From positions 744,001 through 808,000 of the forward strand of contig NZ_JAAZQQ010000001.1 of NCBI RefSeq assembly GCF_012395815.1: a DNA stretch of 64,000 bases. Direction: 5' to 3'. Below are positions 1-64,000 of the stretch, piece after piece. A model generated the notes under the pieces. That model searched no databases and was not told the DNA's origin. It worked only from the letters and a program-made list of their open reading frames with translations. Within the stretch, counting starts at the first letter, position 1, and each line of letters opens with the position of its first letter. This DNA comes from Roseicyclus persicicus (GTDB lineage: Bacteria; Pseudomonadota; Alphaproteobacteria; Rhodobacterales; Rhodobacteraceae). The position numbers were made by a program, and so were the translations under genes.

Positions 1-249
1 GCTGTCGCCCTCGAAGCCGGTGTAGCGGTCCTTGACGTAGGTGGCGTAGCTGATCTTGGACGTTTCGCCATCGGAAACGATGTCGACGCCCGCCTCCTTC
101 TGTTTCCGCACCGTGTCGTCCACCGCGGCCGTCATGCAGGCATCGAAGGCCGCCGCGTCGTAGGGCTGCCCCTTCTCGCGGGCGAAGATGAAATCCACCA
201 CCTGCTGGCTGCGGGGGAGCGAGCCCACATGGGTCGTCGGAACGGGCAT
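1..249 (-). CDS. MetE-like (cobalamin-independent methionine synthase C-terminal family) protein, partial
   Basis: The 83 N-terminal residues of a protein that runs off the left edge. It opens with MPVPTTHVGSLPR, the Thr-x-Val-Gly-Ser-Leu-Pro-Arg start typical of stand-alone UROD/MetE-like methyltransferases, followed by the family pattern of a long helix and a VDIVSDGE segment (family ExxDGE-type turn). Such stand-alone proteins lack the MetE N-terminal domain and often sit in catabolic clusters, so methionine synthesis is not assured; methyl or alkyl transfer between small molecules is the family theme. It starts 13 bases after the bicupin gene and is the last visible gene of the minus-strand operon that begins with the ABC ATPase at 5433. 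The substrate is unknown. Confidence 0.8.
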   Translation of the reverse strand, partial: MPVPTTHVGSLPRSQQVVDFIFAREKGQPYDAAAFDACMTAAVDDTVRKQKEAGVDIVSDGETSKISYATYVKDRYTGFEGDS

Positions 250-262
250 GGGTCGGGTCCTT

Positions 263-1246
263 TCAGGCGGTCCAGGTGGGGCCGGCGGGGTCGCCGGTGG
301 CCACGACATGGTAGAGCGCGGCCTCGCCGGTCATCGACGGAAACGCCGTGTGGTCGAGATGCTCGGGCACGCTCATGGTGTCGCCGGGGGCCAGCGTCGC
401 CTCGCCGGCGGGGTAGTGGGCGTTGCCCTCCCACACCACGCGCCAGTGGCCCTTGACCGGCATCAGGACCGAGGGGCGGTCGTGGCGGTGCATCTCGGTC
501 GTCGACGAGCCGCGGGTCAGGAACCCCACCTCGAAGCCCGGGCGGTCGCGCAGCATCCCGGTTTCGCCGATCACCAGCACCGGCTTGCGGTCGGACAGCG
601 CCACCATGTCCCAGTAGCGGGCGACGTAGCCGGGGACGACCTCGGCGGTGGTGGGCTCGGGGAAATTGGCCAGCTCCTGCTCGGACAGGAGCGGCATGGG
701 GCCGACGCCGGCGGGCAGGGCCTGCCCCTTCTTGGTGTCGTAGAGCTTGCCCTGTTCCGACAGGACGAGGCCGTGGGCCCTGGCGTCCTCGATCACCTGC
801 GGCGCCCAGATCACGCCGCCGCCCGCGTCGTCGCCGCCGAGGATGGCCATGATCATCCCGTAGTCGTCGCCGATGTTCTCGAAGCCGCGGAAGATGCCGG
901 TGGGGATGTTGAAGATGTCGCCTTCCTCCAGCACCACCTCGCCCGCCTTGCCCCAGCGCCCCCAGAAGAACCGCCAGCGCCCCTTGAGGACGAAGAACAC
1001 CTCGGCCGTGCGGTGCGAATGCAGCGAGTTGCGGCACTTGGGCGGCTGGCCCGCCGCGCCGATGTTGAAGCCGTGCGGGATCGTCAGGTGGACGTGCTGG
1101 TCCGCCGCCTCGGACACGCCGCCGCCGATGATGGTGAAGTTCTCCTTCTGGTCGCTGCCCGGGGTGTGGGCGTCGATGAAGGCGGTGCGGCAGGGCTTGA
1201 GGTCGCCGTAGCGGACGATGCGGGCTTCCATCTCGGGCGGGGTCAT
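263..1246 (-). CDS. bicupin (two cupin domains) protein
   Basis: A protein of 327 residues with two cupin domains. The first carries an HSHRTAEVFFVLKGRWRF segment (metal-binding His residues and the Gly turn); the second carries an EMHRHDRPSVLMPVKG segment. Bicupins include gentisate-type dioxygenases, oxalate decarboxylases and sugar-processing enzymes, so a metal-dependent dioxygenase or isomerase acting on the compound imported by the neighbouring ABC system is possible but unproven. The start ATG at 1246 (MTPPEMEARI) was chosen over an upstream in-frame ATG at 1348 because that one lies inside the palindrome chain and would add 34 arginine-rich residues. It lies downstream of the SnoaL gene across the 150-base palindromic gap. 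Confidence 0.8.
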   Translation of the reverse strand: MTPPEMEARIVRYGDLKPCRTAFIDAHTPGSDQKENFTIIGGGVSEAADQHVHLTIPHGFNIGAAGQPPKCRNSLHSHRTAEVFFVLKGRWRFFWGRWGKAGEVVLEEGDIFNIPTGIFRGFENIGDDYGMIMAILGGDDAGGGVIWAPQVIEDARAHGLVLSEQGKLYDTKKGQALPAGVGPMPLLSEQELANFPEPTTAEVVPGYVARYWDMVALSDRKPVLVIGETGMLRDRPGFEVGFLTRGSSTTEMHRHDRPSVLMPVKGHWRVVWEGNAHYPAGEATLAPGDTMSVPEHLDHTAFPSMTGEAALYHVVATGDPAGPTWTA

Positions 1247-1272
1247 CACACGGGGTCCTTCCTGTGAACGGC

Positions 1273-1369
1273 CGGGGCAAGATCGTTGCAACGATCTTGC
1301 CCCGCGATTTGCAAATCGCGGCCAAGCGGCTTGCAAGCCGCTTCGCAAGGGTCTTGCAAGACCCTTGCG
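1273..1369. repeat. chain of four perfect palindromes, all centred on TTGCAA
   Basis: Four perfect inverted repeats lie end to end in the gap between the bicupin and SnoaL genes: 1273-1304 (32 bp, half-site CGGGGCAAGATCGTTG), 1302-1321 (20 bp, CCGCGATTTG), 1324-1343 (20 bp, AAGCGGCTTG) and 1344-1369 (26 bp, CGCAAGGGTCTTG). None has a spacer, and every centre is TTGCAA. Arms differ between units, so this is not a simple tandem repeat. As RNA they would form a row of hairpins within the operon transcript. There is no T-run, so a classic intrinsic terminator is unlikely. An RNA-stability, termination-by-Rho or protein-binding role is inference. Confidence 0.9.
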
Positions 1370-1399
1370 GCGCCGGGCGGGGCGGGGCGGCGCATTGGC

Positions 1400-2392
1400 T
1401 CAGGCCCCCGCCAGCAGGATCTGTTTCCAGACCGCGGTCTCGTCGAAGAGCGTCCAGTCGCGGCGCAGGGTGATGGGCCCATCGCCCAGCCGTCCGAATT
1501 CCGCGTGGGTGATGCCGAGCACGTAGACCATGGCGCCCGTGGGCGCGCCGAAGCTGCCCCAGCCCGAGTGTTTCCCCCAGAGCGACCAGCGCACCGCGGC
1601 GCGGGGGGGCATGGCGTCGTCCTGCCGGCCGATGACGTGGTGGATCGTGAACTCCGCCTCGGGGAAGGCCGCGCGCAGGCCCATCCAGAACCGGTCGGCG
1701 GCGTCGGTGCCGTGGGTGGTGACCCCGCCCGGGTAATGCAGCGTGCAGGCGCGGTCGTAGACCTCGGGGATGGCGGCCATGTCGGCGCCCATGATCCGGG
1801 TCAGGAGGTCGGCGAGCCGCGCGCCGGCGGGGTCGTCGTTGCCGCGGTCGGTGTAGGGGCCGGGGCGGTCGGTCTCGGGGGTCAGGGGCTTTACGCAAGC
1901 GCCCGGCCCCCCTTCGCGCGCGATCAGGTCGGCGGCGAAGTCCTTCGGCGCCCAGCCCAGCTGCCGCACGATGGCGCCCTGGTCGCGGATCAGCCATTCG
2001 TCGTCGATCACGTTCGCCTTGGCGTGGCAGTCGGCGATGATCCGGTAGGTCAGCCGCCTGCCCGTCGCCGTGCCGTAGACGCCGTCGCCCGCGTGGGTCG
2101 CCATCGACAGGATGCGGTGCGACGACAGCATCCCCGCCTCGGGCGTGCCCGACCAGATCACGTCCTCGCCCAGCAGCACCCGGTCGGGGAACTCGGCCAG
2201 CGTCGCCATCGTGGCGCCGATCACGCCCTGGTTGCCCGTCACCACGGACCCCGGCGACCGCACCACGATGTCGGGGGCGTAGTAGCCGTGCAGCGTGTGG
2301 ATGCCGCGGTCCTCCCAGATCTCCTTGGTGATGCCGAGGATGTAGTCGGGGAAATCGCGGAACTTGGGGTCGAAGCCCTGCATCATGTCCAT
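1400..2392 (-). CDS. SnoaL-like / ester-cyclase family protein (two NTF2-like domains), paralogue 1
   Basis: 330 residues, about twice the length of a single SnoaL/NTF2-like domain, with two such domains in tandem (roughly residues 20-130 and 190-320). The second domain has the typical LHYPGGVTTHGTDAADRFW and TIHHVIGRQDDA segments of SnoaL-like polyketide-cyclase or ester-cyclase proteins. These are small alpha+beta barrels that host varied chemistry (cyclisation, isomerisation, hydration), so the reaction cannot be named. The start overlaps the end of the LacI gene by 10 bp, which indicates translational coupling. It is the most divergent of the three double-domain paralogues in this cluster. 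Confidence 0.75.
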   Translation of the reverse strand: MDMMQGFDPKFRDFPDYILGITKEIWEDRGIHTLHGYYAPDIVVRSPGSVVTGNQGVIGATMATLAEFPDRVLLGEDVIWSGTPEAGMLSSHRILSMATHAGDGVYGTATGRRLTYRIIADCHAKANVIDDEWLIRDQGAIVRQLGWAPKDFAADLIAREGGPGACVKPLTPETDRPGPYTDRGNDDPAGARLADLLTRIMGADMAAIPEVYDRACTLHYPGGVTTHGTDAADRFWMGLRAAFPEAEFTIHHVIGRQDDAMPPRAAVRWSLWGKHSGWGSFGAPTGAMVYVLGITHAEFGRLGDGPITLRRDWTLFDETAVWKQILLAGA

Positions 2393-3399
2393 CCTTGGGG
2401 AATGCGGGCCGAGCCGCGCAGCACCAGCGGCCCCGCGATCTCCACCTTCTCGGTGCCGCGATCGGGGTCGTCGATCTCGGCCAGCAGGGTCGCGACGGTC
2501 GCCTCGACCATCCGGTTCAGCGGCTGGCGCAGCGTGGTCAGGTCATAGGCAGGCCAGGCGGCCATCGGCACGTCGTCGTAGCCCACCACCGACACGTCCT
2601 GCGGCACGCTCAAGCCCAGCTCGAAGCGCAGCACGTCCATCACCGCAAAGGCCATGTGGTCGTTGCCGACGAAGATCGCGTCGGGGGGCGTGGGGCCCGC
2701 CATCAGGGTCCGCGCGGCCTCGGCCGCGGCCTCGCGGGTGTACATGCCGTCGATGACCTGCGGCGCGGGCGCGCCCACCTCCTCCAGCGCGGCGAGGAAC
2801 CCGCGGGTGCGGTCGCGGCCGGTGGACGACCCCTGCCAGCCCGCGATGTGGGCGATGCGGCCATGCCCGCCCGCCAGCAGGAACTCGGCCACCTTGCGCC
2901 CGCCCTCGACGTTGGCCGAGGTGACCGAGGAATGGGCCGTGCCGTCCTGCCCGCGGTTGAACATCACCACCGGGATGCCCAGCGCCGCGCAGCGGTCGGT
3001 CAGGTCCGAGGACATGGCGACCGAGGCGGTGATGATCCCGTCGATCTGGTAGCTCATCAGCTCCTGCATGACGTGGTCGATGCCCTCGGGCGAGTTGCCC
3101 GCCATCAGCAGAAGGATGTGGTAGTCGCGCGCCTGCAGCGCCTGGCTCAGGCGCTCGATCGCGACCGGGTAGAACTGGTTGTCGAGATAGGCGACCACGA
3201 GGGCGATGATCCGGCTCTTGCCGGTGATCATGGCCCGCGCGAGCGAATTCGGTCGGTAGCCCAGCTGCTCGGCGGCGGCGCGCACCTTGGCGATGGTGGT
3301 CTGCGACGCCGAGGCGCCGGAGAACACCCGGCTGACCGCCGACTGGCTGACCCCCGCCAGCCGCGCCACGTCTAGCGAGGTGACCTTGGCGTCGCTCAT
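2383..3399 (-). CDS. LacI-family transcriptional regulator
   Basis: 338 residues, normal for LacI/GalR regulators. The N-terminus has the helix-turn-helix VTSLDVARLAGVSQSAVSRVFSG (about residues 5-27) and the hinge helix region YRPNSLARAMITGKS, followed by a periplasmic-binding-protein-like sensor domain with GIITASVAM and VVGYDDVPMAAW motifs. Start ATG 3399 overlaps the TGA of the upstream SnoaL gene as ATGA. It is co-transcribed with the ABC ATPase and SnoaL genes and most likely binds the paired operators at 5461-5476 and 5585-5600, regulating both arms of the cluster and itself. The effector is probably the imported compound or a derivative. Confidence 0.93.
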   Translation of the reverse strand: MSDAKVTSLDVARLAGVSQSAVSRVFSGASASQTTIAKVRAAAEQLGYRPNSLARAMITGKSRIIALVVAYLDNQFYPVAIERLSQALQARDYHILLLMAGNSPEGIDHVMQELMSYQIDGIITASVAMSSDLTDRCAALGIPVVMFNRGQDGTAHSSVTSANVEGGRKVAEFLLAGGHGRIAHIAGWQGSSTGRDRTRGFLAALEEVGAPAPQVIDGMYTREAAAEAARTLMAGPTPPDAIFVGNDHMAFAVMDVLRFELGLSVPQDVSVVGYDDVPMAAWPAYDLTTLRQPLNRMVEATVATLLAEIDDPDRGTEKVEIAGPLVLRGSARIPQGWT

Positions 3400-4388
3400 G
3401 CCCGCTCCTCCATCCGCGCCAGCACGTCGAGACCGATCTGGTCGCAGAAATCGAGCAGGTCCACCAGCACCCAGTTCTCGCGGATCAGCCCGCCCTCGAC
3501 GCGCCAGAAATCGAGGCTGCGCAGCGTGACCTCGCGCCCCGAGGGCGCAAGGCCCAGGAACCCGCCGCCCCGGTGGGTCAGGCGCATGTTCGGCCAGCCG
3601 GTCTCGGCGACGTAATCGCCCTCGGCGATCCAGTGCGACATCAGGTTGCCCAGCGCGTCGAGCTTGCGGTCGGGAAAGGCGCGCAGGAACGGGATCTGGT
3701 GGTGGCGGCGGAACCCGTCGATGCCGCGCGCGGTGCCGATGCCGGCGGGCCCGTACCAGTTGACGCGCGGGTGCCAGTGCGTCTCCAGACGCATCACCGC
3801 CGGGTCGGGGTCGGCGGGGTGGCGACAGAGGTCGGTCAGCATGTCGACGACGCGGGTCATCGCGGCGCTGCCGTCGCCCGACACCGCCAGCCCGTCGCCC
3901 GACATCGGCCCGGGCGTGGCGAGGTAGGCCCCCAGCTGCGGTGCCAGCGGCCAGGCGCCCGCCTGCATCATCAGCTCGGGGATGTCCCAGATCGCCTGCA
4001 TCTCGGTAACGCGGCCGTCCGCGACGCGGAAATACTCGTGGTAGCGCATGTGCGCGAGCCGCCCGGTGGGCGGGATCCCGAGGAACGGTGCGTCGAAGCG
4101 GCCCATGTAGCTGCCCATGCAGGCGACCCAGTCGGCGCCCTCGGGCGTGGTGCCGGCGACCACGATCATGTCGCGCCGCTCGAGGTCCGGCAGCGCGGCC
4201 ATCAGCGGCCCCAGCGCGACCTCGACCAGCGCGTCGGGCCCGGCCAGGTCGCCGAAGGGGTGGCACAGGTGCAGGACCGCGTCGGGCGCGAACAGCGCGC
4301 GCGCGGCGGCCCGGGCCGCGTCGGGTGTCGCCGTCGCCAGCGCGGTGCGGAACGGGACAATCAGGGATTTCAGCGCGGCGGGGGTCAT
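3396..4388 (-). CDS. SnoaL-like / ester-cyclase family protein (two NTF2-like domains), paralogue 2
   Basis: 330 residues with two NTF2/SnoaL-like domains. It shares with the plus-strand paralogue at 8955-9959 a set of strongly similar blocks: DAPFLGIPPTGRLAHMRYHE in domain 1, WYGPAGIGTARGIDGFRRHH in domain 2, and a closing NWVLVDLL...GLDVLARME. The WxGPAGIG block lies where the ligand pocket mouth would be. The start at 4388 (MTPAALKSL) was preferred over 4448 because the earlier ATG lies inside the ATPase gene and adds an Arg-rich stretch. Four bases separate it from the ATPase stop. The reaction is unknown; it probably acts on the imported substrate. Confidence 0.78.
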   Translation of the reverse strand: MTPAALKSLIVPFRTALATATPDAARAAARALFAPDAVLHLCHPFGDLAGPDALVEVALGPLMAALPDLERRDMIVVAGTTPEGADWVACMGSYMGRFDAPFLGIPPTGRLAHMRYHEYFRVADGRVTEMQAIWDIPELMMQAGAWPLAPQLGAYLATPGPMSGDGLAVSGDGSAAMTRVVDMLTDLCRHPADPDPAVMRLETHWHPRVNWYGPAGIGTARGIDGFRRHHQIPFLRAFPDRKLDALGNLMSHWIAEGDYVAETGWPNMRLTHRGGGFLGLAPSGREVTLRSLDFWRVEGGLIRENWVLVDLLDFCDQIGLDVLARMEERA

Positions 4389-4392
4389 GGCC

Positions 4393-5433
<1,041 letters not shown>

Positions 5434-5460
5434 GGGGACGGCCCCTCCCGCGGGGCTGGA

Positions 5461-5476
5461 TTGCATACGATTTCAT
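5461..5476. promoter_or_regulatory. LacI-type operator, copy A
   Basis: TTGCATACGATTTCAT is, read on the other strand, nearly identical to copy B (TGAAA-A/T-CGTATGCAA, one mismatch in 15). It is an imperfect palindrome around a central CG step, the usual design of LacI-family operators. It lies 28 bp upstream of the ATPase start codon, well placed to block minus-strand transcription. Confidence 0.6.
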
Positions 5477-5584
5477 CGACGCTACCGCCGAATCCGAAAC
5501 GCAGGCAAGCCTTATTTTCAGGAAGTTGCCCTAAGCCAACGCCTCGCGAAAATTCCTTGCCAGACCGGGTATCCTGCCTCAGGA

Positions 5585-5600
5585 TTGAAAACGTATGCAA
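5585..5600. promoter_or_regulatory. LacI-type operator, copy B
   Basis: TTGAAAACGTATGCAA matches its own reverse complement at 12 of 16 positions, with a central ACGT. The centre is 124 bp from that of copy A in the opposite orientation, so the two sites bracket the divergent promoter region and could be bridged by a LacI-type tetramer or repress each arm separately. The intervening DNA is AT-richer than its surroundings, as expected for promoters, although no strong -35/-10 pair could be assigned. Confidence 0.62.
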
Positions 5601-5718
5601 GCCGGGTGCGATTCGCAGCCGCCCGGGGCGCAGCACACCGGCGAACAAGATGCGCGGCATGTCGCAGCGGGCCCGGGGCCCGGCGCAGGCCGCGACGACA
5701 ACAGGGAGCTATGCAGCC

Positions 5719-6957
5719 ATGTCCTTCCCCCGCCTGACGACCCTGACCGCGGTCGCCACGATCCTCGGCGCCAGCGCCGCGATGGCCGATTGCGGCATCG
5801 CCTCGGGCCGCGTCGCGATCCTCTCCAACGACTTCCCGGCGCTGCAGGCGATGGCCGCGGCCGCCGCCGAATGCGCCAGCGCGACGGTCACGGTCACCGC
5901 GAACCAGACCACCGAACACCGCGACATCCAGGTCGCGGCGCTGACCGCGAACCCGGCCGAATACACCTCGGCCGTGGTCGCCAACTCGTCGATCGTGCCG
6001 CTGATGAACGCCGGCCTGATCCGCCCGCTGGACGACCTGATCGCCCAGTACGCCCCCGACCTGCCGCAGCTGAACCGCATCACCATCGACGGGCAGACCA
6101 TGGCCGTGGCCTTCATGGCCAACGCCCAGCATCTGTACCTGCGCGAGGACGTGCTGGCGCAGGTCGGCGCCGAGGCCCCCGCCACCTACGAAGAGGTGCT
6201 CGAGGTGCTGGCCGCGATCCGCGAGGCCGGCATCATGGAGCATCCCTTCGCCATGAACACCGGCGCGGGCTGGAACCTGGGCGAGGAATTCGTGAACATG
6301 TACCTCGGCCACGGCGGCGACCTGTTCGAGCCCGGCACGGCCAACCCCTCGATCAACAACGAGACCGGCGTCGCCACGCTGGAGATGCTGGCGGCGCTGA
6401 ACGCCTATGCCAACCCCGACTTCCTGACCTTCGACAGCAACGCCACGCAGGCGCTGTGGGAATCGGGCCAGATCGCGGTGGGCTACATGTGGGGCTCGCG
6501 CGCGGCCGGCATCCTCGACGCCGAGAACTCCACGCCCGAGATCACCGGCGCGACGGCGCTGGCGGCGGCGCCCACCGTGGGCGGCGGCACGGTCCCGGCC
6601 TCGACCCTGTGGTGGGACGGCTTCACCATTGCGGCCAACATCTCGGACGAGGACGCGGCGGCGACCTTCCAGGCGCTGATGCACGGCCTGCGCCCCGAGG
6701 TCATCACCGCCAACAACGACGCGGCGGTCTGGCTGATGCCGGGCTTCACCCCCGGCGCCTCGGCCGAGGGCGTGTCGGCCACCGCCAATGCCGGCGCGCG
6801 GCCCTACCCGATGCTGCCCTACGCGGGTCTGCTGCACACCGCGCTGGGCAACGAGCTTGCCGCCTTCCTGCAGGGCCAGGAAAGCGCCGAGCAGGCCCTG
6901 GCCGATGTCGAGGCCGCCTACATCGCGGCCGCCCGCGAGCAGGGCTTCCTGCAGTAA
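5719..6957 (+). CDS. extracellular solute-binding protein, family 1 (CUT1 type)
   Basis: 412 residues with a signal peptide (MSFPRLTTLTAVATILGASAAMA, cut after about residue 23). The mature part has the family-1 solute-binding fold of sugar and polyol importers: NQTTEHRDIQVAAL, PATYEEVLEVLAAIREAG, GYMWGSRAAG and WWDGFTIAANISD segments. It delivers substrate in the periplasm to the permeases encoded just downstream. GGGAG lies 10 bases before ATG 5719. Two cysteines flank the N-terminal region (DCGIAS, AAECAS) and may form a disulfide. It is the first gene of the plus arm, downstream of operator copy B. The ligand cannot be deduced from sequence. Confidence 0.9.
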   Translation: MSFPRLTTLTAVATILGASAAMADCGIASGRVAILSNDFPALQAMAAAAAECASATVTVTANQTTEHRDIQVAALTANPAEYTSAVVANSSIVPLMNAGLIRPLDDLIAQYAPDLPQLNRITIDGQTMAVAFMANAQHLYLREDVLAQVGAEAPATYEEVLEVLAAIREAGIMEHPFAMNTGAGWNLGEEFVNMYLGHGGDLFEPGTANPSINNETGVATLEMLAALNAYANPDFLTFDSNATQALWESGQIAVGYMWGSRAAGILDAENSTPEITGATALAAAPTVGGGTVPASTLWWDGFTIAANISDEDAAATFQALMHGLRPEVITANNDAAVWLMPGFTPGASAEGVSATANAGARPYPMLPYAGLLHTALGNELAAFLQGQESAEQALADVEAAYIAAAREQGFLQ

Positions 6958-6969
6958 CAGCGGACCCCG

Positions 6970-6997
6970 GGCGCGGCGGCATCTCCGCCGCCGCGCC
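6970..6997 (+). terminator. GC hairpin between solute-binding protein and permease genes
   Basis: GGCGCGGCGG (6970-6979) pairs perfectly with CCGCCGCGCC (6988-6997) over an 8-base loop. There is no T-run, so it is more likely to protect the 3' end of the binding-protein message, or to thin transcription into the permeases, than to stop it fully. Confidence 0.5.
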
Positions 6998-7022
6998 TGT
7001 GCCCCGTGCCGGACCCCGCCCG

Positions 7023-8051
7023 ATGCCGCATCGCACCTTCCTCTGGTTCATCCTGCCCTCGCTGACCGCGATGATCCTGTTCATCGCGCTGCCGATCGTG
7101 TCGGTGGTGATCCAGTCGCTGCATGTCGAGCACGAGCAGGTGCTGGTGACGGTGGAAAACTGCGGCCCCTTCGGCTGCACCGAGGAAACTCGGGTCGACC
7201 GCGCCGCGACCGAGGCGCTGCGCGAGGCCCAGCCGCTGGGCCGGTTCAACGGGCTCGGCACCTACCTCGACCGCCGCCACCTCGCCACCGCCGAGGTGGC
7301 CGAGGCCTGGCGCAGCAGCGAGACGATGGGCCAGTTCTGGGGCCGGCTGATGAACCTGCCCTTCTACAAGGCGCTGGCCTTCACGCTGGCCTACACCTTC
7401 ATCGTGACACCGCTGGTGCTGGTCCTGGGCCTCGCCATCGCGCTGGGGGTGAACGGGCTGCCGCGGCTGATGCGGGGGCCCACGATCTTCTTCTCGCTGC
7501 TGCCGATGATCGTCACGCCGCTGATCGGGTCGCTGGTGTTGTTCTGGATGATCGACGCCGACGGCGTGATCGGCGCGACGCTGGCGCGGCTGTTCGACGA
7601 TCCGAACCTGTCGCTCAAGGCGTCGCCGACGCTGACCTGGATCACCATCTTCGTCTACGGCGTGTGGCACTCGGCGCCCTTCGCCTTCATCGTGTTCTAC
7701 GCGGGCCTCCAGACCGTCCCCGAAGAGACGCTCGAGGCCGCCATGATCGACGGCGCCAACCGCTGGGAGCGGATCCGCTACGTCGTCATCCCGCACCTGA
7801 TGCCGCTGGCCGTGTTCATCACGCTGATGCAGCTGATGGACAATTTCCGCGTGTTCGAGCCCATCGTCGGCTTCCAGGCCCAGGCCAGCGCGACCTCGCT
7901 CAGCTACATCATCTATTCCGACCTGCGCGGCGACGTGCAGCAGTTCGGCTCGGCCGCGGCGACCAGCGTGCTGACCATCCTCGGCGTCGCCATCCTGCTC
8001 GCCCCGGTGCTTGTGCGCACCTGGCGCGACTTCAACCGGAAAAGGGCCTGA
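7023..8051 (+). CDS. ABC transporter permease, MalF/UgpA type
   Basis: 342 residues with about six membrane helices and the inner-membrane-component EAA loop EAAMIDGANRWERIRYVVIPHLMP, which contacts the ATPase. An unusual hydrophilic insert of about 75 residues (residues 35-110, including a CGPFGC pair of cysteines) lies between helix 1 and helix 2 and would be periplasmic. It follows the solute-binding protein by 65 bases across a hairpin and precedes the second permease by 4 bases. With the MalG-type partner it forms the CUT1 membrane channel for the unknown substrate of the cluster. Confidence 0.9.
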   Translation: MPHRTFLWFILPSLTAMILFIALPIVSVVIQSLHVEHEQVLVTVENCGPFGCTEETRVDRAATEALREAQPLGRFNGLGTYLDRRHLATAEVAEAWRSSETMGQFWGRLMNLPFYKALAFTLAYTFIVTPLVLVLGLAIALGVNGLPRLMRGPTIFFSLLPMIVTPLIGSLVLFWMIDADGVIGATLARLFDDPNLSLKASPTLTWITIFVYGVWHSAPFAFIVFYAGLQTVPEETLEAAMIDGANRWERIRYVVIPHLMPLAVFITLMQLMDNFRVFEPIVGFQAQASATSLSYIIYSDLRGDVQQFGSAAATSVLTILGVAILLAPVLVRTWRDFNRKRA

Positions 8052-8055
8052 GACC

Positions 8056-8931
8056 ATGGGCGCGTCCCGCCGCTCCACCGCCCTTGTCGTGATCTCCACC
8101 GCGCTGGTGGCGCTCTGGGTGATCCTGGCGGCCTTCCCCTTCCTCTGGACGCTCTGGGGGTCGTTCAAGGTGCAGGGCGATTTCTTCTCCCGCTCCGACT
8201 GGATGAACGCGCTGACCGGGCCCCTGACGCAGGAGCAGACGGGCGGCGCCTTCACCGGGCAGGGCTACTGGGGCGCCTGGGTCGAAAGCGGGTTCTGGCG
8301 CAACGTCGTGAACACCGGGATCGTGGTGGTCTGCACGGTGGTGATCTCGCTCACGCTGGGCACCCTTGGTGGCTACGCGCTGGCGCGGTCGGGGTTCCGC
8401 TATGCCTTCTGGCTCCTGATGATCGCGCTGGTGTTCCGGGCGATGCCGCACATCACGCTGGTGTCGGGCTACCTCTTGCCGTTCTTCGAGTGGAACCTCT
8501 GGGGCCACCTGCCGACCGCGATCATCGTGCTGGTCGCCATCAACCAGCCCTTCACGCTGTGGATGCTGCACAGCTTCTTTCTGAACATCCCCAAGGACCT
8601 GGACGAAAGCGCCATGGTCGACGGCTGCACGCGGTTCCAGGCGTTCCGGCATGTCATCATGCCGGTGATGTGGCCGGGGGTCATCACCACGGGGCTGTTC
8701 AGCTTCCTGCTTGCCTACAACGACTTCGCGGTGACGGCGATGCTCCTGTCCTCGGAGAACCAGACCATGGTGCCGCGCATCGCATCCTTCCTCGGGTCGG
8801 TGCAGCAGGAGGGCAACGTGATGTTCGCCGTCGCCGCCGTGGTCTCTGCCACCGCGCCCTTGTTCGTGCTGATCCTGTTCTTCCAGCGCCAGATCGTGTC
8901 AGGTCTGACGGCGGGGGCCGTGAAGGGCTGA
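8056..8931 (+). CDS. ABC transporter permease, MalG/UgpE type
   Basis: 291 residues with about six membrane helices and the EAA loop DESAMVDGCTRFQAFRHVIMP, typical of the second CUT1 permease. A periplasmic loop (about residues 45-80) follows helix 1. The start ATG 8056 (MGASRRST) was chosen over 8011 because the latter lies inside the upstream permease gene. The 4-base gap to that gene implies co-translation. It works with the permease at 7023-8051, the binding protein at 5719-6957 and the ATPase encoded divergently. Confidence 0.9.
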   Translation: MGASRRSTALVVISTALVALWVILAAFPFLWTLWGSFKVQGDFFSRSDWMNALTGPLTQEQTGGAFTGQGYWGAWVESGFWRNVVNTGIVVVCTVVISLTLGTLGGYALARSGFRYAFWLLMIALVFRAMPHITLVSGYLLPFFEWNLWGHLPTAIIVLVAINQPFTLWMLHSFFLNIPKDLDESAMVDGCTRFQAFRHVIMPVMWPGVITTGLFSFLLAYNDFAVTAMLLSSENQTMVPRIASFLGSVQQEGNVMFAVAAVVSATAPLFVLILFFQRQIVSGLTAGAVKG

Positions 8932-8954
8932 TCCGACATCCCATGGGGACCGAC

Positions 8955-9959
8955 ATGACCGAGTTCCAGGCGGAAAAGGCGGTGGTGCGGGCGCACCACG
9001 CCGCCATCGCCGCGGCCGCGCCCGACGGCATGGCCGCCGCGCTCGCCGCCCACACCGCGCCCGGCTGGCACTGGCGCGGCATGTGCCCGATCTACGAGCA
9101 CAAGGGCGAGGAGGCGGTGGCCGCTGCCTTCTGGACGCCGCTCAAGACCGCCCTGACGTCGATGCAGCGGCGCGAGGACATCTTCTTCGCCGGGCTGAAT
9201 CAGATCGACGGGTTCCGCTCGGTCTGGGTGGTGTCGATGGGGCACCTGATGGGCCTGTTCGACGCGCCCTGGCTGGGCATCCGGCCGACGGGCCGGCTGG
9301 CCATGCTGCGCTATGCCGAGTTCCACCGGGTCGAGGGCGGCCGCATCGTGGAAACCGCGCAGTTCTGCGACATCCCCCACCTGATGCAGCAGGCGGGGCA
9401 GAACCCCTTCGGCCCCCAGACGGGCGCCGCGCTGGTCCAGCCCGGGCCGCTGACCCATGACGGCCTTCTCCACGGCCCGCAGCCCGTGGCCGAGGGCGAG
9501 GCGACGCTGGCCGCGATCAACGCCATGATCTCCGACCTCGGCACCTGGCAGCTGGGCCTGCCGCTGGAGGAGGAGCTGCGCCGCACCTGGCACGAGGACA
9601 TGCTGTGGTGGGGCCCCGCCGGCATCGGCGCGACCTACACCATCCCCCGCTACGCGAAACAGCATTCCGGCCCCTTCCGCGCCGGCTTCCGCGAGCGGAC
9701 GGGCACGGGGCACATCGCCCGGCTGGCCGAGGGGCACTACGGCGGCTTCTTCGGCTGGCCGAACTTCACCGCCGTGCCCACGGGCGGCTTCATGGGCCTG
9801 CCCGCGACCGGGACGAAGGCCGAGTTCCGCGTCGTCGACATCTACCGGCGGCAGGGCGGCAAGCTTGCCGAGAACTGGGTGTTCATCGACCTCCTGCACA
9901 TGCTGCGGACGCAAGGCGTGGACGTGCTGGCGCGGATGGAGACCCTCGGCCCGTCTTGA
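8955..9959 (+). CDS. SnoaL-like / ester-cyclase family protein (two NTF2-like domains), paralogue 3
   Basis: 334 residues with two NTF2/SnoaL-like domains. It resembles the minus-arm protein at 3396-4388 along its length (DAPWLGIRPTGRLAMLRYAE, WWGPAGIGATYTIPRYAKQH, NWVFIDLL and VDVLARME blocks), so the two are paralogues by duplication. ATG 8955 has a GGGG stretch 6 bases upstream; an in-frame ATG at 8943 does not. Presence of three such proteins, one on the plus arm and two on the minus arm, suggests they process related intermediates or act as a complex. The reaction is unknown. Confidence 0.78.
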   Translation: MTEFQAEKAVVRAHHAAIAAAAPDGMAAALAAHTAPGWHWRGMCPIYEHKGEEAVAAAFWTPLKTALTSMQRREDIFFAGLNQIDGFRSVWVVSMGHLMGLFDAPWLGIRPTGRLAMLRYAEFHRVEGGRIVETAQFCDIPHLMQQAGQNPFGPQTGAALVQPGPLTHDGLLHGPQPVAEGEATLAAINAMISDLGTWQLGLPLEEELRRTWHEDMLWWGPAGIGATYTIPRYAKQHSGPFRAGFRERTGTGHIARLAEGHYGGFFGWPNFTAVPTGGFMGLPATGTKAEFRVVDIYRRQGGKLAENWVFIDLLHMLRTQGVDVLARMETLGPS

Positions 9960-10013
9960 CCCCGCCCCCCGTTGGCGCGACACCGGACCCGGTTTCGAGG
10001 GGAGGGGAGGACC

Positions 10014-10844
10014 ATGACGAACCCGTGCATCATCTGCGTCGCCATCACCGGATCGGTCCCGCGCAAGGCGGACAACCCGGCGGTGCCCATCTCCATCGCC
10101 GAACAGGTGGAAAGCACCCACGCGGCCTTCGAGGCCGGCGCTTCGATCGTCCACGCCCATGTGCGGATGGAGGACGAGACCCCCACCTCCGACCCCGAGC
10201 GCTTCGCCCGGCTGAAGGAGGGGCTGGAAAAACACTGCCCCGGCATGATCCTCCAGTTCTCGACCGGGGGCCGGTCGGGGGCGGGGCGCGAGCGCGGGGG
10301 GATGCTGCCCTTGCGGCCCGACATGGCGTCGCTGACCGTGGGGTCGAACAACTTCCCGACCCGCGTCTACGAGAACCCGCCGGATCTGGTGGACTGGCTG
10401 GCCGCCGAGATGCTGGCCCATGACGTGAAGCCCGAGATCGAGGCCTTCGACCTGAGCCACATCTTCCAGGCCGCGAAGATGGCCGCCGACGGGCGGCTCA
10501 AGGGGCCGCTCTACGTCCAGTTCGTGATGGGGGTGAAGAACGCGATGCCGGCCGACAGGCCGTCCTTCGACTTCTTCGTGCAGACGCTGCGGCGGCTCGC
10601 GCCCGACGCGCTGTGGTGCGCGGCGGGGATCGGGCGGCACCAGATCGAGGTGAACGAATGGTGCGTGGCCGCCGGCGGGCACTGCCGGACCGGGCTCGAG
10701 GACAACGTGCGCCTCGACCGCGACCGTCTGGCGCCGTCGAACGCCGCGCTGGTGCGCCGGGTGGCGGATCTGTGCGCCCGCCACGACCGCCCCGTGGCCA
10801 CCCCGGCCGAGGCCCGCGCGCTGCTGGGGCTGCGCGCCGCCTGA
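10014..10844 (+). CDS. BKACE (beta-keto acid cleavage enzyme, DUF849)
   Basis: 276 residues. This TIM-barrel family condenses a beta-keto acid with acetyl-CoA to give acetoacetate and a shorter acyl-CoA. Zinc ligands are visible as H47 and H49 in IVHAHVR and the glutamate near residue 229 in GHCRTGLEDNV; the substrate-site FSTGGRSG and the SLTVGSNNFP segment are also present. Start ATG 10014 follows a strong GGGAGGGGAGG site; a GTG or TTG further upstream is less likely. It closes the plus arm of the LacI-controlled cluster, which suggests that degradation of the imported compound passes through a beta-keto acid. Which keto acid is used cannot be read from the sequence. Confidence 0.88.
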   Translation: MTNPCIICVAITGSVPRKADNPAVPISIAEQVESTHAAFEAGASIVHAHVRMEDETPTSDPERFARLKEGLEKHCPGMILQFSTGGRSGAGRERGGMLPLRPDMASLTVGSNNFPTRVYENPPDLVDWLAAEMLAHDVKPEIEAFDLSHIFQAAKMAADGRLKGPLYVQFVMGVKNAMPADRPSFDFFVQTLRRLAPDALWCAAGIGRHQIEVNEWCVAAGGHCRTGLEDNVRLDRDRLAPSNAALVRRVADLCARHDRPVATPAEARALLGLRAA

Positions 10845-10974
10845 CCCTTGCGGCTGCACAAATCGCGGGCATCGCACAACCCTGCCGTGTATCGCGCCAG
10901 AGCGGGGTTGGCGCGCGCCGAAGAATTCCGTAAATCGACCCCACAACAAAATGTGATCAGGGAGGAAAATGATC

Positions 10975-11937
10975 ATGAAACTCGTCCAGGCCCTCGCGGC
11001 CAGCACCCTCGTCGCCCTCGCGGTTCCGGCCGTGGCGCAGGAACAGCTGTCGATCGCCACCGGCGGCACCGGCGGCGTCTACTACCCGATGGGCGGCGGT
11101 CTCGCCGAGATCATCAACGCCAATGTCGACGGCTACTCGGCCACCGCCGAGGTGACGGGCGCCTCGGTCGAGAACATGGGCCTGATCGCCACCGGCGACG
11201 CCGATCTCGCCATCGCGCTGGCCGACACCGTGGCGCAGGCCTACAGTGGCACCGGCCGCTTCGAGGGCCAGCAGCTGCCGATGGTGCGCGGCCTCGCCTC
11301 AATGTACGCCAACATGGTCCAGATCGTCGCGCTGGAAAGCAGCGGCATCACCTCGCTGCAGGACCTCGTCGGCCGCCGCGTGTCGGTCGGCGCGCCGGGC
11401 TCGGGCACCGAGGTCAACGCCGACGCCATCCTGCAGGCCAACGGCATCAGCTATGACGACATCGACGAACAGCGCCTGAACTTCAACGAGACCGCCGACG
11501 CGCTGGCCAACGGCGACATCGACGCGGGCTTCTGGTCCGTGGGCGCGCCGACCTCGTCGATCCTGAACCTGTCGACGACCAACGACATCGTCATCATCCA
11601 GCTGACCGAGGAAGAGCTGGCCGCCGCCCAGGCCGCCGACGCGACCTTTGCCGTGACCACGCTGGCCGGCGGTACCTACACCGGCGTCGACGCCGACATC
11701 ACCGTGCTCGGCATCCCGAACGTGCTGGTCGTGTCGTCCGAGATGTCGGACGATCTCGCCTACGCGATCACCCGCGCGATGTTCGAGAACATCGCCGACC
11801 TGCAGGCGGTCCACCCGGCGGCGAACGAGACCACGGTCGAGTTCACCATGTCGGCCACGCCCGTCCCGCTGCACCCCGGCGCGATCCGCTACTACGAGGA
11901 AATCGGCGCCGCGATCCCGGACGACCTGCGTCCGTGA
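10975..11937 (+). CDS. TAXI-family TRAP transporter solute-binding protein
   Basis: 320 residues with a signal peptide (MKLVQALAASTLVALAVPAVAQ). The mature part begins with LSIATGGTGGVYYPMGGGLAEI, the TAXI-family hallmark for the ligand pocket, and has ALADTVAQAYSG and VGAPGSGTEVNA segments. It captures an organic acid or amino-acid-like ligand in the periplasm for the fused permease at 12407. ATG 10975 sits 9 bases after GGAGG; ATG 10969 is only 3 bases away and so is less likely. The 130-base gap upstream from the BKACE gene holds an imperfect hairpin (10893-10915) and makes a new transcription unit likely. Confidence 0.92.
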   Translation: MKLVQALAASTLVALAVPAVAQEQLSIATGGTGGVYYPMGGGLAEIINANVDGYSATAEVTGASVENMGLIATGDADLAIALADTVAQAYSGTGRFEGQQLPMVRGLASMYANMVQIVALESSGITSLQDLVGRRVSVGAPGSGTEVNADAILQANGISYDDIDEQRLNFNETADALANGDIDAGFWSVGAPTSSILNLSTTNDIVIIQLTEEELAAAQAADATFAVTTLAGGTYTGVDADITVLGIPNVLVVSSEMSDDLAYAITRAMFENIADLQAVHPAANETTVEFTMSATPVPLHPGAIRYYEEIGAAIPDDLRP

Positions 11938-12407
11938 CGGCCAGGTCGGGAGGGGGGCTTGCCGCCCTCCTCCTGCTCGCCGCCCTCGGCGCCGCCCACG
12001 CCGGTGAGCTTGTGGCCACCCGCGAGGACGGCACCGAGATCGCCCGCCTGACCGTCCCCGAGGGGGCGGGCTGGTGCATCCTGTGGAACCATTCGGTGCA
12101 GGGCTTCCCGGTGACGGACTGCTACGAGAACCGCGGCGGGCACATGGTGCTGGTGCGCTCGCGCCAGCCCGACTTCGCCGCCGGGCTCGGGCATATCCCG
12201 GGTCGCGGGCGGCAGGTGTCGGACGGGCAGGGGGGCTACTGGATCCTCGACATCGACGAGCCGGTTCCGGGTGACGCCTATGTGCTGCGCCCCGGGGCGG
12301 GGCCCGTCGACCACCGGCTGCAGGTCGGCGACACCATCGTGTCGCTGTCGGCCGCGGCCCCGCGCGAGCGCGTGCGGATCGCACTGATCACAAGGGACGA
12401 GAACTGA
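11934..12407 (+). CDS. DUF1850 protein of the TAXI TRAP operon
   Basis: 157 residues with a signal peptide (MTARSGGGLAALLLLAALGAAHA). A DUF1850 domain follows, with the family's WNHSVQGFPVTDCYE and GHMVLVRSRQPDFAAG segments. DUF1850 proteins are regularly found between TAXI binding proteins and fused TRAP permeases, so it is probably a periplasmic or membrane-linked accessory of the transporter; its role has not been established. The start is GTG at 11934, overlapping the TGA of the binding-protein gene (GTGA), and its stop overlaps the next ATG (TGATG). Confidence 0.85.
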   Translation: MTARSGGGLAALLLLAALGAAHAGELVATREDGTEIARLTVPEGAGWCILWNHSVQGFPVTDCYENRGGHMVLVRSRQPDFAAGLGHIPGRGRQVSDGQGGYWILDIDEPVPGDAYVLRPGAGPVDHRLQVGDTIVSLSAAAPRERVRIALITRDEN

Positions 12408-14386
12408 TGGTCACCGACACCCACCTGCCGCAGGAGCCCGTCCAGCCCCGCTTCGTGCTGCGCGCGATCGCCGTCATCGGCATCCTGCTGTCGCTGTTCC
12501 AGCTCTACGCCGCGGGCCTGCAGCCGCTCGGCCTGTTCTTCCAGCGGCCGATCCACCTCGGGTTCATCCTCGTCCTGTGCTTCCTGATCTACCCGGTCTG
12601 GGGCCCCGCGCGGCGCCGCGGCCCGCTCGGCTGGGCCATCGACGGCACGCTGATCGCGGGCGGCGTGCTGGTCGGCGCCTGGGTGCCGATCAACATCGAC
12701 ATCATCGCCAACCAGATCTTTCCGCGCGACATCGACGTCATCGTCGGCATCCTGACCATCGTCGTGGTGCTCGAGGCCGCGCGCCGGGCCGTGGGCCTGG
12801 GCATGACCATCATCGGCGCGGTGTTCCTCGCCTATGCCTTCGCCGGCAGCCGGGGCGAGCTGCCCTTCCTCGCCGACTGGATGCCCGGCATCCTGAACCA
12901 CCGCGGCTATTCGCTGGAACGCGTGGCCAGCCAGATGACGCTGGGGGCCGAGGGCATCTTCGGCCTGCCGCTGGGCGTGGCCGCGACCTTCATCTTCGTC
13001 TTCGTCCTGTTCGGCGCCTTCCTCGAGGTGACGGGCGCGGGCAAGTTCTTCATCGACCTCGCCTATGCCGCCACCGGCAAGCAGCGCGGCGGCCCGGCCA
13101 AGGCGGCGGTGATCGCGTCGGCCGGCATGGGGTCGATCTCGGGCTCGGCCATCGCCAACGTGGTGACGACGGGCGCCTTCACCATCCCGCTGATGAAGAA
13201 GCTCGGCTACCGGCCCGCGCAGGCGGGCGGCATCGAGGCCGCGGCCTCGACCGGCGGGCAGATCATGCCGCCGCTGATGGGGGCGGGGGCGTTCCTGATG
13301 TCGGAATTCACCCGCGTCCCCTATTCCGAGATCGTGCTGGTCTCGATCTTCCCGGCCTTCCTCTATTTCGGGGCGGTCTACCTCCTGGTGCACATCGCCG
13401 CCGTCAAGCAGGGCATGACCGGCATGAGCGCCGACGAGCTGCCCAGCGTGCGAAAGGTGCTGGCCGAGGGCTGGCATTTCCTGCTGCCGCTGGTGGCGCT
13501 GACCTGGCTGCTGGTGGCGGGCTATTCGCCGATGCGGGTGGGTTTCTACGCCATCGTCTCGGTCATCGCGGCGGCCTCGGCCAAGGCGCTGTGGGTGTTC
13601 CTGTCGGACCGGCCCAGCTGGGAGGGCTTCGTCGCGCTGTGCGGGCGGGGCCTGACCCTGACGCTGCAGGCGCTGGAACTGGGCGCGCGCAACGCGGTCG
13701 CGGTGTCGATGGCCTGCGCGGTGGCGGGAATCATCGTGGGGGTCGTGGGCCTGACGGGCCTGGGGCTCAAGTTCTCGGCGATGATGATCGCCTTCTCGGG
13801 CGGCAACCTGTTCCTCGCGCTGGTGCTGGTGCTGATCGCCAGCCTGATCCTCGGCATGGGCCTGCCGGTGACGGCGGCCTACATCGTCCTGATCATCCTC
13901 GTCGGCCCGGCCCTGACCGAGGAATTCGGCGTGCCGCTCCTGATCGCGCACCTGGTGGTGTTCTGGTATTCGCAGGACAGCAACGTCACCCCGCCCGTGG
14001 CGCTGGCGGGGTTCGCGGGGGCCGCCATCGCCGGGTCGAAACCGATGGAGACCAGCCTGCAGGCGTGGAAGTTCGCCAAGGGCCTCTACCTGATCCCGCT
14101 GTTCATGGTCTACAACGAGTCGATCATCTACGGCGGGCCGCTGCCGCTGGTTCTGTGGAACGGGTTCATCGCCATCGTCGCGCTGGTGGGCTTCGCCGCC
14201 GCGCTGGAGGGGTTCCTGTTCCGCACAATGCCGCTCTGGCAGCGCGTGCTGCTGGTGCCGGGCGTGGTCGCGGTGTTCTGGCCCGACCTCACGATCGAGG
14301 CGGCGGGCACCGCGCTGATCCTTGTCCTGCTGGCGCTGAACTGGTGGGGCGGCCGCGGCGCCGTGGCCGGACCGCGGACCGCCTGA
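12407..14386 (+). CDS. TRAP transporter permease, fused small and large subunits (TAXI type)
   Basis: 659 residues with about 17 membrane helices. The N-terminal third corresponds to a DctQ-like subunit and the rest to DctM, including SAGMGSISGSAIANVVTTGAFTIP and AAASTGGQIMPPLMGAGAFLM, the paired transport motifs of the elevator domain, and a SLILGMGLPVTAAYIV segment in the second half. It uses a Na+ or H+ gradient for uptake with the binding protein at 10975. The 1-bp overlap with the DUF1850 gene implies coupling. It converges on the DUF2934 gene with a 16-base gap. Confidence 0.93.
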   Translation: MVTDTHLPQEPVQPRFVLRAIAVIGILLSLFQLYAAGLQPLGLFFQRPIHLGFILVLCFLIYPVWGPARRRGPLGWAIDGTLIAGGVLVGAWVPINIDIIANQIFPRDIDVIVGILTIVVVLEAARRAVGLGMTIIGAVFLAYAFAGSRGELPFLADWMPGILNHRGYSLERVASQMTLGAEGIFGLPLGVAATFIFVFVLFGAFLEVTGAGKFFIDLAYAATGKQRGGPAKAAVIASAGMGSISGSAIANVVTTGAFTIPLMKKLGYRPAQAGGIEAAASTGGQIMPPLMGAGAFLMSEFTRVPYSEIVLVSIFPAFLYFGAVYLLVHIAAVKQGMTGMSADELPSVRKVLAEGWHFLLPLVALTWLLVAGYSPMRVGFYAIVSVIAAASAKALWVFLSDRPSWEGFVALCGRGLTLTLQALELGARNAVAVSMACAVAGIIVGVVGLTGLGLKFSAMMIAFSGGNLFLALVLVLIASLILGMGLPVTAAYIVLIILVGPALTEEFGVPLLIAHLVVFWYSQDSNVTPPVALAGFAGAAIAGSKPMETSLQAWKFAKGLYLIPLFMVYNESIIYGGPLPLVLWNGFIAIVALVGFAAALEGFLFRTMPLWQRVLLVPGVVAVFWPDLTIEAAGTALILVLLALNWWGGRGAVAGPRTA

Positions 14387-14402
14387 CGCCCGCGGGGCCG
14401 CC

Positions 14403-14645
14403 TTACCCGGGGCTCCGGCCCTTGCCGGTGCCGCGGCCCTTGGCGGTCGGCGCCGGGCCGCCGGCCGGCTTGCGCGGGGCGCGGGCGGGTTTCGGCGCCG
14501 GCTTCGGGGCCTCGGCCCCGGTGCCCAGCGCGGCCCGGGCGCGGTGCCAGTGCGCCTCGTCCCGGCCCTGCGGCCGGCCCTCCGCGATCCAGATGTAATA
14601 GGCGGCGGTGCGGATCGCCTCGTCGTCGGGCTGTCTGCCTGCCAT
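14403..14645 (-). CDS. DUF2934 small protein
   Basis: 80 residues. The first half holds a DUF2934 domain (DDEAIRTAAYYIWIAEGRPQ...DEAHWHRARAAL). The second half is a low-complexity Lys/Pro/Ala/Gly tail (PKPAPKPARAPRKPAGG), a basic tail that could bind nucleic acid or membranes. DUF2934 has no established function. GGGGAGG lies just upstream of ATG 14645. It lies 15 bases after the last permease gene of the BMP operon and may be read with it, though nothing links it to transport. Confidence 0.82.
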   Translation of the reverse strand: MAGRQPDDEAIRTAAYYIWIAEGRPQGRDEAHWHRARAALGTGAEAPKPAPKPARAPRKPAGGPAPTAKGRGTGKGRSPG

Positions 14646-14660
14646 GCCGGTCCTCCCCTT

Positions 14661-15920
14661 CTAGTCCTTGACGTAGGGCTTGCCGTCCGCCGCCGGCGGG
14701 CGGGCCCGGCCGACCAGCCCCGCCACCACGACGATGGTGGCGATGTAGGGGGCCATGGCCAGGAACTCGGACGGGATCGGTGTCTGCAACAGCGCCAGTT
14801 TCTGCTGCAACGAATCGGTGAAGCCGAACACCAGCGCCGCCATCAGCGCGCCCACCGGGTGCCAGCGCCCGAAGATCATCGCCGCCAGCCCGATGAAGCC
14901 GCGCCCGCCGGTCATGTTCTCGTCGAAGCGGCCGACCGACCCCAGCGTGAACCACGCCCCGCCGAAGCCCGCGACCATGCCGCCCAGCGTGACGTGGATG
15001 TAGCGGGTGCGGTAGACGTCGATGCCCAGCGTGTCGGCGGCGCGCGGGTGCTCGCCCACCGCCCGGGCGCGCAGGCCGTGGGCGGTGTGGAACAGGTAGT
15101 AGGTCGACACCGCGACCATCACCAGCGCGCCGTAGACGAAGATGTTCTGGTCGAACAGCATCGGCCCGATCACGGGGATGTCGCCCAGCACCGGGATCTT
15201 CCACGACCGGAACACGGGGGCGTTGTTCAGGTGCCGCATCTCGGCAAAGACCTGGCTCGAGACGTAGCTGGTCAGCCCGAGGACGAAGAGGTTGATCACC
15301 ACGCCTGCGATGATCTGGTCCATCCGGTAGGTGACGACGAGCGCGGCCAAAAGGAAGCCGAACACCCCCCCGACCGCCACCGCCGACACGAGGCCCCCCC
15401 AGCCGCCGATCACCGAGCCCATCAGCGCGCCCGTGAAGGCGCCGGCAAGCAGCATCCCCTCGACCGCGATGTTCACCACCGCCACCCGCTCGCACAGCGT
15501 GGCCGCCAGCCCCCCGAGCGCGATCGGCACCGCGCGCACCATGGTGGCCTGCAACATGCCGGTCAGCGAGAACGCCTTGCCCGCCGTCGCCCAGACCAGG
15601 AAGGCCATCACGAACAGCGCCAGCCCGACGCCCAGCGACAGGGTCGTCCAGCGCCCGCCGCCGCGCAGGAACTGCCGCGCGCCGAGAAAGGCCGTCAGCG
15701 CGGCGGCGATCTGGATGACCGGCAGGGCGGGCACGATCAGGTCGCCCAGCACCCAGGCGTCGCGGGGGCGCGACAGGCGGAAGGTCGCGTCGCCCGCGGC
15801 GTCCCCGAACAGGAGCAGGATGACGCCCGCCAGCACGATCAGCGCCGCGCCCGTGCCCCGCTTGCGGCGGAGCGCGCCGAGGTCGGCCACGGCGGGCGCG
15901 CGCGGGTCGATCGCCGTCAT
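14661..15920 (-). CDS. ABC transporter permease, BMP/nucleoside-type, second subunit (NupQ/YufQ-like)
   Basis: 419 residues with about ten membrane helices. The branched-chain-type permease core includes LCERVAVVNIAVEGMLLAGA, the conserved E-R-x-x-V-x-N-I-x-x-E-G-M motif of importers working with BMP binding proteins, and GLRARAVGEHPRAADTLGI in the cytoplasmic coupling loop. It pairs with the permease at 15917-17044. The start ATG overlaps the stop of that gene (ATGA). The N-terminus is about 90 residues longer than the smallest family members. Nucleosides or purine-related compounds are the usual substrates; this is inference. Confidence 0.9.
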   Translation of the reverse strand: MTAIDPRAPAVADLGALRRKRGTGAALIVLAGVILLLFGDAAGDATFRLSRPRDAWVLGDLIVPALPVIQIAAALTAFLGARQFLRGGGRWTTLSLGVGLALFVMAFLVWATAGKAFSLTGMLQATMVRAVPIALGGLAATLCERVAVVNIAVEGMLLAGAFTGALMGSVIGGWGGLVSAVAVGGVFGFLLAALVVTYRMDQIIAGVVINLFVLGLTSYVSSQVFAEMRHLNNAPVFRSWKIPVLGDIPVIGPMLFDQNIFVYGALVMVAVSTYYLFHTAHGLRARAVGEHPRAADTLGIDVYRTRYIHVTLGGMVAGFGGAWFTLGSVGRFDENMTGGRGFIGLAAMIFGRWHPVGALMAALVFGFTDSLQQKLALLQTPIPSEFLAMAPYIATIVVVAGLVGRARPPAADGKPYVKD

Positions 15921-17044
15921 CGCGCGCCCCCCTTGTCGCGGCGGCGGAAGCCCCAGGGGAAGATCGCCCGCACGAGGAGCGGCGCCGCGATGAACACGAT
16001 GATGAGGGCCTGGATGATGCCGATCAGGTCGATGGAGACGCCCGCGTCCACCTGCATCTGCCGCCCGCCCGCCTCGAGCGCCCCGAACAGGAGCCCGGCG
16101 AACAGCACGCCCACCGGGTGCGACCGGCCCAGAAGCGCCACCGCGATGGCGTCGAAGCCGATGCCGGCGGAAAAGCCCGGGGTCGCCCGGCCCAGCACCC
16201 CCAGCACCTGGTTCGCGCCCGCCAGCCCCGCCAGCGCGCCCGCCAGCGCCATCGCCAGCACGATCACCAGCGAGGCCCTGATCCCCGCGTAGCGCGCGGC
16301 GTCGGGGTTGGCGCCGCTGGCGCGGAACTCGAAGCCGAGCTTGGACCGGAACAGGAGCCAGTGCACCGCCCAGACCGCCAGCAGCATCAGGAAGATGCCG
16401 GCATGGACCCGCAGGTTGGGGTCGAGCCAGTCCAGCAGGCGGGGCAGTTCGGCGTTCGGCGGCACGGACCGCGACACCGGGTCCGACCGCCCCTCGCGCT
16501 GCACCCAGTCGAGGCTCAGCATCCAGTCCAGCAGGCGGTAGGAAATGAGGTTGAGCATGATGGTGGAAATCACCTCGTGCGCCCCCGTCGCCGCGCGCAG
16601 GTATCCCGCGATCGCGGCGTAGAGCGCGCCGGTCAGCGCGCCCGCAAGCAGGCAGAGCGGCATCAGGACAGGGAAGGGCAGGCCCGGGAAGCTGAAGCCG
16701 AAGATCACGGCGGCCAGCCCGCCCATCAGGAGCTGCCCCTCGGCCCCGATGTTGAAAAGCCCGGTGCGGAACCCCAGCGCCAGGCCCAACGCCGCCAGCA
16801 CCAGCGGCACGGCGGCCGTCAGCGTCTCGGACAGGGCGCCGAGCGAGCCCACCGACCCCTGCAGCAGCGCGACGTAGGACCGCCCGATGGTGGCCATGTC
16901 CACCCCCGTCGCCAGCATGGTCAGCGCGCCCAGGATCAGCGCGACCGCCACCGCGAAGAGCGGCACGATCACGAGATCCTCGAATTCCGCCCGTCCCGGC
17001 GCGGCCCGTTGCAGCAGGCTGTCCACCGCCCCCCGGTCGCTCAT
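15917..17044 (-). CDS. ABC transporter permease, BMP/nucleoside-type, first subunit (NupP/YufP-like)
   Basis: 375 residues with about nine membrane helices. FRTGLFNIGAEGQLLMGGLAAV is the family motif matching NxxAEG in its partner, and FEFRASGANPDAARYAGI forms the coupling loop. It overlaps the ATPase gene by 4 bp (17041-17044) and the second permease gene by 4 bp. With the ATPase at 17041-18552 and the lipoprotein-like BMP binding protein at 18568-19590 it makes a complete importer. Confidence 0.91.
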   Translation of the reverse strand: MSDRGAVDSLLQRAAPGRAEFEDLVIVPLFAVAVALILGALTMLATGVDMATIGRSYVALLQGSVGSLGALSETLTAAVPLVLAALGLALGFRTGLFNIGAEGQLLMGGLAAVIFGFSFPGLPFPVLMPLCLLAGALTGALYAAIAGYLRAATGAHEVISTIMLNLISYRLLDWMLSLDWVQREGRSDPVSRSVPPNAELPRLLDWLDPNLRVHAGIFLMLLAVWAVHWLLFRSKLGFEFRASGANPDAARYAGIRASLVIVLAMALAGALAGLAGANQVLGVLGRATPGFSAGIGFDAIAVALLGRSHPVGVLFAGLLFGALEAGGRQMQVDAGVSIDLIGIIQALIIVFIAAPLLVRAIFPWGFRRRDKGGAR

Positions 17045-18552
17045 GGCGCGGCCCCCGCCATGGCGAGGCCCACCGCCGCCTTGTCGGGCGGCGCGGCGCT
17101 CGCGTCGAACTCGGCCACGATGCGGCCCTTGAACATCACCACGATCCGGTCGGCCAGCGACAGGATCTCGTCCAGCTCGGAGGACATGATCAGCACCCCG
17201 TCGCCCTCGGCCCGCGCCGCCATCAGACGGGCGTGGATGTATTCGATCGAGCCGACGTCGAGGCCGCGCGTCGGCTGCGCCGCGATCACCAGCTTGGTGT
17301 CCCGCATCAGCTCGCGCGCGACGATCAGCTTCTGCTGGTTGCCGCCCGACAGGTGCCCGGCCTGCGCGAACACGGTGGGCGTGCGCACGTCGAAGGCCTC
17401 GGCCGCCTCGGCCGCCCAGCGGTTCACCGCGCGCCAGTCCATCGCGGGGCCGTTGGAGAAGCGGTCGGAATAGTAGCTGTCGAGCACCATGTTCTCGGCC
17501 ACGGTGAAGTCGGTCACGAGGCCCATGCGCTGCCGGTCCTCGGGGATATGGGCCATGCCCATGGCGTGCCGGGCGCGGGGGCTGGCATCGGTGATGTCCT
17601 GCCCGTCGAACAGGATGCGCCCCGTGACCGCGGGCCGGAGCCCCGTGATCGCCTCGATCAGCGCGGTCTGCCCGTTGCCCTGCACCCCCGCGATGCCCAG
17701 CACCTCGCCGGCATGGACCGTCAGGCTGACGCCGTCGACGGCCACCTCGCCGGTGTCGTGCAGCACGGTCAGCCCCGCCACCTCCAGCCGCGGGGCGCCG
17801 GGGGTGAAGGCGGTCCGCTCCACCTCGAAGCGGACCGGCCGGCCGACCATGATCTCGGCCAGCTCGGCCCGGCTCATCGCGCCGGGGTCGCCGCCGCCGA
17901 CGATGCGGCCCGCGCGCAGCACACTCACGCGGTCGGCGATCTCGAGGATCTCCATCAGCTTGTGGGTGATGAAGATGATCGCCTTGCCGTCATCCCGCAG
18001 CGCCCGGACGATCTGGAAGAACTCCTCCACCTCCTGCGGGGTCAGGACGGCGGTGGGTTCGTCGAAAATCAGGACGCGGGCCGACCGGAACAGCACCTTG
18101 AGGATCTCGACCCGCTGCTGCACGCCCACCGGCAGGTCCTCGATCCGGGCGTCGGGGTCGACGGTCAGGCCGTAGGTCTCGCCGATCTCGCGCACCTTCG
18201 CCCGCGCGGCGGCAAGGTCGAGCCGGTTCAGCGCGGCCACCGGCTCCACCCCCAGCACCACGTTCTCGGCCACGGTGAAGACGGGGACCAGCATGAAGTG
18301 CTGGTGCACCATGCCGATCCCCGCCGCGATGGCGTCGCCGGGGCCCGCGAAGGCGACCGTCCGGCCGTCGATCACGATCTCGCCCTCGTCGGGGCGGTAG
18401 AGCCCGCACAGCACGTTCATCAGGGTCGATTTCCCGGCCCCGTTCTCGCCGAGGAGGCCCAGCACCTCGCCGCCCTTCGCCACGAGGTCCACGGCCTCGT
18501 TGGCGATGACCGGGCCGAAGCGCTTGGTGATCCCCCTCAGCTCCACGTCCAT
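17041..18552 (-). CDS. ABC transporter ATP-binding protein with two ATPase domains (NupO/YufO-like)
   Basis: 503 residues with two nucleotide-binding domains in tandem, as in ribose and nucleoside importers. Domain 1 has Walker A GENGAGKST, signature LPVGVQQRVEI and Walker B VLIFDEPTAVLTPQE. Domain 2 has a degenerate Walker A (GVQGNGQTAL), signature LSGGNQQKLIVAREL and a Walker B in which the acidic pair is replaced (LVIAAQPTRGLDVG). The degenerate second site is normal for this family. The gene starts 15 bases after the BMP gene stop. Confidence 0.94.
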   Translation of the reverse strand: MDVELRGITKRFGPVIANEAVDLVAKGGEVLGLLGENGAGKSTLMNVLCGLYRPDEGEIVIDGRTVAFAGPGDAIAAGIGMVHQHFMLVPVFTVAENVVLGVEPVAALNRLDLAAARAKVREIGETYGLTVDPDARIEDLPVGVQQRVEILKVLFRSARVLIFDEPTAVLTPQEVEEFFQIVRALRDDGKAIIFITHKLMEILEIADRVSVLRAGRIVGGGDPGAMSRAELAEIMVGRPVRFEVERTAFTPGAPRLEVAGLTVLHDTGEVAVDGVSLTVHAGEVLGIAGVQGNGQTALIEAITGLRPAVTGRILFDGQDITDASPRARHAMGMAHIPEDRQRMGLVTDFTVAENMVLDSYYSDRFSNGPAMDWRAVNRWAAEAAEAFDVRTPTVFAQAGHLSGGNQQKLIVARELMRDTKLVIAAQPTRGLDVGSIEYIHARLMAARAEGDGVLIMSSELDEILSLADRIVVMFKGRIVAEFDASAAPPDKAAVGLAMAGAAP

Positions 18553-18567
18553 GGTGCGGGCCCGCGC

Positions 18568-19590
18568 CTACATGCCCCCGACGGCGATGGAGCCGTCGAT
18601 GATGCCCGCGCGCACGGTGGCCAGCTCCTCGGCCAGCGCGGCCGGAACGGACCCCTCGAAGTCGTGGAAGGGCGCGATGTCCACCCCGCCGTTCTCGAGC
18701 GTGCCGACGATGACGCCGCCCTCGAAGGTGCCGGCAATGGCCTGCTCGATCACCTGGAACACGGTCGCATCCATGCGCTTCATGATCGAGGTCAGGTAGA
18801 CCTGCCCGCGCTCGGGGTCGGTCAGGTAGAGGTCGGCGTCGACGCCGATGATCATAAGCTCGTCGGGGCCAAGCTCCGCCGCCAGCGCCGCCGAGCCGAG
18901 GCCCACCGGCCCCGCCACCGGCAGCACGATGTCGGCGCCCTCGTCGTAGAGGTTCTGCGCGAAGGCGCGGCCGTCATCGAGCGAATCGAAGTTGTTGGTG
19001 AACAGCCCCTCGCGGGTGTCGGGGTCCCAGCCCAGCACGGTGACACTGGTGCCGTGGACGCCGTTGTAGTGGTCCACCCCCCAGGCGAAGCCGTCCATGA
19101 AGATCGTCACCGGCGGGATGTTGATGCCGCCGAAGACGCCGAGGATGCCGGTCTCGGTCATCCCCGCCGCCAGGTAGCCCGCGAGGAAGGCCGCCTCGTC
19201 GGTGGCATAGACCTGCCCCAGCACGTTCGGGATCGCCGGGTCGTAGGCGTAGTCGACGATCGAGAACATCTGGTCGGGGTTGGCCAGCGCCGCGGCCTGC
19301 GTGGCGTCGCCGAGCAGGAAGCCGATGGTGAAGATCACGTCGCACTGGCCGCCGAGCAGCGAGGTGATGTTGGCCTCGTAATCCGTCTCGGCCTGGGATT
19401 CGAGGAAGCGGGCGTCGATGCCCAGCTGCCCCTGCGCGTCCAGCACGCCCTGCCAGGCGGTCTGGTTGAAGCTGTTGTCGTCGATCCCGCCGGTGTCGGT
19501 GATCTGGCAGGCGGTGAAGGCCCCGGCCTCGGTGGCGAGGCCGAGCGCCAGCGGCAGGCAAATCGCTGCGCGTGTGATCCTGTGGGTCAT
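18568..19590 (-). CDS. BMP-family ABC transporter substrate-binding protein
   Basis: 340 residues with a signal peptide (MTHRITRAAICLPLALGLATEAGA). The mature start ACQITDTGGIDDNSFNQTAWQG is the BMP/PnrA hallmark: D-D-x-S-F-N-Q contacts the purine nucleoside ring in characterised members. There is no lipobox, so it is probably a soluble periplasmic protein. ATG 19590 lies 6 bases after AGGAGG; ATG 19596 is too close to that site. It heads a four-gene operon with the ATPase and two permeases and diverges from the CoA-transferase gene. A nucleoside or another purine-like ligand is likely but not proven. Confidence 0.92.
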   Translation of the reverse strand: MTHRITRAAICLPLALGLATEAGAFTACQITDTGGIDDNSFNQTAWQGVLDAQGQLGIDARFLESQAETDYEANITSLLGGQCDVIFTIGFLLGDATQAAALANPDQMFSIVDYAYDPAIPNVLGQVYATDEAAFLAGYLAAGMTETGILGVFGGINIPPVTIFMDGFAWGVDHYNGVHGTSVTVLGWDPDTREGLFTNNFDSLDDGRAFAQNLYDEGADIVLPVAGPVGLGSAALAAELGPDELMIIGVDADLYLTDPERGQVYLTSIMKRMDATVFQVIEQAIAGTFEGGVIVGTLENGGVDIAPFHDFEGSVPAALAEELATVRAGIIDGSIAVGGM

Positions 19591-19795
19591 GTCCATCCTC
19601 CTCTGGGCTGCGACCGCGCGGCTGCGCCGGTCTGCAAACCCCTGGCCCTGCGGGAGGACGAGCCTCCCCCCTGGGCCGAGAATCGGCCAAGCGCCCCCGG
19701 CCCGCATTGATGGCCGACAACGCGCGGGCGCCGGTCCCCGCTGGACAAGGGCGGGGGCGGCGGTGAACCATCCGCCCGCAAGGGGAGAGACAGCC

Positions 19796-21721
19796 ATGCG
19801 CAGGAAAACCGTCTCGGCCGCCGACGCGGCGGCGCTGATCCAGGACGGGGATACCGTCACCACCTCGGGCTTCGTCGGCATCGGCGTGCCCGACGCGCTG
19901 CTGGCCGCCGTCGAGGCGCGGTTCCTGGCCACCGGCCACCCCCGCGACCTGTCGCTGGTCTTTGCCGCGGGGCAGGGGGACGGCGGCGAGAAGGGGCTGA
20001 ACCGGCTCGGCCACGAGGGGCTCCTGCGGCGCGTCGTCGGCGGGCACTGGGGCCTGATCCCGCGCGTCGCCCGGCTCGCCGTCGAGGGCAAGATCGAGGG
20101 CTGGAACCTCCCGCAGGGCTGCATCAGCCAGCTGTTCCGCGACGCCGCCGCCGGCAAGCCGGGGATGCTGTCCAAGGTGGGGCTGGAAACCTTCGTCGAC
20201 CCGCGGCAGGGCGGCGGCGCGATCAACGCCCGCTCGACCGAGCCGCAGGTGCGGCTGATGGAGATCGACGGCGAGGAGGTGCTCTACTACCCCGCGCCGC
20301 GGCTGACGGTGGCGCTCCTGCGCGGCACCACGGCGGACGAGGCCGGCAACATCACCATGGAGCGCGAGGCGCTGGTGATCGACAACCTCGCGCAGGCGAT
20401 GGCGGTCAGGAACGCGGGCGGCGTCGTGATCGTGCAGGTGGAGCGGCTGGCGCGCGGGCGCAGCCTGCCCGCCCGCGAGGTGCAGATCCCCGGAATCCTT
20501 GTCGACGCTGTGGTGGTCGCCCCGCCCGAGCTGCACATGCAGACCTACCGCACCGCCTTTTCCCACGCCTTCACCAACCGTATCCGCCCCCCCGCGGGGG
20601 AGATCGCGCCGATGCCGCTCGACGAGCGCAAGGTGATCGCCCGGCGCTGCGCCTTCGAGCTGCCGGTGAACGGGGTCATCAACCTCGGGATCGGGATGCC
20701 CGAGGGCGTCGCCGCCGTCGCCGCCGAGGAGGGGCTCTTGGAGCACGTCACGCTGACGGCCGAGCCCGGCGTGATCGGCGGGCAGCCCGCCTCGGGCCTC
20801 GACTTCGGCGCGGCGGTGGACGTGGACGCGGTGCTGCCGCAGAACGCGCAGTTCGATTTCTACGACGGCGGCGGGCTCGACATGGCCTGCCTCGGGCTGG
20901 CGCAGGCGGATGCGGCGGGCAACGTGAACGTCTCGCGCTTCGGCCCGCGGCTGGCCGGGGCGGGGGGCTTCATCAACATCAGCCAGAACGCCCGCGCGCT
21001 GGTCTTTGCCGGCACCTTCACCGCCAAGGGGCTGGACGTGACCGTCGCGGACGGGGCGCTGGCGATCCGGGCCGAGGGCGCGTCGCGCAAGCTGCTGGCA
21101 GAGGTGGAGCAGGTGACGTTTTCCGGCGCCCGGGCCGCGCGGCTGGGGCGGCCGGTGCTCTACGTCACCGAACGCTGCGTGTTCCGCCTGCGGGCCGACG
21201 GTCTCCAGCTGATCGAGGTCGCGCCGGGGGTGGACCTTGACCGCGACATCCTCGGGCAGATGGGGTTCCGCCCCATCGTCGAAGAGGTGGCGCAGATGGA
21301 CCCGCGCCTGTTCCGCGCCGGGCCGATGGACCTGAAGCGCGAGCTGCTGCACCTCGACCTGCCCGACCGGATCGCGCTGGATGCCGACCGCCGCCGCCTC
21401 TTCATCAACTTCGAGAAGATGCGCGTGCGCGGCCGCGAGGACGTGGACCTGATCCGCCGGCAAGTCGAGGCCGTCTGCGCGCCGCTGCCCGACAAGGTGG
21501 ACGTGGTGGTGAACTACGACGGCTTCCGGCTGGATGACGAGGTGGCGCGGGACTACGCGGCGATGGTCGCGGACCTCGAGGCGCGGTTCTACCGCACCGT
21601 CACGCGCTACTCCGGCTCGGCCTTCATGCGGCTCAAGCTGGGCGAGACGCTGGCGGGCGCGGCGCCGCATATCTTCGAGACGCGCGAGGCGGCGCAGGCC
21701 TTTCTCGACCGCGGCGCGTGA
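19796..21721 (+). CDS. acyl-CoA:acetate/propionate-type CoA-transferase, fused alpha-beta, with extra C-terminal region
   Basis: 641 residues. Residues 1-250 match the alpha half (GDTVTTSGFVGIGVPDALL) and about 275-520 the beta half of family I CoA-transferases. E323 in LTAEPGVIGG is the expected catalytic glutamate that carries CoA, and SQNARALVFAGTFTAKG is the following family block. It moves CoA between short acyl groups. It is about 110 residues longer than propionate CoA-transferase; the added tail (about 530-641, with NYDGFRLDDEVARDYAAMV) is of unknown role. A GGGGAGA site precedes ATG 19796. It diverges from the BMP operon and converges on the LysR gene with no gap. Confidence 0.88.
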   Translation: MRRKTVSAADAAALIQDGDTVTTSGFVGIGVPDALLAAVEARFLATGHPRDLSLVFAAGQGDGGEKGLNRLGHEGLLRRVVGGHWGLIPRVARLAVEGKIEGWNLPQGCISQLFRDAAAGKPGMLSKVGLETFVDPRQGGGAINARSTEPQVRLMEIDGEEVLYYPAPRLTVALLRGTTADEAGNITMEREALVIDNLAQAMAVRNAGGVVIVQVERLARGRSLPAREVQIPGILVDAVVVAPPELHMQTYRTAFSHAFTNRIRPPAGEIAPMPLDERKVIARRCAFELPVNGVINLGIGMPEGVAAVAAEEGLLEHVTLTAEPGVIGGQPASGLDFGAAVDVDAVLPQNAQFDFYDGGGLDMACLGLAQADAAGNVNVSRFGPRLAGAGGFINISQNARALVFAGTFTAKGLDVTVADGALAIRAEGASRKLLAEVEQVTFSGARAARLGRPVLYVTERCVFRLRADGLQLIEVAPGVDLDRDILGQMGFRPIVEEVAQMDPRLFRAGPMDLKRELLHLDLPDRIALDADRRRLFINFEKMRVRGREDVDLIRRQVEAVCAPLPDKVDVVVNYDGFRLDDEVARDYAAMVADLEARFYRTVTRYSGSAFMRLKLGETLAGAAPHIFETREAAQAFLDRGA

Positions 21722-22903
21722 TCACCCGGTCAGGCGCGCCGCGACGGCCCGGATTTCCCGCACCAGCGCGGCCTGCGCGGCGGTCGGCAGCCAGCCGGCC
21801 CGGTGCGTGATGCCGATGGCGCGGCCGGGCCAGTCCACCCCGGTGTCGAGCCGCACCAGCAGGCCACGGTCGACCTCGGCGGCCGCCTGCTGGTCCGAGA
21901 TGCAGCCGAGCAGGTCGCTCCGCCCCAGGAGCTCCCGCATCAGCAGGATCGAGCCGCATTCCACCAGGCTGTCGGGCAGGGGCAGGCCGCGGGCCGCGAA
22001 CAGCGCGTCGAACTGCGCCCGCGACGGCGTGCCCTCGCGCGGGACCGCCCATGCGTAGCCCGCCAGCCGGTCGAGCGACACGCGCCCCGCGCCCGCCAGC
22101 GCGTGCCCCGGCCGCGCCAGCACCGACAGCCGGTCCTCGAACAGCGGCTCCTGCACCACGTCGCCGATCGGCAGGGGCACGCGCAGCGCGCCGAGGATCA
22201 GGTCGATGTCGCCGCGGCGCAGCCCCGCCAGCATCTCATCGTAGGGCCCGTCGATCACGGTGATCCGCTGGCGCGGGCGGTGCGCGCGGAACCATGCCAG
22301 CGCCTCGGGCAGGATCACCGAGCGCGACAAAGGCAGGGCGCCCACGACGATGCGGCCGGCCTCCCGCCCGTCGATCTCGGCCAGCTCCGCCTCGGCCTGC
22401 GCGATCTCGGAAAAGGCCAGCTGCGCCGCGCGGGCCAGCCCGCGGCCGGCGCGGGTGGGCACCACGCCGAGCGAGGTCTTTTCGAACAGGGCGCGGCCCG
22501 CCCCGGCCTCGAGGTCGCGCACCGCGCGGTGGACGGTGGGCTGCGCGAGGCCGAGCGCGCGGGCGGCCAGCGTGTAGTTCTGCGCCTCGGCCATGGCGGC
22601 CAGCGCCTGCAGCTGCGCGTGGCTGGCCGTCACCGCCAGCCGGGGCGACAGCTCGGCCAGCGCGGCGTCGAGACGGCCCATCGCCCGGGCGATGCGCGCG
22701 GCCAGCACCGCGCCGCGCGGGGTCAGGGTAAACCCCCCGGGCGTCCGGTCGAACAGCGCGCCGCCCGCGGCCTGCTCCAGCTTGGCCAGCGCCTGGGTGA
22801 CGGCGGGCTGCGACAGCCCGCAGCGGTCGGCGGCCCGCGTCGGCGAGCGCAGCTCGGCCACCGCCAGGAACACCCGCAGGTGCCTGAGGTTGCGCGGGAT
22901 CAC
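21722..22903 (-). CDS. LysR-family regulator with two N-terminal helix-turn-helix domains
   Basis: 393 residues, about 90 longer than a standard LysR protein. Residues 5-65 form one HTH (VFLAVAELRSPTRAADRCGLSQPAVTQ) and residues 95-155 a second (LAAMAEAQNYTLAARALGLAQPTVHR), each followed by the LysR wing (LFDRTPGGFTLTPRG and LFEKTSLGVVPTRAG). The effector domain begins near 178 (RIVVGALPLSRSVILPEAL). GTG 22903 overlaps the stop of the DUF1932 gene (GTGA), so the two are coupled. It probably controls that gene and the divergent galBCD genes, possibly through the site at 23841-23855, in the manner of GalR/LigR regulators. Confidence 0.87.
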   Translation of the reverse strand: MIPRNLRHLRVFLAVAELRSPTRAADRCGLSQPAVTQALAKLEQAAGGALFDRTPGGFTLTPRGAVLAARIARAMGRLDAALAELSPRLAVTASHAQLQALAAMAEAQNYTLAARALGLAQPTVHRAVRDLEAGAGRALFEKTSLGVVPTRAGRGLARAAQLAFSEIAQAEAELAEIDGREAGRIVVGALPLSRSVILPEALAWFRAHRPRQRITVIDGPYDEMLAGLRRGDIDLILGALRVPLPIGDVVQEPLFEDRLSVLARPGHALAGAGRVSLDRLAGYAWAVPREGTPSRAQFDALFAARGLPLPDSLVECGSILLMRELLGRSDLLGCISDQQAAAEVDRGLLVRLDTGVDWPGRAIGITHRAGWLPTAAQAALVREIRAVAARLTG

Positions 22904-23781
22904 AGCCGGGCGAGCACGCGGTCGGCCCGCGCGATCAGCTCGTCCTCGCCGGGGTCGGCGCCGAGGGCCGCGATGGCCGCCTGCCACCGGGCCGAGCCAC
23001 GGCTCATCGCGTCGGGCAGGCCGAGGTCCGCCACGGTGCGGGCGACCTCCTGCATCTCGGCGGCGCGGCGGGTGCCGTGGACCATCATCCGCTCGAGGTT
23101 GTAGGCCCCGCGCCCGCGCCAGTCGATGCCGGGGTCCGACGCCTCGAGCGAGGCGATCACCTCGGCCTCGACGCCGGCGCGCCGGGCGGCGAGGAAGCAT
23201 TCGGCGGTCAGCGCCTCCAGCCCCTTGATCATCACCGAGCGCAGCATCTTGATCGACGACGCCTGCCCGATCCGGTCGCCCGCCTGCGTCGGCCGCATGT
23301 CGAGCGCGCGCAGCACCGCGCAGGCCTCGGCCGCGTGCGGCCCCGACACCAGCAGCGGCACGTGGTGGCGCTTGGGGTAGACCGGCGCCATCACGGCCAC
23401 GTCGACGTAGCGCCCGCCCGCCGCCTCGATGCATTTCGCCGCCGCGGCCTTGGTGCCCGGCGCGCAGGAGTTGCAGTCGAACCAGAGCGCGCCGCGGGAC
23501 AGGGCGGGCGCCGCGGCCTCGGCGGCGGCCAGCGCCTGGTCGGCGGTCACGGTGCTGAACACGGCCCGGGCACCGGCCACCGCCGCGGCGGGTGTCGCGG
23601 CCCCGGTGACGCCGTGGGCGGCGTAGCGCGCCTGCATCCCGTCGCGCGCGGCGGCGGCGTCGGTCTTGACGTCATAGGCGGAGACATGGGCGGGCCTGCC
23701 CTCGTCCCAGCCCGTCAGGAAGGCCGTCGCGGCCTCGCCGAAGCCGATGAAGGCAAGATGCGTCAAGGGGTTGTCTGTCAT
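22900..23781 (-). CDS. NAD(P)-binding, DUF1932-domain dehydrogenase-like protein
   Basis: 293 residues. A Rossmann N-terminus (HLAFIGFGEAATAFLTGW; GxGxxA fingerprint with F for the second variable site) is followed by a 6-phosphogluconate-dehydrogenase-like NAD-binding domain and a C-terminal DUF1932 helical domain (from about residue 190, GQASSIKMLRSVMIKGLEALTAE, which holds the conserved catalytic-type lysine). Family relatives are beta-hydroxyacid dehydrogenases. Placement opposite the gal genes suggests reduction or oxidation of a pathway-linked hydroxy acid. The substrate is unknown. Confidence 0.85.
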   Translation of the reverse strand: MTDNPLTHLAFIGFGEAATAFLTGWDEGRPAHVSAYDVKTDAAAARDGMQARYAAHGVTGAATPAAAVAGARAVFSTVTADQALAAAEAAAPALSRGALWFDCNSCAPGTKAAAAKCIEAAGGRYVDVAVMAPVYPKRHHVPLLVSGPHAAEACAVLRALDMRPTQAGDRIGQASSIKMLRSVMIKGLEALTAECFLAARRAGVEAEVIASLEASDPGIDWRGRGAYNLERMMVHGTRRAAEMQEVARTVADLGLPDAMSRGSARWQAAIAALGADPGEDELIARADRVLARL

Positions 23782-23840
23782 GGGGTCGTCCGTCCTCTGC
23801 CCTGTTCCGGCCCGCCGTCCCGGGCGGGTGCGCGGGCAGT

Positions 23841-23855
23841 ATAGCCCTGCCTTAT
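23841..23855. promoter_or_regulatory. candidate LysR-type box (ATA-N9-TAT)
   Basis: ATAGCCCTGCCTTAT contains the T-N11-A arrangement of LysR-type boxes with palindromic ends, in the 156-base gap between the divergent DUF1932 and galB genes. It is one of the few AT-containing patches there. Binding by the tandem-HTH LysR encoded at 21722-22903 is inferred from position. Confidence 0.35.
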
Positions 23856-23937
23856 GCCGGGGGGCAGGCTTCGAATTTGCCGACGCGGCGCGCGGGTGCG
23901 ACAAGGCCGCCACAGGACCGACCGGAGGGGAGCCCCC

Positions 23938-24669
23938 ATGACCAGCCCGAAGACCGCCCTCGTGATTTCCGCCCACGCCGCCGATTTCGTCTGGCGCGCG
24001 GGGGGTGCGATCGCGCTGCACGCCGAGATGGGCTACGAGGTGACGGTGGCCTGCCTGTCCTTCGGCGAGCGCGGCGAGAGCGCGAAGCTGTGGAAGGAGG
24101 GCAAGGGCCTGGAGGAGGTCAAGGCGATCCGCCGGGCCGAGGCCGAGGCGGCGGCCGCGGTGCTGGGGGTGCACCGGCTGGAGTGCTTCGACCTGGGCGA
24201 CTATCCCCTCCACCTCGAGCGGGAGGACAAGTTCCGGCTTGTCGACCTGATCCGCGAGGTGCAGCCGGCCTGGATGATGAGCCACAGCGCCTACGACCCC
24301 TACAACACCGACCACATGTACATGACGCAGGTCGCGCTGGAGGCGCGGATGGTGGCGCAGGCCTGGGGGCACAACCCGGGGCAGAAGGTGCTGGGCGCGC
24401 CGCAGCTCTACCTGTTCGAGCCGCACCAGACCGAGCAGATGGGGTGGAAGCCGGACGTGTTCCTCGACATCACGCCGGTCTGGGACAGGAAGCGCGCCGC
24501 GATGGAGCACATGAACGGGCAGGTGCACCTGTGGGATTATTATACAAGAGTCGCCCAGCAGCGCGCCAACCACTTCAAGCGCAACTCGGGCGGGCAGTCG
24601 GGCGGGCGCGACTGCAAGTACGCGGAGGGGTTCCAGTCGATCTTTCCGCGCACGGTGGACGAGCTGTAA
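23938..24669 (+). CDS. galB: PIG-L family deacetylase fold protein, probable 4-oxalomesaconate hydratase (GalB-like)
   Basis: 243 residues. The N-terminus LVISAHAADFVWRAGGAIALHA replaces the usual AHPDD of PIG-L deacetylases with AHAAD, as in GalB-type hydratases, and a later SHSAYDPYNTDHMYM segment keeps the H-x-x-D-H metal ligands. GalB of Pseudomonas putida hydrates 4-oxalomesaconate in gallate breakdown and belongs to this fold rather than to the LigJ amidohydrolases. The next two genes encode the following aldolase and the preceding tautomerase, which supports the call strongly. GGAGGGGAG precedes ATG 23938. Confidence 0.85.
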   Translation: MTSPKTALVISAHAADFVWRAGGAIALHAEMGYEVTVACLSFGERGESAKLWKEGKGLEEVKAIRRAEAEAAAAVLGVHRLECFDLGDYPLHLEREDKFRLVDLIREVQPAWMMSHSAYDPYNTDHMYMTQVALEARMVAQAWGHNPGQKVLGAPQLYLFEPHQTEQMGWKPDVFLDITPVWDRKRAAMEHMNGQVHLWDYYTRVAQQRANHFKRNSGGQSGGRDCKYAEGFQSIFPRTVDEL

Positions 24670-24684
24670 CGGGAGGGCGGGCGC

Positions 24685-25356
24685 ATGGGCGTGGTGGTGC
24701 GGGACATTCCGCGGGCGGACAGGCAGGTCATTGAAAAGCTTGGGCAAGCGGGCGTCGCCACGGTGCACGAGGCGCAGGGGCGCACGGGGCTGATGGGCGC
24801 GCGGATGCGGCCGATCCAGATGGACAAGGGCATCGCGGGAAGTGCGGTGACGATCAGCGCGCCGCCGGGCGACAACTGGATGATCCACGTCGCCATCGAG
24901 CAGCTGCAGGAGGGCGACATCCTGGTGCTGGCGCCCACGGCGCCCTGCGACATGGGCTATTTCGGCGACCTGCTGGCGACCTCGGCGATGGCGCGGGGGT
25001 GCCGGGCGCTGGTGATCGACGCGGGCGTGCGGGACACCAGGGACTTGAGAAACATGGGGTTTCTGGTCTGGTCCACGGCGGTCAGCGCGCAGGGCACGGT
25101 CAAGGAAACGCTGGGGTCGGTGAACGTGCCGGTGGTCTGCGCCGGTGCGGCGGTGGCGCCGGGCGACGTGATCGTGGCCGATGACGACGGCGTCTGCGTG
25201 GTGCGCCGGGAGGATGCCGAGACGGTGCTGGCGGCGGCGGAAAAGCGGGTCGCGGGCGAGGCGGCGCGGCGGGCGCGGCTGGCGGCGGGCGAGCTGGGCC
25301 TCGACATCTACGACATGCGCGGGCGGCTGGCGGAGAAGGGGCTCAGGTATGTCTGA
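24685..25356 (+). CDS. galC: 4-carboxy-4-hydroxy-2-oxoadipate aldolase / oxaloacetate decarboxylase (GalC/LigK-like)
   Basis: 223 residues, a normal length for the RraA-like class II aldolase family. The TIM-less RraA fold is seen in [59 protein letters not shown] (the G-x-x-x-D-x-x-R-D phosphate/metal region) and [14 protein letters not shown]. It splits 4-carboxy-4-hydroxy-2-oxoadipate into pyruvate and oxaloacetate. It lies 15 bases after galB, with a GGGAGGG site before ATG 24685. A few members of this family act only as oxaloacetate decarboxylases, but the context favours the aldolase. Confidence 0.9.
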
Positions 25357-25374
25357 CCGGGCGGGGCACAGGGC

Positions 25375-25402
25375 GTACACAGCCTGTACACACCCGGTAC
25401 AC
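25375..25402 (+). repeat. three GTACAC direct repeats with 11-bp period
   Basis: GTACAC occurs at 25375-25380, 25386-25391 and 25397-25402, exactly 11 bp apart, about one helical turn. The repeats fill the 60-base gap between galC and galD, just upstream of the galD GTG start. This spacing would put the three sites on one face of the DNA. No regulator can be tied to them. Confidence 0.6.
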
Positions 25403-25416
25403 CGGCGGGGGCGCAG

Positions 25417-26484
25417 GTGAGCGGCGGCATCCCCTGCCTATGGATGCGGGGCGGCACGTCGAAGGGGGCCTATTTCCTGGCCGCCGACCTGCCCGGCGAC
25501 AGGGCGGAGATCGACGACCTTCTCCTGCGGGTCATGGGCAGCCCCGACCCGCGCCAGATCGACGGGATCGGGGGGGCGGACCCGCTGACCTCCAAGGTCG
25601 CGATCCTGTCGCCCTCGGGGCGGGCGGATGCGGATGTGGACTACCTGTTCCTGCAGGTCTTCGTCGACCGGGCGCTGGTCAGTGACGCGCAGGGCTGCGG
25701 CAACATCCTGGCGGGCGTGGGCCCGGCGGCCATCGAGCGCGGGCTGGTGCCGGCGCGGGACGGCGAGACGCCGGTGCGCATCCACATGGTGAACACGGGC
25801 GAGGTGGCGGTCGCCCGCGTCGCCACGCCGGGGGGCGTGGTCAGCTACGAGGGCACAGCGCGGATCGACGGGGTGCCCGGGCGCCATGCGGGCGTGCCGC
25901 TGATGTTCACCGGGCTGGAGGGGTCGATGACGGGCGGCGCGATGCTGCCCACCGGGAACGCGGTGGACGTGATCGGGGGCGTCGCCTGCACGCTGATCGA
26001 CATGGGGATGCCGATTGTGGTGATGGACGCGGCCGATTTCAGGATCACGGGGCAGGAGAGCCGCGAGGTGTTGGACGGGGACGCGGGCCTGAAGGCGCGG
26101 ATCGAGGCGATCCGGCTGGAGGCCGGGCCGATGATGAACCTCGGGGACGTGACCGAGAAGAGCGTGCCGAAGATGACGCTGGTGTCCGCCCCGGTGGCGG
26201 GCGGCGCGATTTCCACCCGCAGCTTCATCCCGCACCGCTGCCACGCCACCATCGGCGTCTTTGCCGCGGTCAGCGTCGCCGCGGCCTGCGTGCTGCCCGA
26301 GGGGCCGGCGGCGCGGCGGGCGGTGCTGCCGCCGGACGGGCTGTTCCGGGTGGAGCACCCCACGGGCGCGGCCGAGGTGATGCTGGAGCGCGACGCCGCG
26401 GGCCGGATCACCGGGGCGGGCACGCTGCGCACCGCGCGCAAGCTGATGGACGGGTTGGTGTTTCCCGGGCCGGTGCGGGCGTAG
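25417..26484 (+). CDS. galD: 4-oxalomesaconate tautomerase (GalD/LigU-like, PrpF family)
   Basis: 355 residues. PrpF-family features are the opening IPCLWMRGGTSKGAYF, the SDAQGCGNILAGVGPAAIERG segment with the catalytic-type Cys, and a CHATIGVFAAVSVAAACVLP block. GalD/LigU isomerises the keto and enol (or double-bond) forms of 4-oxalomesaconate before hydration by GalB. The start is GTG 25417, since no ATG fits; its GGGGGCGCAG site is modest. It ends within the palindrome array at 26482. No ring-cleaving dioxygenase is nearby, so the upstream part of the pathway must be encoded elsewhere. Confidence 0.87.
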   Translation: MSGGIPCLWMRGGTSKGAYFLAADLPGDRAEIDDLLLRVMGSPDPRQIDGIGGADPLTSKVAILSPSGRADADVDYLFLQVFVDRALVSDAQGCGNILAGVGPAAIERGLVPARDGETPVRIHMVNTGEVAVARVATPGGVVSYEGTARIDGVPGRHAGVPLMFTGLEGSMTGGAMLPTGNAVDVIGGVACTLIDMGMPIVVMDAADFRITGQESREVLDGDAGLKARIEAIRLEAGPMMNLGDVTEKSVPKMTLVSAPVAGGAISTRSFIPHRCHATIGVFAAVSVAAACVLPEGPAARRAVLPPDGLFRVEHPTGAAEVMLERDAAGRITGAGTLRTARKLMDGLVFPGPVRA

Positions 26485-26652
26485 ACCGGGCCCCGGCCCG
26501 GTGGCCCCACGGCTGACTGCGGGGGTGCCGCGAAGTGCGGGAGAGGGCACCGGGACAAGGCCCGGTCTACGGGGGGCCGCGTCGGGTCGCCGGGCAGAGC
26601 GCCGGTCCACGGGGGCGGCAGCGTCGGGCCGCCGGGCCAAGGCCCGGTCTAC
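26482..26652. repeat. array of four degenerate GC palindromes between convergent genes
   Basis: Variants of GTAGACCGGGCC-NN-GGCCCGGTCTAC occur four times: 26485-26502, 26549-26570, about 26589-26610 and 26631-26652. The outer units contain the stop codons of both flanking genes (TAG at 26482-26484 on plus and CTA at 26649-26651 for the minus-strand LysR gene). Copies 2-4 are separated by G-rich linkers. Each unit can form a GC-rich hairpin in either transcript, so a bidirectional terminator or REP-like element is likely. No T-run is present. Confidence 0.7.
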
Positions 26653-27515
26653 GCCACCGCCTCGTCCAGCCGGCGCTGGAGCACCGTCAGGAACGCCTGC
26701 GCGGGGCGGATCATCGGCACCCGCGCGGCGCGCAGGACGCAGAGTTGCACGTCGCCGAGGGGCAGGGGCAGGCGCGCGGGGGCCGTGGTCCCGGCCTCGA
26801 ACACGGTTTCGGGAAAGAGCGCGACCCGCGGGCTGCCGGGGAGCTGCTGCGCCAGCTGCGCGGCGGGCAGGGCCGAGACGGTGCCCTCGGCCAGCCTGTG
26901 CCGGCGCAACAGGTGGCTGATCGCGACGCGCGACCCGGTGCCCTCGGGCGGCATCAGGAGGCGGCCGGCGACCAGGTCCCAGAGCCCGCCGGGGGCGGGC
27001 CCGGCGCGGGCGCCCTGCCAGGCGACGAGCGCGAGGCGCTGGGCGTGGACCACCTCGAGCGCGTCGTCGGTTTCCGGGTTGGTCAGCAGCGCGAGGTCGG
27101 CCTCGCGCCGGTGCAGGGGCAGGGCGCTGTCGGCGGTGCCGATCTCGACCGAGACGCCGGGAAACGCCTCCTCGAACTCGCGCACGGCGGCCAGCAGCGT
27201 GCCCGCGCCGATGTCCGAGCCCAGCGACAGGCGCAGCACGCCGCTGAGGCCCTCGCGCAGGTTCACCAGCTGGGCGCGGAAGTCGTCGAACTCGGTCAGG
27301 TGGCGGTCGATCAGGTCGAGCAGCAGCTCGCCCGCCGCGGTCAGGCGCACGCCGCCCGGCACCCGGTCGAAGACGGGCAGCCCCATCTCCTCCTCGAAGC
27401 CCTGCACCGACCGGTTCAGCGCCGAGGGCGAAACCGCCAGCAGTTCCGCGGCCTTGCGGATCGAGCCGGTGCGCTGGATGAGCCGAATGGCCCGGTAGAT
27501 CCTGAGGTGGCGCAT
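26649..27515 (-). CDS. LysR-family transcriptional regulator, divergent from urtA
   Basis: 288 residues, the standard LysR layout. The HTH (IRKAAELLAVSPSALNRSVQGFEEEMGLPVFDR) occupies residues 15-50, followed by a substrate-binding-type effector domain (LRLSLGSDIGAGTLLAAVREFEEAFPG). ATG 27515 (MRHLRIYRAIRLI) fits the family's N-terminus; the extra 21 residues of the longer frame lie in the promoter region. It is transcribed away from the urea importer, so it is the likely regulator of urt genes, perhaps binding the inverted repeat at 27532-27552. Confidence 0.9.
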   Translation of the reverse strand: MRHLRIYRAIRLIQRTGSIRKAAELLAVSPSALNRSVQGFEEEMGLPVFDRVPGGVRLTAAGELLLDLIDRHLTEFDDFRAQLVNLREGLSGVLRLSLGSDIGAGTLLAAVREFEEAFPGVSVEIGTADSALPLHRREADLALLTNPETDDALEVVHAQRLALVAWQGARAGPAPGGLWDLVAGRLLMPPEGTGSRVAISHLLRRHRLAEGTVSALPAAQLAQQLPGSPRVALFPETVFEAGTTAPARLPLPLGDVQLCVLRAARVPMIRPAQAFLTVLQRRLDEAVA

Positions 27516-27531
27516 GGGCGTCTGTCCCGGG

Positions 27532-27552
27532 GTGGTGCAGAAAACGCACCAC
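27532..27552. promoter_or_regulatory. perfect inverted repeat in the LysR-urtA promoter region
   Basis: GTGGTGC (27532-27538) and GCACCAC (27546-27552) form a perfect 7-bp inverted repeat around the AT-rich spacer AGAAAAC, just upstream of the LysR start codon. The size and place fit an autoregulatory operator for the LysR protein. No clear NtrC or sigma-54 sequence was found in the same gap. Confidence 0.45.
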
Positions 27553-27643
27553 GGTGGCGCCAAAATAACGGCAGACAACAGCGGGTCAATCCGGGTTCAC
27601 TTTGCTGCGGCAGCGAAATGCCTGCTTGAGAACCTGGGACGAA

Positions 27644-28912
27644 ATGATGAAAAAACTCCTCCTTGCCAGTGCCTTGTCCGTCGTTTCCGCACATGCCGCG
27701 AGCGCGGAAATCCGAGTCGGCATCCTGCACTCGCTGACCGGCACCATGGCGATTTCGGAAACCACGCTGCGCGACGTGATGCTGATGCTGATCGAGCAGC
27801 AGAACGCGGCCGGCGGCCTTCTGGGCCAGGAGATCGTGCCGGTGGTCGTCGACCCCGCGTCGGACTGGCCGCTGTTCGCCGAGCGCGCGCGCGAGCTTCT
27901 GACGGTGCATGACGTGGACGTGATCTTCGGCTGCTGGACGAGCGTCAGCCGCAAGTCGGTGCTGCCGGTGATCGAGGAACTGAACGGGCTGATGTTCTAC
28001 CCGGTGCAGTACGAGGGCGAGGAAAGCTCGCGCAACGTGTTCTACACCGGCGCCGCGCCGAACCAGCAGGCGATCCCGGCGGTGGACTACTACCTGGAGG
28101 AGCTGGGCGTCGAGGTCTTCGCGCTGCTCGGCACCGACTACGTGTACCCGCGGACGACGAACCGCATCCTCGAGCAGTACCTGCTCGACGCGGGCATCCC
28201 GCAGGAGAACATCTTCGTCAACTACACGCCCTTCGGCCATTCCGACTGGTCGTCGATCGTGGCCGACGTGGTCGCGCTGGGCGAGGGCGGGCAGCAGGTC
28301 GGCGTGATCTCGACGATCAACGGCGACGCCAACGTGGGCTTCTACGCCGAGCTTGCCGCGCAGGGCGTGTCGGCCGACGACATCCCCGTCGTCGCCTTCT
28401 CGGTCGGTGAGGAGGAGCTGGCGGGCTTCGACACCGCGCCGCTGGCCGGCCACCTGGCCGCGTGGAACTACTTCATGTCGGCGGACACGCCCGAGAACGA
28501 GGCCTTCATCGAGGCCTGGCACGCCTTCATCGGCGACGAGAACCGCCCGACCAACGACCCGATGGAGGCCCATTACATCGGCTTCAACATGTGGGTGCAG
28601 GCGGTCGAGGCTGCGGGCACGACCGACGTGGATGCGGTGCGCGAGGCGATGTACGGCATCCAGGTGCCGAACCTGACCGGGGGCGTGGCCGAGATGCTGC
28701 CGAACCACCACCTGACCAAGCCGGTGCTGATCGGCGAGATCCGCGCGGACGGCCAGTTCGACATCATCAGCCAGACCGACCCGGTGCCGGGCGACGCCTG
28801 GACCGACTACCTGGCGGAATCGGCGGTGCTCGAGTCCGACTGGCCGGGGCTGGGCTGCGGGATGTACAACACCGAGACGCAGAGCTGCGTCCAGATCCAG
28901 TCGAACTACTGA
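27644..28912 (+). CDS. urtA: urea ABC transporter substrate-binding protein
   Basis: 422 residues with a signal peptide (MMKKLLLASALSVVSAHAASA). The mature protein opens with EIRVGILHSLTGTMAISE and has FGCWTSVSRKSVLPVIEEL, GLMFYPVQYEGEESS and YVYPRTTNRIL segments, all hallmarks of UrtA. It binds urea (or short amides in some relatives) in the periplasm. ATG 27644 and ATG 27647 are adjacent and equally possible. It is first in urtABCDE and is followed by a strong terminator-like hairpin. Confidence 0.95.
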   Translation: MMKKLLLASALSVVSAHAASAEIRVGILHSLTGTMAISETTLRDVMLMLIEQQNAAGGLLGQEIVPVVVDPASDWPLFAERARELLTVHDVDVIFGCWTSVSRKSVLPVIEELNGLMFYPVQYEGEESSRNVFYTGAAPNQQAIPAVDYYLEELGVEVFALLGTDYVYPRTTNRILEQYLLDAGIPQENIFVNYTPFGHSDWSSIVADVVALGEGGQQVGVISTINGDANVGFYAELAAQGVSADDIPVVAFSVGEEELAGFDTAPLAGHLAAWNYFMSADTPENEAFIEAWHAFIGDENRPTNDPMEAHYIGFNMWVQAVEAAGTTDVDAVREAMYGIQVPNLTGGVAEMLPNHHLTKPVLIGEIRADGQFDIISQTDPVPGDAWTDYLAESAVLESDWPGLGCGMYNTETQSCVQIQSNY

Positions 28913-28925
28913 GCCCATGCTTGCG

Positions 28926-28962
28926 GCGGGCGGTCCCCGAGGGGGCCGCCCGCATCCTTTTT
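28926..28962 (+). terminator. intrinsic-terminator-like hairpin between urtA and urtB
   Basis: GCGGGCGG (28926-28933) pairs with CCGCCCGC (28946-28953), with an inner CCCC/GGGG helix, and is followed by ATCCTTTTT. This is a full hairpin plus T-run. It probably lets only part of transcription pass, giving more binding protein than permease. Confidence 0.8.
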
Positions 28963-28981
28963 CCCGAGCAGTCCCCGCACC

Positions 28982-30949
28982 ATGATACGTCACGTCCTCG
29001 CCGCGCTGGTCGGCGTCCTTCTCCTCGCGCTGCCCGCGCCCCGGGCCGAGGCGCAGGAGGCCACGGGCGAGCTGCAGGCGCTGCTGCAGTCCCGCGCCGA
29101 GCTGGTGGCCGACGCCTCGCGCCGCACAGTGCAGGAGGTGCTCGACCTGCTGGTCGACAGCGAGCTGCCCGAGGTGCCGCGGTTCCTGGCGACCTGGGCC
29201 GCGCGCGAGGTCTACCGGCGCAACGCCGACGGGCTGTTCGTCTATGTCGAGGACGGCGACGCCACCCCCCTGACGCTGATTGACATTTCCACCGGCGCGG
29301 TGGTCGGCGCCGCCACCAGCCGCGAGGTGACGCAGCTGCGCCCCAACCGCGGCGTGCAGACGGTGATCGCCTCGGCGCTGGTCGCCTTCCAGCTGGCCTC
29401 GGACGACCCGGCCGAGCGGCTGGCCGCGCTCGACGCCATCGACGACGCGCCGGACGAGACGCACCTGCCGCTGTTGCGGGAGCTGTTGCAGACCGAGACC
29501 GACGAGGACGTCATCGCGGTGGCCGAGGTGCTGCTGCCGAAGCTGGTGATCGCCTTCGACCGCGACGACGCCGACCGGGTCGCCGCCATCGAGAGCCTTG
29601 CGGGCAACGTGAGCCTTGCCGCGCGGGCCACGCTGAACCCGCTGCTGGCCACCACGGCGGGCGTCGGCACGGCGCTGCCCGAGGGCGAGAACCTCGCCCG
29701 CGTGCTGGAGCCCGGCGGCGACATCGCGCGCGAGGCAGCCTATGCGATGCTGGTCGAGGCCGGGCTGGCGCCGCCGCTGGTCAGCCGCGCGCAGATCCGC
29801 GACACGCTGGCCGCGAACGTGGTCGACGGGCGCGTGGGCGGGATGCCCGTGGGCCAGCTGAACACCGAGGCCGCACGCGACCGGGCCTATGCCGTGCTGG
29901 TGGAGGCCGGCGTCGCCCAGCCCGCCCCGACCGAAGCCGAGGTGGAGGCCGCGCTGGCGTCGCACGTGTTCTACGAGACCTACCGCGAGCCGTCGCAGGC
30001 CGTGACGGATGCCGCCCGCGCCACGCTGGACGGGATCGAGACGCGGGTGGGCCTTTACCGCGTGTTCGACCTGTCGCTGGACGGGCTGTCGCTGGCGTCG
30101 ATCTACTTCCTCGCGGCCATCGGGCTGGCCATCACCTTCGGCGTCATGGGGGTCATCAACATGGCCCATGGCGAGTTCATCATGATCGGCGCCTACACCG
30201 GCTATGTCGTGCAGACGCTGGTGCCCGACTACACCCTGTCCATCGCCATCGCGATCCCGCTGGCCTTTGCCGTGACCTTCGGCGGCGGCGTGGCGATGGA
30301 GCGGCTGGTGATCCGCTGGCTGTATCACCGGCCGCTGGAGACGCTGCTGGCGACCTTCGGCATCTCGATCGCGCTGCAGCAGATCGTGCGGCAGATCTTC
30401 GGCACGCAGGCCCGGCCGCTGACGCCGCCCGAGTGGCTGGCGGGGTCGGTGTCGCTGAACGACGTGGTGTCGATCAGTTCGATCCGCATCGCCATTTTCG
30501 TCCTCGGCGCGGTGTTCTTCGTGCTGCTGTGGCTGATCCTGAACCGCACCCGGCTGGGGCTGGAGGTGCGGGCGGTGACGCAGAACCCGCGCATGGCGGC
30601 GTCGATGGGCATCAACCCCGACCGGATCAACATGCTGACCTTCGGCCTCGGCTCGGGCATCGCGGGGATCGCGGGGGTGGCCATCGGGCTGTTCGCGCAG
30701 GTGGTGCCTGACCTCGGGTCCAACTACATCGTGCAGAGCTTCATGACGGTGGTCGTGGGGGGCGTCGGCAACATCTTCGGGACGCTGATCGGGGCCGGCA
30801 TGATCGGCGGCCTGCAGAAGTTCATCGAGTGGCTGAACCCGACCAACACGCTGGCCGCCCAGACCTACATGATCCTGTTCGTGATCCTGTTCATCCAGTT
30901 CCGTCCGCGCGGCATCATCGCGCTGCGCGGCCGTGCGGCGGGGGATTGA
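28982..30949 (+). CDS. urtB: urea ABC transporter permease UrtB
   Basis: 655 residues. A signal-peptide-like start (LVGVLLLALPAPRAEAQ) leads into a periplasmic region of about 330 residues, which many UrtB proteins carry, with ISTGAVVGAATSREVTQLRPNRGVQTVI. The branched-chain-type permease core follows from about residue 365 with FGVMGVINMAHGEFIMIGAY and VRAVTQNPRMAASMGI. Eight or so membrane helices are visible. It begins 19 bases after the terminator-like hairpin and ends one base before urtC. The N-terminal region has no assigned role. Confidence 0.94.
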   Translation: MIRHVLAALVGVLLLALPAPRAEAQEATGELQALLQSRAELVADASRRTVQEVLDLLVDSELPEVPRFLATWAAREVYRRNADGLFVYVEDGDATPLTLIDISTGAVVGAATSREVTQLRPNRGVQTVIASALVAFQLASDDPAERLAALDAIDDAPDETHLPLLRELLQTETDEDVIAVAEVLLPKLVIAFDRDDADRVAAIESLAGNVSLAARATLNPLLATTAGVGTALPEGENLARVLEPGGDIAREAAYAMLVEAGLAPPLVSRAQIRDTLAANVVDGRVGGMPVGQLNTEAARDRAYAVLVEAGVAQPAPTEAEVEAALASHVFYETYREPSQAVTDAARATLDGIETRVGLYRVFDLSLDGLSLASIYFLAAIGLAITFGVMGVINMAHGEFIMIGAYTGYVVQTLVPDYTLSIAIAIPLAFAVTFGGGVAMERLVIRWLYHRPLETLLATFGISIALQQIVRQIFGTQARPLTPPEWLAGSVSLNDVVSISSIRIAIFVLGAVFFVLLWLILNRTRLGLEVRAVTQNPRMAASMGINPDRINMLTFGLGSGIAGIAGVAIGLFAQVVPDLGSNYIVQSFMTVVVGGVGNIFGTLIGAGMIGGLQKFIEWLNPTNTLAAQTYMILFVILFIQFRPRGIIALRGRAAGD

Positions 30950-30950
30950 G

Positions 30951-32120
30951 ATGGAAGGGTCGATTTTCACCCGCAACCGGTCGGTGCCCGTGTTCATCGG
31001 GGTGCTGACGCTGCTGGCGCTGGGCGTGACCGTGCTGTCGGAGGCCTATGGCACCGGGGCGCTGTCGGTCAGCTTCACCAAGGTGCTGGGGATGACGCTC
31101 TGCCTGTGCCTGGCCGCGCTGGCGATGGACCTGGTGTGGGGGTATTGCGGCATCCTCAGCCTCGGCCATTTCGCGTTCTTCGGGCTCGGCGGCTACGTCA
31201 TCGGCATGTGGCTGATGACGGCGCGGACCGAGACCATCGTGCGCGCGAGCCTGGAGGGCGCCGTGATCCCGCCGACCGAGGCGGAGGTCAGCACGGCGAC
31301 CGCGCTGCAGATCTTCTCGGTCGTGGGCGCGACGGACTGGCCGTGGATGTGGGCGGTGTCGGACAGCCTGTTCCTGAGCCTCGTCATGGTGGTGCTGGTG
31401 CCGGGGCTCCTGGCGCTGGTGTTCGGCTGGCTGGCGTTCCGCAGCCGGGTGACGGGGGTCTACCTGTCGATCCTGACGCAGGCGATGACGCTGGCCCTGT
31501 CGCTCTACCTGTTCCAGAATGACACGGGCCTGCGTGGAAACAATGGCCTGTCCGGGCTCCAGAATATCCCCGGATTGGAAACAATCGGGCAGGACCGGAT
31601 TTCGGTCTGGTTCTTCTGGGCCTCGGCGCTGGTTCTCGGCCTCGCCTATGTCGGGGCGGCCTGGATGGTGTCGGGCAAGTTCGGCAACATCATCCGCGGC
31701 ATCCGCGACGACGAGCAGCGGGTGCGGTTCCTCGGCTACCGGGTCGAGGGCTACAAGCTCTTCGTCTTCACCTTCACCGGCATCCTCTGCGGTGTCGCGG
31801 GAGCGCTCTACTACCCGCAGGCGGGCATCGTGAACCCCGACGAGATCGCGCCGATCGCGTCGATCTACCTGGCGGTCTGGGTCGCCATCGGCGGGCGCGG
31901 GCGGCTCTATGGCGCGGTGATCGGGGCGGCGGTGGTGTCGCTGTTGTCGACCTACTTCACCGGCGGGCGGGCGCCCGACATCGACCTGGGCGTCTATGTC
32001 ATCGAGTGGGTGGACTGGTGGCCGGTGCTGCTGGGCCTCGGCTTTGTCTTGGTGACGCTGTTCGCGCCCAAGGGGCTGGGCGGGCTGGTGGACAGCCTCG
32101 TGCGGAAGGACGCGCCATGA
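30951..32120 (+). CDS. urtC: urea ABC transporter permease UrtC
   Basis: 389 residues with about ten membrane helices. YCGILSLGHFAFFGLGGYVIG and IRGIRDDEQRVRFLGYRVEGYKLF are the LivM/UrtC permease blocks, and NNGLSGLQNIPG is typical of UrtC. It pairs with UrtB. The gene starts one base after the urtB stop and overlaps urtD by 4 bp (ATGA). Confidence 0.95.
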   Translation: MEGSIFTRNRSVPVFIGVLTLLALGVTVLSEAYGTGALSVSFTKVLGMTLCLCLAALAMDLVWGYCGILSLGHFAFFGLGGYVIGMWLMTARTETIVRASLEGAVIPPTEAEVSTATALQIFSVVGATDWPWMWAVSDSLFLSLVMVVLVPGLLALVFGWLAFRSRVTGVYLSILTQAMTLALSLYLFQNDTGLRGNNGLSGLQNIPGLETIGQDRISVWFFWASALVLGLAYVGAAWMVSGKFGNIIRGIRDDEQRVRFLGYRVEGYKLFVFTFTGILCGVAGALYYPQAGIVNPDEIAPIASIYLAVWVAIGGRGRLYGAVIGAAVVSLLSTYFTGGRAPDIDLGVYVIEWVDWWPVLLGLGFVLVTLFAPKGLGGLVDSLVRKDAP

Positions 32121-32857
32121 GCACGCTCTTGGAGGTTCAGGGGATTTCCGTCACCTTCGACGGGTTCCGGGCGATCAACAACCTCAGCTTCGTCATCGGC
32201 TGCCCCGAGATGCGGGCGGTGATCGGGCCGAACGGGGCGGGCAAGACCACCTTCATGGACATCGTCACCGGCAAGACGCGACCCGACACGGGCACGGTGC
32301 GCTGGGGCGAGATGGGCACCTCGCTCCTGTCCATGTCCGAGGCGCAGATCGCGCAGGCGGGGGTGGGGCGCAAGTTCCAGCGGCCGACCGTGTTCGAGGA
32401 CCAGACGGTCTGGGACAACCTGCGGGTGTCGCTCAAGAAACCGCGCGGGCCGCTGTCGGCGCTGTTCGACCGGGTGACCGAGGCCGACCGCGCGCGGATC
32501 GCCGAGATCGCGGCCGAGATCGGGCTGTCTGACCAGTTGCAGCGCCCTGCGGGAATCCTCAGCCACGGGCAGAAGCAGTGGCTGGAGATCGGGATGCTCC
32601 TGGCGCAGGACCCGAAGCTGTTGCTGGTGGACGAGCCCGCGGCGGGCATGACGACCGAGGAGCGGGAGCATACGACGGCGCTGCTCAAGCGGCTGGCCGA
32701 AAGCCACGCGGTGGTGGTGGTGGAGCATGACATGGAGTTTGTGCGCCGCCTCGACTGCAAGGTGACGGTGCTGCACGAGGGGTCGGTGTTGGCCGAGGGG
32801 TCGCTGGATCACGTGATGGCGAACGAGCGCGTCATCGAAGTCTACCTGGGGCGTTGA
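32117..32857 (+). CDS. urtD: urea ABC transporter ATP-binding protein UrtD
   Basis: 246 residues. Walker A GPNGAGKTT, Q-loop KFQRPTVFEDQTVWDNL, signature LSHGQKQWLEIGML (the UrtD/LivG-type variant) and Walker B LLLVDEPAAGMT are intact, with the switch His in VVVEHDMEFV. It is one of two ATPases powering urea uptake. The start overlaps the urtC stop (ATGA) and one base separates it from urtE. Confidence 0.95.
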   Translation: MSTLLEVQGISVTFDGFRAINNLSFVIGCPEMRAVIGPNGAGKTTFMDIVTGKTRPDTGTVRWGEMGTSLLSMSEAQIAQAGVGRKFQRPTVFEDQTVWDNLRVSLKKPRGPLSALFDRVTEADRARIAEIAAEIGLSDQLQRPAGILSHGQKQWLEIGMLLAQDPKLLLVDEPAAGMTTEEREHTTALLKRLAESHAVVVVEHDMEFVRRLDCKVTVLHEGSVLAEGSLDHVMANERVIEVYLGR

Positions 32858-32858
32858 G

Positions 32859-33560
32859 ATGCTGGAAACCCGCGACCTGACGCTCCACTACGGCGGCAGC
32901 CAGATCCTGAACGGGGTATCGATCACGGCCGAAAAGGGGCAGGTGACCTGCGTCATGGGCACCAACGGGGTGGGCAAGACATCGCTGATGAAGGCGATCT
33001 CGGGCACGCACCCGCGCTCGGGCGGCGAGGTGATCCTGAACGGGCAGCGGCTGGGGAAATTGCCGGCGCACCGGCTGGCGCAGATGGGGGTGGGCTATGT
33101 CCCGCAGGGGCGGATGATCTTTCCGCTGCTGACCGTGCGCGAGAACCTGGAGACGGGCCTTGCCTGCCTGCCCAAGGCGGAGCGGGTGGTGCCCGATCGC
33201 ATCTACGAGATGTTCCCGGTTCTGAAGGAGATGCAGAACCGGCGCGGCGGCGACCTGTCGGGCGGGCAGCAGCAGCAGCTGGCCATCGGGCGGGCGCTGG
33301 TGACGCGGCCGAAGCTCTTGTTGATGGACGAGCCGACCGAGGGCATCCAGCCCAACATCATCCAGCTGATCGGCCGGGTGATCGAGCAGCTGCGCGCCGA
33401 GGGCGAAATGGCGATCGTGCTGGTCGAGCAGTATTTCGATTTCGCCTACGACCTCGCCGACCGGTTCTACGTCCTGAGCCGGGGCGCGACGGTGTTTTCC
33501 GCCGCCAAGGCCGACACCAGCCGCGACGCGGTGCAGGCGGCCTTCAGCCTCGGCAAGTGA
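32859..33560 (+). CDS. urtE: urea ABC transporter ATP-binding protein UrtE
   Basis: 233 residues. Walker A GTNGVGKTS, signature LSGGQQQQLAIGRAL and Walker B LLLMDEPTEGIQPNI are intact, with the switch His replaced by Gln in VLVEQYFDFAYDLADR, the normal state in UrtE/LivF. It completes the urea importer. The 340-base gap that follows contains a short GC hairpin (33566-33583) and then the guanidine riboswitch. Confidence 0.95.
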   Translation: MLETRDLTLHYGGSQILNGVSITAEKGQVTCVMGTNGVGKTSLMKAISGTHPRSGGEVILNGQRLGKLPAHRLAQMGVGYVPQGRMIFPLLTVRENLETGLACLPKAERVVPDRIYEMFPVLKEMQNRRGGDLSGGQQQQLAIGRALVTRPKLLLMDEPTEGIQPNIIQLIGRVIEQLRAEGEMAIVLVEQYFDFAYDLADRFYVLSRGATVFSAAKADTSRDAVQAAFSLGK

Positions 33561-33706
33561 CTCGCGCGCCCCTGCCGTGGGGCGACTGCCCAGAAAACAG
33601 GCATCCGCCCGCAAACCCGCCACTTGGTCGCGCGTCGGCGTGCACGGGGGCGGCCGGGGCGCCCGGCGGCTTTGACCGGGCGGGGCCGGAGGCGCAGCGT
33701 GGGGGT

Positions 33707-33824
33707 GCGCAGAGCATTTAGGGTTCCGCCCGGGGCGTCCCGGGGCCAGGTCCGAGAAATGCAGCCGAGCCGGTCAATCCCGGCGCGGTACACGGCGGGA
33801 CAAAATCCCGGGAGAACCCTGCGC
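33707..33824 (+). ncRNA. guanidine-I (ykkC) riboswitch aptamer
   Basis: The leader shows the conserved blocks of the guanidine-I class in order: AGGGTTCCG (33720-33728), AGGTCCGAGA (33748-33757), ACACGG (33790-33795) and TCCCGGGAGA (33806-33815). Helices can be drawn: outer P1 GCGCAG (33707-33712) with CTGCGC (33819-33824), GCATTT (33714-33719) with AAATGC (33757-33762), CCCGGG hairpin (33729-33744), GCCGG/CCGGC (33769-33784) and GGGA/TCCC (33797-33809). It lies directly upstream of a guanidine-type importer and a guanidine hydrolase. Guanidine-I elements turn genes on when guanidinium binds. The block match is from memory of the class consensus; a covariance-model search would settle it. Confidence 0.88.
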
Positions 33825-33851
33825 GATAGGTTCGGCCGCTCCCTGAACGCT

Positions 33852-33894
33852 TTCCTTCGGTCGGACTTTGAACATTCGCATCCGATCGGAGGAA
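33852..33894 (+). promoter_or_regulatory. hairpin covering the Shine-Dalgarno site, candidate riboswitch expression platform
   Basis: TTCCTTCGGTCGGA (33852-33865) pairs over 14 positions (two of them G-U) with TCCGATCGGAGGAA (33881-33894), enclosing a 15-base loop. The 3' arm contains the GGAGG ribosome-binding site (33888-33892) for ATG 33901, so the folded form would block translation. This fits a translational switch under the guanidine aptamer. The left arm does not overlap the aptamer's P1 strand, so how binding would open it is not visible. Confidence 0.7.
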
Positions 33895-33900
33895 CCGACG

Positions 33901-34965
33901 ATGACCAGACTTGCCCTCGCCACCACCACCGCGCTGACGCTTGCGCTGAGCCCCGGTTTCGCCACCGCGCAGGAGCGGACGGAATTCCGCGTCGCCTGGT
34001 CGATCTATGTCGGCTGGATGCCCTGGGGCTACCTGGAGGACTCCGGGATCATGGACGCCTGGGCCGAGCGCTACGGCATCGACATCGAGATCGTGCAGAT
34101 CAACGACTACGTCGAGTCGATCAACCTCTACACCGCGGGCGAGTTCGACGGGGTGAGCGCGACCAACATGGACACGCTGTCGATCCCGTCGGGGTCGGGG
34201 GTGGACACCACCGCGCTGATCGTGGGGGATTTCTCCAACGGCAACGACGCGGTGATCCTGAAGGGCGAGGGCACGCTGGAAAGCCTGGCGGGGATGCCGG
34301 TGAACCTCGTGGAGCTGTCGGTGTCGCATTACCTGCTCGCCCGCGCGCTCGACAGCGTGGGGCTGCAGGAGCGCGACCTGGCGGGCGTCATCAACACGTC
34401 GGACGCCGACATGATCGCGGCCTTCCAGACCGACGACGTGCAGGCGGTGGTGACGTGGAACCCGCTGGTCTCGACCATCGCCGAGGACCCGGCGGCCAAC
34501 ATCCTGTTCACCTCGGCCGACATCCCCGGCGAGATCATCGACATGATGGTCGTCAACACCGAGGTGCTGGAGGCCAACCCCGATTTCGGCCGCGCGCTGG
34601 TGGGGGCGTGGTACGAGCTGATGACGATCATGTCGTCCGACACGCCCGAGGGGATCGCCGCGCGCACCGCGATGGCCGAGGCGTCGGGCACCGACCTTGC
34701 GGGCTATGACGCGCAGCTGGCCTCGACCCAGATGTTCTGGAACCCCGCCGACGCCGTCGCCTTCGTGGAAAGCCCGGCGCTGCCCGAGACCATGGTGAAC
34801 GTCGCCGAATTCCTGTTCGAGCGCGGCATCCTGGGCGAAGGTGCGCCGTCCGCCGATTTCGTCGGCATCGCGTATCCGAACGGCGTGGTGACGGGCGACC
34901 CGGCGAACATCCAGCTGCGGTTCGACCCGAGCTTCATGCAGATGGCCGCCGACGGGTCGCTGTAA
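33901..34965 (+). CDS. guanidine/urea-carboxylase-type ABC transporter substrate-binding protein (NitT/TauT family)
   Basis: 354 residues with a signal peptide (ATTTALTLALSPGFATAQ). The mature part starts FRVAWSIYVGWMPWGYLEDSGIMDAWAERYGI, characteristic of the binding protein first noted next to urea carboxylase genes and now associated with guanidine uptake. Aromatic-rich WMPWGY may form a cation cage for guanidinium (inference). It is directly under the guanidine-I riboswitch and precedes the permease by 24 bases. The role in guanidine import is inferred from family, riboswitch and the hydrolase downstream. Confidence 0.87.
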   Translation: MTRLALATTTALTLALSPGFATAQERTEFRVAWSIYVGWMPWGYLEDSGIMDAWAERYGIDIEIVQINDYVESINLYTAGEFDGVSATNMDTLSIPSGSGVDTTALIVGDFSNGNDAVILKGEGTLESLAGMPVNLVELSVSHYLLARALDSVGLQERDLAGVINTSDADMIAAFQTDDVQAVVTWNPLVSTIAEDPAANILFTSADIPGEIIDMMVVNTEVLEANPDFGRALVGAWYELMTIMSSDTPEGIAARTAMAEASGTDLAGYDAQLASTQMFWNPADAVAFVESPALPETMVNVAEFLFERGILGEGAPSADFVGIAYPNGVVTGDPANIQLRFDPSFMQMAADGSL

Positions 34966-34989
34966 GGGCCGCGGGCGGGGGGGCGCGCG

Positions 34990-35802
34990 ATGCGGTGGAT
35001 CAACCGGCATCCGGGGGCGGCGGGGCGGCTGATGCTGGCCGCGCTGCCCTTCCTGCTGGTCGCGCTGGTCTATTCCGCGGCCTCGGCCGCCCGGCTGGCC
35101 GAGAACCCGCAGGACCGCATCCTGCCCAGCTTCGCCACGCTGGGCGACACCGCCCTGCGGCTGCTGACCGAGGAGGACCGCCGCTCGGGCGAGATCCTGT
35201 TCTGGGGCGACACGGCGTCGAGCCTGTCGCTCCTGGCCTCGGGCGTGGGCATCGCGGCGCTGCTGGGTCTGTGCGTCGGGCTGGCCATCGGGTTGGTGCC
35301 GATGGTCCGGTCGACGTTCCAGGGCTTTGTCGCGGTGCTGTCGATGATCCCGCCGCTGGCGCTGTTGCCGATCCTGTTCATCTCGCTGGGGGTGGGGGAT
35401 GCGGCCAAGATCGCGCTGATCGCCATCGGCATCACGCCCTTCCTGATCCGCGACCTGTCGGCGCGCACGCTGGAACTGCCGCAGGAGCAGCTGGTGAAGG
35501 CGCAGACGCTGGGGGCCTCGACGCTGGCCATCGCGGTGTCGGTGGCGCTCCCGCAGATCATGCCGCGGCTGATTTCCGCCGTGCGGCTGTCGCTCGGCCC
35601 CGCCTGGCTGTTCCTGATCGCGGCCGAGGCGGTGGCGTCGGAAAGCGGGCTGGGATACCGCATCTTCCTTGTCCGGCGCTTTCTCGCGATGGACGTGATC
35701 CTGACTTATGTCGCGTGGATCACGCTCTTGGCCTTCCTGATCGACTGGGGCCTCGCGCGGCTGTCCCGCTGGGCCTACCCCTGGGCGGAGGCGCGGGCAT
35801 GA
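34990..35802 (+). CDS. ABC transporter permease, NitT/TauT family, guanidine import
   Basis: 270 residues with about six membrane helices and the coupling-loop motif ELPQEQLVKAQTLGASTLAIAVSVALPQIMP, matching the EAA loop of nitrate/taurine-type permeases. A periplasmic stretch (residues 33-72) follows helix 1. It likely forms a homodimeric channel for the binding protein upstream. It overlaps the ATPase start as ATGA. The pairing with a riboswitch-controlled binding protein and a guanidine hydrolase supports guanidine as substrate. Confidence 0.88.
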   Translation: MRWINRHPGAAGRLMLAALPFLLVALVYSAASAARLAENPQDRILPSFATLGDTALRLLTEEDRRSGEILFWGDTASSLSLLASGVGIAALLGLCVGLAIGLVPMVRSTFQGFVAVLSMIPPLALLPILFISLGVGDAAKIALIAIGITPFLIRDLSARTLELPQEQLVKAQTLGASTLAIAVSVALPQIMPRLISAVRLSLGPAWLFLIAAEAVASESGLGYRIFLVRRFLAMDVILTYVAWITLLAFLIDWGLARLSRWAYPWAEARA

Positions 35803-36590
35803 GCCTCGTGGAGGTGCGCGACATCTTCCAGAGCTACGGGCAGCGCCCGATCCTCGAACGGGTCAACCTGAGCGTGGCCGAGGGGGAGTTCGTGTCCATC
35901 GTCGGCGCCTCGGGCTGCGGCAAGTCCACCTTCCTGCGGCTGCTCTTGGACCAGGAGCGGCCGACGCGGGGCGAGATCACCGTGGACGGGGAACCGCTCA
36001 AGGGCGAGCCGGACCGGACGCGCGGGATCGTGTTCCAGCGCTATTCGGTGTTCCCCCACCTGACCGTGCGCGACAACATCGTGGCGGCCGAGGCCCTGTC
36101 GCGGCCTCTCGGCCGGCTGTTCGGGGGCGTGAAACGCGCCGCCTGCGCACGGGCCGAGGCGGCGCTGGAGCGGATCGGTCTGGCTCATGTGGCGCAGCAA
36201 TACCCCTCGGCGCTGTCGGGGGGGATGCAGCAGCGGCTGGCCATCGCGCAGGCGCTGGCGGCCAAGCCGCGCATCCTGCTGCTGGACGAACCCTTCGGCG
36301 CGCTCGACCCCGGCACGCGGGAGCAGATGCACCGGTTCCTGCTCGACCTGCGGGCCGAGACCAAGATGACCGTGTTCATGGTCACCCACGACCTGCCCGA
36401 AGCCTTCAAGCTGGGCGACCGCGTGGTCGTCTTCGACAAGACCCGCTGGGACCCGCACGACCCCGCCGCCTATGGCGCGACGATCACCTACGACTTCGAC
36501 GCCCGGAACGGCGGCATCCCCTACCAACTGAACGAGGACCAAGATGGACTTCCTGACCCCGCGCCGCACCCGGTCGCTGAGGCCGGCTGA
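35799..36590 (+). CDS. ABC transporter ATP-binding protein, NitT/TauT family, guanidine import
   Basis: 263 residues. Walker A GASGCGKST, Q-loop FQRYSVFPHLTVRDN, signature LSGGMQQRLAIAQAL and Walker B ILLLDEPFGALDPGT are intact; the switch His is in FMVTHDLPEAF. The C-terminus (from about 225, KTRWDPHDPAAYGATITYDF) is characteristic of the ATPase found with guanidine importers. Its last 47 bases overlap the hydrolase gene in another frame, an unusually long overlap that suggests tight coupling of import and hydrolysis. Confidence 0.9.
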   Translation: MSLVEVRDIFQSYGQRPILERVNLSVAEGEFVSIVGASGCGKSTFLRLLLDQERPTRGEITVDGEPLKGEPDRTRGIVFQRYSVFPHLTVRDNIVAAEALSRPLGRLFGGVKRAACARAEAALERIGLAHVAQQYPSALSGGMQQRLAIAQALAAKPRILLLDEPFGALDPGTREQMHRFLLDLRAETKMTVFMVTHDLPEAFKLGDRVVVFDKTRWDPHDPAAYGATITYDFDARNGGIPYQLNEDQDGLPDPAPHPVAEAG

Positions 36591-37788
36591 CGCGCCCGCC
36601 CGAGACCGCCGCGCGCATCACCCCGACCTGACCAAGCTTCTGGGCTGGAAGGCGATGCGCGCCGAGGCCGACATCCCCGGCACCCGCTGGGACGAGGAAC
36701 GGCGCTGGGCGCTGCGCATGGGCCTGACAGGCGCGGACAGCATCGAGGACAAGTCGATCCCCACCTTCGCGCGGGGCGAGCTGCCGCATTACGCGGGCAT
36801 CAACACGTTTCTGAAGGCGCCCTATGCCGAGGACGTGCTGGAGGTGGCGCATTACGACGCGACGGTGCTGGGCATCCCCTTCGACGGGGGCACCACCTAC
36901 CGCCCCGGCACCCGGTTCGGGCCGCAGGGGGTGCGCAAGATCAGTGCGCTTTATACCCCCTACAACTACGAGATGGGGGTGGACCTGCGCGAGCAGATGA
37001 CGCTGTGCGATGCGGGGGACGTGTTCACCATTCCCGCGAACCTGGAAAAGAGCTTCGACCAGATCAGCCGGGCGGTCAGCCACGTGTTCTCCTCTGGCAG
37101 CTTCCCCGTGATGATCGGCGGCGACCATTCCATCGGCTTTCCCTGCGTGCGGGGCATCGCGGAGTGCACGTCGAAGAAGATCGGGATCGTGCATTTCGAC
37201 CGCCACGCCGACATCCAGGAAAAGGACCTGGACGAGCGGATGCACACGACGCCGTGGTTCCATTCCACGAACCTGCCGAACGTGCCGGCCAAGAACCTGG
37301 TGCAGATCGGCATCGGCGGCTGGCAGGTCCCGCGCGAGGCGGTGAAGGTGGCGCGCGAGCGCGAGACCAACATCATCACCATGTCCGACATGGAGCGCAT
37401 GGGCATCGACAAGACCGCCGAGATGGCGCTGGAGATGGCCTGGGACGGGGTGGACATGGTCTACATGTCCTTCGACATCGACAGCATCGACTGCGGCTTC
37501 GTCCCCGGCACGGGCTGGCCCGAGCCGGGCGGGTTCCTGCCGCGCGAGGCGTTGGCGCTGGCCTCCAAGGTCGCGGCCGAGGGCCTGTGCGGGATGGAGC
37601 TGGTGGAGGTGTCGCCGCCCTACGACACGTCCGACATCACCGCGCTGATGGGGACGCGGGTGATCGTGGACGTGCTGGGCTCGATGGTGGCGCATGGCAC
37701 GCTGGGCAAGCACAAGGCGCATATCGACAAGCCGGTCAGCATCCCCCACGGCGAGTTCGAGGGGCGGAGGTGGTCCAATGCCCCATGA
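36544..37788 (+). CDS. gdmH: nickel-dependent guanidine hydrolase (GdmH-like, ureohydrolase family)
   Basis: 414 residues, longer than agmatinases because of an N-terminal extension of about 100 residues, as in GdmH. The six metal ligands of the arginase fold are visible: H195 (GGDHSIG), D219/H221/D223 (HFDRHAD) and D311/D313 (SFDIDS). The segment after the second ligand block (QEKDLDERMHTTPWFH) and GTGWPEPGGFLPREAL resemble GdmH of cyanobacteria rather than agmatinase or guanidinobutyrase. The reaction is guanidine + water to urea + ammonia. GAGGA precedes ATG 36544. Position in a riboswitch-controlled guanidine operon supports the call; biochemical specificity is inferred. Confidence 0.85.
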   Translation: MDFLTPRRTRSLRPADAPARDRRAHHPDLTKLLGWKAMRAEADIPGTRWDEERRWALRMGLTGADSIEDKSIPTFARGELPHYAGINTFLKAPYAEDVLEVAHYDATVLGIPFDGGTTYRPGTRFGPQGVRKISALYTPYNYEMGVDLREQMTLCDAGDVFTIPANLEKSFDQISRAVSHVFSSGSFPVMIGGDHSIGFPCVRGIAECTSKKIGIVHFDRHADIQEKDLDERMHTTPWFHSTNLPNVPAKNLVQIGIGGWQVPREAVKVARERETNIITMSDMERMGIDKTAEMALEMAWDGVDMVYMSFDIDSIDCGFVPGTGWPEPGGFLPREALALASKVAAEGLCGMELVEVSPPYDTSDITALMGTRVIVDVLGSMVAHGTLGKHKAHIDKPVSIPHGEFEGRRWSNAP

Positions 37789-38233
37789 CCATCACCACCA
37801 CGGGCACGGGCACGGGCATCACCACCACGACCACCCGCACGGGCACGGCCACAACCACGCCCATGCCGATCACCTGCATTCCCATCTCATGCCCGAGGAC
37901 GAGGCCGCCGACCTGCAGGTGCTGACCGCGCAGTTCATCGACGGCTTCGTCAGTGCCCGCGACAAGGCCGCCTACCTGCGGCTGGCGGGCGTGCCGCTGG
38001 AGCGGCCGGGCAAGACGGGGCCGAGCACGCTCAAGCTGGTGGACGTGGAGCTGAAGACCGAGTGGCAGGTGGGCACCGCCTCGCCGTCCTTCGGCACGCG
38101 GGAGCTGAGCTACCTGCCGTTTCCGGGCGAGATGATCCGGGAACGCACCAACATGGCGCTGGTCTATGTCTCGATGGACGAGAAGGACCGCCTCGATATC
38201 CGCGATTTCCTCGCTGCACGTGAAAGGACCTGA
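37778..38233 (+). CDS. histidine-rich protein, candidate nickel donor or store for the guanidine hydrolase
   Basis: 151 residues. Residues 3-36 contain 20 histidines in HxH and HHHH runs, resembling the metal-storing His tract of HypB/UreE-type nickel chaperones, but there is no P-loop, so it is not HypB. Residues 45-150 form a separate folded-looking domain (QFIDGFVSARDKAAYLRLAG, ELSYLPFPGEMIRERTNMALVYVSMDEKDRL) that I do not recognise. It overlaps the end of the hydrolase gene by 11 bp, with GGAGG upstream, so it is coupled to it. Nickel delivery is inference from the His tract and from the known nickel need of GdmH. Confidence 0.8.
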   Translation: MPHDHHHHGHGHGHHHHDHPHGHGHNHAHADHLHSHLMPEDEAADLQVLTAQFIDGFVSARDKAAYLRLAGVPLERPGKTGPSTLKLVDVELKTEWQVGTASPSFGTRELSYLPFPGEMIRERTNMALVYVSMDEKDRLDIRDFLAARERT

Positions 38234-38236
38234 CCG

Positions 38237-38407
38237 ATGAAGACCGTGATCGCCGCCCTTGCCCTGACCCTGCCCGCCGGTGCCGCCCTGGCCCACGAGG
38301 CGGGCGCCGTGGCCCACATCCACCCCCATGGCGGCGAGGCCGTGCTGGCCGCGCTGGCGGTGATGGCGGGCGTGGCCGTCCTGTGGTGGCGCAGCCGCCG
38401 CGGCTGA
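38237..38407 (+). CDS. small secreted or membrane protein with His-containing loop
   Basis: 56 residues. A signal-like helix (MKTVIAALALTLPAGAALA) precedes HEAGAVAHIHPHGG, a short periplasmic stretch with four His, then a membrane helix (VLAALAVMAGVAVLWW) and an RSRRG tail. The layout resembles the minimal start of HupE/UreJ-type metal permeases but is far too short to be one. It starts 3 bases after the His-rich protein gene. A metal-handling helper for the hydrolase is a guess from position and histidines. Confidence 0.68.
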   Translation: MKTVIAALALTLPAGAALAHEAGAVAHIHPHGGEAVLAALAVMAGVAVLWWRSRRG

Positions 38408-38414
38408 CCCTGCC

Positions 38415-38810
38415 TCAGCCGCGCGCGAACAGCGCGGCCAGCACAGCACTGCGCTCGAGCATCCCCACCAGCCTGCCGCCCTCGATGACGGGCAGCACGC
38501 GGTGGGGCACCTCGAGGAACAGCTCGGCCGCGCGGACGATGTCGTCGCCGGCGTCGACCGTCACGACCGTGGCCGACATGTGGTCGCGCACGGTGCCGCG
38601 CCATTCCTGATAGTAGCTGGCATGGAGCGCGGGGCGGAAGCAGTCCTTTTGCGTCAGGATGCCGACCGGCGCGCCGCCAGCATCGACCACCGGGGCGGCG
38701 GCGGCCCCGGCCGAGATCAGCGCGCCGATGGCGCGGCGGATCGGGTCGTCGGGGGACAGGCGCAGGATGTCGGCCTGCATGACGGTGCGGACGCGGAGGT
38801 CGGTGCTCAT
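38415..38810 (-). CDS. CBS-domain protein at the end of the nqr operon
   Basis: 131 residues made of two CBS motifs (about 8-65 and 72-128): VRTVMQADILRLSPDDPIRRAIGALISAG with GAPVGILTQKDC, and VRDHMSATVVTVDAGDDIVRAAELFLEVPHRVLPVIEGGRLVGMLER. Such pairs bind adenine nucleotides and regulate partners. The start overlaps the nqrM stop as ATGA, so it is co-translated with the Na+-NQR set and may sense energy state. It converges on the small gene at 38237 with a 7-base gap. Confidence 0.88.
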   Translation of the reverse strand: MSTDLRVRTVMQADILRLSPDDPIRRAIGALISAGAAAAPVVDAGGAPVGILTQKDCFRPALHASYYQEWRGTVRDHMSATVVTVDAGDDIVRAAELFLEVPHRVLPVIEGGRLVGMLERSAVLAALFARG

Positions 38811-38977
38811 GGCTGCCGCCTTGCCCGCGCCTTGGGGCAGCCGGCGCAGGCGGGGCCGGCGGCGCAGCTGTCCTGCCCGCCGCAGCTGGCCCGCGGGGCG
38901 CGGCCGCCGAGCAGGAGCCCGAGGCCAAGGCCCCCCGCGGCCAGCAGGAAGATCGGGACGGCGATCAGGAGTTCCAT
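38807..38977 (-). CDS. nqrM: Na+-NQR maturation protein NqrM
   Basis: 56 residues with one N-terminal membrane helix (LLIAVPIFLLAAGGLGLGLLLGG) and four cysteines, C32, C38, C44 and C47 (SCGGQDSC...ACAGC). This matches NqrM, which helps deliver iron to the membrane Fe centre bound by NqrD and NqrE. It overlaps the end of apbE by 13 bp. Position after apbE in an nqr operon is the classical one. Confidence 0.88.
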   Translation of the reverse strand: MELLIAVPIFLLAAGGLGLGLLLGGRAPRASCGGQDSCAAGPACAGCPKARARRQP

Positions 38978-39954
38978 ATCAGCGCCTCCGGGATGTCGCC
39001 GGTCGTCTCGGCGCGGAGCGTGTCGCCGTCTTCCGACAGGAACAGGGCGGAGAGGCCGTGGCGGCGGGCGAGCGCGGGGCCGTCCGCGGCCCCGGCGGCG
39101 AAGAGGGCGGTGGCCCAGCCATCGGCGGTCATGGCGTCGGGGGCGGTCACGGTGACGGAGCGCAGCGCGCCCTGCGCCGGCGCGCCGGTCGCCGGGTCGA
39201 TGATGTGGCCGTAGGTCGCCCCGCCCGGCAGCGCGTAGCCCTGCGCGCGCAGGCCCGAGGTGCCGACGGCGCGGTCGGTGAGAGACAGGAGGGCCGCGGG
39301 GGTGTCGTGGCCGGGGCGCGGGTCCTCCACCGCCACCTGCCAGGGGCGGCCGGAGGGGTGGCGGCCAAGGGCCAGAAGCTCGCCGCCGATGTCGAGGAGC
39401 AGGCTGTCGTGGCCGGCGTCGCGGGCCAGCGCCGCGACCCGGTCGAGCGCGCGGCCCTTGGCGATGCCGCACAGGTCGAGCGTCAGGCCCGCCCGCGCCT
39501 TGGCGATCCGCGCGCCCTCGACCTGCAGGCCGGCCCAGCCGGTCGGGCCGTCGCCGTCGATCGGCCCGAACCCCCAGCGCGCGACCAGCGGGCCGACCGT
39601 GGGGTCGAAGTGGCCGTCGCTTGCCTCGGCCAGCGCCAGGGCGGCCTGCGCCACATGGGCGGTCTCGGGCGACACGGGATGCACGCCTTCGCCGCCCCGG
39701 TTCACCACCGTGATCTCGCTGTCCGCGCGCCAGGGCGACACCTGCGCGTCGACCTCGGCCAGCAGCGCGGCTATGGCGGGCCGGAGCCGCTCCAGCCCCG
39801 CGCCGCCGGGGGCGACCAGCTGCCACTGCGTGCCGAAGGCCGGGCCGCCGATCCGCTCGACGCCGGTCGTGCCCGCGCGCGCCAGCGCCGGGAGGGTCAG
39901 CGCGCCGGCGGCGAGGCCGAGGACGTGGCGGCGGGGCAGGGAGGTCATGGGCAT
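38965..39954 (-). CDS. apbE: FAD:protein FMN transferase ApbE
   Basis: 329 residues. A Tat-like start (MTSLPRRHVLGLAAGALTLPALARA, with RR) implies export. Family blocks GTQWQLV, LLAEVDAQVSPWRADSEITVVN, DLCGIAKGRALDRVA, LLDIGGELLALG and GTSGLRAQGYALPGGATYGHIIDPATG are present. It uses FAD to attach FMN to threonine in NqrC (and NqrB). ATG 39954 and ATG 39948 are both possible. It lies 4 bases after the nqrF stop codon. Confidence 0.93.
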   Translation of the reverse strand: MPMTSLPRRHVLGLAAGALTLPALARAGTTGVERIGGPAFGTQWQLVAPGGAGLERLRPAIAALLAEVDAQVSPWRADSEITVVNRGGEGVHPVSPETAHVAQAALALAEASDGHFDPTVGPLVARWGFGPIDGDGPTGWAGLQVEGARIAKARAGLTLDLCGIAKGRALDRVAALARDAGHDSLLLDIGGELLALGRHPSGRPWQVAVEDPRPGHDTPAALLSLTDRAVGTSGLRAQGYALPGGATYGHIIDPATGAPAQGALRSVTVTAPDAMTADGWATALFAAGAADGPALARRHGLSALFLSEDGDTLRAETTGDIPEALIWNS

Positions 39955-39957
39955 GGC

Positions 39958-41181
39958 TCAGACTCCGAAATCGTCGTTGAAGATGGACCGCGGCTCGACG
40001 CCCAGCCGTTCCAGCGTGGCCAGCACCGCCGAGATCATCACCGGCGGGCCGCAGAGGTAGTATTCGCAGTCCTCGGGCGCGGGGTGGCCCTGCATCTCGC
40101 GGCGCACGGTCTCGTGGATGAAGCCCGTCGCCCCGCGCCAGCGGTCGCCCGGCGCGGGGTCGGACAGCGCGGGCGTCCAGCTGAAGTTGGGGTGGGCGGC
40201 GGCCAGCGCCTCGAATTCCTCGGTGTAGAACAGGTCGGCGGCCGAGCGCGCGCCGTAGAAGTAGCGGATGCGCCGGCCGCTGCCCTTGCCCAGCGTCTCG
40301 TGGATCATGGCGCGCAAGGGCGCCATGCCGACGCCGCCGCCGATGAACACCATCTCGCGGTCGGTGGGCTGGACGTGGAAGTCGCCGAAGGGCCCCGACA
40401 CCTCGACCGGGTCGCCGGGCTGGACCGAGAACAGCCAGGACGACACGATCCCCGGCGGCACCGCGCCCTCGCGGCCCGCGGGCGGCACGGCGAGGCGGAT
40501 GTTGAACACGGCATGGCCGTGGTCCTCGGGGCGGTTCGCCACCGAGTAGGCGCGGGTGACGGGCGCGTCGGAGGCGACGGTCAGCCGGTCCCAGCCGGCG
40601 ATGCGCCAGGTCTCGGCGAAGGCGGGGCCGGGGGCGAGGGAGGCGAAGTCGAGCCGGTAGGCCGGCGCGGTGATCTGCATGAACTCGCCCGCGCGGTAGG
40701 AAAACGGCTGGTCCTCGGGGATCTTCAGCACGATCTCGCGGATGAGCGGCGCCAGCATCCGGGCCGAGGCGACGGTGCAGGTGTAGCCGCCGCCCGCGCT
40801 GAGGATGTCGGCGGACACCGTGACCGCGCAGTCGCCGCGGAGCGCGGTCTGGCAGGCCAGCCGCACGTGGTCGCGCCGTTCGCGGGCCGAGAGGATGCCG
40901 CGCTCGGTCGCCTGCGGCTCGCCCGCGCCGGCGCCGGTGACGGTCACGCGGCAGAGCCCGCAGGTGCCCGACCCGCCGCAGGCCGCGGGGATGCCGATGC
41001 CCGCCCCGTGCAGCACGCCCAGCAGGCGGTCACCGCGGGCGGCGGCCAGGTGGGTGGTGCCGTTCACCGTCACGTCGATCGCGCCCTGCGGCACCAGCCG
41101 GCGGCGCGCGTACAGCAGGCCGATGGCCAGCCCCGTCACGAGCAGGATCACGGTCAGGCTGCCGACGAGGATCTCGGTCAT
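39958..41181 (-). CDS. nqrF: Na+-translocating NADH:quinone reductase subunit F
   Basis: 407 residues, matching the usual length of 408. An N-terminal helix (ILVGSLTVILLVTGLAIGLLYA) precedes a ferredoxin domain with PAACGGSGTCGLCRV and RLACQ cysteines for [2Fe-2S]. The FAD/NADH part has RAYSVANRPED and VFIGGGVGMAPLRAMIHE, and ends in YYLCGPPVMISAVLATLE. It takes electrons from NADH. The start overlaps the nqrE stop by 4 bp. Confidence 0.95.
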   Translation of the reverse strand: MTEILVGSLTVILLVTGLAIGLLYARRRLVPQGAIDVTVNGTTHLAAARGDRLLGVLHGAGIGIPAACGGSGTCGLCRVTVTGAGAGEPQATERGILSARERRDHVRLACQTALRGDCAVTVSADILSAGGGYTCTVASARMLAPLIREIVLKIPEDQPFSYRAGEFMQITAPAYRLDFASLAPGPAFAETWRIAGWDRLTVASDAPVTRAYSVANRPEDHGHAVFNIRLAVPPAGREGAVPPGIVSSWLFSVQPGDPVEVSGPFGDFHVQPTDREMVFIGGGVGMAPLRAMIHETLGKGSGRRIRYFYGARSAADLFYTEEFEALAAAHPNFSWTPALSDPAPGDRWRGATGFIHETVRREMQGHPAPEDCEYYLCGPPVMISAVLATLERLGVEPRSIFNDDFGV

Positions 41182-41789
41182 GGCGCGGCCATCAGGGTGA
41201 AGGACGCGAAGCCGAGCGACATCAGCCCGGCGAGGACGAAGGCGATGCCGAGCCCGCGCAGGCCATCGGGCAGGTCGGCATAGGCGAGCCGCGACCGCAC
41301 CGCGCCCAGCATCGTCACGGCCAGCGCGAAGCCCGCGCCGGAGCCGAGCCCGTAGACGGCGGATTCCGCCAGCGTGAACTGGCGTTCCACCATGAACAGG
41401 CTGCCCGCGAGGATGGCGCATTGCACCGTCAGGAGGGGCAGGAACACCCCGAAGGCCGCGTGGATCGCCGGGAAGAAGCGGTCGAGCGTCATCTCCAGCA
41501 GCTGCACGGTGGCCGCGATCACGCCGATGAAGGCGATCAGCGACAGGTAGGACAGGTCGAGGTCGGGCATCCCCGCCCAGGCCCAGGCGCCGGGGGCGAG
41601 CAGCGCGGTGTAAAGGAGCTGGTTCAGCGGCACGGTCACGGCCATCACCGCGGTGACGGCGATGCCGAGGCCCAGCGCCGTCTCGGGCCGCCGCGACAGG
41701 GCAAGGAAGGTGCAGAGGCCGAGGAACAGGCTGAGCGGCATGTTCTCGGCCAGCGCGGCGTCGAGGAAGAGGGACCAGAGCTCGGTCAT
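41178..41789 (-). CDS. nqrE: Na+-translocating NADH:quinone reductase subunit E
   Basis: 203 residues with about six membrane helices. C26 (LFLGLCTFLAL) and C124 (LTVQCAILAG) are the two NqrE ligands expected for the iron centre in the membrane. TVQLLEMTLDRFFPAIHAAFGVFLPLL is the family block. It forms an inverted pair with NqrD. It overlaps nqrD and nqrF by 4 bp each. Confidence 0.95.
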   Translation of the reverse strand: MTELWSLFLDAALAENMPLSLFLGLCTFLALSRRPETALGLGIAVTAVMAVTVPLNQLLYTALLAPGAWAWAGMPDLDLSYLSLIAFIGVIAATVQLLEMTLDRFFPAIHAAFGVFLPLLTVQCAILAGSLFMVERQFTLAESAVYGLGSGAGFALAVTMLGAVRSRLAYADLPDGLRGLGIAFVLAGLMSLGFASFTLMAAP

Positions 41790-42451
41790 TCCGCCGGCTC
41801 CCCGCGGCCCATGGGCGCGTGTTCGGGCGTCTCGGCCTGCTCGGGCCGCAGCGTGCGGATGGCCCAGACCAGCCCGCCCAGCAGGAAGAAGGCGCTGGGC
41901 GCGAGCAGCATCAGGCTGAGCGGCGTGAACCAGCCGCCCTGGTCGGCGAGGGGCAGGACGGCGAGGCCCATCAGCTCGCCCTTGCCGAACAGTTCGCGCA
42001 GCGCGCCGATGATGACGAGGATCAGCGAATAGCCGAGCGCGTTGCCGAGCGCGTCGACCATGGACGGCAGCGGCGGGTTGTGGCGGGCATAGGCCTCGGT
42101 CCGGCCGAGGACGAGGCAGTTGGTGGTGATGAGGCCGACGAAGACCGACAGCGCCTGGCTGATCTCGAAGAACCACGCCTGCAGCACCTGGTCGATGACG
42201 ATGACCAGCGAGGCGATGATGACGATCTGCACGATCAGGCGGATCGTGTCGGGGATGTGGTGGCGGATCACGCTGATCAGGCCCGCGGCGAGCGTCAGCA
42301 CCACGGTCAGCGAGGCCGCCATGGTCAGCGCGGTGGCGAGCGAGGTGGTGACGGCCAGCGCCGAGCAGATGCCGAGGATCTGCAGCGTCACCGGGTTCTC
42401 GCGCAGGAGCGGCGCGGTCAGCGTGGTCCAGAGCGAGGGGCGCGCGGGCAT
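41786..42451 (-). CDS. nqrD: Na+-translocating NADH:quinone reductase subunit D
   Basis: 221 residues with about six membrane helices. C29 (LQILGICSAL) and C112 (GLITTNCLVLGR) sit at the same numbers as in Vibrio NqrD, where they bind the intramembrane Fe centre together with NqrE. ENPVTLQILGIC and NPPLPSMVDALGNALGYSLIL are family blocks. The tail (PEQAETPEHAPMG) is somewhat longer than usual. It starts 3 bases after the nqrC stop. Confidence 0.95.
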   Translation of the reverse strand: MPARPSLWTTLTAPLLRENPVTLQILGICSALAVTTSLATALTMAASLTVVLTLAAGLISVIRHHIPDTIRLIVQIVIIASLVIVIDQVLQAWFFEISQALSVFVGLITTNCLVLGRTEAYARHNPPLPSMVDALGNALGYSLILVIIGALRELFGKGELMGLAVLPLADQGGWFTPLSLMLLAPSAFFLLGGLVWAIRTLRPEQAETPEHAPMGRGEPAE

Positions 42452-42454
42452 GGC

Positions 42455-43252
42455 CTAGAACTCCCCCCGGCGGATCGCGGCGAGGAGCGGCCCGTAGCCG
42501 TCGGGCCCGAGCCAGAAGCGCACCATGCGGGTGACGGCGTTCGACGTGCGGGTGGCGCCGGTGATGCCGTCGACCTCGTAGACGCTGGCCGCGGTGCCGC
42601 GGGCGACGGCGAAGCGCAGGGTGCCGTCCTCGTCGCGGGTGCGGGTGCCGGGGAAATCGGCGAGCCAGCCGGCCTCCTCGATTCGGGCGCCGAGGCCGGG
42701 CGTCTCGGACTGCCGCGTGACCGACAGGCCGGCGATGGTGTTCATGTCGCCCGACAGCGCCAGCACGGCGTCGATGCGGCCGTTGTAGCCCGCCCCGCTG
42801 ATCGGCAGGAGCACGACCGACACCTCGCCCGCGTCGCGCAGCAGGTAGATCTGCGCGTAGTCGGGCCGCTGGCCGAGGCCGGCGAGGTCCTGCCCTGCGT
42901 CCAGCGCGGTCCAGTTGGCGGGATCGGCCAGCGCGGTCGCCAGTGTCGCCGGCGTGACGTCGCTGGCGGCGCGGCCACGGACGAGGTCGATGACGACGGT
43001 GCCGAGCGTGCCGCCCGACTGCGCCAGCAGGTCGGCCATGCCGGGGATGCCCGCCACCAGCGCCTCGATCCTGGCCTGTTCCTCGGCGGCGCGGTTGGCC
43101 GACTGGATCGGGCGCAGCATCACGGTCGCGCCCGAGACGAGGATGGCGCAGACCGCCGACACGGCGAAGGCCACGGCCAGCGTCTTGCCGCGGCTTTCGT
43201 TCGGCAGCGCGAGGAACCGGCGCCACGCGCCCAAGGGGTCAGGGCCTGCCAT
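42455..43252 (-). CDS. nqrC: Na+-translocating NADH:quinone reductase subunit C
   Basis: 265 residues. One N-terminal helix (LAVAFAVSAVCAILVSGATVML) anchors a periplasmic FMN-binding domain. The flavin-attachment motif is at 231-236 (TGATRT, with T234 as the expected FMN-bearing residue; SGATxT is the consensus), preceded by GAGYNGRIDAVLAL and SETPGLGARIEE. ApbE encoded downstream would add the FMN. It overlaps nqrB by 14 bp. Confidence 0.94.
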   Translation of the reverse strand: MAGPDPLGAWRRFLALPNESRGKTLAVAFAVSAVCAILVSGATVMLRPIQSANRAAEEQARIEALVAGIPGMADLLAQSGGTLGTVVIDLVRGRAASDVTPATLATALADPANWTALDAGQDLAGLGQRPDYAQIYLLRDAGEVSVVLLPISGAGYNGRIDAVLALSGDMNTIAGLSVTRQSETPGLGARIEEAGWLADFPGTRTRDEDGTLRFAVARGTAASVYEVDGITGATRTSNAVTRMVRFWLGPDGYGPLLAAIRRGEF

Positions 43253-44021
43253 GACGCCTCCGTCTTTGCTGGAGCCAGAGCGCGATCGCCGCCTCGTCGA
43301 GAAGCGGCGCCGCGAGGGACGCGAGAAGCGCGGCCGCCACGCAGACCTGCACCGGCGCGGCGCCGGCCCAGCCCGCCGCGAAGACGAGGACGAGGGCGGC
43401 GTAGAGCGCGCCGTTGAGCCAGCGGCCGAGCGGGGTGGCGGCGCTGGCGACCGGGTCGCAGACGAGCAGCACCAGCACCAGCCCCGCCACCGGCAGCACC
43501 GGGCCGAGGTCGGCGCCGGCGGCCAGCGCGAGGCCCGCGACGGCCGTGGCGCCCGCGACGACCCCGAAGGGCATGACCCCCAGCGCGATCCCCAGCGCGG
43601 CCGCGGGGATCGCGGCCCAGGCGACGGGGGCGACGAACTCGGGCCAGGGGAAGGCCGGGAAACCGAAGCCGAGGAAGGCCAGCGTGACCGTCGCGGGGTT
43701 GACCACGTTGCGGCCCCAGCCGCCGAACACCAGTTCGCCGAACACCGCGCCGAAGCTGATGCCGAGGACGAGGCGGAAGAGCCCCAGATCCTCGGGCGCC
43801 AGCATCGCCACGGCCAGCGCCGCCAGCGCCCCGGCCAGCGACGGCGGCTGCGCGCGGGCGAGCATGAAGACGCCGTGCCAGGCCCCCGAGACGACCAGCG
43901 CCAGCGCCAGCCGCGCCACCGCGTCGATGCCGCCGAACCACAGCCACATCAGCGCCACCGGCATCAGCGCGGCCAGCAGGAGAAGCGCCACAGTCTCGCG
44001 GTCCCAGAGCCCCCGGATCAT
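43239..44021 (-). CDS. nqrB: Na+-translocating NADH:quinone reductase subunit B, short form
   Basis: 260 residues against about 410 in Vibrio. Recognisable blocks are GGWGRNVVNPATVTLAFLGFGFP (FNPAxxxRAF-like) and VCDPVASAATPLGRWLNGAL (TDPVSA...GRWxxGA). The N-terminal third of long NqrB is missing; a start further upstream would run into nqrA and gives no NqrB-like sequence. The usual SGAT motif for covalent FMN appears only as AGAT at 156-159. Whether T159 carries FMN is unclear. It overlaps nqrA and nqrC, and the operon order A-B-C-D-E-F fixes its identity. Confidence 0.85.
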   Translation of the reverse strand: MIRGLWDRETVALLLLAALMPVALMWLWFGGIDAVARLALALVVSGAWHGVFMLARAQPPSLAGALAALAVAMLAPEDLGLFRLVLGISFGAVFGELVFGGWGRNVVNPATVTLAFLGFGFPAFPWPEFVAPVAWAAIPAAALGIALGVMPFGVVAGATAVAGLALAAGADLGPVLPVAGLVLVLLVCDPVASAATPLGRWLNGALYAALVLVFAAGWAGAAPVQVCVAAALLASLAAPLLDEAAIALWLQQRRRRHGRP

Positions 44022-45265
44022 GGCGCGGCCTCCGCCTCGGCGCGGTCGAGGAGCGCGCGCAGGTGGTGGGCGAGTGGCGGCTCGGCCCCGGTCACGTAGT
44101 CGATCAGGGCCAGGTCCTCCTCGAGCAGTGACAGGGCGCCCAGCTTCACCGCGGTCTCGTCGTCGCCGATGGACAGCGCGCGGACCATCGCCATGACCGG
44201 AAAGGCCCCGCCCGCCGCCTGGTGCAGCGCGGCCGAGGGGATCACCGGCCGCGGCAGGGCGGAGCGGGTCAGCGCCGACAGGAACCAGTGCGGCACGCGC
44301 GCGGCGGCCGGCCCGGGCAGCACGGTCGCCTGCCGGTGCAGCGGCGCGAGAAAGCGCGCCTCGTGCCCGTCGAGCGCCGAGCCGGACAGGATCCGGTGCG
44401 GCCCCGGCTGCACCGCGCCGTAGGCCAGCGCGCGCAGGTCGGCGCCGATCTGGCAGGTGAGGGTGCGGGTCTCGGTGAGCGCGGGGCCAGCCACGGTGAC
44501 GCGCCGGGTCTGCGGCAGGCGGCCGGTGGCGAGCAGCGTGCCCAGATGCGCCGCGTCCTCGGCGTGCAGGTCCCAGACCGGGGCGTCGGGGCGGGCGGGG
44601 AAGGCGGCGTGGAGGCAGAGGCCCGGCAGGCCCTGCGGGTGCCGGGGGCCGACCGCGATGCGGCGGAGGCGCGGGCCGGTGAGGCCGGGCAGGGCACCGG
44701 GCGGCGCGCAGAGGCAGACCGGCCCGTCGGTCAGCCGCGCCAGCGCGGCGAGGCCGCGGGCCAGCGCCTCGGCGTCGACGTGGAGGTCGGGGGCATGGGG
44801 CCGGGTGTCGGCGGCCATGACGAAGATCGCGGCGGGCCGTTCGGCGGCGGCGGGCATCCGGCCGAAGGGGCGGCGGCGCAGGCGGCGCCAGACCCCGGCG
44901 GCCTGCATCAGCCGCACAAGCCCCGCGGGCGTGTCGGCCCCGGCGCGGTCGTGGGTGGCCACGTCGCCGCCGGCCTCGCGGAACAGCACGATCTCGGACA
45001 GGCGGTGGCCGGGGCGCAGGCCGACACGCCCGACGCGGGCGGGCATGGGGGCCACCAGCGCGATGCCGGGCGCGTCGCGGAGCCGGGCCACCGCCGCCCC
45101 CTCGGCCACCGCCGCGCCCTCCTCGACCAGCAGGTCGACCCGCAGCTCCTCGCCGGGGGAGACCCCGATCGCGGCCTCCTCGGTCACCATCCCGGCCTCG
45201 GGCGCCGGGGGCGGCGAGGGCAGATCGGGCCTGAGGCCGGGGCGGGCGGAGGGGCCTGCCATCAT
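44018..45265 (-). CDS. nqrA: Na+-translocating NADH:quinone reductase subunit A
   Basis: 415 residues, about 30 fewer than Vibrio NqrA. It is a peripheral cytoplasmic subunit with a Rnf/NQR barrel-sandwich start (LVEEGAAVAEGAAVARLRDAPGIALVAPMPARV), GRLPQTRRVTVAGPAL, a GADLRAL block and GGAFPVMAMVRALSIGDDETAVKLGALSLLEEDLALIDYV near the C-terminus, typical of NqrA rather than RnfC, with no ferredoxin cysteines. It heads the operon. The ATG at 45265 or 45262 may be used. It diverges from the cytochrome c gene across 108 bases. Confidence 0.92.
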   Translation of the reverse strand: MMAGPSARPGLRPDLPSPPPAPEAGMVTEEAAIGVSPGEELRVDLLVEEGAAVAEGAAVARLRDAPGIALVAPMPARVGRVGLRPGHRLSEIVLFREAGGDVATHDRAGADTPAGLVRLMQAAGVWRRLRRRPFGRMPAAAERPAAIFVMAADTRPHAPDLHVDAEALARGLAALARLTDGPVCLCAPPGALPGLTGPRLRRIAVGPRHPQGLPGLCLHAAFPARPDAPVWDLHAEDAAHLGTLLATGRLPQTRRVTVAGPALTETRTLTCQIGADLRALAYGAVQPGPHRILSGSALDGHEARFLAPLHRQATVLPGPAAARVPHWFLSALTRSALPRPVIPSAALHQAAGGAFPVMAMVRALSIGDDETAVKLGALSLLEEDLALIDYVTGAEPPLAHHLRALLDRAEAEAAP

Positions 45266-45373
45266 GTCGCGTCGATCGCCCGCAGCATGGGAGACTTTCT
45301 TGTTTCACGCAAAAGTTGTATCCCGAAGGTAGACCAAGCGCGCGACTGCACTCAAGCACATGGAAGGATCGAC

Positions 45374-46570
45374 ATGCGAAACTTCACCCTTGCCTTGTTC
45401 GTCGCGCTGCCACTGGCGGCGATTCTGGCGGCAGGAACCGCGTTCTGGCCGGTGTCCGCCCAGGAGGCGCAGGGCGATGCGCCCGTGACGCTGCCCCTGT
45501 CGGGCGACGAGGTGCTGCTGCCCTACGTCATCCCCGAGGCGGGGCCGTTCAACCCCGAGCAGATCGAGATCGAGAACAACCAGGCCATCGCGGACTGGTT
45601 CCGCTCGGCCCATGCCGATGCCGCCGCCGAGGCGTTCCGGCACTGGGACGACGAGGAGGGCATCCGCCCGGTCTGCGCGGTGTGCCATTCAGGCGCCGGG
45701 TTCCGGGCGTTCCACGGGCTCGACGGCAGCCCGCCCGGCATCCCCGAGGAATCGGTGGACGTGGGCGGGGTGGTCGACTGCGAGACCTGCCACAACCAGG
45801 GCCTGTCGCGGATCACCGAGATCAGGATGCCCTCGGGCGTGATGCACCCGGTGCAGGGGGTGGAGGCGTCGTGCATGACCTGCCACCAGGGCCGCACCGC
45901 CGGCGTGACGGTGGTCGAGGCCGTGGCGGGCCTGGCCGAGGACGGGCCGAACCCGGACCTGCGCTTCATCAACCCGCACTACGCCACCGCGGCGGCCACC
46001 TGGCTGGGCGGCTACGGCGGGGCTGGCTACCAGTACGAGGGGCGGGACTATTCCGGCCGCTTCTTCCACGCCCGCCCGGTGGCGAGCTGCGTGTCCTGCC
46101 ACCAGCCGCACACGCTGGAGGTGGCGACGGACGGCTGCCGGACCTGCCACGAGAACGGCACGCCCGAGGAGATCCGCCTGGCGCGGCAGAGCTATGACGG
46201 GTCGGGCAACACCACGCAGGGCATCCGGGTGGACATCGCCAACAACGCCGCGACGCTGATGTCCTTCGTCGAGCGCTACGCCGCCGAGGTGGTGGGCGTG
46301 CCGATCTACTACGACGGCGGGCGCTACCCGTATTTCTTCGCCGATGCGAACGGGGACGGGGTGGCGGACACGGCCGACGGCAACCCGGTGGTCTATGCCA
46401 GCTGGACGCCGCGGCTGCTGAGGGCGTCCTACAACTGGAAGCTGGTGACGGCCGATCCCGGCGCCTACGCCCACAACCCGCATTACGCGCTGGAGCTGCT
46501 CTACGACTCGATCGAGGACCTGGCCGGCGCGCTGGGGGTGGAGATGGCGAGCCTCGGGCTCCTGCGGTAG
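45374..46570 (+). CDS. five-heme cytochrome c
   Basis: 398 residues with an N-terminal signal or anchor helix (FTLALFVALPLAAILAAGTAFWPVSA). Five CxxCH motifs bind heme c: CAVCH, CETCH, CMTCH, CVSCH and CRTCH, all in residues 95-270. An EF-hand-like ADANGDGVADTADGNP segment near 325 may bind calcium. The C-terminal 130 residues have no heme. It resembles multiheme cytochromes of the NrfA/octaheme-type electron carriers in heme spacing only; its partner is unknown. ATG 45374 has a GGAAGG site. It stands alone, divergent from nqrA. Confidence 0.88.
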   Translation: MRNFTLALFVALPLAAILAAGTAFWPVSAQEAQGDAPVTLPLSGDEVLLPYVIPEAGPFNPEQIEIENNQAIADWFRSAHADAAAEAFRHWDDEEGIRPVCAVCHSGAGFRAFHGLDGSPPGIPEESVDVGGVVDCETCHNQGLSRITEIRMPSGVMHPVQGVEASCMTCHQGRTAGVTVVEAVAGLAEDGPNPDLRFINPHYATAAATWLGGYGGAGYQYEGRDYSGRFFHARPVASCVSCHQPHTLEVATDGCRTCHENGTPEEIRLARQSYDGSGNTTQGIRVDIANNAATLMSFVERYAAEVVGVPIYYDGGRYPYFFADANGDGVADTADGNPVVYASWTPRLLRASYNWKLVTADPGAYAHNPHYALELLYDSIEDLAGALGVEMASLGLLR

Positions 46571-46577
46571 CGGGGGT

Positions 46578-46931
46578 TCAGCGCCCGTCGAGGTCGGCGT
46601 CGAGCAGGCGCTCCATCTCGTCGAGCATGGCGCCGGTGCGCCGGGCCGCCTCGGTGTCGCCGAGGCGGCCGTAGCCGAAGCCCCAGCCCTCCTCGACGGC
46701 GCGGGCCAGCGTGCCAAGCTCGTCGAAGCCCAGGCTCGGGGCGACGCCGGCGGTCTTGTGGGCGCGGTGCACGATGGCCTCGCGCAGCTCGGGGCGGGGG
46801 CCGTCGCGGTCCATCGCCTGGAGGATGGCGTCGATCTCGAGCACCCGGTCGCCCAGGCGGTCGAGGAAGGACCGGCGGATCCGGTCGAGGTGCGCCGCGA
46901 GGTCGGTGGCCATCGGCATGTGCATGGTCAT
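46578..46931 (-). CDS. Hpt (histidine phosphotransfer) domain protein
   Basis: 117 residues, all helical in appearance, with the phosphate-accepting H58 in IVHRAHKTAGVAPSLGFDELG (H-K-x-x-G core of Hpt domains). It passes phosphate between receivers, here probably between the two receiver proteins encoded just upstream. It is the last gene of the phosphorelay set and converges on the cytochrome gene with a 7-base gap. The M-rich start (MTMHMPMATD) leaves the exact ATG open. Confidence 0.85.
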   Translation of the reverse strand: MTMHMPMATDLAAHLDRIRRSFLDRLGDRVLEIDAILQAMDRDGPRPELREAIVHRAHKTAGVAPSLGFDELGTLARAVEEGWGFGYGRLGDTEAARRTGAMLDEMERLLDADLDGR

Positions 46932-46944
46932 GGCCGGCCCCGGA

Positions 46945-47883
46945 TCACGCGGTCCGGGTCAGGCCGGCGCCCTGCCGCCGCACGCCGGTGACGGCCTCGT
47001 CGATGATGCGGTCGGGCGCGCGCAGGTGGCTGGCGCCGCAGGCCACGGGCGTGCCCACGGCCACGGTCGGCAGGGTGATCCCGAGGTCCTTGTAGACCAG
47101 GTGGAATTCCTCGATGTAGTGGCTGAGCCGGGCGGCCAGGCGCTCGCCGTCCTCCAGCTCGGAGCGGTTGGCGAGGAACACGAAGGTGCCGCCGCCGGCA
47201 TAGCTGATCATGCGCAGCCGGCCCTGCAGGCAATCGGACAGGCAGGTCGCCACGTCGACCATGATCTCGCCGAAGACGGCGCCGCCCTCGAGGTCGTAGA
47301 TCTCGCGCGCATTGACCACCTGCACCGCGACCGCCGAGGTCGCCATCGCCCGGAACAGGCCGAGCGCGTTCAGGTAGTTGGCCATGGCGAGCCGGTCCAT
47401 CGCGCCGACGACGCGCTTCATCGGGATGCCGTCCATGAAGCCGTAGGAGGCCATGGCGCGCATCGCGCCGTTGCCCTGGGTCACCGCGATCTGGGCGCGC
47501 AGGCGCTCGAGCACCAGCTGCTCGATCACGCCGAGGCGGGCGCGGATCTCGATCGGGTCGACGGGCTTGGTCAGGTAGTCGGTCGCGCCGGCGGAAAAGG
47601 CGCGGTCGATGTGGTCGCGGTCGGACATGATGGTGTTCATCATGATCGGCGCGTCCCGGTACTGGGGCAGCGCGCGGATGCGGCGGCACAGCTCGATGCC
47701 GTCCATGCCGGGCATCTTGATGTCCAGGATGAAACAGTCGAACGGCACTTGCGCGTAGCCGATCTTGCGCAGGGCGTCGTCGCCGGACACGGCGGTCGTC
47801 ACCCGGGTGTATCCCAGCGACTGCAGCGTCGACTGGAACAGCGCGAGGAAGTCGGGATCGTCGTCTACTGCCAGGATCTTCAT
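46945..47883 (-). CDS. response regulator with degenerate GGDEF-like domain
   Basis: 312 residues. A receiver domain (residues 1-120; DDD at 7-9, D54 in FILDIKMPG, K in LTKPVDP) is followed by a helical linker and a GGDEF-fold domain whose signature is YAGGGTFVFL in place of GGDEF, so diguanylate cyclase activity is unlikely. The ending TVAVGTPVACG...IIDEAVTGVRRQGAG matches the GGDEF C-terminus. ATG 47883 has an AGG site; ATG 47895 does not. It lies between a receiver gene and the Hpt gene. Confidence 0.83.
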   Translation of the reverse strand: MKILAVDDDPDFLALFQSTLQSLGYTRVTTAVSGDDALRKIGYAQVPFDCFILDIKMPGMDGIELCRRIRALPQYRDAPIMMNTIMSDRDHIDRAFSAGATDYLTKPVDPIEIRARLGVIEQLVLERLRAQIAVTQGNGAMRAMASYGFMDGIPMKRVVGAMDRLAMANYLNALGLFRAMATSAVAVQVVNAREIYDLEGGAVFGEIMVDVATCLSDCLQGRLRMISYAGGGTFVFLANRSELEDGERLAARLSHYIEEFHLVYKDLGITLPTVAVGTPVACGASHLRAPDRIIDEAVTGVRRQGAGLTRTA

Positions 47884-47937
47884 GGTCTGCCTCATCGTTG
47901 GGAGGGAATCGGCCAGCGCCTCACCCGCCTTTTTTTG

Positions 47938-48384
47938 TTAGATAGTCTGCAACATTGTCGGAAATTTGGCGGGATTGCGGTTTGACTGGCCCACACCGGG
48001 GCCGGTGGCCCGCGCGTAGGCCGCGCGGATCTCGGCCCCGAGCGTCATCGGGTCGAAGGGCTTGGTGATGACGGCAAGCGCGCCCTGGCCCACGAGGTCG
48101 TCGGTGGTGCTGTTCTCGGCCTGCGCGGTCATGAAGATCACCGGCACGTCGCGGAGGGCCGGGATGTCGCGCAGGGCGGCCCAGACCTCGGGCCCGGTCA
48201 TGTCCGGCATCATCACGTCGAGCAGGATCAGGTCGGGGCGCAGGCCCGGCGCGGCGGCGATGGCGTCGCTGCCATTGTTGAACTGGTGCAGCTCGAACCG
48301 GTCCACCAGTTCCAGCGCCATGCGCGCGATCTCGAGGATGTCCCGGTCGTCGTCCACGTGCAGGATGGTGCGCAGCTCGGTCAT
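47938..48384 (-). CDS. single-domain response regulator
   Basis: 148 residues with a receiver domain: DDD at 11-13, phosphoacceptor D56 in DLILLDVMMPD, T in FMTAQAENS and K in VITKPFDPMT. No output domain follows, only a 25-residue tail, as in phosphorelay intermediates of the CheY/DivK type. It follows the histidine kinase by 24 bases and probably receives phosphate from it, to hand on via Hpt. Confidence 0.92.
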   Translation of the reverse strand: MTELRTILHVDDDRDILEIARMALELVDRFELHQFNNGSDAIAAAPGLRPDLILLDVMMPDMTGPEVWAALRDIPALRDVPVIFMTAQAENSTTDDLVGQGALAVITKPFDPMTLGAEIRAAYARATGPGVGQSNRNPAKFPTMLQTI

Positions 48385-48408
48385 CGGGTCTTGCTCCTGT
48401 GGGTCGGG

Positions 48409-50088
48409 TCAGGCCGCTGCGGTTGCGTTGGCGTTGGCGTTGGCGGCTCCGGCGGTCGACGGCTGCGCCGCCTTTTCCAGCTCGAAGTGGAAGGTGGAGC
48501 CGCGGCCGAGTTCGGTGTCGAACGAGATCACGCCGCCGTGCTTGTGGATGATCTTGCGGCAGATGGTGAGGCCCAGGCCCGTGCCCGGATGCTTGGCCGA
48601 GCGCACGCCTTCGACCTGCGTGAAGCTGTCGAAGATCGTCTCGCGCGCCGATTCCGGGATGCCGGGGCCGCGGTCGGTGACGGCCACGCGCCAGGCGTCG
48701 CCGCGTTCTTCGACCGACAGCGACACGCGGCTGCCCGGCGGCGAGAACTTGGCCGCGTTCGAGATCAGGTTCGACATCACCTGCATCAGCCGGTCGGAGT
48801 CGGCCGACACGAAGGCCGGTTCCTCGGCGCGGGTGACGTCGAGGGTGACGTCGCATTCCTGCGCGAAGGCGGCATTGGCCTCGGCCGCTTCGGCCAGCAG
48901 GTCGCGCAGGTCGATCGGGCGGCGGGCAAGGACCACCTCGCCCGAGGACAGCTTTTCCAGCACGAGGATGTCGTTGACGATGGTCAGCAGGCGCTCGCTG
49001 TTGCGGCTGGCCACGCCCACGACCCGGGCGATCTCGGGGGTGAGCTCGCCCACCACGCCCGATTCCAGCAGCTTGAGCGCGCCCTTGATCGAGGTCAGCG
49101 GGGTGCGCAGCTCGTGGCTGACGGTCGAGACCGAGCTGAGCTTGGCCTGTTCGGCCCGGCGCCGTTCCGAGATGTCGCGCACCACCGACACCAGGTGCCG
49201 CGTGCCGTTCGGCGAGGTGTCGATGTGCGTCAGCACCTCGACCGGGCCACGGACGTGGTCGATCTCGATGCGCGCGGTGGTCTGCTGGCCCTGCAGGAGC
49301 GGCGCGATGTGCCGCCGGAACATCGAGATTTCTTGCGGGGTGAAATAGTCGATCAGGCAGGCGCCCGACACGGCGTCGGCCTCGATCCCGACGCGCTTGC
49401 GGGCGCGGGCGTTCACGTAGACGAAGCGGAAGGTCTCGGGGTGGTAGATGTAGACCTCGTCGGGCAGCGCCTCGACGAGGGCGTTGCGGCCCTCGCTCGC
49501 GCCCTCGGTCAGGGCGCCGGTCAGGTCGGTGCGGATGAACAGCGCGTCCTTGACGTTGCCGTACTGGTCGAAGCGCGGCAGGATCGAGGTCTGCACGCGC
49601 ACCACGTGGCCGTCCTTGGCCAGGAGCCGCTGCATCCCCTTCCAGGGCTGGCCCCGCGCCACGGTCTCGCGCAGGTCGTAGAGCTGCGGCAGGTCGCGCT
49701 CGGCGTAGAGCATCTCGCCCTTGTGGCCCACGATCTCGTCGGGGGTGTAGCCGAAGGCCTCGAGGAAGCCGTTGTTCACCGACAGGATCCGGCCGTGCAG
49801 GTCGCTGATGCTGACGATGGTGTGTTCGTTCAGCGCCTCTTCGCGCAGGCCGATCTCGAGGTCGCGGATGCCGAGGATCCGGGCGCTGGGGGTGCTGCTC
49901 ATGCGGGCGTGGTGCAGGCTGAGCGTGGTCACGAGCGCGGTGAAGGCCGACACGACCGTGAACAGGAGGAGGAATTCCAGCTTGGTATCCACCTCGAACA
50001 GCCGCTCGAACCGGGTCAGAAACAGAGTCAACGTGAACGCAATCGCTCCGTTGCTCAGCAGCAATGCCAAACTTGAAATCGAACGCAT
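48409..50088 (-). CDS. membrane PAS-domain sensor histidine kinase
   Basis: 559 residues. Two N-terminal membrane helices (about 5-25 and 38-60) have almost no periplasmic loop. Two PAS domains follow (90-200, with SISDLHGRILSVNNGFLEAFGYTPDEIVG; and 205-315), then HisKA with STVSHELRTPLTSIKGAL and HATPase with NLISNAAKFSP, DRGPGIP and GTGLGLTICRKI. The tail has an Ala-Asn repeat (NANANATAAA) encoded by a GTTGGC repeat. It is first in the phosphorelay operon. Its signal is likely redox, oxygen or a small ligand sensed by PAS; which is not visible. Confidence 0.92.
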   Translation of the reverse strand: MRSISSLALLLSNGAIAFTLTLFLTRFERLFEVDTKLEFLLLFTVVSAFTALVTTLSLHHARMSSTPSARILGIRDLEIGLREEALNEHTIVSISDLHGRILSVNNGFLEAFGYTPDEIVGHKGEMLYAERDLPQLYDLRETVARGQPWKGMQRLLAKDGHVVRVQTSILPRFDQYGNVKDALFIRTDLTGALTEGASEGRNALVEALPDEVYIYHPETFRFVYVNARARKRVGIEADAVSGACLIDYFTPQEISMFRRHIAPLLQGQQTTARIEIDHVRGPVEVLTHIDTSPNGTRHLVSVVRDISERRRAEQAKLSSVSTVSHELRTPLTSIKGALKLLESGVVGELTPEIARVVGVASRNSERLLTIVNDILVLEKLSSGEVVLARRPIDLRDLLAEAAEANAAFAQECDVTLDVTRAEEPAFVSADSDRLMQVMSNLISNAAKFSPPGSRVSLSVEERGDAWRVAVTDRGPGIPESARETIFDSFTQVEGVRSAKHPGTGLGLTICRKIIHKHGGVISFDTELGRGSTFHFELEKAAQPSTAGAANANANATAAA

Positions 50089-50234
50089 CGGTACACCTTC
50101 ACTGCTCTTTGAAGCTGTCTCGGCCTTGGGGCGGGCGGCTTCTCATTATGTCTTCCGATCCTCAGCTTACCCGAAAGATCGGCGAAATCATGACGCAAAG
50201 CGTGTGAGTTGGCGACAGGTCGGGGGCGGCCCGG

Positions 50235-52220
50235 TCATGCGGCCTGCCGCGAGGCCGGGGCCTCGAACGGGCGCAGCCGGAGCCGGAACACGCTGCCGGC
50301 GCCGGGCGTGCTGCGCACGGTCAGGGTGCCGCCCAGCAGCGTCGCCAGCTGGCGCGCCACCGGCAGGCCGAGCCCGAGGCCCGCGGTGCTGCTGCGGCGC
50401 GCGCCGCCGAGCTGGCTGAAGCGCTCGAAGATCAGGTCGAGATGCTGGGCCTCGATGCCGCAGCCGGTGTCCTCGACCTCGATCCAGCCGTGGTCGCGGT
50501 CGCGGCCGGTGCGCAGGGTCAGCGTGCCCTTGTCGGTGAACTTGAGCGCGTTGCCGAGCAGGTTCTCGAGGATCTGCCGCACGCGGCGCGGGTCGCCGCG
50601 CACCGCGACCGGCGGCCCCTCGAGCCGCAGGTGCAGCCCCTTGGCGAGCACCGCCTCGCGCGTGCCCGCCGCGACCTCGGCCGCGATCTCGGACAGGTCG
50701 ACGCGGTCCATCGCGATCGCGACGCCGCCGTCCTCGAGCGCCACGATGTCGAGGATGCCCGAGATCAGCTGCATCAGGTGCTGCCCGGCGGTGTCGATCT
50801 GCCCGGAGAAGCGCTGCAGCTCGGCGTGGAAGGTCGCCAGCCGGTCACCTGCCGCCGCCGCGTCGCCCGACGCCAGCGCCGCCTGCAGCGCCGCGAAGCT
50901 GGGCAGGCGGTCGGGGTTGCCGACGAAGGCGTTGTAGCCCAGCACCACGGTCAGCGGCGTGCGCAGCTCGTGGCTGACGGTGTTGAGGAACCGGGTCTTG
51001 GCGGCGCTGGCCGCCTGGGACCGCGCAAGGGCCTGTTTCAGCTCGGTAATGTCGACGCGGAAGCCCACGGTGTTGCCCGACGGCGTGCGCCGTTCGACCA
51101 CGCGGACCCAGCGGCCGTCCTGCAGGTGCTGCTCGGTCGCGCCGCGGGGGTCGGCGTGGGCGGCGAGGCGCTCGGCCAGCCAGGCCTCCTCGCGGCCGAG
51201 GGCGTCGGTGTACTGCCCGGAGGCGAGGCCATGGCGCAGGATGTCCTCGAAGCGCGTGCCCGGCTGCATCGCGTCGGCCGAGGCGGCGTAAAGCGCCTTG
51301 TAGGTGTCGTTGCACATCACCAGCCGGTCGTCGGCGTCGTACACCGCAAAGCCGTCGTCGAGCGCGTCGACCGCCTCGCGCAGCGTCGCCTCGGCGCGGG
51401 ACCGGCGCCCGTCGGAGATTTCGAACAGCCGCGTGACCGCCATGACGAGGCCGCCGGCCAGCAGCACCAGCACCCAGATGAAGGGCAGGTTCGGCGATCC
51501 GGTCGCCCAGCCGCCCGCCGGGATGGCGGCGACCTGCCAGCGGATGCCGGGCGCGATCACGTCGCGGCGGACCGGCGACATCGCGTCGAGCGGCCCCTCG
51601 CCGTAGATCAGGGTGCCCTCCGGCCCCTCGACCACGATCCGCGCCTCGGAAAAGCCATGCCCGAGGCCGGCCGCCTCGAACAGCGCGTCGCTGTCCAGCA
51701 CCAGGGACACGACCCCCCAGAGCTGCCCCGCGCCGCGGTCGTCGTGCACGACTGACCGGGTGATCAGGCCGCGGCCGCCCTGCACCAGCTCGTGGGGGCC
51801 GTCGATCATCGCCTCGTCGGTCTCGACGGCGCGCCGGACCGCCTCGGCAAAGCGGGGGTGCCGGTCGAGCCGCAGCCCGATCACCGGCTCGTTGCCCTCG
51901 CGGGGGAAGTTGAAGCGGACCGTCATCCCGGGGGCGGCGGCGACGTTGATCAGGCCCGGCACGCCGCGCGTCAGCCGCTCGGCCAGGCGCGCGTAATCCG
52001 CCTCGGGCAGGTCGGGGTCGGCCTCGAAGGCGGCGGCGAGGCCGCGGGTGATCAGGGTCTGTTCGTAGAGCAGCCGTTCGACCGCGGCGGCGGCGACGGC
52101 GGCGATCTCGGTCATCTGCACCGTCTGCTCGGCACGGTAGCGCCGGCTCTCGAGCACGGTCACGGCGAAACCGGCCGCGACCACCGAGACCATGAGCGCA
52201 ACATAGCGCAGGGACGGCAT
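50235..52220 (-). CDS. CHASE-domain sensor histidine kinase
   Basis: 661 residues from MPSLRYVALM. A helix (YVALMVSVVAAGFAVTVLES) leads to a periplasmic CHASE-type sensor (about 40-260; GLINVAAAPGMTVRFNFPREGNEPVIGL and ITRSVVHD), then a second helix (FIWVLVLLAGGLVMAVTRLF), a PAS domain (DALDDGFAVYDADDRLVMCNDTY), HisKA (LNTVSHELRTPLTVVLGYN) and HATPase (NLLGNALKFTDKG, GLGLPVARQLATLLGG). No receiver is attached and none is adjacent, so it may feed the phosphorelay downstream. The start is uncertain; GTG 52253 is an alternative. Confidence 0.88.
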   Translation of the reverse strand: MPSLRYVALMVSVVAAGFAVTVLESRRYRAEQTVQMTEIAAVAAAAVERLLYEQTLITRGLAAAFEADPDLPEADYARLAERLTRGVPGLINVAAAPGMTVRFNFPREGNEPVIGLRLDRHPRFAEAVRRAVETDEAMIDGPHELVQGGRGLITRSVVHDDRGAGQLWGVVSLVLDSDALFEAAGLGHGFSEARIVVEGPEGTLIYGEGPLDAMSPVRRDVIAPGIRWQVAAIPAGGWATGSPNLPFIWVLVLLAGGLVMAVTRLFEISDGRRSRAEATLREAVDALDDGFAVYDADDRLVMCNDTYKALYAASADAMQPGTRFEDILRHGLASGQYTDALGREEAWLAERLAAHADPRGATEQHLQDGRWVRVVERRTPSGNTVGFRVDITELKQALARSQAASAAKTRFLNTVSHELRTPLTVVLGYNAFVGNPDRLPSFAALQAALASGDAAAAGDRLATFHAELQRFSGQIDTAGQHLMQLISGILDIVALEDGGVAIAMDRVDLSEIAAEVAAGTREAVLAKGLHLRLEGPPVAVRGDPRRVRQILENLLGNALKFTDKGTLTLRTGRDRDHGWIEVEDTGCGIEAQHLDLIFERFSQLGGARRSSTAGLGLGLPVARQLATLLGGTLTVRSTPGAGSVFRLRLRPFEAPASRQAA

Positions 52221-52441
52221 GCCGCCCGTCAGAAACTGCCTCGTCCGGTTCACCGTTTTTTGGACCCTGTCTCCGCAGGATGCGGCGCTCACCCGGGGCA
52301 ACCATACGCGGGCGCCGGGGAATTGTCGGACCGCGCCCGCGCCGGAGTCAGCGATCAGGGTATACTGTTGCGCAACGCACACATCTTTGGACAGGTGCGC
52401 CCGGCGGGCCTGTGGTGCGGCGGGGTGCGGCCGGGGCGCTG

Positions 52442-53371
52442 TCAGGGCCGGGGCCGGCCGCGCGCGAGGATCCGCGGCAGGACCAGCGGGGTCAGGTACA
52501 TGGGCACCTGGTAGCAGCCGATGAGGAGGAGCAGGTCGTCGGTCAGCGCCGCGGGCAGCACGCCGAGGAACAGCGCCACGTTGCGGTTGCCGGCCGCCAC
52601 CGCCAGCGCCGGGGCCTCGGCCCGGTCGGGCCAGGCCAGCGCGACGATGGCCTGCAGCCCGAAGGCGATGCCGCAGACGAAGCCCATCGCGGCGAGGAAC
52701 CCGGCCGGGTCGGTCCTGAGGGTCTCGCCCGCGGCGGTCATCATGCCCACCACCACGGCACCCAGGAGCAGCGCGGCGGCCGCGTCGATGGCCGTCATCG
52801 CGGCGGGCGTGGCGGGCACGATCCCGCGCTGGCGCAGGAGCAGGGCAAGCCCGCCGGCGACGCCGATGACGGCAAGCAGGCGCAGGACGGCGGCGATCAC
52901 CTCGGCCGCCGAGCCGAAGGCCGGGGCCAGCGCGAAGACCGGCACCACCGTCAGCGGCAGCAGCGCCGTGCCGATCACCGTCTGCCGCAGCGCGGGCGCG
53001 GGCGCGCCGCCCGCCATCACCGCGATATGCGCCGCCCCGGTGATCGGCGCGGCGGCCAGGATCAGCACGGCGCCGAGCGCGTAGCGGGCATCGAGCAGCC
53101 CCGCGGCGTAGAGCGGCAGGGCGACGGCGAGCGGCAGGGCCAGCTGGAACAGCGCGGCGATGCCGATGGCGCCGAGGAGGCCGCTGCGCCCGATCCTGAG
53201 GCCCGCCGGCCCGATCCTGAGCATGGCAAGGAACAGGAGCGCCACCACCATCGGCCCGACGGCGGGGCGCATCGCCTGGGCAAGATCGGGCAGGGCCAGC
53301 CCGACGACGAGCCCCGCCACCAGCATCCAGCGCCCGGCGGCCGCCACCAGGACGGCAAGGCGCTGCATCAC
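52442..53371 (-). CDS. bile acid:sodium symporter (BASS)-like transporter
   Basis: 309 residues with about nine or ten membrane helices and two repeats. LILAAAPITGAAHIAVMAGG and AVAAGNRNVALFLGVLP (A-G-N-R-N) are the discontinuous-helix motifs of the SBF/BASS group. It would carry an organic anion with Na+. The gene overlaps the MarR gene by 4 bp and so belongs to the TRAP operon, suggesting import or export of the same or a related acid. ATG 53371 or 53368 may be used. Confidence 0.8.
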   Translation of the reverse strand: MMQRLAVLVAAAGRWMLVAGLVVGLALPDLAQAMRPAVGPMVVALLFLAMLRIGPAGLRIGRSGLLGAIGIAALFQLALPLAVALPLYAAGLLDARYALGAVLILAAAPITGAAHIAVMAGGAPAPALRQTVIGTALLPLTVVPVFALAPAFGSAAEVIAAVLRLLAVIGVAGGLALLLRQRGIVPATPAAMTAIDAAAALLLGAVVVGMMTAAGETLRTDPAGFLAAMGFVCGIAFGLQAIVALAWPDRAEAPALAVAAGNRNVALFLGVLPAALTDDLLLLIGCYQVPMYLTPLVLPRILARGRPRP

Positions 53372-53898
53372 AGCGCCGCCGCGGCCCGCGCGGCCTGGTC
53401 GTAGCTGCCCGACAGCGCCCGCAGGAGCGAGGCGACGCGGCTCATGTCCTGCGCGTCGTGGCCGAGCTGGCGGGCGGCGCGCACCAGCAGCGCCTCGCGC
53501 ACCTCCTTGTAGCGGCTGCAGAGCGCGGCGCCGGCCTCGGTGATCTGGACGGTCTTTTCCTTGCCCTTGCGCCCGGCCTTGAGGAGCTTGGCCTGCGTCA
53601 GCTTCTTGATCGCGTAGTTGGCCAGGTGCGTGTCCTCGATGTTGAGGATCAGGCAGACCTCGGCCAGCGTCTTGGCCCGCCCGCGGTGGTGGACGAGGTG
53701 CAGGATCAGCACCTCGAGGGGCGACATCGCGGGCCCGCCCGCCGCCGTCATGCAGCGCACCATCCAGCGCTGGTAGGCGTGGTTCATCATGGTGAGCGCG
53801 AATTCCACCTCGGACAGCGCGGGCAGGGCGCTGTCGGCCAGGTGCGCGGACGAGACGACGGGGCCGATGTCGGGCGGTGTCGGGCGGGGGTCGGTCAT
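53368..53898 (-). CDS. MarR-like winged-helix regulator
   Basis: 176 residues. The winged-helix core (SPLEVLILHLVHHRGRAKTLAEVCLILNIEDTHLANYAIKKLTQAKLLKAGRKGKEKTVQITEAG) matches MarR-type regulators that pair with transport operons. Helices before and after would form the dimer. ATG 53898 overlaps the stop of the DctM gene (ATGA). It probably binds the GACAATTTGTC palindrome at 56921-56931 and controls the TRAP operon, itself and perhaps the divergent 5-oxoprolinase gene. Confidence 0.86.
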   Translation of the reverse strand: MTDPRPTPPDIGPVVSSAHLADSALPALSEVEFALTMMNHAYQRWMVRCMTAAGGPAMSPLEVLILHLVHHRGRAKTLAEVCLILNIEDTHLANYAIKKLTQAKLLKAGRKGKEKTVQITEAGAALCSRYKEVREALLVRAARQLGHDAQDMSRVASLLRALSGSYDQAARAAAAL

Positions 53899-55199
53899 CG
53901 CGCGGACATGGTCGAGGGCAGCCAGAGCGCGATCTCGGGGAACAGCGTCAGGATCACGGTGGCCGCGACGAGGAGGAAGAAGAAGGGCGCCGCGTAGCGG
54001 GCGACGGTGAAGATGTCCCGCCCGGTGATGGATTGCAGGACGAAGAGGTTGAAGCCGACGGGGGGCGTGATCTGGCTCATCTCGACCACGAGGACGAGGA
54101 AGATGCCGAACCAGATCGGGTCGATGCCGGCCGCCAGCACCATCGGCAGGATCACCGAGACGGTCAGCACCACGATGGAGATGCCGTCGAGGAAGAAGCC
54201 CAGCACGATGAAGAACAGGAGGAGTGCCGCCAGCAGCGCGTATTGCGACAGGCCCTGGTCGCCGATCCAGGCCGCCAGCGTGCGCGGGATGCCGGTGTAG
54301 CCCATCGCGCCGGTCAGGAAGGCCGCGCCGACGAGGATGAAGCCGATCATGCAGGAGGTGACGGCGGCGCCTTTCAGGCTGTCCCAGGCGCCCTTGCGGT
54401 CGATGCCGCCCGAGAGCCCCGAGATCAGCAGCGCGCCGACGACCCCCACCACCGCCGCCTCGGTCGGCGAGGCGAGGCCGCCGTAGATCGAGCCGATGAC
54501 GGCAACGATCAGGAGGACCGTGGGCAGGAGGAGAGCGGCGGCGCGCAGTTTCTCGCGCCACGGCACGGCCGGCTCGGGCGGGGGCATCCGGTCGCGGTTC
54601 CGCCAGGCCCAGAACATGGTGTAGCCGGCGAACATGGCCGCCAGCATCAGGCCGGGCAGGACGCCGGCAAGGAACAGGCGCGCGATGGATTGCTCGGTCG
54701 CGGCGCCGTAGACGATCAGGATGATCGAGGGCGGGATCAGGAAGCCGAAGGTGCCCGAGCCCGCCAGCGTGCCGATCGCCATGCGGTCGTCATAGCCCCG
54801 CGCGCGCAGTTCCGGCAGCGACATGCGGCCCACGGTGGCGGTGGTCGCGGCGGACGAGCCCGAGACGGCGGCGAAGAGCGCGCAGCCGAGGATGTTGACG
54901 TGCAGAAGCCCCCCCGGCAGCCGCCGGGTGAAGGGGGCGAGCCCGGTGAAGAGGTCCGAGGACAAGCGCGAGCGGAACAGGATCTCGCCCATCCAGATGA
55001 ACATGGGCAGGGCGGTCAGATCCCAGATGTTCAGGGCGGCCCAGGCCTTGGTGGCGAAGACGGCGCCGACCGGGGCGGGGGTGGCCAGCGTCATGGCGGT
55101 CAGGCCGACCACCATGAGCGAGAAGCCCACCCAGAGCCCCAGCGCGAGGCAGACGAACAGGACGCCCAGCAGGATCAGCGACAGGGTCAGCAGGTCCAT
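53895..55199 (-). CDS. TRAP transporter large permease (DctM type)
   Basis: 434 residues with about 12 membrane helices. DctM blocks are SGSSAATTATVGRMSLPELRARGYDDRMAIGTLAGSGTFGFLIPPSIILIVYG and IWFGIFLVLVVEMSQITPPVGFNLFVLQ. It starts one base after the small permease gene. With DctQ and DctP it imports an organic acid by a Na+ gradient. Confidence 0.95.
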   Translation of the reverse strand: MDLLTLSLILLGVLFVCLALGLWVGFSLMVVGLTAMTLATPAPVGAVFATKAWAALNIWDLTALPMFIWMGEILFRSRLSSDLFTGLAPFTRRLPGGLLHVNILGCALFAAVSGSSAATTATVGRMSLPELRARGYDDRMAIGTLAGSGTFGFLIPPSIILIVYGAATEQSIARLFLAGVLPGLMLAAMFAGYTMFWAWRNRDRMPPPEPAVPWREKLRAAALLLPTVLLIVAVIGSIYGGLASPTEAAVVGVVGALLISGLSGGIDRKGAWDSLKGAAVTSCMIGFILVGAAFLTGAMGYTGIPRTLAAWIGDQGLSQYALLAALLLFFIVLGFFLDGISIVVLTVSVILPMVLAAGIDPIWFGIFLVLVVEMSQITPPVGFNLFVLQSITGRDIFTVARYAAPFFFLLVAATVILTLFPEIALWLPSTMSAR

Positions 55200-55200
55200 C

Positions 55201-55761
55201 TCAGTGCCCCCCCTCGTCGATGGAGCGCGCGCCCTCGGCGGCCAGGAAGGCGGGGTCGCGGCCGGTGACCGCGGTCACCAGCTCGTCGAGCAGCGCCAGC
55301 GCGAAGAGGCCCAGGCCCGCGGTCATGGCGCCCTGCGGCAGCCAGAGCGGGATGCGGATCATGCCGAAGGAGACCGAGTTGAACTTCCAGCTGTCGAAAA
55401 CCTGCGCGGCGCTGTGCCAGGTGGCGAAGGCGGCCAGCCCCAGCGCCGCGGCGAGGACGACGACCGTCAGGCCGCGCGCCAGCGGCGGGGGCAGGGCGCG
55501 GGCGAGCATCGTCACCCGTACATGGCCCGCGGCCCGGAGCGTGGCGGGCAGGGCGAGGAAGGCCGCGCCGACGAAGAGAAAGCCGCCGATCTCGGCCAGC
55601 GACGGGATCTGGAAGCCGAGGGCCTCGGCCCCCGTGGCGACCAGCACCCGGTCGAGGATCCGGCCGCCGATCTGCAGGAAGACGAGGACGGCGATGGCGA
55701 CAAGCGCCGCGGCCGAGGCGACCAGCGCCGAGGCATAGACAAGGTCGAGCGAGCGTCGCAT
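55201..55761 (-). CDS. TRAP transporter small permease (DctQ type)
   Basis: 186 residues with four membrane helices: about 10-32, 48-68, 92-112 and 138-160. FLFVGAAFLALPATLRAAGHVRVTMLARALPP carries the HVRVT-type motif of DctQ subunits, and SFGMIRIPLWLPQGAM precedes the last helix. It follows DctP across a hairpin-containing 74-base gap and is nearly joined to DctM. Confidence 0.92.
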   Translation of the reverse strand: MRRSLDLVYASALVASAAALVAIAVLVFLQIGGRILDRVLVATGAEALGFQIPSLAEIGGFLFVGAAFLALPATLRAAGHVRVTMLARALPPPLARGLTVVVLAAALGLAAFATWHSAAQVFDSWKFNSVSFGMIRIPLWLPQGAMTAGLGLFALALLDELVTAVTGRDPAFLAAEGARSIDEGGH

Positions 55762-55800
55762 GGGCGCCTCCCGGGGGACTGCGGATTGCCGGATGGAGAA

Positions 55801-55826
55801 GGGGCCGGGCGATCAGGCCCGGCCCC
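55801..55826 (-). terminator. GC hairpin between the DctP and DctQ genes
   Basis: GGGGCCGGGC (55801-55810) pairs perfectly with GCCCGGCCCC (55817-55826) across a 6-base loop, 10 bases after the DctP stop codon. On the minus strand it is followed by TTCTCC, not a T-run. It is placed like the hairpins after the other binding-protein genes and probably favours DctP over permease expression. Confidence 0.55.
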
Positions 55827-55835
55827 CGTTTGGCG

Positions 55836-56816
55836 TCACTGCGCGGCCTGGTAGGCCTCGAGGATCGCGGCGCCCGCGTCGCCGGCGCGCGCCAGCCACT
55901 CGGTCGTCATCTGCTCGCCGGCGGCGGCCAGCGCGGCCGACAGCGCCTCGGAGGGCTGCACGACGGTCATGCCGTTCGAGGCGAGGGTCGCGATCTGGCT
56001 CGCCGTCTCGGCCTCGGACATCGCCCAGCCGCGGATCTCGGCGATTTCGGCGGCCTCGAGCAGCGCGGCGCGCTGGTCTTCCGGCAGGGCGTTCAGCGCG
56101 TCGGTGTTCACGAACACGACGTTCTTGGGCAGCCAGGCGTTCACGTCTACGTAGACGCTGGTGAAGTCCCAGGCCTGCGAGGATACGCCGGTGGAGGGCG
56201 AGGTCATCATCGCGGCAACGCGCCCGGTGGCGAAGGCGGTGGGGATGTCACCGGCCTCGACCTGGGTCGGCACCATGCCGAGGATGTTGGCGAGCTGTTC
56301 CGTCGCGGTGTTGTAGGCGCGGAAGGTCACGCCCTGCAGCGCCGCGGGGTCGGTGACCTCCTCGTTCAGGTAGAGCGACTGGCCCGGCCACGGCACGGCG
56401 TAGAGGAGCGTCAGGCCCTGCTCGGCCAGCAGCGCCTCGACCGCGGGGCGCGAGGCCTCCCACAGGGCGCGGGCGTCGGCGTAGCTGTCGGCGAGGAAGG
56501 GGATCGAATCGGCCTCGAACACCGGGTTCTCGTTCGCGAGCCGCGACAAGAGGATCTCGCCGATGGGCGCGAGGCCGCGGCGGACGGCGTCCTTGATCTC
56601 GGGGTGGCCGAACAGCGAGCCCGCGGAATGCACGGTGATGTCGAGCTGGCCGCCGGTGGCCTCGCGGACCTCGTCGGCGAACTGGATGATGTTGGCGGTA
56701 TGGAACACGCTGTCGCCGTAGGGGGTGGGCATGTCCCATGCGGTCTGGGCGGCGGCGGGCAGGGCCAGCGCGCCGAGCGCGGTGGCAAGCGCGAGGCTGC
56801 GGAGGGAAAGGGTCAT
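55836..56816 (-). CDS. TRAP transporter solute-binding protein (DctP type)
   Basis: 326 residues with a signal peptide (MTLSLRSLALATALGALALPAAAQ). DctP blocks are WDMPTPYGDSVFHTANIIQFADEVREATGG, the arginine-containing LQGVTFRAYNTATEQLANILGMVP (R expected to bind the ligand carboxylate) and VEAGDIPTAFATGRVAAMMTSPS. It binds an organic acid in the periplasm. It heads the dctPQM-marR-BASS operon and diverges from the 5-oxoprolinase gene, hinting at pyroglutamate, hydantoin-like or related ligands (inference). Confidence 0.92.
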   Translation of the reverse strand: MTLSLRSLALATALGALALPAAAQTAWDMPTPYGDSVFHTANIIQFADEVREATGGQLDITVHSAGSLFGHPEIKDAVRRGLAPIGEILLSRLANENPVFEADSIPFLADSYADARALWEASRPAVEALLAEQGLTLLYAVPWPGQSLYLNEEVTDPAALQGVTFRAYNTATEQLANILGMVPTQVEAGDIPTAFATGRVAAMMTSPSTGVSSQAWDFTSVYVDVNAWLPKNVVFVNTDALNALPEDQRAALLEAAEIAEIRGWAMSEAETASQIATLASNGMTVVQPSEALSAALAAAGEQMTTEWLARAGDAGAAILEAYQAAQ

Positions 56817-56882
56817 CGGTGTGTCTCCCGTGTTGGTGGCCCCGGGGCTGGTCTGGCGCCGGGACGGGGGTGGCCCGGGCTC

Positions 56883-56936
56883 TTGTTGACCCGGCGTAAG
56901 GTTGAGCTTGACCAGTCATCGACAATTTGTCAACAA
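56883..56936. promoter_or_regulatory. operator-like palindromes in the DctP/oxoprolinase divergent promoter
   Basis: TTGTTGAC (56883-56890) and GTCAACAA (56929-56936) form a perfect 8-bp inverted repeat, and a separate perfect palindrome GACAATTTGTC lies at 56921-56931. These are the most AT-rich bases of a 205-base gap and lie between two divergent start codons. The palindrome is of the size and type bound by MarR proteins, one of which is encoded in the same operon. Confidence 0.5.
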
Positions 56937-57021
56937 AATGTCATTGGAATGTGGGGGACGGCCCGGGCCGCCCGCCGGACCGCCCGGAAAACGGGCGGCA
57001 GGACCAGCAGGGAGACGACAG

Positions 57022-60000
57022 ATGGCACATGCGACGGCGCCCGCGCTTTGGGATTTCTGGATCGACCGTGGCGGCACCTTCACCGACGTGGTGGGGCGCG
57101 CGCCGGACGGGTCGCTGACGCCGCTGAAGCTGTTGTCGGAGAACCCCGAGGCCTATGCCGACGCCGCGATCGAGGGCATCCGGCGCCTGCTGGGCGGCGC
57201 CATCGACCCGTCGCGGATCGGCACGGTCAAGATGGGCACCACGGTTGCAACCAACGCGCTCCTGGAGCGCAAGGGCGACCGGACGATTCTGTTGATCACC
57301 AAGGGCTTCCGCGACGCGCTGCGCATCGCCTACCAGGCGCGGCCCGACATCTTCGCCAAGGAGATCGTGCTGCCCGAACAGCTCTACGAGCGGGTGGTCG
57401 AGGTCGAGGAGCGGCTGCGGGCGGATGGCAGCGTGGAGCTGGCGCTGGACGCGGAGCCGGTGCGCGGGCCGCTGGCCGAGGCCAAGGCCGACGGGATCGA
57501 GGCGGTCGCCATCGTTCTGATGCATGCGTGGAAGAACCCCGCCCACGAGGCCGCGCTGGCCGAGCTGGTGCGCGGCATGGGCTTTGCGCAGGTGTCCGTC
57601 AGCCACGAGGTCAGCCCGCTGGTCAAGCTGGTGGGCCGGGGCGACACGACCGTGGTCGACGCCTACCTGTCCCCGATTCTCCGCCGCTACGTCGCCCGCG
57701 TGGCCGACGCGCTGGGCGCGACGCCGGCGGGTGAGCCGGGGCCAACGCTGCAGTTCATGATGTCCTCGGGCGGCATGACCGCGGCCGAGAAGTTCCAGGG
57801 CAAGGACGCGATCCTGTCCGGCCCCGCGGGCGGCGTGGTCGGCATGGTCGAGACGGCGGCCGATGCCGGGTTTTCCCGCGTGATCGGCTTCGACATGGGC
57901 GGCACCTCGACCGACGTGGCGCATTTCGCGGGCGACTACGAGCGCGCTTTTGATACCGAGGTCGCGGGCGTCCGCATCCGCGCGCCGATGATGCGGATTC
58001 ACACCGTCGCGGCGGGCGGCGGGTCGATCTTGCACGCCGATCCCGGCCGGTTCAGGGCCGGCCCCGATTCGGCGGGCGCGAACCCCGGCCCCGCCTGCTA
58101 CCGCCGCGGCGGGCCGCTGACGGTGACGGATGCGAACGTGATGCTGGGCAAGCTGCGGCCGGAGTTCTTCCCCAAGGTCTTCGGGCCGGGGCAGGACGAG
58201 GCGCTGGATGCCGACGTCGTCCGCGCGAAGTTCGCCGAGATCGCCGCGGCCGAGGGCAAGACTGCGGAGGAGGTGGCCGAGGGTTTCCTGACCATCGCGG
58301 TCGAGAACATGGCCAACGCGATCAAGAAGATCAGCGTGCAGCGCGGCTATGATGTGACCAAGTACCTGCTGAACGCCTTCGGCGGCGCGGCGGGTCAGCA
58401 CGCCTGCCTGGTCGCGGATTCGCTGGGGATGGAGGCGGTGCTGATCCACCCGCTCTCGGGCCTGTTGTCGGCCTACGGCATCGGGCGGGCGACCGTGTCG
58501 GCCAGCCGCCAGCAGGCGCTGGTGGAGCCGCTGGGCGAGCAGAGCCTGTCCGCCATCGACCGCCTCGCTGCCGATCTGCGGGCCGCCGTCGCGGCCGAGC
58601 TGTCGGAGCAGGGCGTGGACCCCGAGGCCGCGGGTGCGGTGACGCGTCTGCACCTGCGCTACGCCGGCACCGACACGGCGCTGCCCGTGGTCTGGTCCGG
58701 CGACGCGCCCGCCGCCCGCGCCGAGTTCGAGGCCGCGCACAAGGCGCAGTTCGGTTTCGTCAGCCCCGATAAACCCGTGACCGTCGAGGCCGTCGAGGTC
58801 GAGATGACCGAGGCCGCGCACGAGAAGGGCGCCAGCGCCGTGGCCGAGGCGACCTCCCGCGCCGCCGACAGCGACCGGCGCGTGCCGGTGTTCTGTGGCG
58901 GAAAGACCGTTGAGGCCGCCGTCTACCCGCGCGAGGCCCTGTCGCCCGGCGACCGGGTGCGCGGCCCCGCCCTCATCATCGAGCCGAACCAGACGGTCGT
59001 GGTCGAACCCGGCTGGACTGCCGAGCTGACCCCGCGCGACGACATCCTGATGCGCCGCCACGAGAAGATGGCCCGCACCTCCGCCGCGGGCACGGTCGAG
59101 GCCGACCCGATCCTGCTCGAGGTGTTCAACAACCTCTTCATGAACATCGCGGAACAGATGGGCGTGGCGCTGCAGAACACCGCCCATTCGGTCAACATCA
59201 AGGAACGGCTGGATTTCTCCTGCGCCGTGTTCGACGCGACCGGGGCGCTGGTGGCGAACGCCCCGCACATGCCGGTGCACCTCGGCTCGATGGACCGCAG
59301 CGTGGAAACCGTGATCCGGCTGAACGCGGGGCGCATCCGGCCGGGCGACGTGTTCGCCTTGAACGCGCCCTACAACGGCGGCACGCACCTGCCCGACATC
59401 ACCGTGGTCTCGCCCGTCTTCGGCGATGACGGCAAGACGATCCTGTTCTGGGTCGCCAGCCGCGGGCACCACGCGGACGTGGGCGGCACCGCGCCGGGGT
59501 CGATGACGCCGCTGGCCAAGACCGTGGACGAGGAAGGCGTGCTGTTCGACAACTTCGTGCTGGTCGAACAGGGTACGTTCCGGGAAGAGGCGCTCCGGCA
59601 CCTGCTGACCGACCACCCGTACCCGGCCCGCAACCCCGACCAGAACATCGCCGACCTCAAGGCCCAGATCGCCGCCAACGAGCGCGGCGCGGCGGAGCTG
59701 CGCCGGATGGTGGCCGAGTTCGGGCTGCCGACCGTGCAGGCCTACATGGGCCATGTGCAGGACAACGCGGCCGAGGAGGTCGCGCGGCTGCTCGGGCGGC
59801 TCGAGGATTGCGAATACGAGTACCCGACCGACACCGGTCAGGTCATCCGCGTGAAGATCACGGTGGATCGTGACAAGCGCGAGGCGACGGTGGATTTCAC
59901 CGGCACCAGCCCCGCGATGGAGAACAACTTCAACGCGCCCGAGCCGGTGACGCGGGCCGCGGTCCTTTATTGCTTCCGCGTGATGGTCGAGGCGCCGATC

Positions 60001-60645
60001 CCGATGAACGCCGGGTGCCTCAGGCCCATCCGCATCATCATCCCCGAGGGCTCGATGCTGAAACCCGCCTATCCGCGCGCGGTGGTGGCGGGCAACGTCG
60101 AGACCTCGCAGCACGTGACCAACGCGATCTTCGGCGCGCTGGGGACGCTGTCGAACAGCCAGGGGACGATGAACAACCTGACCTTCGGCAACGCGACCTA
60201 CCAGTATTACGAGACGATCTGCTCGGGTTCGCCCGCGGGCGTGATGAACAACGGGCGCGGTTTCGCGGGGACGTCGGGGGTGCATGTGCACATGACGAAC
60301 TCGCGGCTGACCGACCCCGAGGTGCTGGAAATGCGGTTCCCGGTGCTGCTGGAGCAGTTCGGGCTGCGGCAGGGCTCGGGCGGCAAGGGCGCGTTTCCGG
60401 CGGGCGACGGGACGGAACGGCGGCTGCGGTTCCTCGAAAAGATGGACTGCGCGATCCTGTCCTCGCACCGGGCGGCGCCGCCGCGCGGCATCGCGGGCGG
60501 CGGCGACGGGCAGGTGGGCAAAACGTTTGTCCGGCGGAACGACGGGACGGTGCAGGTGCTGAACGCCTGCGACCAGACCGTGCTGGAACCGGGCGAGGCG
60601 GTGACGGTGGTCACGCCGACCGCCGGGGGCTACGGCGCCGCCTGA
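57022..60645 (+). CDS. 5-oxoprolinase / hydantoinase, full-length HyuA-HyuB fusion
   Basis: 1207 residues. Residues 10-690 are the HyuA half: [15 protein letters not shown] (nucleotide-binding DxGGTxTD), [20 protein letters not shown] and [20 protein letters not shown]. Residues about 700-1205 are the HyuB half: [31 protein letters not shown] and [18 protein letters not shown]. The single chain has the layout of ATP-dependent 5-oxoprolinase, which opens pyroglutamate to glutamate; hydantoinases and acetophenone carboxylases share it, usually as two chains. GGGAGA precedes ATG 57022. It diverges from a TRAP importer that may supply its substrate. Confidence 0.9.
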
Positions 60646-60650
60646 GCGCG

Positions 60651-60718
60651 GCGTTTTCCTCGAGGAAAACGCACGGGAAACCTCGAGGTTTCCCGTGCGG
60701 AAAACCCGGGTTTTCCGC
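60651..60718. repeat. chain of three perfect palindromes sharing their GC ends
   Basis: Three perfect palindromes lie head to tail: 60651-60672 (22 bp, half GCGTTTTCCTC), 60671-60698 (28 bp, half GCACGGGAAACCTC) and 60697-60718 (22 bp, half GCGGAAAACCC). Each shares its terminal GC with the next. Centres are CTCGAG, CTCGAG and CCCGGG. A fourth, interrupted pair follows: CTTGTGCG (60727-60734) with CGCACAAG (60749-60756). All of it lies between the 5-oxoprolinase stop and the DUF1330 gene. It parallels the TTGCAA chain at 1273-1369. Confidence 0.9.
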
Positions 60719-60788
60719 CGCCCCGGCTTGTGCGCGCGCGCCCCGCGCCGCACAAGGGGGGCCACATCTCACCAGAGGGAGGCACCCC

Positions 60789-61079
60789 ATGCCCAAGGGC
60801 TACATCATCGGCCACATCACCGTCCGCGACCCCGAGGCCTACAAGGAATACGTCGTCCGCGACACGCCGATCCTGCAGGCCCTGGGCGGGCGCTTCATCG
60901 TCCGCGGCGGGCAGGCGCAGGTGATGGAGGGCGAGACCCTGATGCGCCACGTGGTCATCGAGTTCCCGAGCTACGAGGCGGCGCTGGCCGCCTACAACGA
61001 CCCCGACTACCAGGAGGTCGCCGACATCCGCCGCCGCACCGCCGACAGCGTGATCCTCGTGGTGGAAGGCACCGAGTGA
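60789..61079 (+). CDS. DUF1330 protein
   Basis: 96 residues, the full length of a DUF1330 (dimeric alpha-beta barrel) protein: MPKGYIIGHITVRDPEAYKEYV, the ALGGRFIVRGG turn and HVVIEFPSYEAALAAYNDPDYQEVADIRRRTA. The family has no fixed reaction; related barrels act as monooxygenases or isomerases on small molecules. GGGAGG precedes ATG 60789. It is separated from the 5-oxoprolinase by the palindrome chain and converges on malQ. Confidence 0.9.
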   Translation: MPKGYIIGHITVRDPEAYKEYVVRDTPILQALGGRFIVRGGQAQVMEGETLMRHVVIEFPSYEAALAAYNDPDYQEVADIRRRTADSVILVVEGTE

Positions 61080-61083
61080 CGGT

Positions 61084-62943
61084 CTAGCGCCCCGCGTCCC
61101 GCATCTGCGCCGCCACGGCGTGGAGCCGCGGGTCGCGGGCCAGCGCGGGGCCCGCCACTGGCAGCTTGCGGCGCCAATTGGGGTAGTCGTCGATGGTGCC
61201 GGGCAGGTTGGTCTGCTCGGCCACGCCCAGCACGTCCTCGGCCTGCACCGCGACGAGGGTGGAGCCCGTCCGCGCCAGAACCCCATGCAGCGCGCCCGCG
61301 TCGGCCCCGCCCGCCGCCTCGGCCAGCGCCTGCCCCTCGCGCGCCCGCTGCGCCAGTTCGCGCGCGGCGACCTCGGCCCCGATCCGGCCGATGCCATGCC
61401 GCGCGCGGATGTCGCCGCCGTCGGCCCAGCCCGCCATGGTGGGCAGGTCGTGGGTGCCGAAGGACGCCAGCGTCAGGGCCGGATACCCCTCGGGCGGCGT
61501 CGCCCGGCCCGCCCCGTCCCGCTCGAACTGCATCAGCCGGCAGCCGAGGATGCCCGCCTCGGCCAGCGCGCCCTGCAGCCCGTCGGGGATGTTGCCCAGA
61601 TCCTCGCCCACGATGGTGGCGCCCGCGCGCGCCGCCTCGATCCGCACCACGGCCAGCATGGCGTCGCGCGGCATCCGGACATAGGCGCCGGGCAGGCCGG
61701 GCGGCACCCAGAAGGCGCGGTCGAAGCCGAGGATGTGGTCGATCCTGAGGAGCCGCGCGTAGCGGAGGGGCTGGCGGATCGTCTGTGCCAGCGTGCGGTA
61801 GTGCCCGGCGGCCAGCGTCAGGGGGTTGAGGGGGGCAAGTGTCCAGGTCTGCCCCTCGGGGCCGAGGGCGTCGGGCGGCGCGCCGAGCGAGACGCCGGCG
61901 GCGAAGCTTTCGCGGTCGGTCCAGGTCTCGGCCCCGGCGGGGTGGGTGCCGACGGCCAGGTCGAGGTAGAGGCCGTGCCGCATCCCCGCCGCGGTCAGGC
62001 CCATCTGCGCCAGCGTCAGCTGGCTGTGCGCCATCCACTGCAGCCAGGCGTGGTAGCGGATCTCGTCGGGCGGCACGCCGGCCACGGCGGTGGTGGGGTC
62101 CTGCAACCGGGCGGGCCAGTCGGTCCAGAACGGCCCGTGGCGCTCGGACAGGGCCTGGTGCGCGGCGAAGCGGGTGAGGTCCGGGCCCTCCATGGCGACC
62201 CAGAGGTCGAAGCCCGGACTGTCCGTCGCCCCGGCGTAGAGCGCCCGGAGCGCGGCGCGCTTGGCCGGGATCTCGGCGGCGTAATCCACCAGCGGCCCCG
62301 CCGCCACGCCCGGCCCGGTGGCGATGTGGAGCGGGTTCAGCCGCCGGCGGTGCGACGGGGAATAGGGGCTGGCCCAGCCCGCCTCGGTCGGGAAACCGGC
62401 GTGGATCGGGTTGATCCCGAGGAACCCCGCGCCGCTGGCCGCCAGCGCGACGCCGGTACGCCGCAGGTCGTCGTAGTCGCCGAAGCCGGGCCGGTCGGGG
62501 CCTGCAAGACCCCAGAGCGGCGCGGTCATGCCCCAGCCGCGGGGCGGGAGCGGCAGGGCCGGGGGGGCGGTCAGGAGCGTCGTCTCCTGCCCGCCCGCGC
62601 GCAGGACATGGAGGCCGAGGGGCAGGGCGGGCAGGTCGGGGCCGCGGCCCTCGGTTTCGCTGCCGTCCTCGCGCAGGAGCGCCCAGTCGCCCGGATCGGC
62701 GGGCAGCCGCGTCGGCCGCCCCGGTGTCGTGACGATGTGGCGGGGCAGGGTGCGCGCCGCTTCCCCGGCCTGCAGCGCGGCGAGGCGGTCGGCGGCCTGC
62801 GTCTCGGTGCCGGCGTCCACCCCCAGCGCCGCGATCAGCGCCAGCGCGGTGTCGCGCGAGGTCTCGCGCACCCCGCCCATCTGGTCGGTGTAGCGCGGCA
62901 GGATGCCGAGGGCGGCGGCGAGCGCGCCGATCGGGTCGCTCAT
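61084..62943 (-). CDS. malQ: 4-alpha-glucanotransferase (amylomaltase)
   Basis: 619 residues. GH77 blocks are FLGINPIHAGFPTEAGWASPYSPSHRRRLNPLHI, LLRIDHILGFDRAFWVPPGLPGAYVRMP (nucleophile Asp in RIDH), IVGEDLGNIPDG (acid/base Glu) and FGTHDLPTMAGW (third Asp). An N-terminal region of about 140 residues precedes the barrel. It moves alpha-1,4-glucan segments between maltodextrins, working with the debranching enzyme encoded just upstream. ATG 62943 overlaps the glgX stop (ATGA). Confidence 0.93.
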   Translation of the reverse strand: MSDPIGALAAALGILPRYTDQMGGVRETSRDTALALIAALGVDAGTETQAADRLAALQAGEAARTLPRHIVTTPGRPTRLPADPGDWALLREDGSETEGRGPDLPALPLGLHVLRAGGQETTLLTAPPALPLPPRGWGMTAPLWGLAGPDRPGFGDYDDLRRTGVALAASGAGFLGINPIHAGFPTEAGWASPYSPSHRRRLNPLHIATGPGVAAGPLVDYAAEIPAKRAALRALYAGATDSPGFDLWVAMEGPDLTRFAAHQALSERHGPFWTDWPARLQDPTTAVAGVPPDEIRYHAWLQWMAHSQLTLAQMGLTAAGMRHGLYLDLAVGTHPAGAETWTDRESFAAGVSLGAPPDALGPEGQTWTLAPLNPLTLAAGHYRTLAQTIRQPLRYARLLRIDHILGFDRAFWVPPGLPGAYVRMPRDAMLAVVRIEAARAGATIVGEDLGNIPDGLQGALAEAGILGCRLMQFERDGAGRATPPEGYPALTLASFGTHDLPTMAGWADGGDIRARHGIGRIGAEVAARELAQRAREGQALAEAAGGADAGALHGVLARTGSTLVAVQAEDVLGVAEQTNLPGTIDDYPNWRRKLPVAGPALARDPRLHAVAAQMRDAGR

Positions 62944-64000
62944 GGGGCGGGCTCCAGCACGAAGGCGAGCACGGCCTCGGCCGGGCAGGCGACCGCGCCG
63001 GCGGCGGGGCGGTCGACCGCGGGGTCGGAGGCGCTGGTGTCGATACGGCAGACCCAGCGCCGCGCCTGCGGGCAGGCGGGCAGGGTCACGCGGACCTCGG
63101 GGCCGGCGTTGAACACGAGGAACAGCGCCGTCTCGAGCGCGGCATAGGCCGGCGTTCCCGCCGCCGTGCGCTTTTCCACGCACAGCACGCGGCGGCCGCC
63201 GTCCTGCCAGTCGGCCGGCGTCATCTCGGCCCCGTCCTCGCGCCACCAGAACAGGTCGGGCAGGCCGTCGACGGCGCGTTCGCGGGCGTGGAGGAACCGT
63301 TTCTGCCGCAGGATCGGGTGTGCCTTGCGGAAGGCGACCAGCGCCGCGACGAAGCCCGCCAGCCCCATGTCGGGGGCGTCCCAGCCGACCCAGCCGATCT
63401 CGTTGTCCTGGGCGTAGGCGTTGTTGTTGCCCGACTGGGTGTTGCCGATCTCGTCGCCCGCCAGCAGCATCGGCGTGCCCTGCGACAGGAGCAGCGTCGC
63501 CAGCATGTTGCGCACCCGCCGCGCGCGGGCCGCGCGGATCGCGGGGTCGGCGGTGGGGCCCTCGACGCCCATGTTGTCGGACACGTTCTCGCCGTGCCCG
63601 TCGCGGTTGCCCTCGCCGTTGGCCTCGTTGTGGCGGCGGGCGTAGCTGACCACGTCGGCCAGCGTGAAGCCGTCATGGGCGGTGACGAGGTTGACCGAGG
63701 ACGTCGCGGGCCGGCCCGAATGGTCGAACTGCCGCGCCGAGCCGGTCAGCCGGTCGGCGAGCCGCGGCGCCTGCCCCGCGTCGCCGCGCCAGAAGGCGCG
63801 CACCGTGTCGCGGTAGCGGTCGTTCCATTCCAGGAAGGGCGGCGGAAAGGCACCCAGCTGGTAGCCGCCCGGGCCCACGTCCCAGGGTTCGGCGATCAGC
63901 TTGACGCGGGTCAGGACCGGGTCCTGCCGGATCGCGTCGAAGAAGGACGCGCCGGGGTCGAAGCCCGTGGCCGTGCGCCCCAGCGTGGCGCAGAGGTCGA
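62940..64000 (-). CDS. glgX: glycogen debranching enzyme, C-terminal part
   Basis: About 352 C-terminal residues; the gene runs off the right edge. The visible frame starts DLCATLGRTATGFDPGASFF and continues through LIAEPWDVGPGGYQLG (catalytic Glu), NLVTAHDGFTLADVVSY (transition-state Asp) and LLAGDEIGNTQSGNNNAYAQDNE, all GlgX signatures of GH13 isoamylases. It cuts alpha-1,6 branches from limit dextrins made by glycogen phosphorylase. It overlaps malQ by 4 bp, so the two form a glycogen-breakdown operon with likely more gl genes beyond the edge. Confidence 0.94.
   Translation of the reverse strand, partial: DLCATLGRTATGFDPGASFFDAIRQDPVLTRVKLIAEPWDVGPGGYQLGAFPPPFLEWNDRYRDTVRAFWRGDAGQAPRLADRLTGSARQFDHSGRPATSSVNLVTAHDGFTLADVVSYARRHNEANGEGNRDGHGENVSDNMGVEGPTADPAIRAARARRVRNMLATLLLSQGTPMLLAGDEIGNTQSGNNNAYAQDNEIGWVGWDAPDMGLAGFVAALVAFRKAHPILRQKRFLHARERAVDGLPDLFWWREDGAEMTPADWQDGGRRVLCVEKRTAAGTPAYAALETALFLVFNAGPEVRVTLPACPQARRWVCRIDTSASDPAVDRPAAGAVACPAEAVLAFVLEPAP

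Follow-up and report, generated by a model that had tools for sequence, protein, structure and literature searches.

The window analysed here, a 64,000-nucleotide stretch of the Roseicyclus persicicus genome, contains a guanidine-I riboswitch operon whose new feature is GhrP, a conserved, unnamed protein family encoded beside the hydrolase gene gdmH and the least known part of the operon. GhrP is our working label for this 151-residue, histidine-rich protein. The initial annotation, made from sequence, described a riboswitch, an ABC importer, a GdmH-like hydrolase, the His-rich protein and a small His-bearing protein following each other; this operon is real, and its order is as described (Table 1). 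As an explanation of the whole, we think it likely that these genes form a guanidine-inducible, nitrogen-scavenging operon in which GhrP and the small protein help with nickel. Riboswitch-controlled GdmH-type genes have already been noted in a wide range of microorganisms, as far as the available extract of that article goes (PMC8390497), and the operon is not rare: alphaproteobacterial copies are abundant, and the best 80 matching loci of our genome scan all bear alphaproteobacterial names. The earlier view of the alphaproteobacterial version as little described is thus only partly right.

Operon layout and riboswitch

Table 1. Features of the operon, with positions in the window
Feature	Position	Strand	Evidence
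Guanidine-I (ykkC) riboswitch aptamer	33707..33816	+	RF00442 covariance model
Leader, aptamer to start codon	33817..33900	+	RNA folding
Periplasmic binding protein, ABC importer	33901..34965	+	TIGR03427, 523.8 bits (cut-off 333.9)
ABC permease	34990..35802	+	PF00528
ABC ATPase	35799..36590	+	PF00005
GdmH, predicted nickel-type guanidine hydrolase	36544..37788	+	Arginase family; structure matches, tree, residues
GhrP, His-rich protein	37778..38233	+	no named family
Small His-bearing protein, 56 aa	38237..38407	+	no family

None of the six operon genes has an internal stop. From the binding protein to the small protein, the gaps between consecutive genes are 24, -4, -47, -11 (the overlap of ghrP with the end of gdmH) and +3 nt, so that the overlaps reported initially hold for three of the five junctions and not for the first and last. 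The claim of a guanidine-I riboswitch is borne out by the Rfam model, which matches over its full length (model positions 1-107 of 107) at 84.2 bits (gathering score 63, E 1.4e-13). Nothing else in the window reaches an Rfam gathering score, and the whole genome has no second guanidine-I match.

The same arrangement recurs widely. A riboswitch is present in 77 of the 80 best-matching gdmH loci (one of the 77 is cut by a contig end, and five of the 80 contributed to building the survey model), and the importer genes reach their bit thresholds in 77 (binding protein), 78 (permease) and 79 (ATPase). Two of the three loci without a riboswitch, L024 and L089, end at or near a contig end, and the third, L073, also lacks transporter genes. 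Because its genes and riboswitch recur across these 80 loci, the operon reflects more than chance. A guanidine-I riboswitch lies upstream of most related operons and is less constant outside the best 80; none was found in L141 and L147, where the operons are otherwise alike. The urtABCDE genes lie just upstream here, but six same-genus loci show none of them next to gdmH; in two of the six, less than 5 kb of upstream sequence is available.

Within the leader, folding predicts a 14-bp hairpin that takes in the Shine-Dalgarno sequence, and overall the leader folds no better than its shuffles (z -1.43 and -0.61). A T-run is missing from all of 86 leaders, and in 53 of them the Shine-Dalgarno sequence is predicted to be paired (>0.7), a count that uses start codons picked by rule and has no shuffled control. 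The leader, its hairpin predicted from folding only, gives no clear control mechanism.

GhrP and its linkage to gdmH

GhrP follows gdmH in 80 of the 80 best-matching loci. In a class sample of 385 Alphaproteobacteria, GdmH occurs in 12 genomes, GhrP in 13 and both in 11 (Fisher 1.6e-18, a p-value that ignores kinship); in a phylum sample of 398 genomes the two occur in the same seven, where the p-value likewise ignores kinship. The GhrP profile includes rows from two of the 13 class-sample carriers and from five of the seven phylum-sample carriers, and the phylum result therefore mainly shows that GhrP is absent from genomes without gdmH. Both GhrP-only genomes of the class sample carry truncated copies: in G759 the riboswitch and the first part of the binding-protein gene pass directly into the last part of a GhrP gene, and in G541 a MacB-like transporter is followed by a GhrP fragment that lacks the N-terminal part. 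The single genome with GdmH and no GhrP (G488) has a partial gene, 53% identical, at a contig end.

All 20 histidines of the window's GhrP fall within residues 1-36, here called the head; the remaining residues, about 115, form an unnamed domain. A Pfam search of six GhrP proteins at E up to 10 gave no match for five; in the sixth (L149), the His-rich head weakly matched ZIP (E 0.13). At E 0.001 no NCBIfam model matches the window's protein. By these searches GhrP matches no named metallochaperone family. Its predicted structure (pLDDT 81, pTM 0.70) returned 0 matches in a PDB fold search at E 0.001. As a separate observation, the His-rich part weakly matches PA4063 (E 0.017).

The head varies considerably. 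Across the best 80 loci, leaving aside L072, where the rule chose a too-early start, the first 50 residues hold 5 to 27 His (median 16); among other relatives L143 has no head, and those of L142, L144, L147 and L148 are short. The aligned core contains no invariant His or Cys. Since the core lacks such residues and the head is missing or short in relatives, metal binding may not be the conserved function of GhrP.

The gene after ghrP also varies. Here it encodes the 56-residue protein, which falls in no Pfam or NCBIfam family and combines a signal-like segment, a His-bearing stretch and one hydrophobic segment. In 41 of 81 loci the gene immediately after ghrP encodes such a protein, whereas random positions gave 4 in 5000; the rule behind this count was written after a first look at the loci. 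The 56-residue protein is probably a membrane protein and a candidate envelope metal-binding helper. In Sinorhizobium fredii NGR234 a HupE-family gene follows GhrP instead (PF04955, 153.3 bits), as it does in L106; HupE was sought by similarity in 16 loci and the six same-genus loci, apart from the 80.

Nickel supply to the hydrolase

In cyanobacteria, hypA and hypB sit with gdmH (PMC8390497, PMC10119275) and encode its two nickel chaperones, the only GdmH nickel loaders named in the extracts of the literature cited here. The operon of Synechocystis sp. PCC 6803 (sll1077 with hypA, hypB and the ABC genes sll1080-1082; PMC8390497, PMC12186494) resembles that of the window in its guanidine-I riboswitch, ABC importer, GdmH (Ni-dependent there) and metal-handling genes, but here no HypA/HypB match lies at the locus, and GhrP and the small His-bearing membrane protein stand instead. 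No tblastn match to HypA or HypB (E 1e-3) was found in 86 gdmH loci, a search made with queries from the window's own genome and without a cyanobacterial positive control. Matches to the HypB query in L141 and L148 of the later 16-locus set (about 31%) were rejected as probably UreG, near urease: a 5' ureB RNA lies nearby in L141, and urease alpha lies beside the stretch in L148. The window genome's HypA (PF01155) is on contig C7, adjoining a HypB named by eye. In whole-genome searches, which covered HypA, this protein is present in eight of 25 GdmH+GhrP genomes, the window's own included, and absent in 17 (15 of the 23 with a completeness of 90% or more).

It is somewhat favoured, in our judgement, that GhrP is a nickel-loading or maturation partner of GdmH. 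Its head would most likely bind nickel, and its conserved domain would help to place that nickel in GdmH, GhrP thereby doing for the enzyme what HypA and HypB do in cyanobacteria; the small membrane protein, or HupE in two relatives, would probably aid nickel supply. More tentatively, and with rather more doubt than belief on our part, GhrP may have founded a new nickel-insertion class: a small protein that stands in alone for HypA/HypB, has no recognisable GTPase domain, evolved in Alphaproteobacteria to serve GdmH only and has a fold unmatched in the PDB.

It is also conceivable, if unlikely, that GhrP acts specifically in the assembly or stability of GdmH and that its head is an optional nickel store, with nickel itself drawn from the general pool or supplied by urease accessory proteins. 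The core domain is indeed the constant part of GhrP, next to a head of such variable His content, and urease alpha is found in 25 of 25 GdmH+GhrP genomes (24 over cut-off), so that the urease's own nickel-handling proteins are probably present as well. Most heads, however, are strongly His-rich, nickel proteins such as HypB and UreE typically carry His-rich segments, and HupE joins the operon in two relatives, all of which speak against this reading.

Such a partner may not be universal. The comammox Nitrospira inopinata locus also pairs a guanidine-I riboswitch with a GdmH-type enzyme from this clade, but where the window has the ABC importer and GhrP, it has an APC permease and lacks any recognised nickel chaperone; its guanidinase is active without one, and the available extract calls nickel acquisition by the guanidinase unclear for comammox Nitrospira (PMC11410670). 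Four actinobacterial GdmH loci likewise have neither GhrP nor HypA/HypB, and with N. inopinata they indicate that GdmH does not always need a partner. Metformin hydrolase operons (hypA, hypB, two ureohydrolases, hupE) also combine a nickel ureohydrolase with dedicated nickel genes, and share HupE with the two relatives above; their enzyme differs in being two-subunit, acting on metformin and activated by HypA/HypB, and the extract at hand mentions no GhrP (PMC11399263). GhrP makes a second nickel route for GdmH directly testable in culturable hosts, including S. fredii NGR234.

The hydrolase and the fate of guanidine

The hydrolase is supported as a GdmH-type guanidinase, with guanidine activity and nickel predicted. 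Its best PDB matches are 7ESR (556.6 bits, 66% identity) and 9FEK (545.1 bits, 64%), the two guanidinases of solved structure, and the next scores 175.5 bits. H195, D219, H221, D223, D311 and D313 are all present, confirming the six metal ligands first noted; we take these positions to be the metal ligands of ureohydrolases. Also kept are T118, H234 and W325. The N. inopinata guanidinase requires T105, H222 and W313, and both characterised guanidinases contain nickel; guanidine specificity depends on the Thr and Trp (PMC11410670), corresponding to T118 and W325 under a mapping that assumes PDB chain numbering to be that of the paper plus 2, which fits H222, W313 and Synechocystis T97 and W305. 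In the genome's three other ureohydrolases the Trp site holds Thr.

In a tree of 48 rows, which drew on 20 of the 80 best loci, left out L150 and the same-genus loci, and has long outgroup branches, a 100/100 branch gathers 42 GdmH rows, with the window's hydrolase and the Synechocystis and N. inopinata enzymes on their side. Guanidinobutyrase, guanidinopropionase and the three further ureohydrolases of the genome lie apart from the hydrolase. The set held no proven agmatinase, and separation from that enzyme comes from the Trp and from family models, which stay below cut-off (NF002564, 207.3 of 302; TIGR01230, narrowly, 170.3 of 174.3). The GdmH-like assignment made at the outset thus stands.

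Import of guanidine and its hydrolysis to urea and ammonia is, in our view, very probably the pathway encoded here. Free guanidine would bind the guanidine-I RNA and turn the operon on; the importer, judging from its family, would carry guanidine into the cell; GdmH would hydrolyse it, with no use of ATP, to urea and ammonia; and urease, encoded elsewhere, would free two more ammonia from the urea. A urease alpha gene (TIGR01792, 967.5 bits, G000:C6) lies away from the operon, and the whole genome has nothing over cut-off for the urea-carboxylase model TIGR02712, whose 13 partial matches (biotin-carboxylase and biotinyl parts) all fall outside model positions 443-1124. The guanidine carboxylase pathway is rejected on this absence, in agreement with the earlier proposal of no carboxylase step. 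Carboxylase operons share the guanidine riboswitch and ABC importer, but proceed by ATP-dependent carboxylation and allophanate (PMC12186494). The operon suggests guanidine as a nitrogen source for a large bacterial group, many members of which have marine names.

Another small guanidino compound, such as methylguanidine, is a very improbable substrate for the operon: the importer's substrate is read from its family, and TIGR03427 is named as a 'putative urea' type, but the guanidine-I switch, T118 and W325 point to guanidine, and with the N. inopinata guanidinase several guanidino compounds yielded no detectable urea, and agmatine very little (PMC11410670). A reading of the enzyme as an ordinary agmatinase or guanidinobutyrase beside a coincidental riboswitch is more improbable still and is rejected, for although public annotation calls the relatives 'agmatinase family protein' and TIGR01230 is missed by only 4 bits, the family models, the tree position, the Trp residue and the 64-66% identity to proven guanidinases stand against it. 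It is likely that many genes now carrying an agmatinase annotation encode guanidinases.

Operon, hydrolase and predicted pathway

The initial annotation read this locus as a guanidine-I riboswitch followed by an ABC importer, a GdmH-like hydrolase, a His-rich protein and a small His-containing membrane protein. That reading stands, and the pathway itself is of a known kind. The RF00442 model scores 84.2 bits, above its gathering score of 63, and matches nowhere else in the 3.7-Mb, 10-contig genome. Downstream on that strand lie six genes, ending at 38407, with successive junctions of 24, -4, -47, -11 and +3 nt; the binding protein scores well above the cut-off for TIGR03427, and the permease and ATPase are of ABC types. 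The leader between aptamer and start codon is 84 nt long in the window. Among 86 leaders, a T-run occurs in none and the Shine-Dalgarno sequence is predicted to be paired in 53, counts with no shuffled comparison behind them that lean toward translational control.

Features of the guanidine operon and its surroundings (window coordinates)
Feature	Position	Strand	Remark
Urea ABC importer	27602-33560		urtA-D identified
Fifth importer gene	32859-33560		called urtE by position only
Guanidine-I riboswitch	33707-33816		RF00442
gdmH	36544-37788	+	guanidine hydrolase
GhrP gene	37778-38233	+	His-rich protein, 151 aa
Small protein gene	38237-38407	+	56 aa
Small CBS-domain protein gene	38415-38810	-	just past operon end

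Against the PDB (phmmer), the hydrolase scores 556.6 bits to Synechocystis GdmH (7ESR/7OI1; 66% identity) and 545.1 bits to the N. inopinata guanidinase (9FEK; 64% identity), the third match being proclavaminate amidino hydrolase at 175.5 bits. All six metal ligands are present, as are the three specific residues that the available passages of PMC11410670 describe as required of a guanidinase (T118, H234 and W325 in window numbering); the genome's three other ureohydrolases carry Thr at the Trp position. The agmatinase model TIGR01230 narrowly misses the hydrolase (170.3 vs a cut-off of 174.3), and family models alone therefore could not settle its identity. In a 48-row tree, which took 20 of the 80 kept scan loci, left out the locus L150 and contained no proven agmatinase, a 100/100 branch separates 42 GdmH rows, both characterised enzymes among them, from the other rows; the outgroup branches are very long, and one of the genome's own paralogues (L154) attaches nearest the GdmH branch. 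Ligands, diagnostic residues, identity and placement together bear out the GdmH-like assignment. T118 is kept in all 40 non-PDB GdmH rows and W325 in 39. The sole exception, from Embleya sp. NBC_00888 (L113), has Thr at the guanidinase Trp site and was possibly drawn to the outgroup in the tree; no riboswitch was found at its locus, and the protein perhaps acts on another substrate.

Urease alpha is encoded on another contig, and in all 25 examined genomes with both gdmH and GhrP (24 above cut-off). The urea-carboxylase model finds nothing in the genome at cut-off, its 13 partial matches being biotin-carboxylase and biotinyl parts, which agrees with the earlier proposal that no carboxylase step is involved. 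Judged from gene content, the coherent reading is that guanidine would be converted to urea and then ammonia without carboxylation.

A urea ABC importer ends 146 nt upstream of the riboswitch. No urt importer was found beside gdmH in six same-genus loci, and the adjacency may therefore be a recent arrival or chance.

Distribution of the operon

With each species represented by a single genome, a scan returned at least 567 stretches encoding a relative, where one gene can yield two; the 80 best-matching loci kept all have alphaproteobacterial names, mostly Rhodobacterales. GhrP, our working label for the His-rich protein, comes next after gdmH in all 80, and at the thresholds used the binding protein, permease and ATPase are found in 77, 78 and 79, the riboswitch in 77 (one of them cut). 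The riboswitch is less constant in less related genomes. It is present in all four loci of the more distant carriers (L103-L106) in a sample of 398 Pseudomonadota; among nine further carriers in a sample of 385 Alphaproteobacteria, it exceeds the gathering score in five (L142, L143, L145, L146, L148), matches at 41.1 bits, under that score, in L149, and would fall past the contig end in L144. Even relaxed thresholds detect no guanidine-I riboswitch at L141 (G517) or L147 (G716), both importer-gdmH-GhrP operons.

Eleven records of the plasmid collection PLSDB match GdmH, six of which were analysed. The loci of S. fredii NGR234 and Limimaricola have both riboswitch and GhrP, the latter listed for Limimaricola as 'hypothetical protein'. 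Two Rubrobacter loci, one Nonomuraea and one Embleya locus give no match to GhrP or HypA/HypB, and just one of these four, a Rubrobacter locus, has the riboswitch. A Rubrobacter indicoceani plasmid (L110) brings a guanidine-I riboswitch and GdmH close to urease genes and to a gene of the sodium:solute symporter family, which may encode an alternative importer serving this pathway.

GhrP and its possible link to nickel

The association of GhrP with GdmH extends to both samples, the window's own genome being one carrier in each. The alphaproteobacterial sample holds 12 GdmH and 13 GhrP carriers, 11 common to both (Fisher, 1.6e-18), and in the Pseudomonadota the same seven genomes carry both (3.4e-15), values that ignore shared ancestry. 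Two of the 13 class-sample carriers and five of the seven phylum-sample carriers contributed rows to the GhrP profile, and these five had been picked up by inspecting the neighbourhood of gdmH. This makes the class sample the stronger test; what the phylum sample mainly shows is GhrP in none of 391 gdmH-less genomes. Both GhrP-only genomes have truncated copies, and in the sole GdmH-only genome the locus is cut by a contig end. In one truncated case (L140, G759; ~9019-9940), the end of a GhrP gene comes immediately after a guanidine riboswitch and the first part of a binding-protein gene, so that either the operon has lost its middle or the assembly is at fault; in the other (L139, G541; ~7085-7370), a fragment of GhrP that lacks the head and the N-terminal part lies downstream of a MacB-like ABC operon including a DUF3299 gene.

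GhrP has 20 His within its first 36 residues and no Cys, and neither Pfam nor NCBIfam models match the domain after this head. The proteins at L103-L106 and L109, five versions from other families, share 26-31% identity with it, and profile comparison shows them to be homologous (probability 98.8, E 8.5e-17). The core is predicted to form two helices, four strands and a final helix (mean pLDDT 81; weak stretch 71-81), a model with no PDB fold match at E 0.001. No description of GhrP appears in the titles, abstract starts and passages of the papers listed from open full-text literature on GdmH, chaperone, HupE and Rhodobacter/Roseobacter topics, a body that did not cover the founding GdmH paper (Funck et al. 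2022) or Sinn et al. 2021, nor in the passages available from PMC11410670, PMC12186494, PMC11399263, PMC8390497, PMC12508155, PMC10119275 and PMC12342949.

Both characterised GdmH enzymes contain nickel, according to passages of PMC11410670. The cyanobacterial operon, in the portions consulted of PMC12186494, PMC8390497 and PMC10119275, includes hypA/hypB, said or suggested to load nickel, whereas 86 gdmH loci searched here have no HypA or HypB match. HypA is absent from 17 of the 25 genomes with gdmH and GhrP and present in eight, the window's among them. A candidate role for GhrP is nickel delivery to GdmH. Against such a role, L143 lacks the His-rich head and L142, L144, L147 and L148 have a short one, no His or Cys is invariant in the aligned core, and the N. 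inopinata guanidinase is described in the same passages of PMC11410670 as active without a recognised chaperone, perhaps not fully metal-loaded. Given these features and the eight genomes with HypA, a role for GhrP as an assembly factor is a live rival explanation. With GhrP, the window's pathway is a new variation within its known kind, one that merits an experiment.

Directly after GhrP, 41 of 81 loci encode a short protein that combines a signal-like start, His and one hydrophobic segment, vs 4 of 5000 random positions, by a rule set post hoc and applied identically to both. The window's 56-aa protein satisfies it, but the nearest relative, L013, lacks such a protein under that rule. In NGR234 and L106, a HupE-family gene comes after GhrP.
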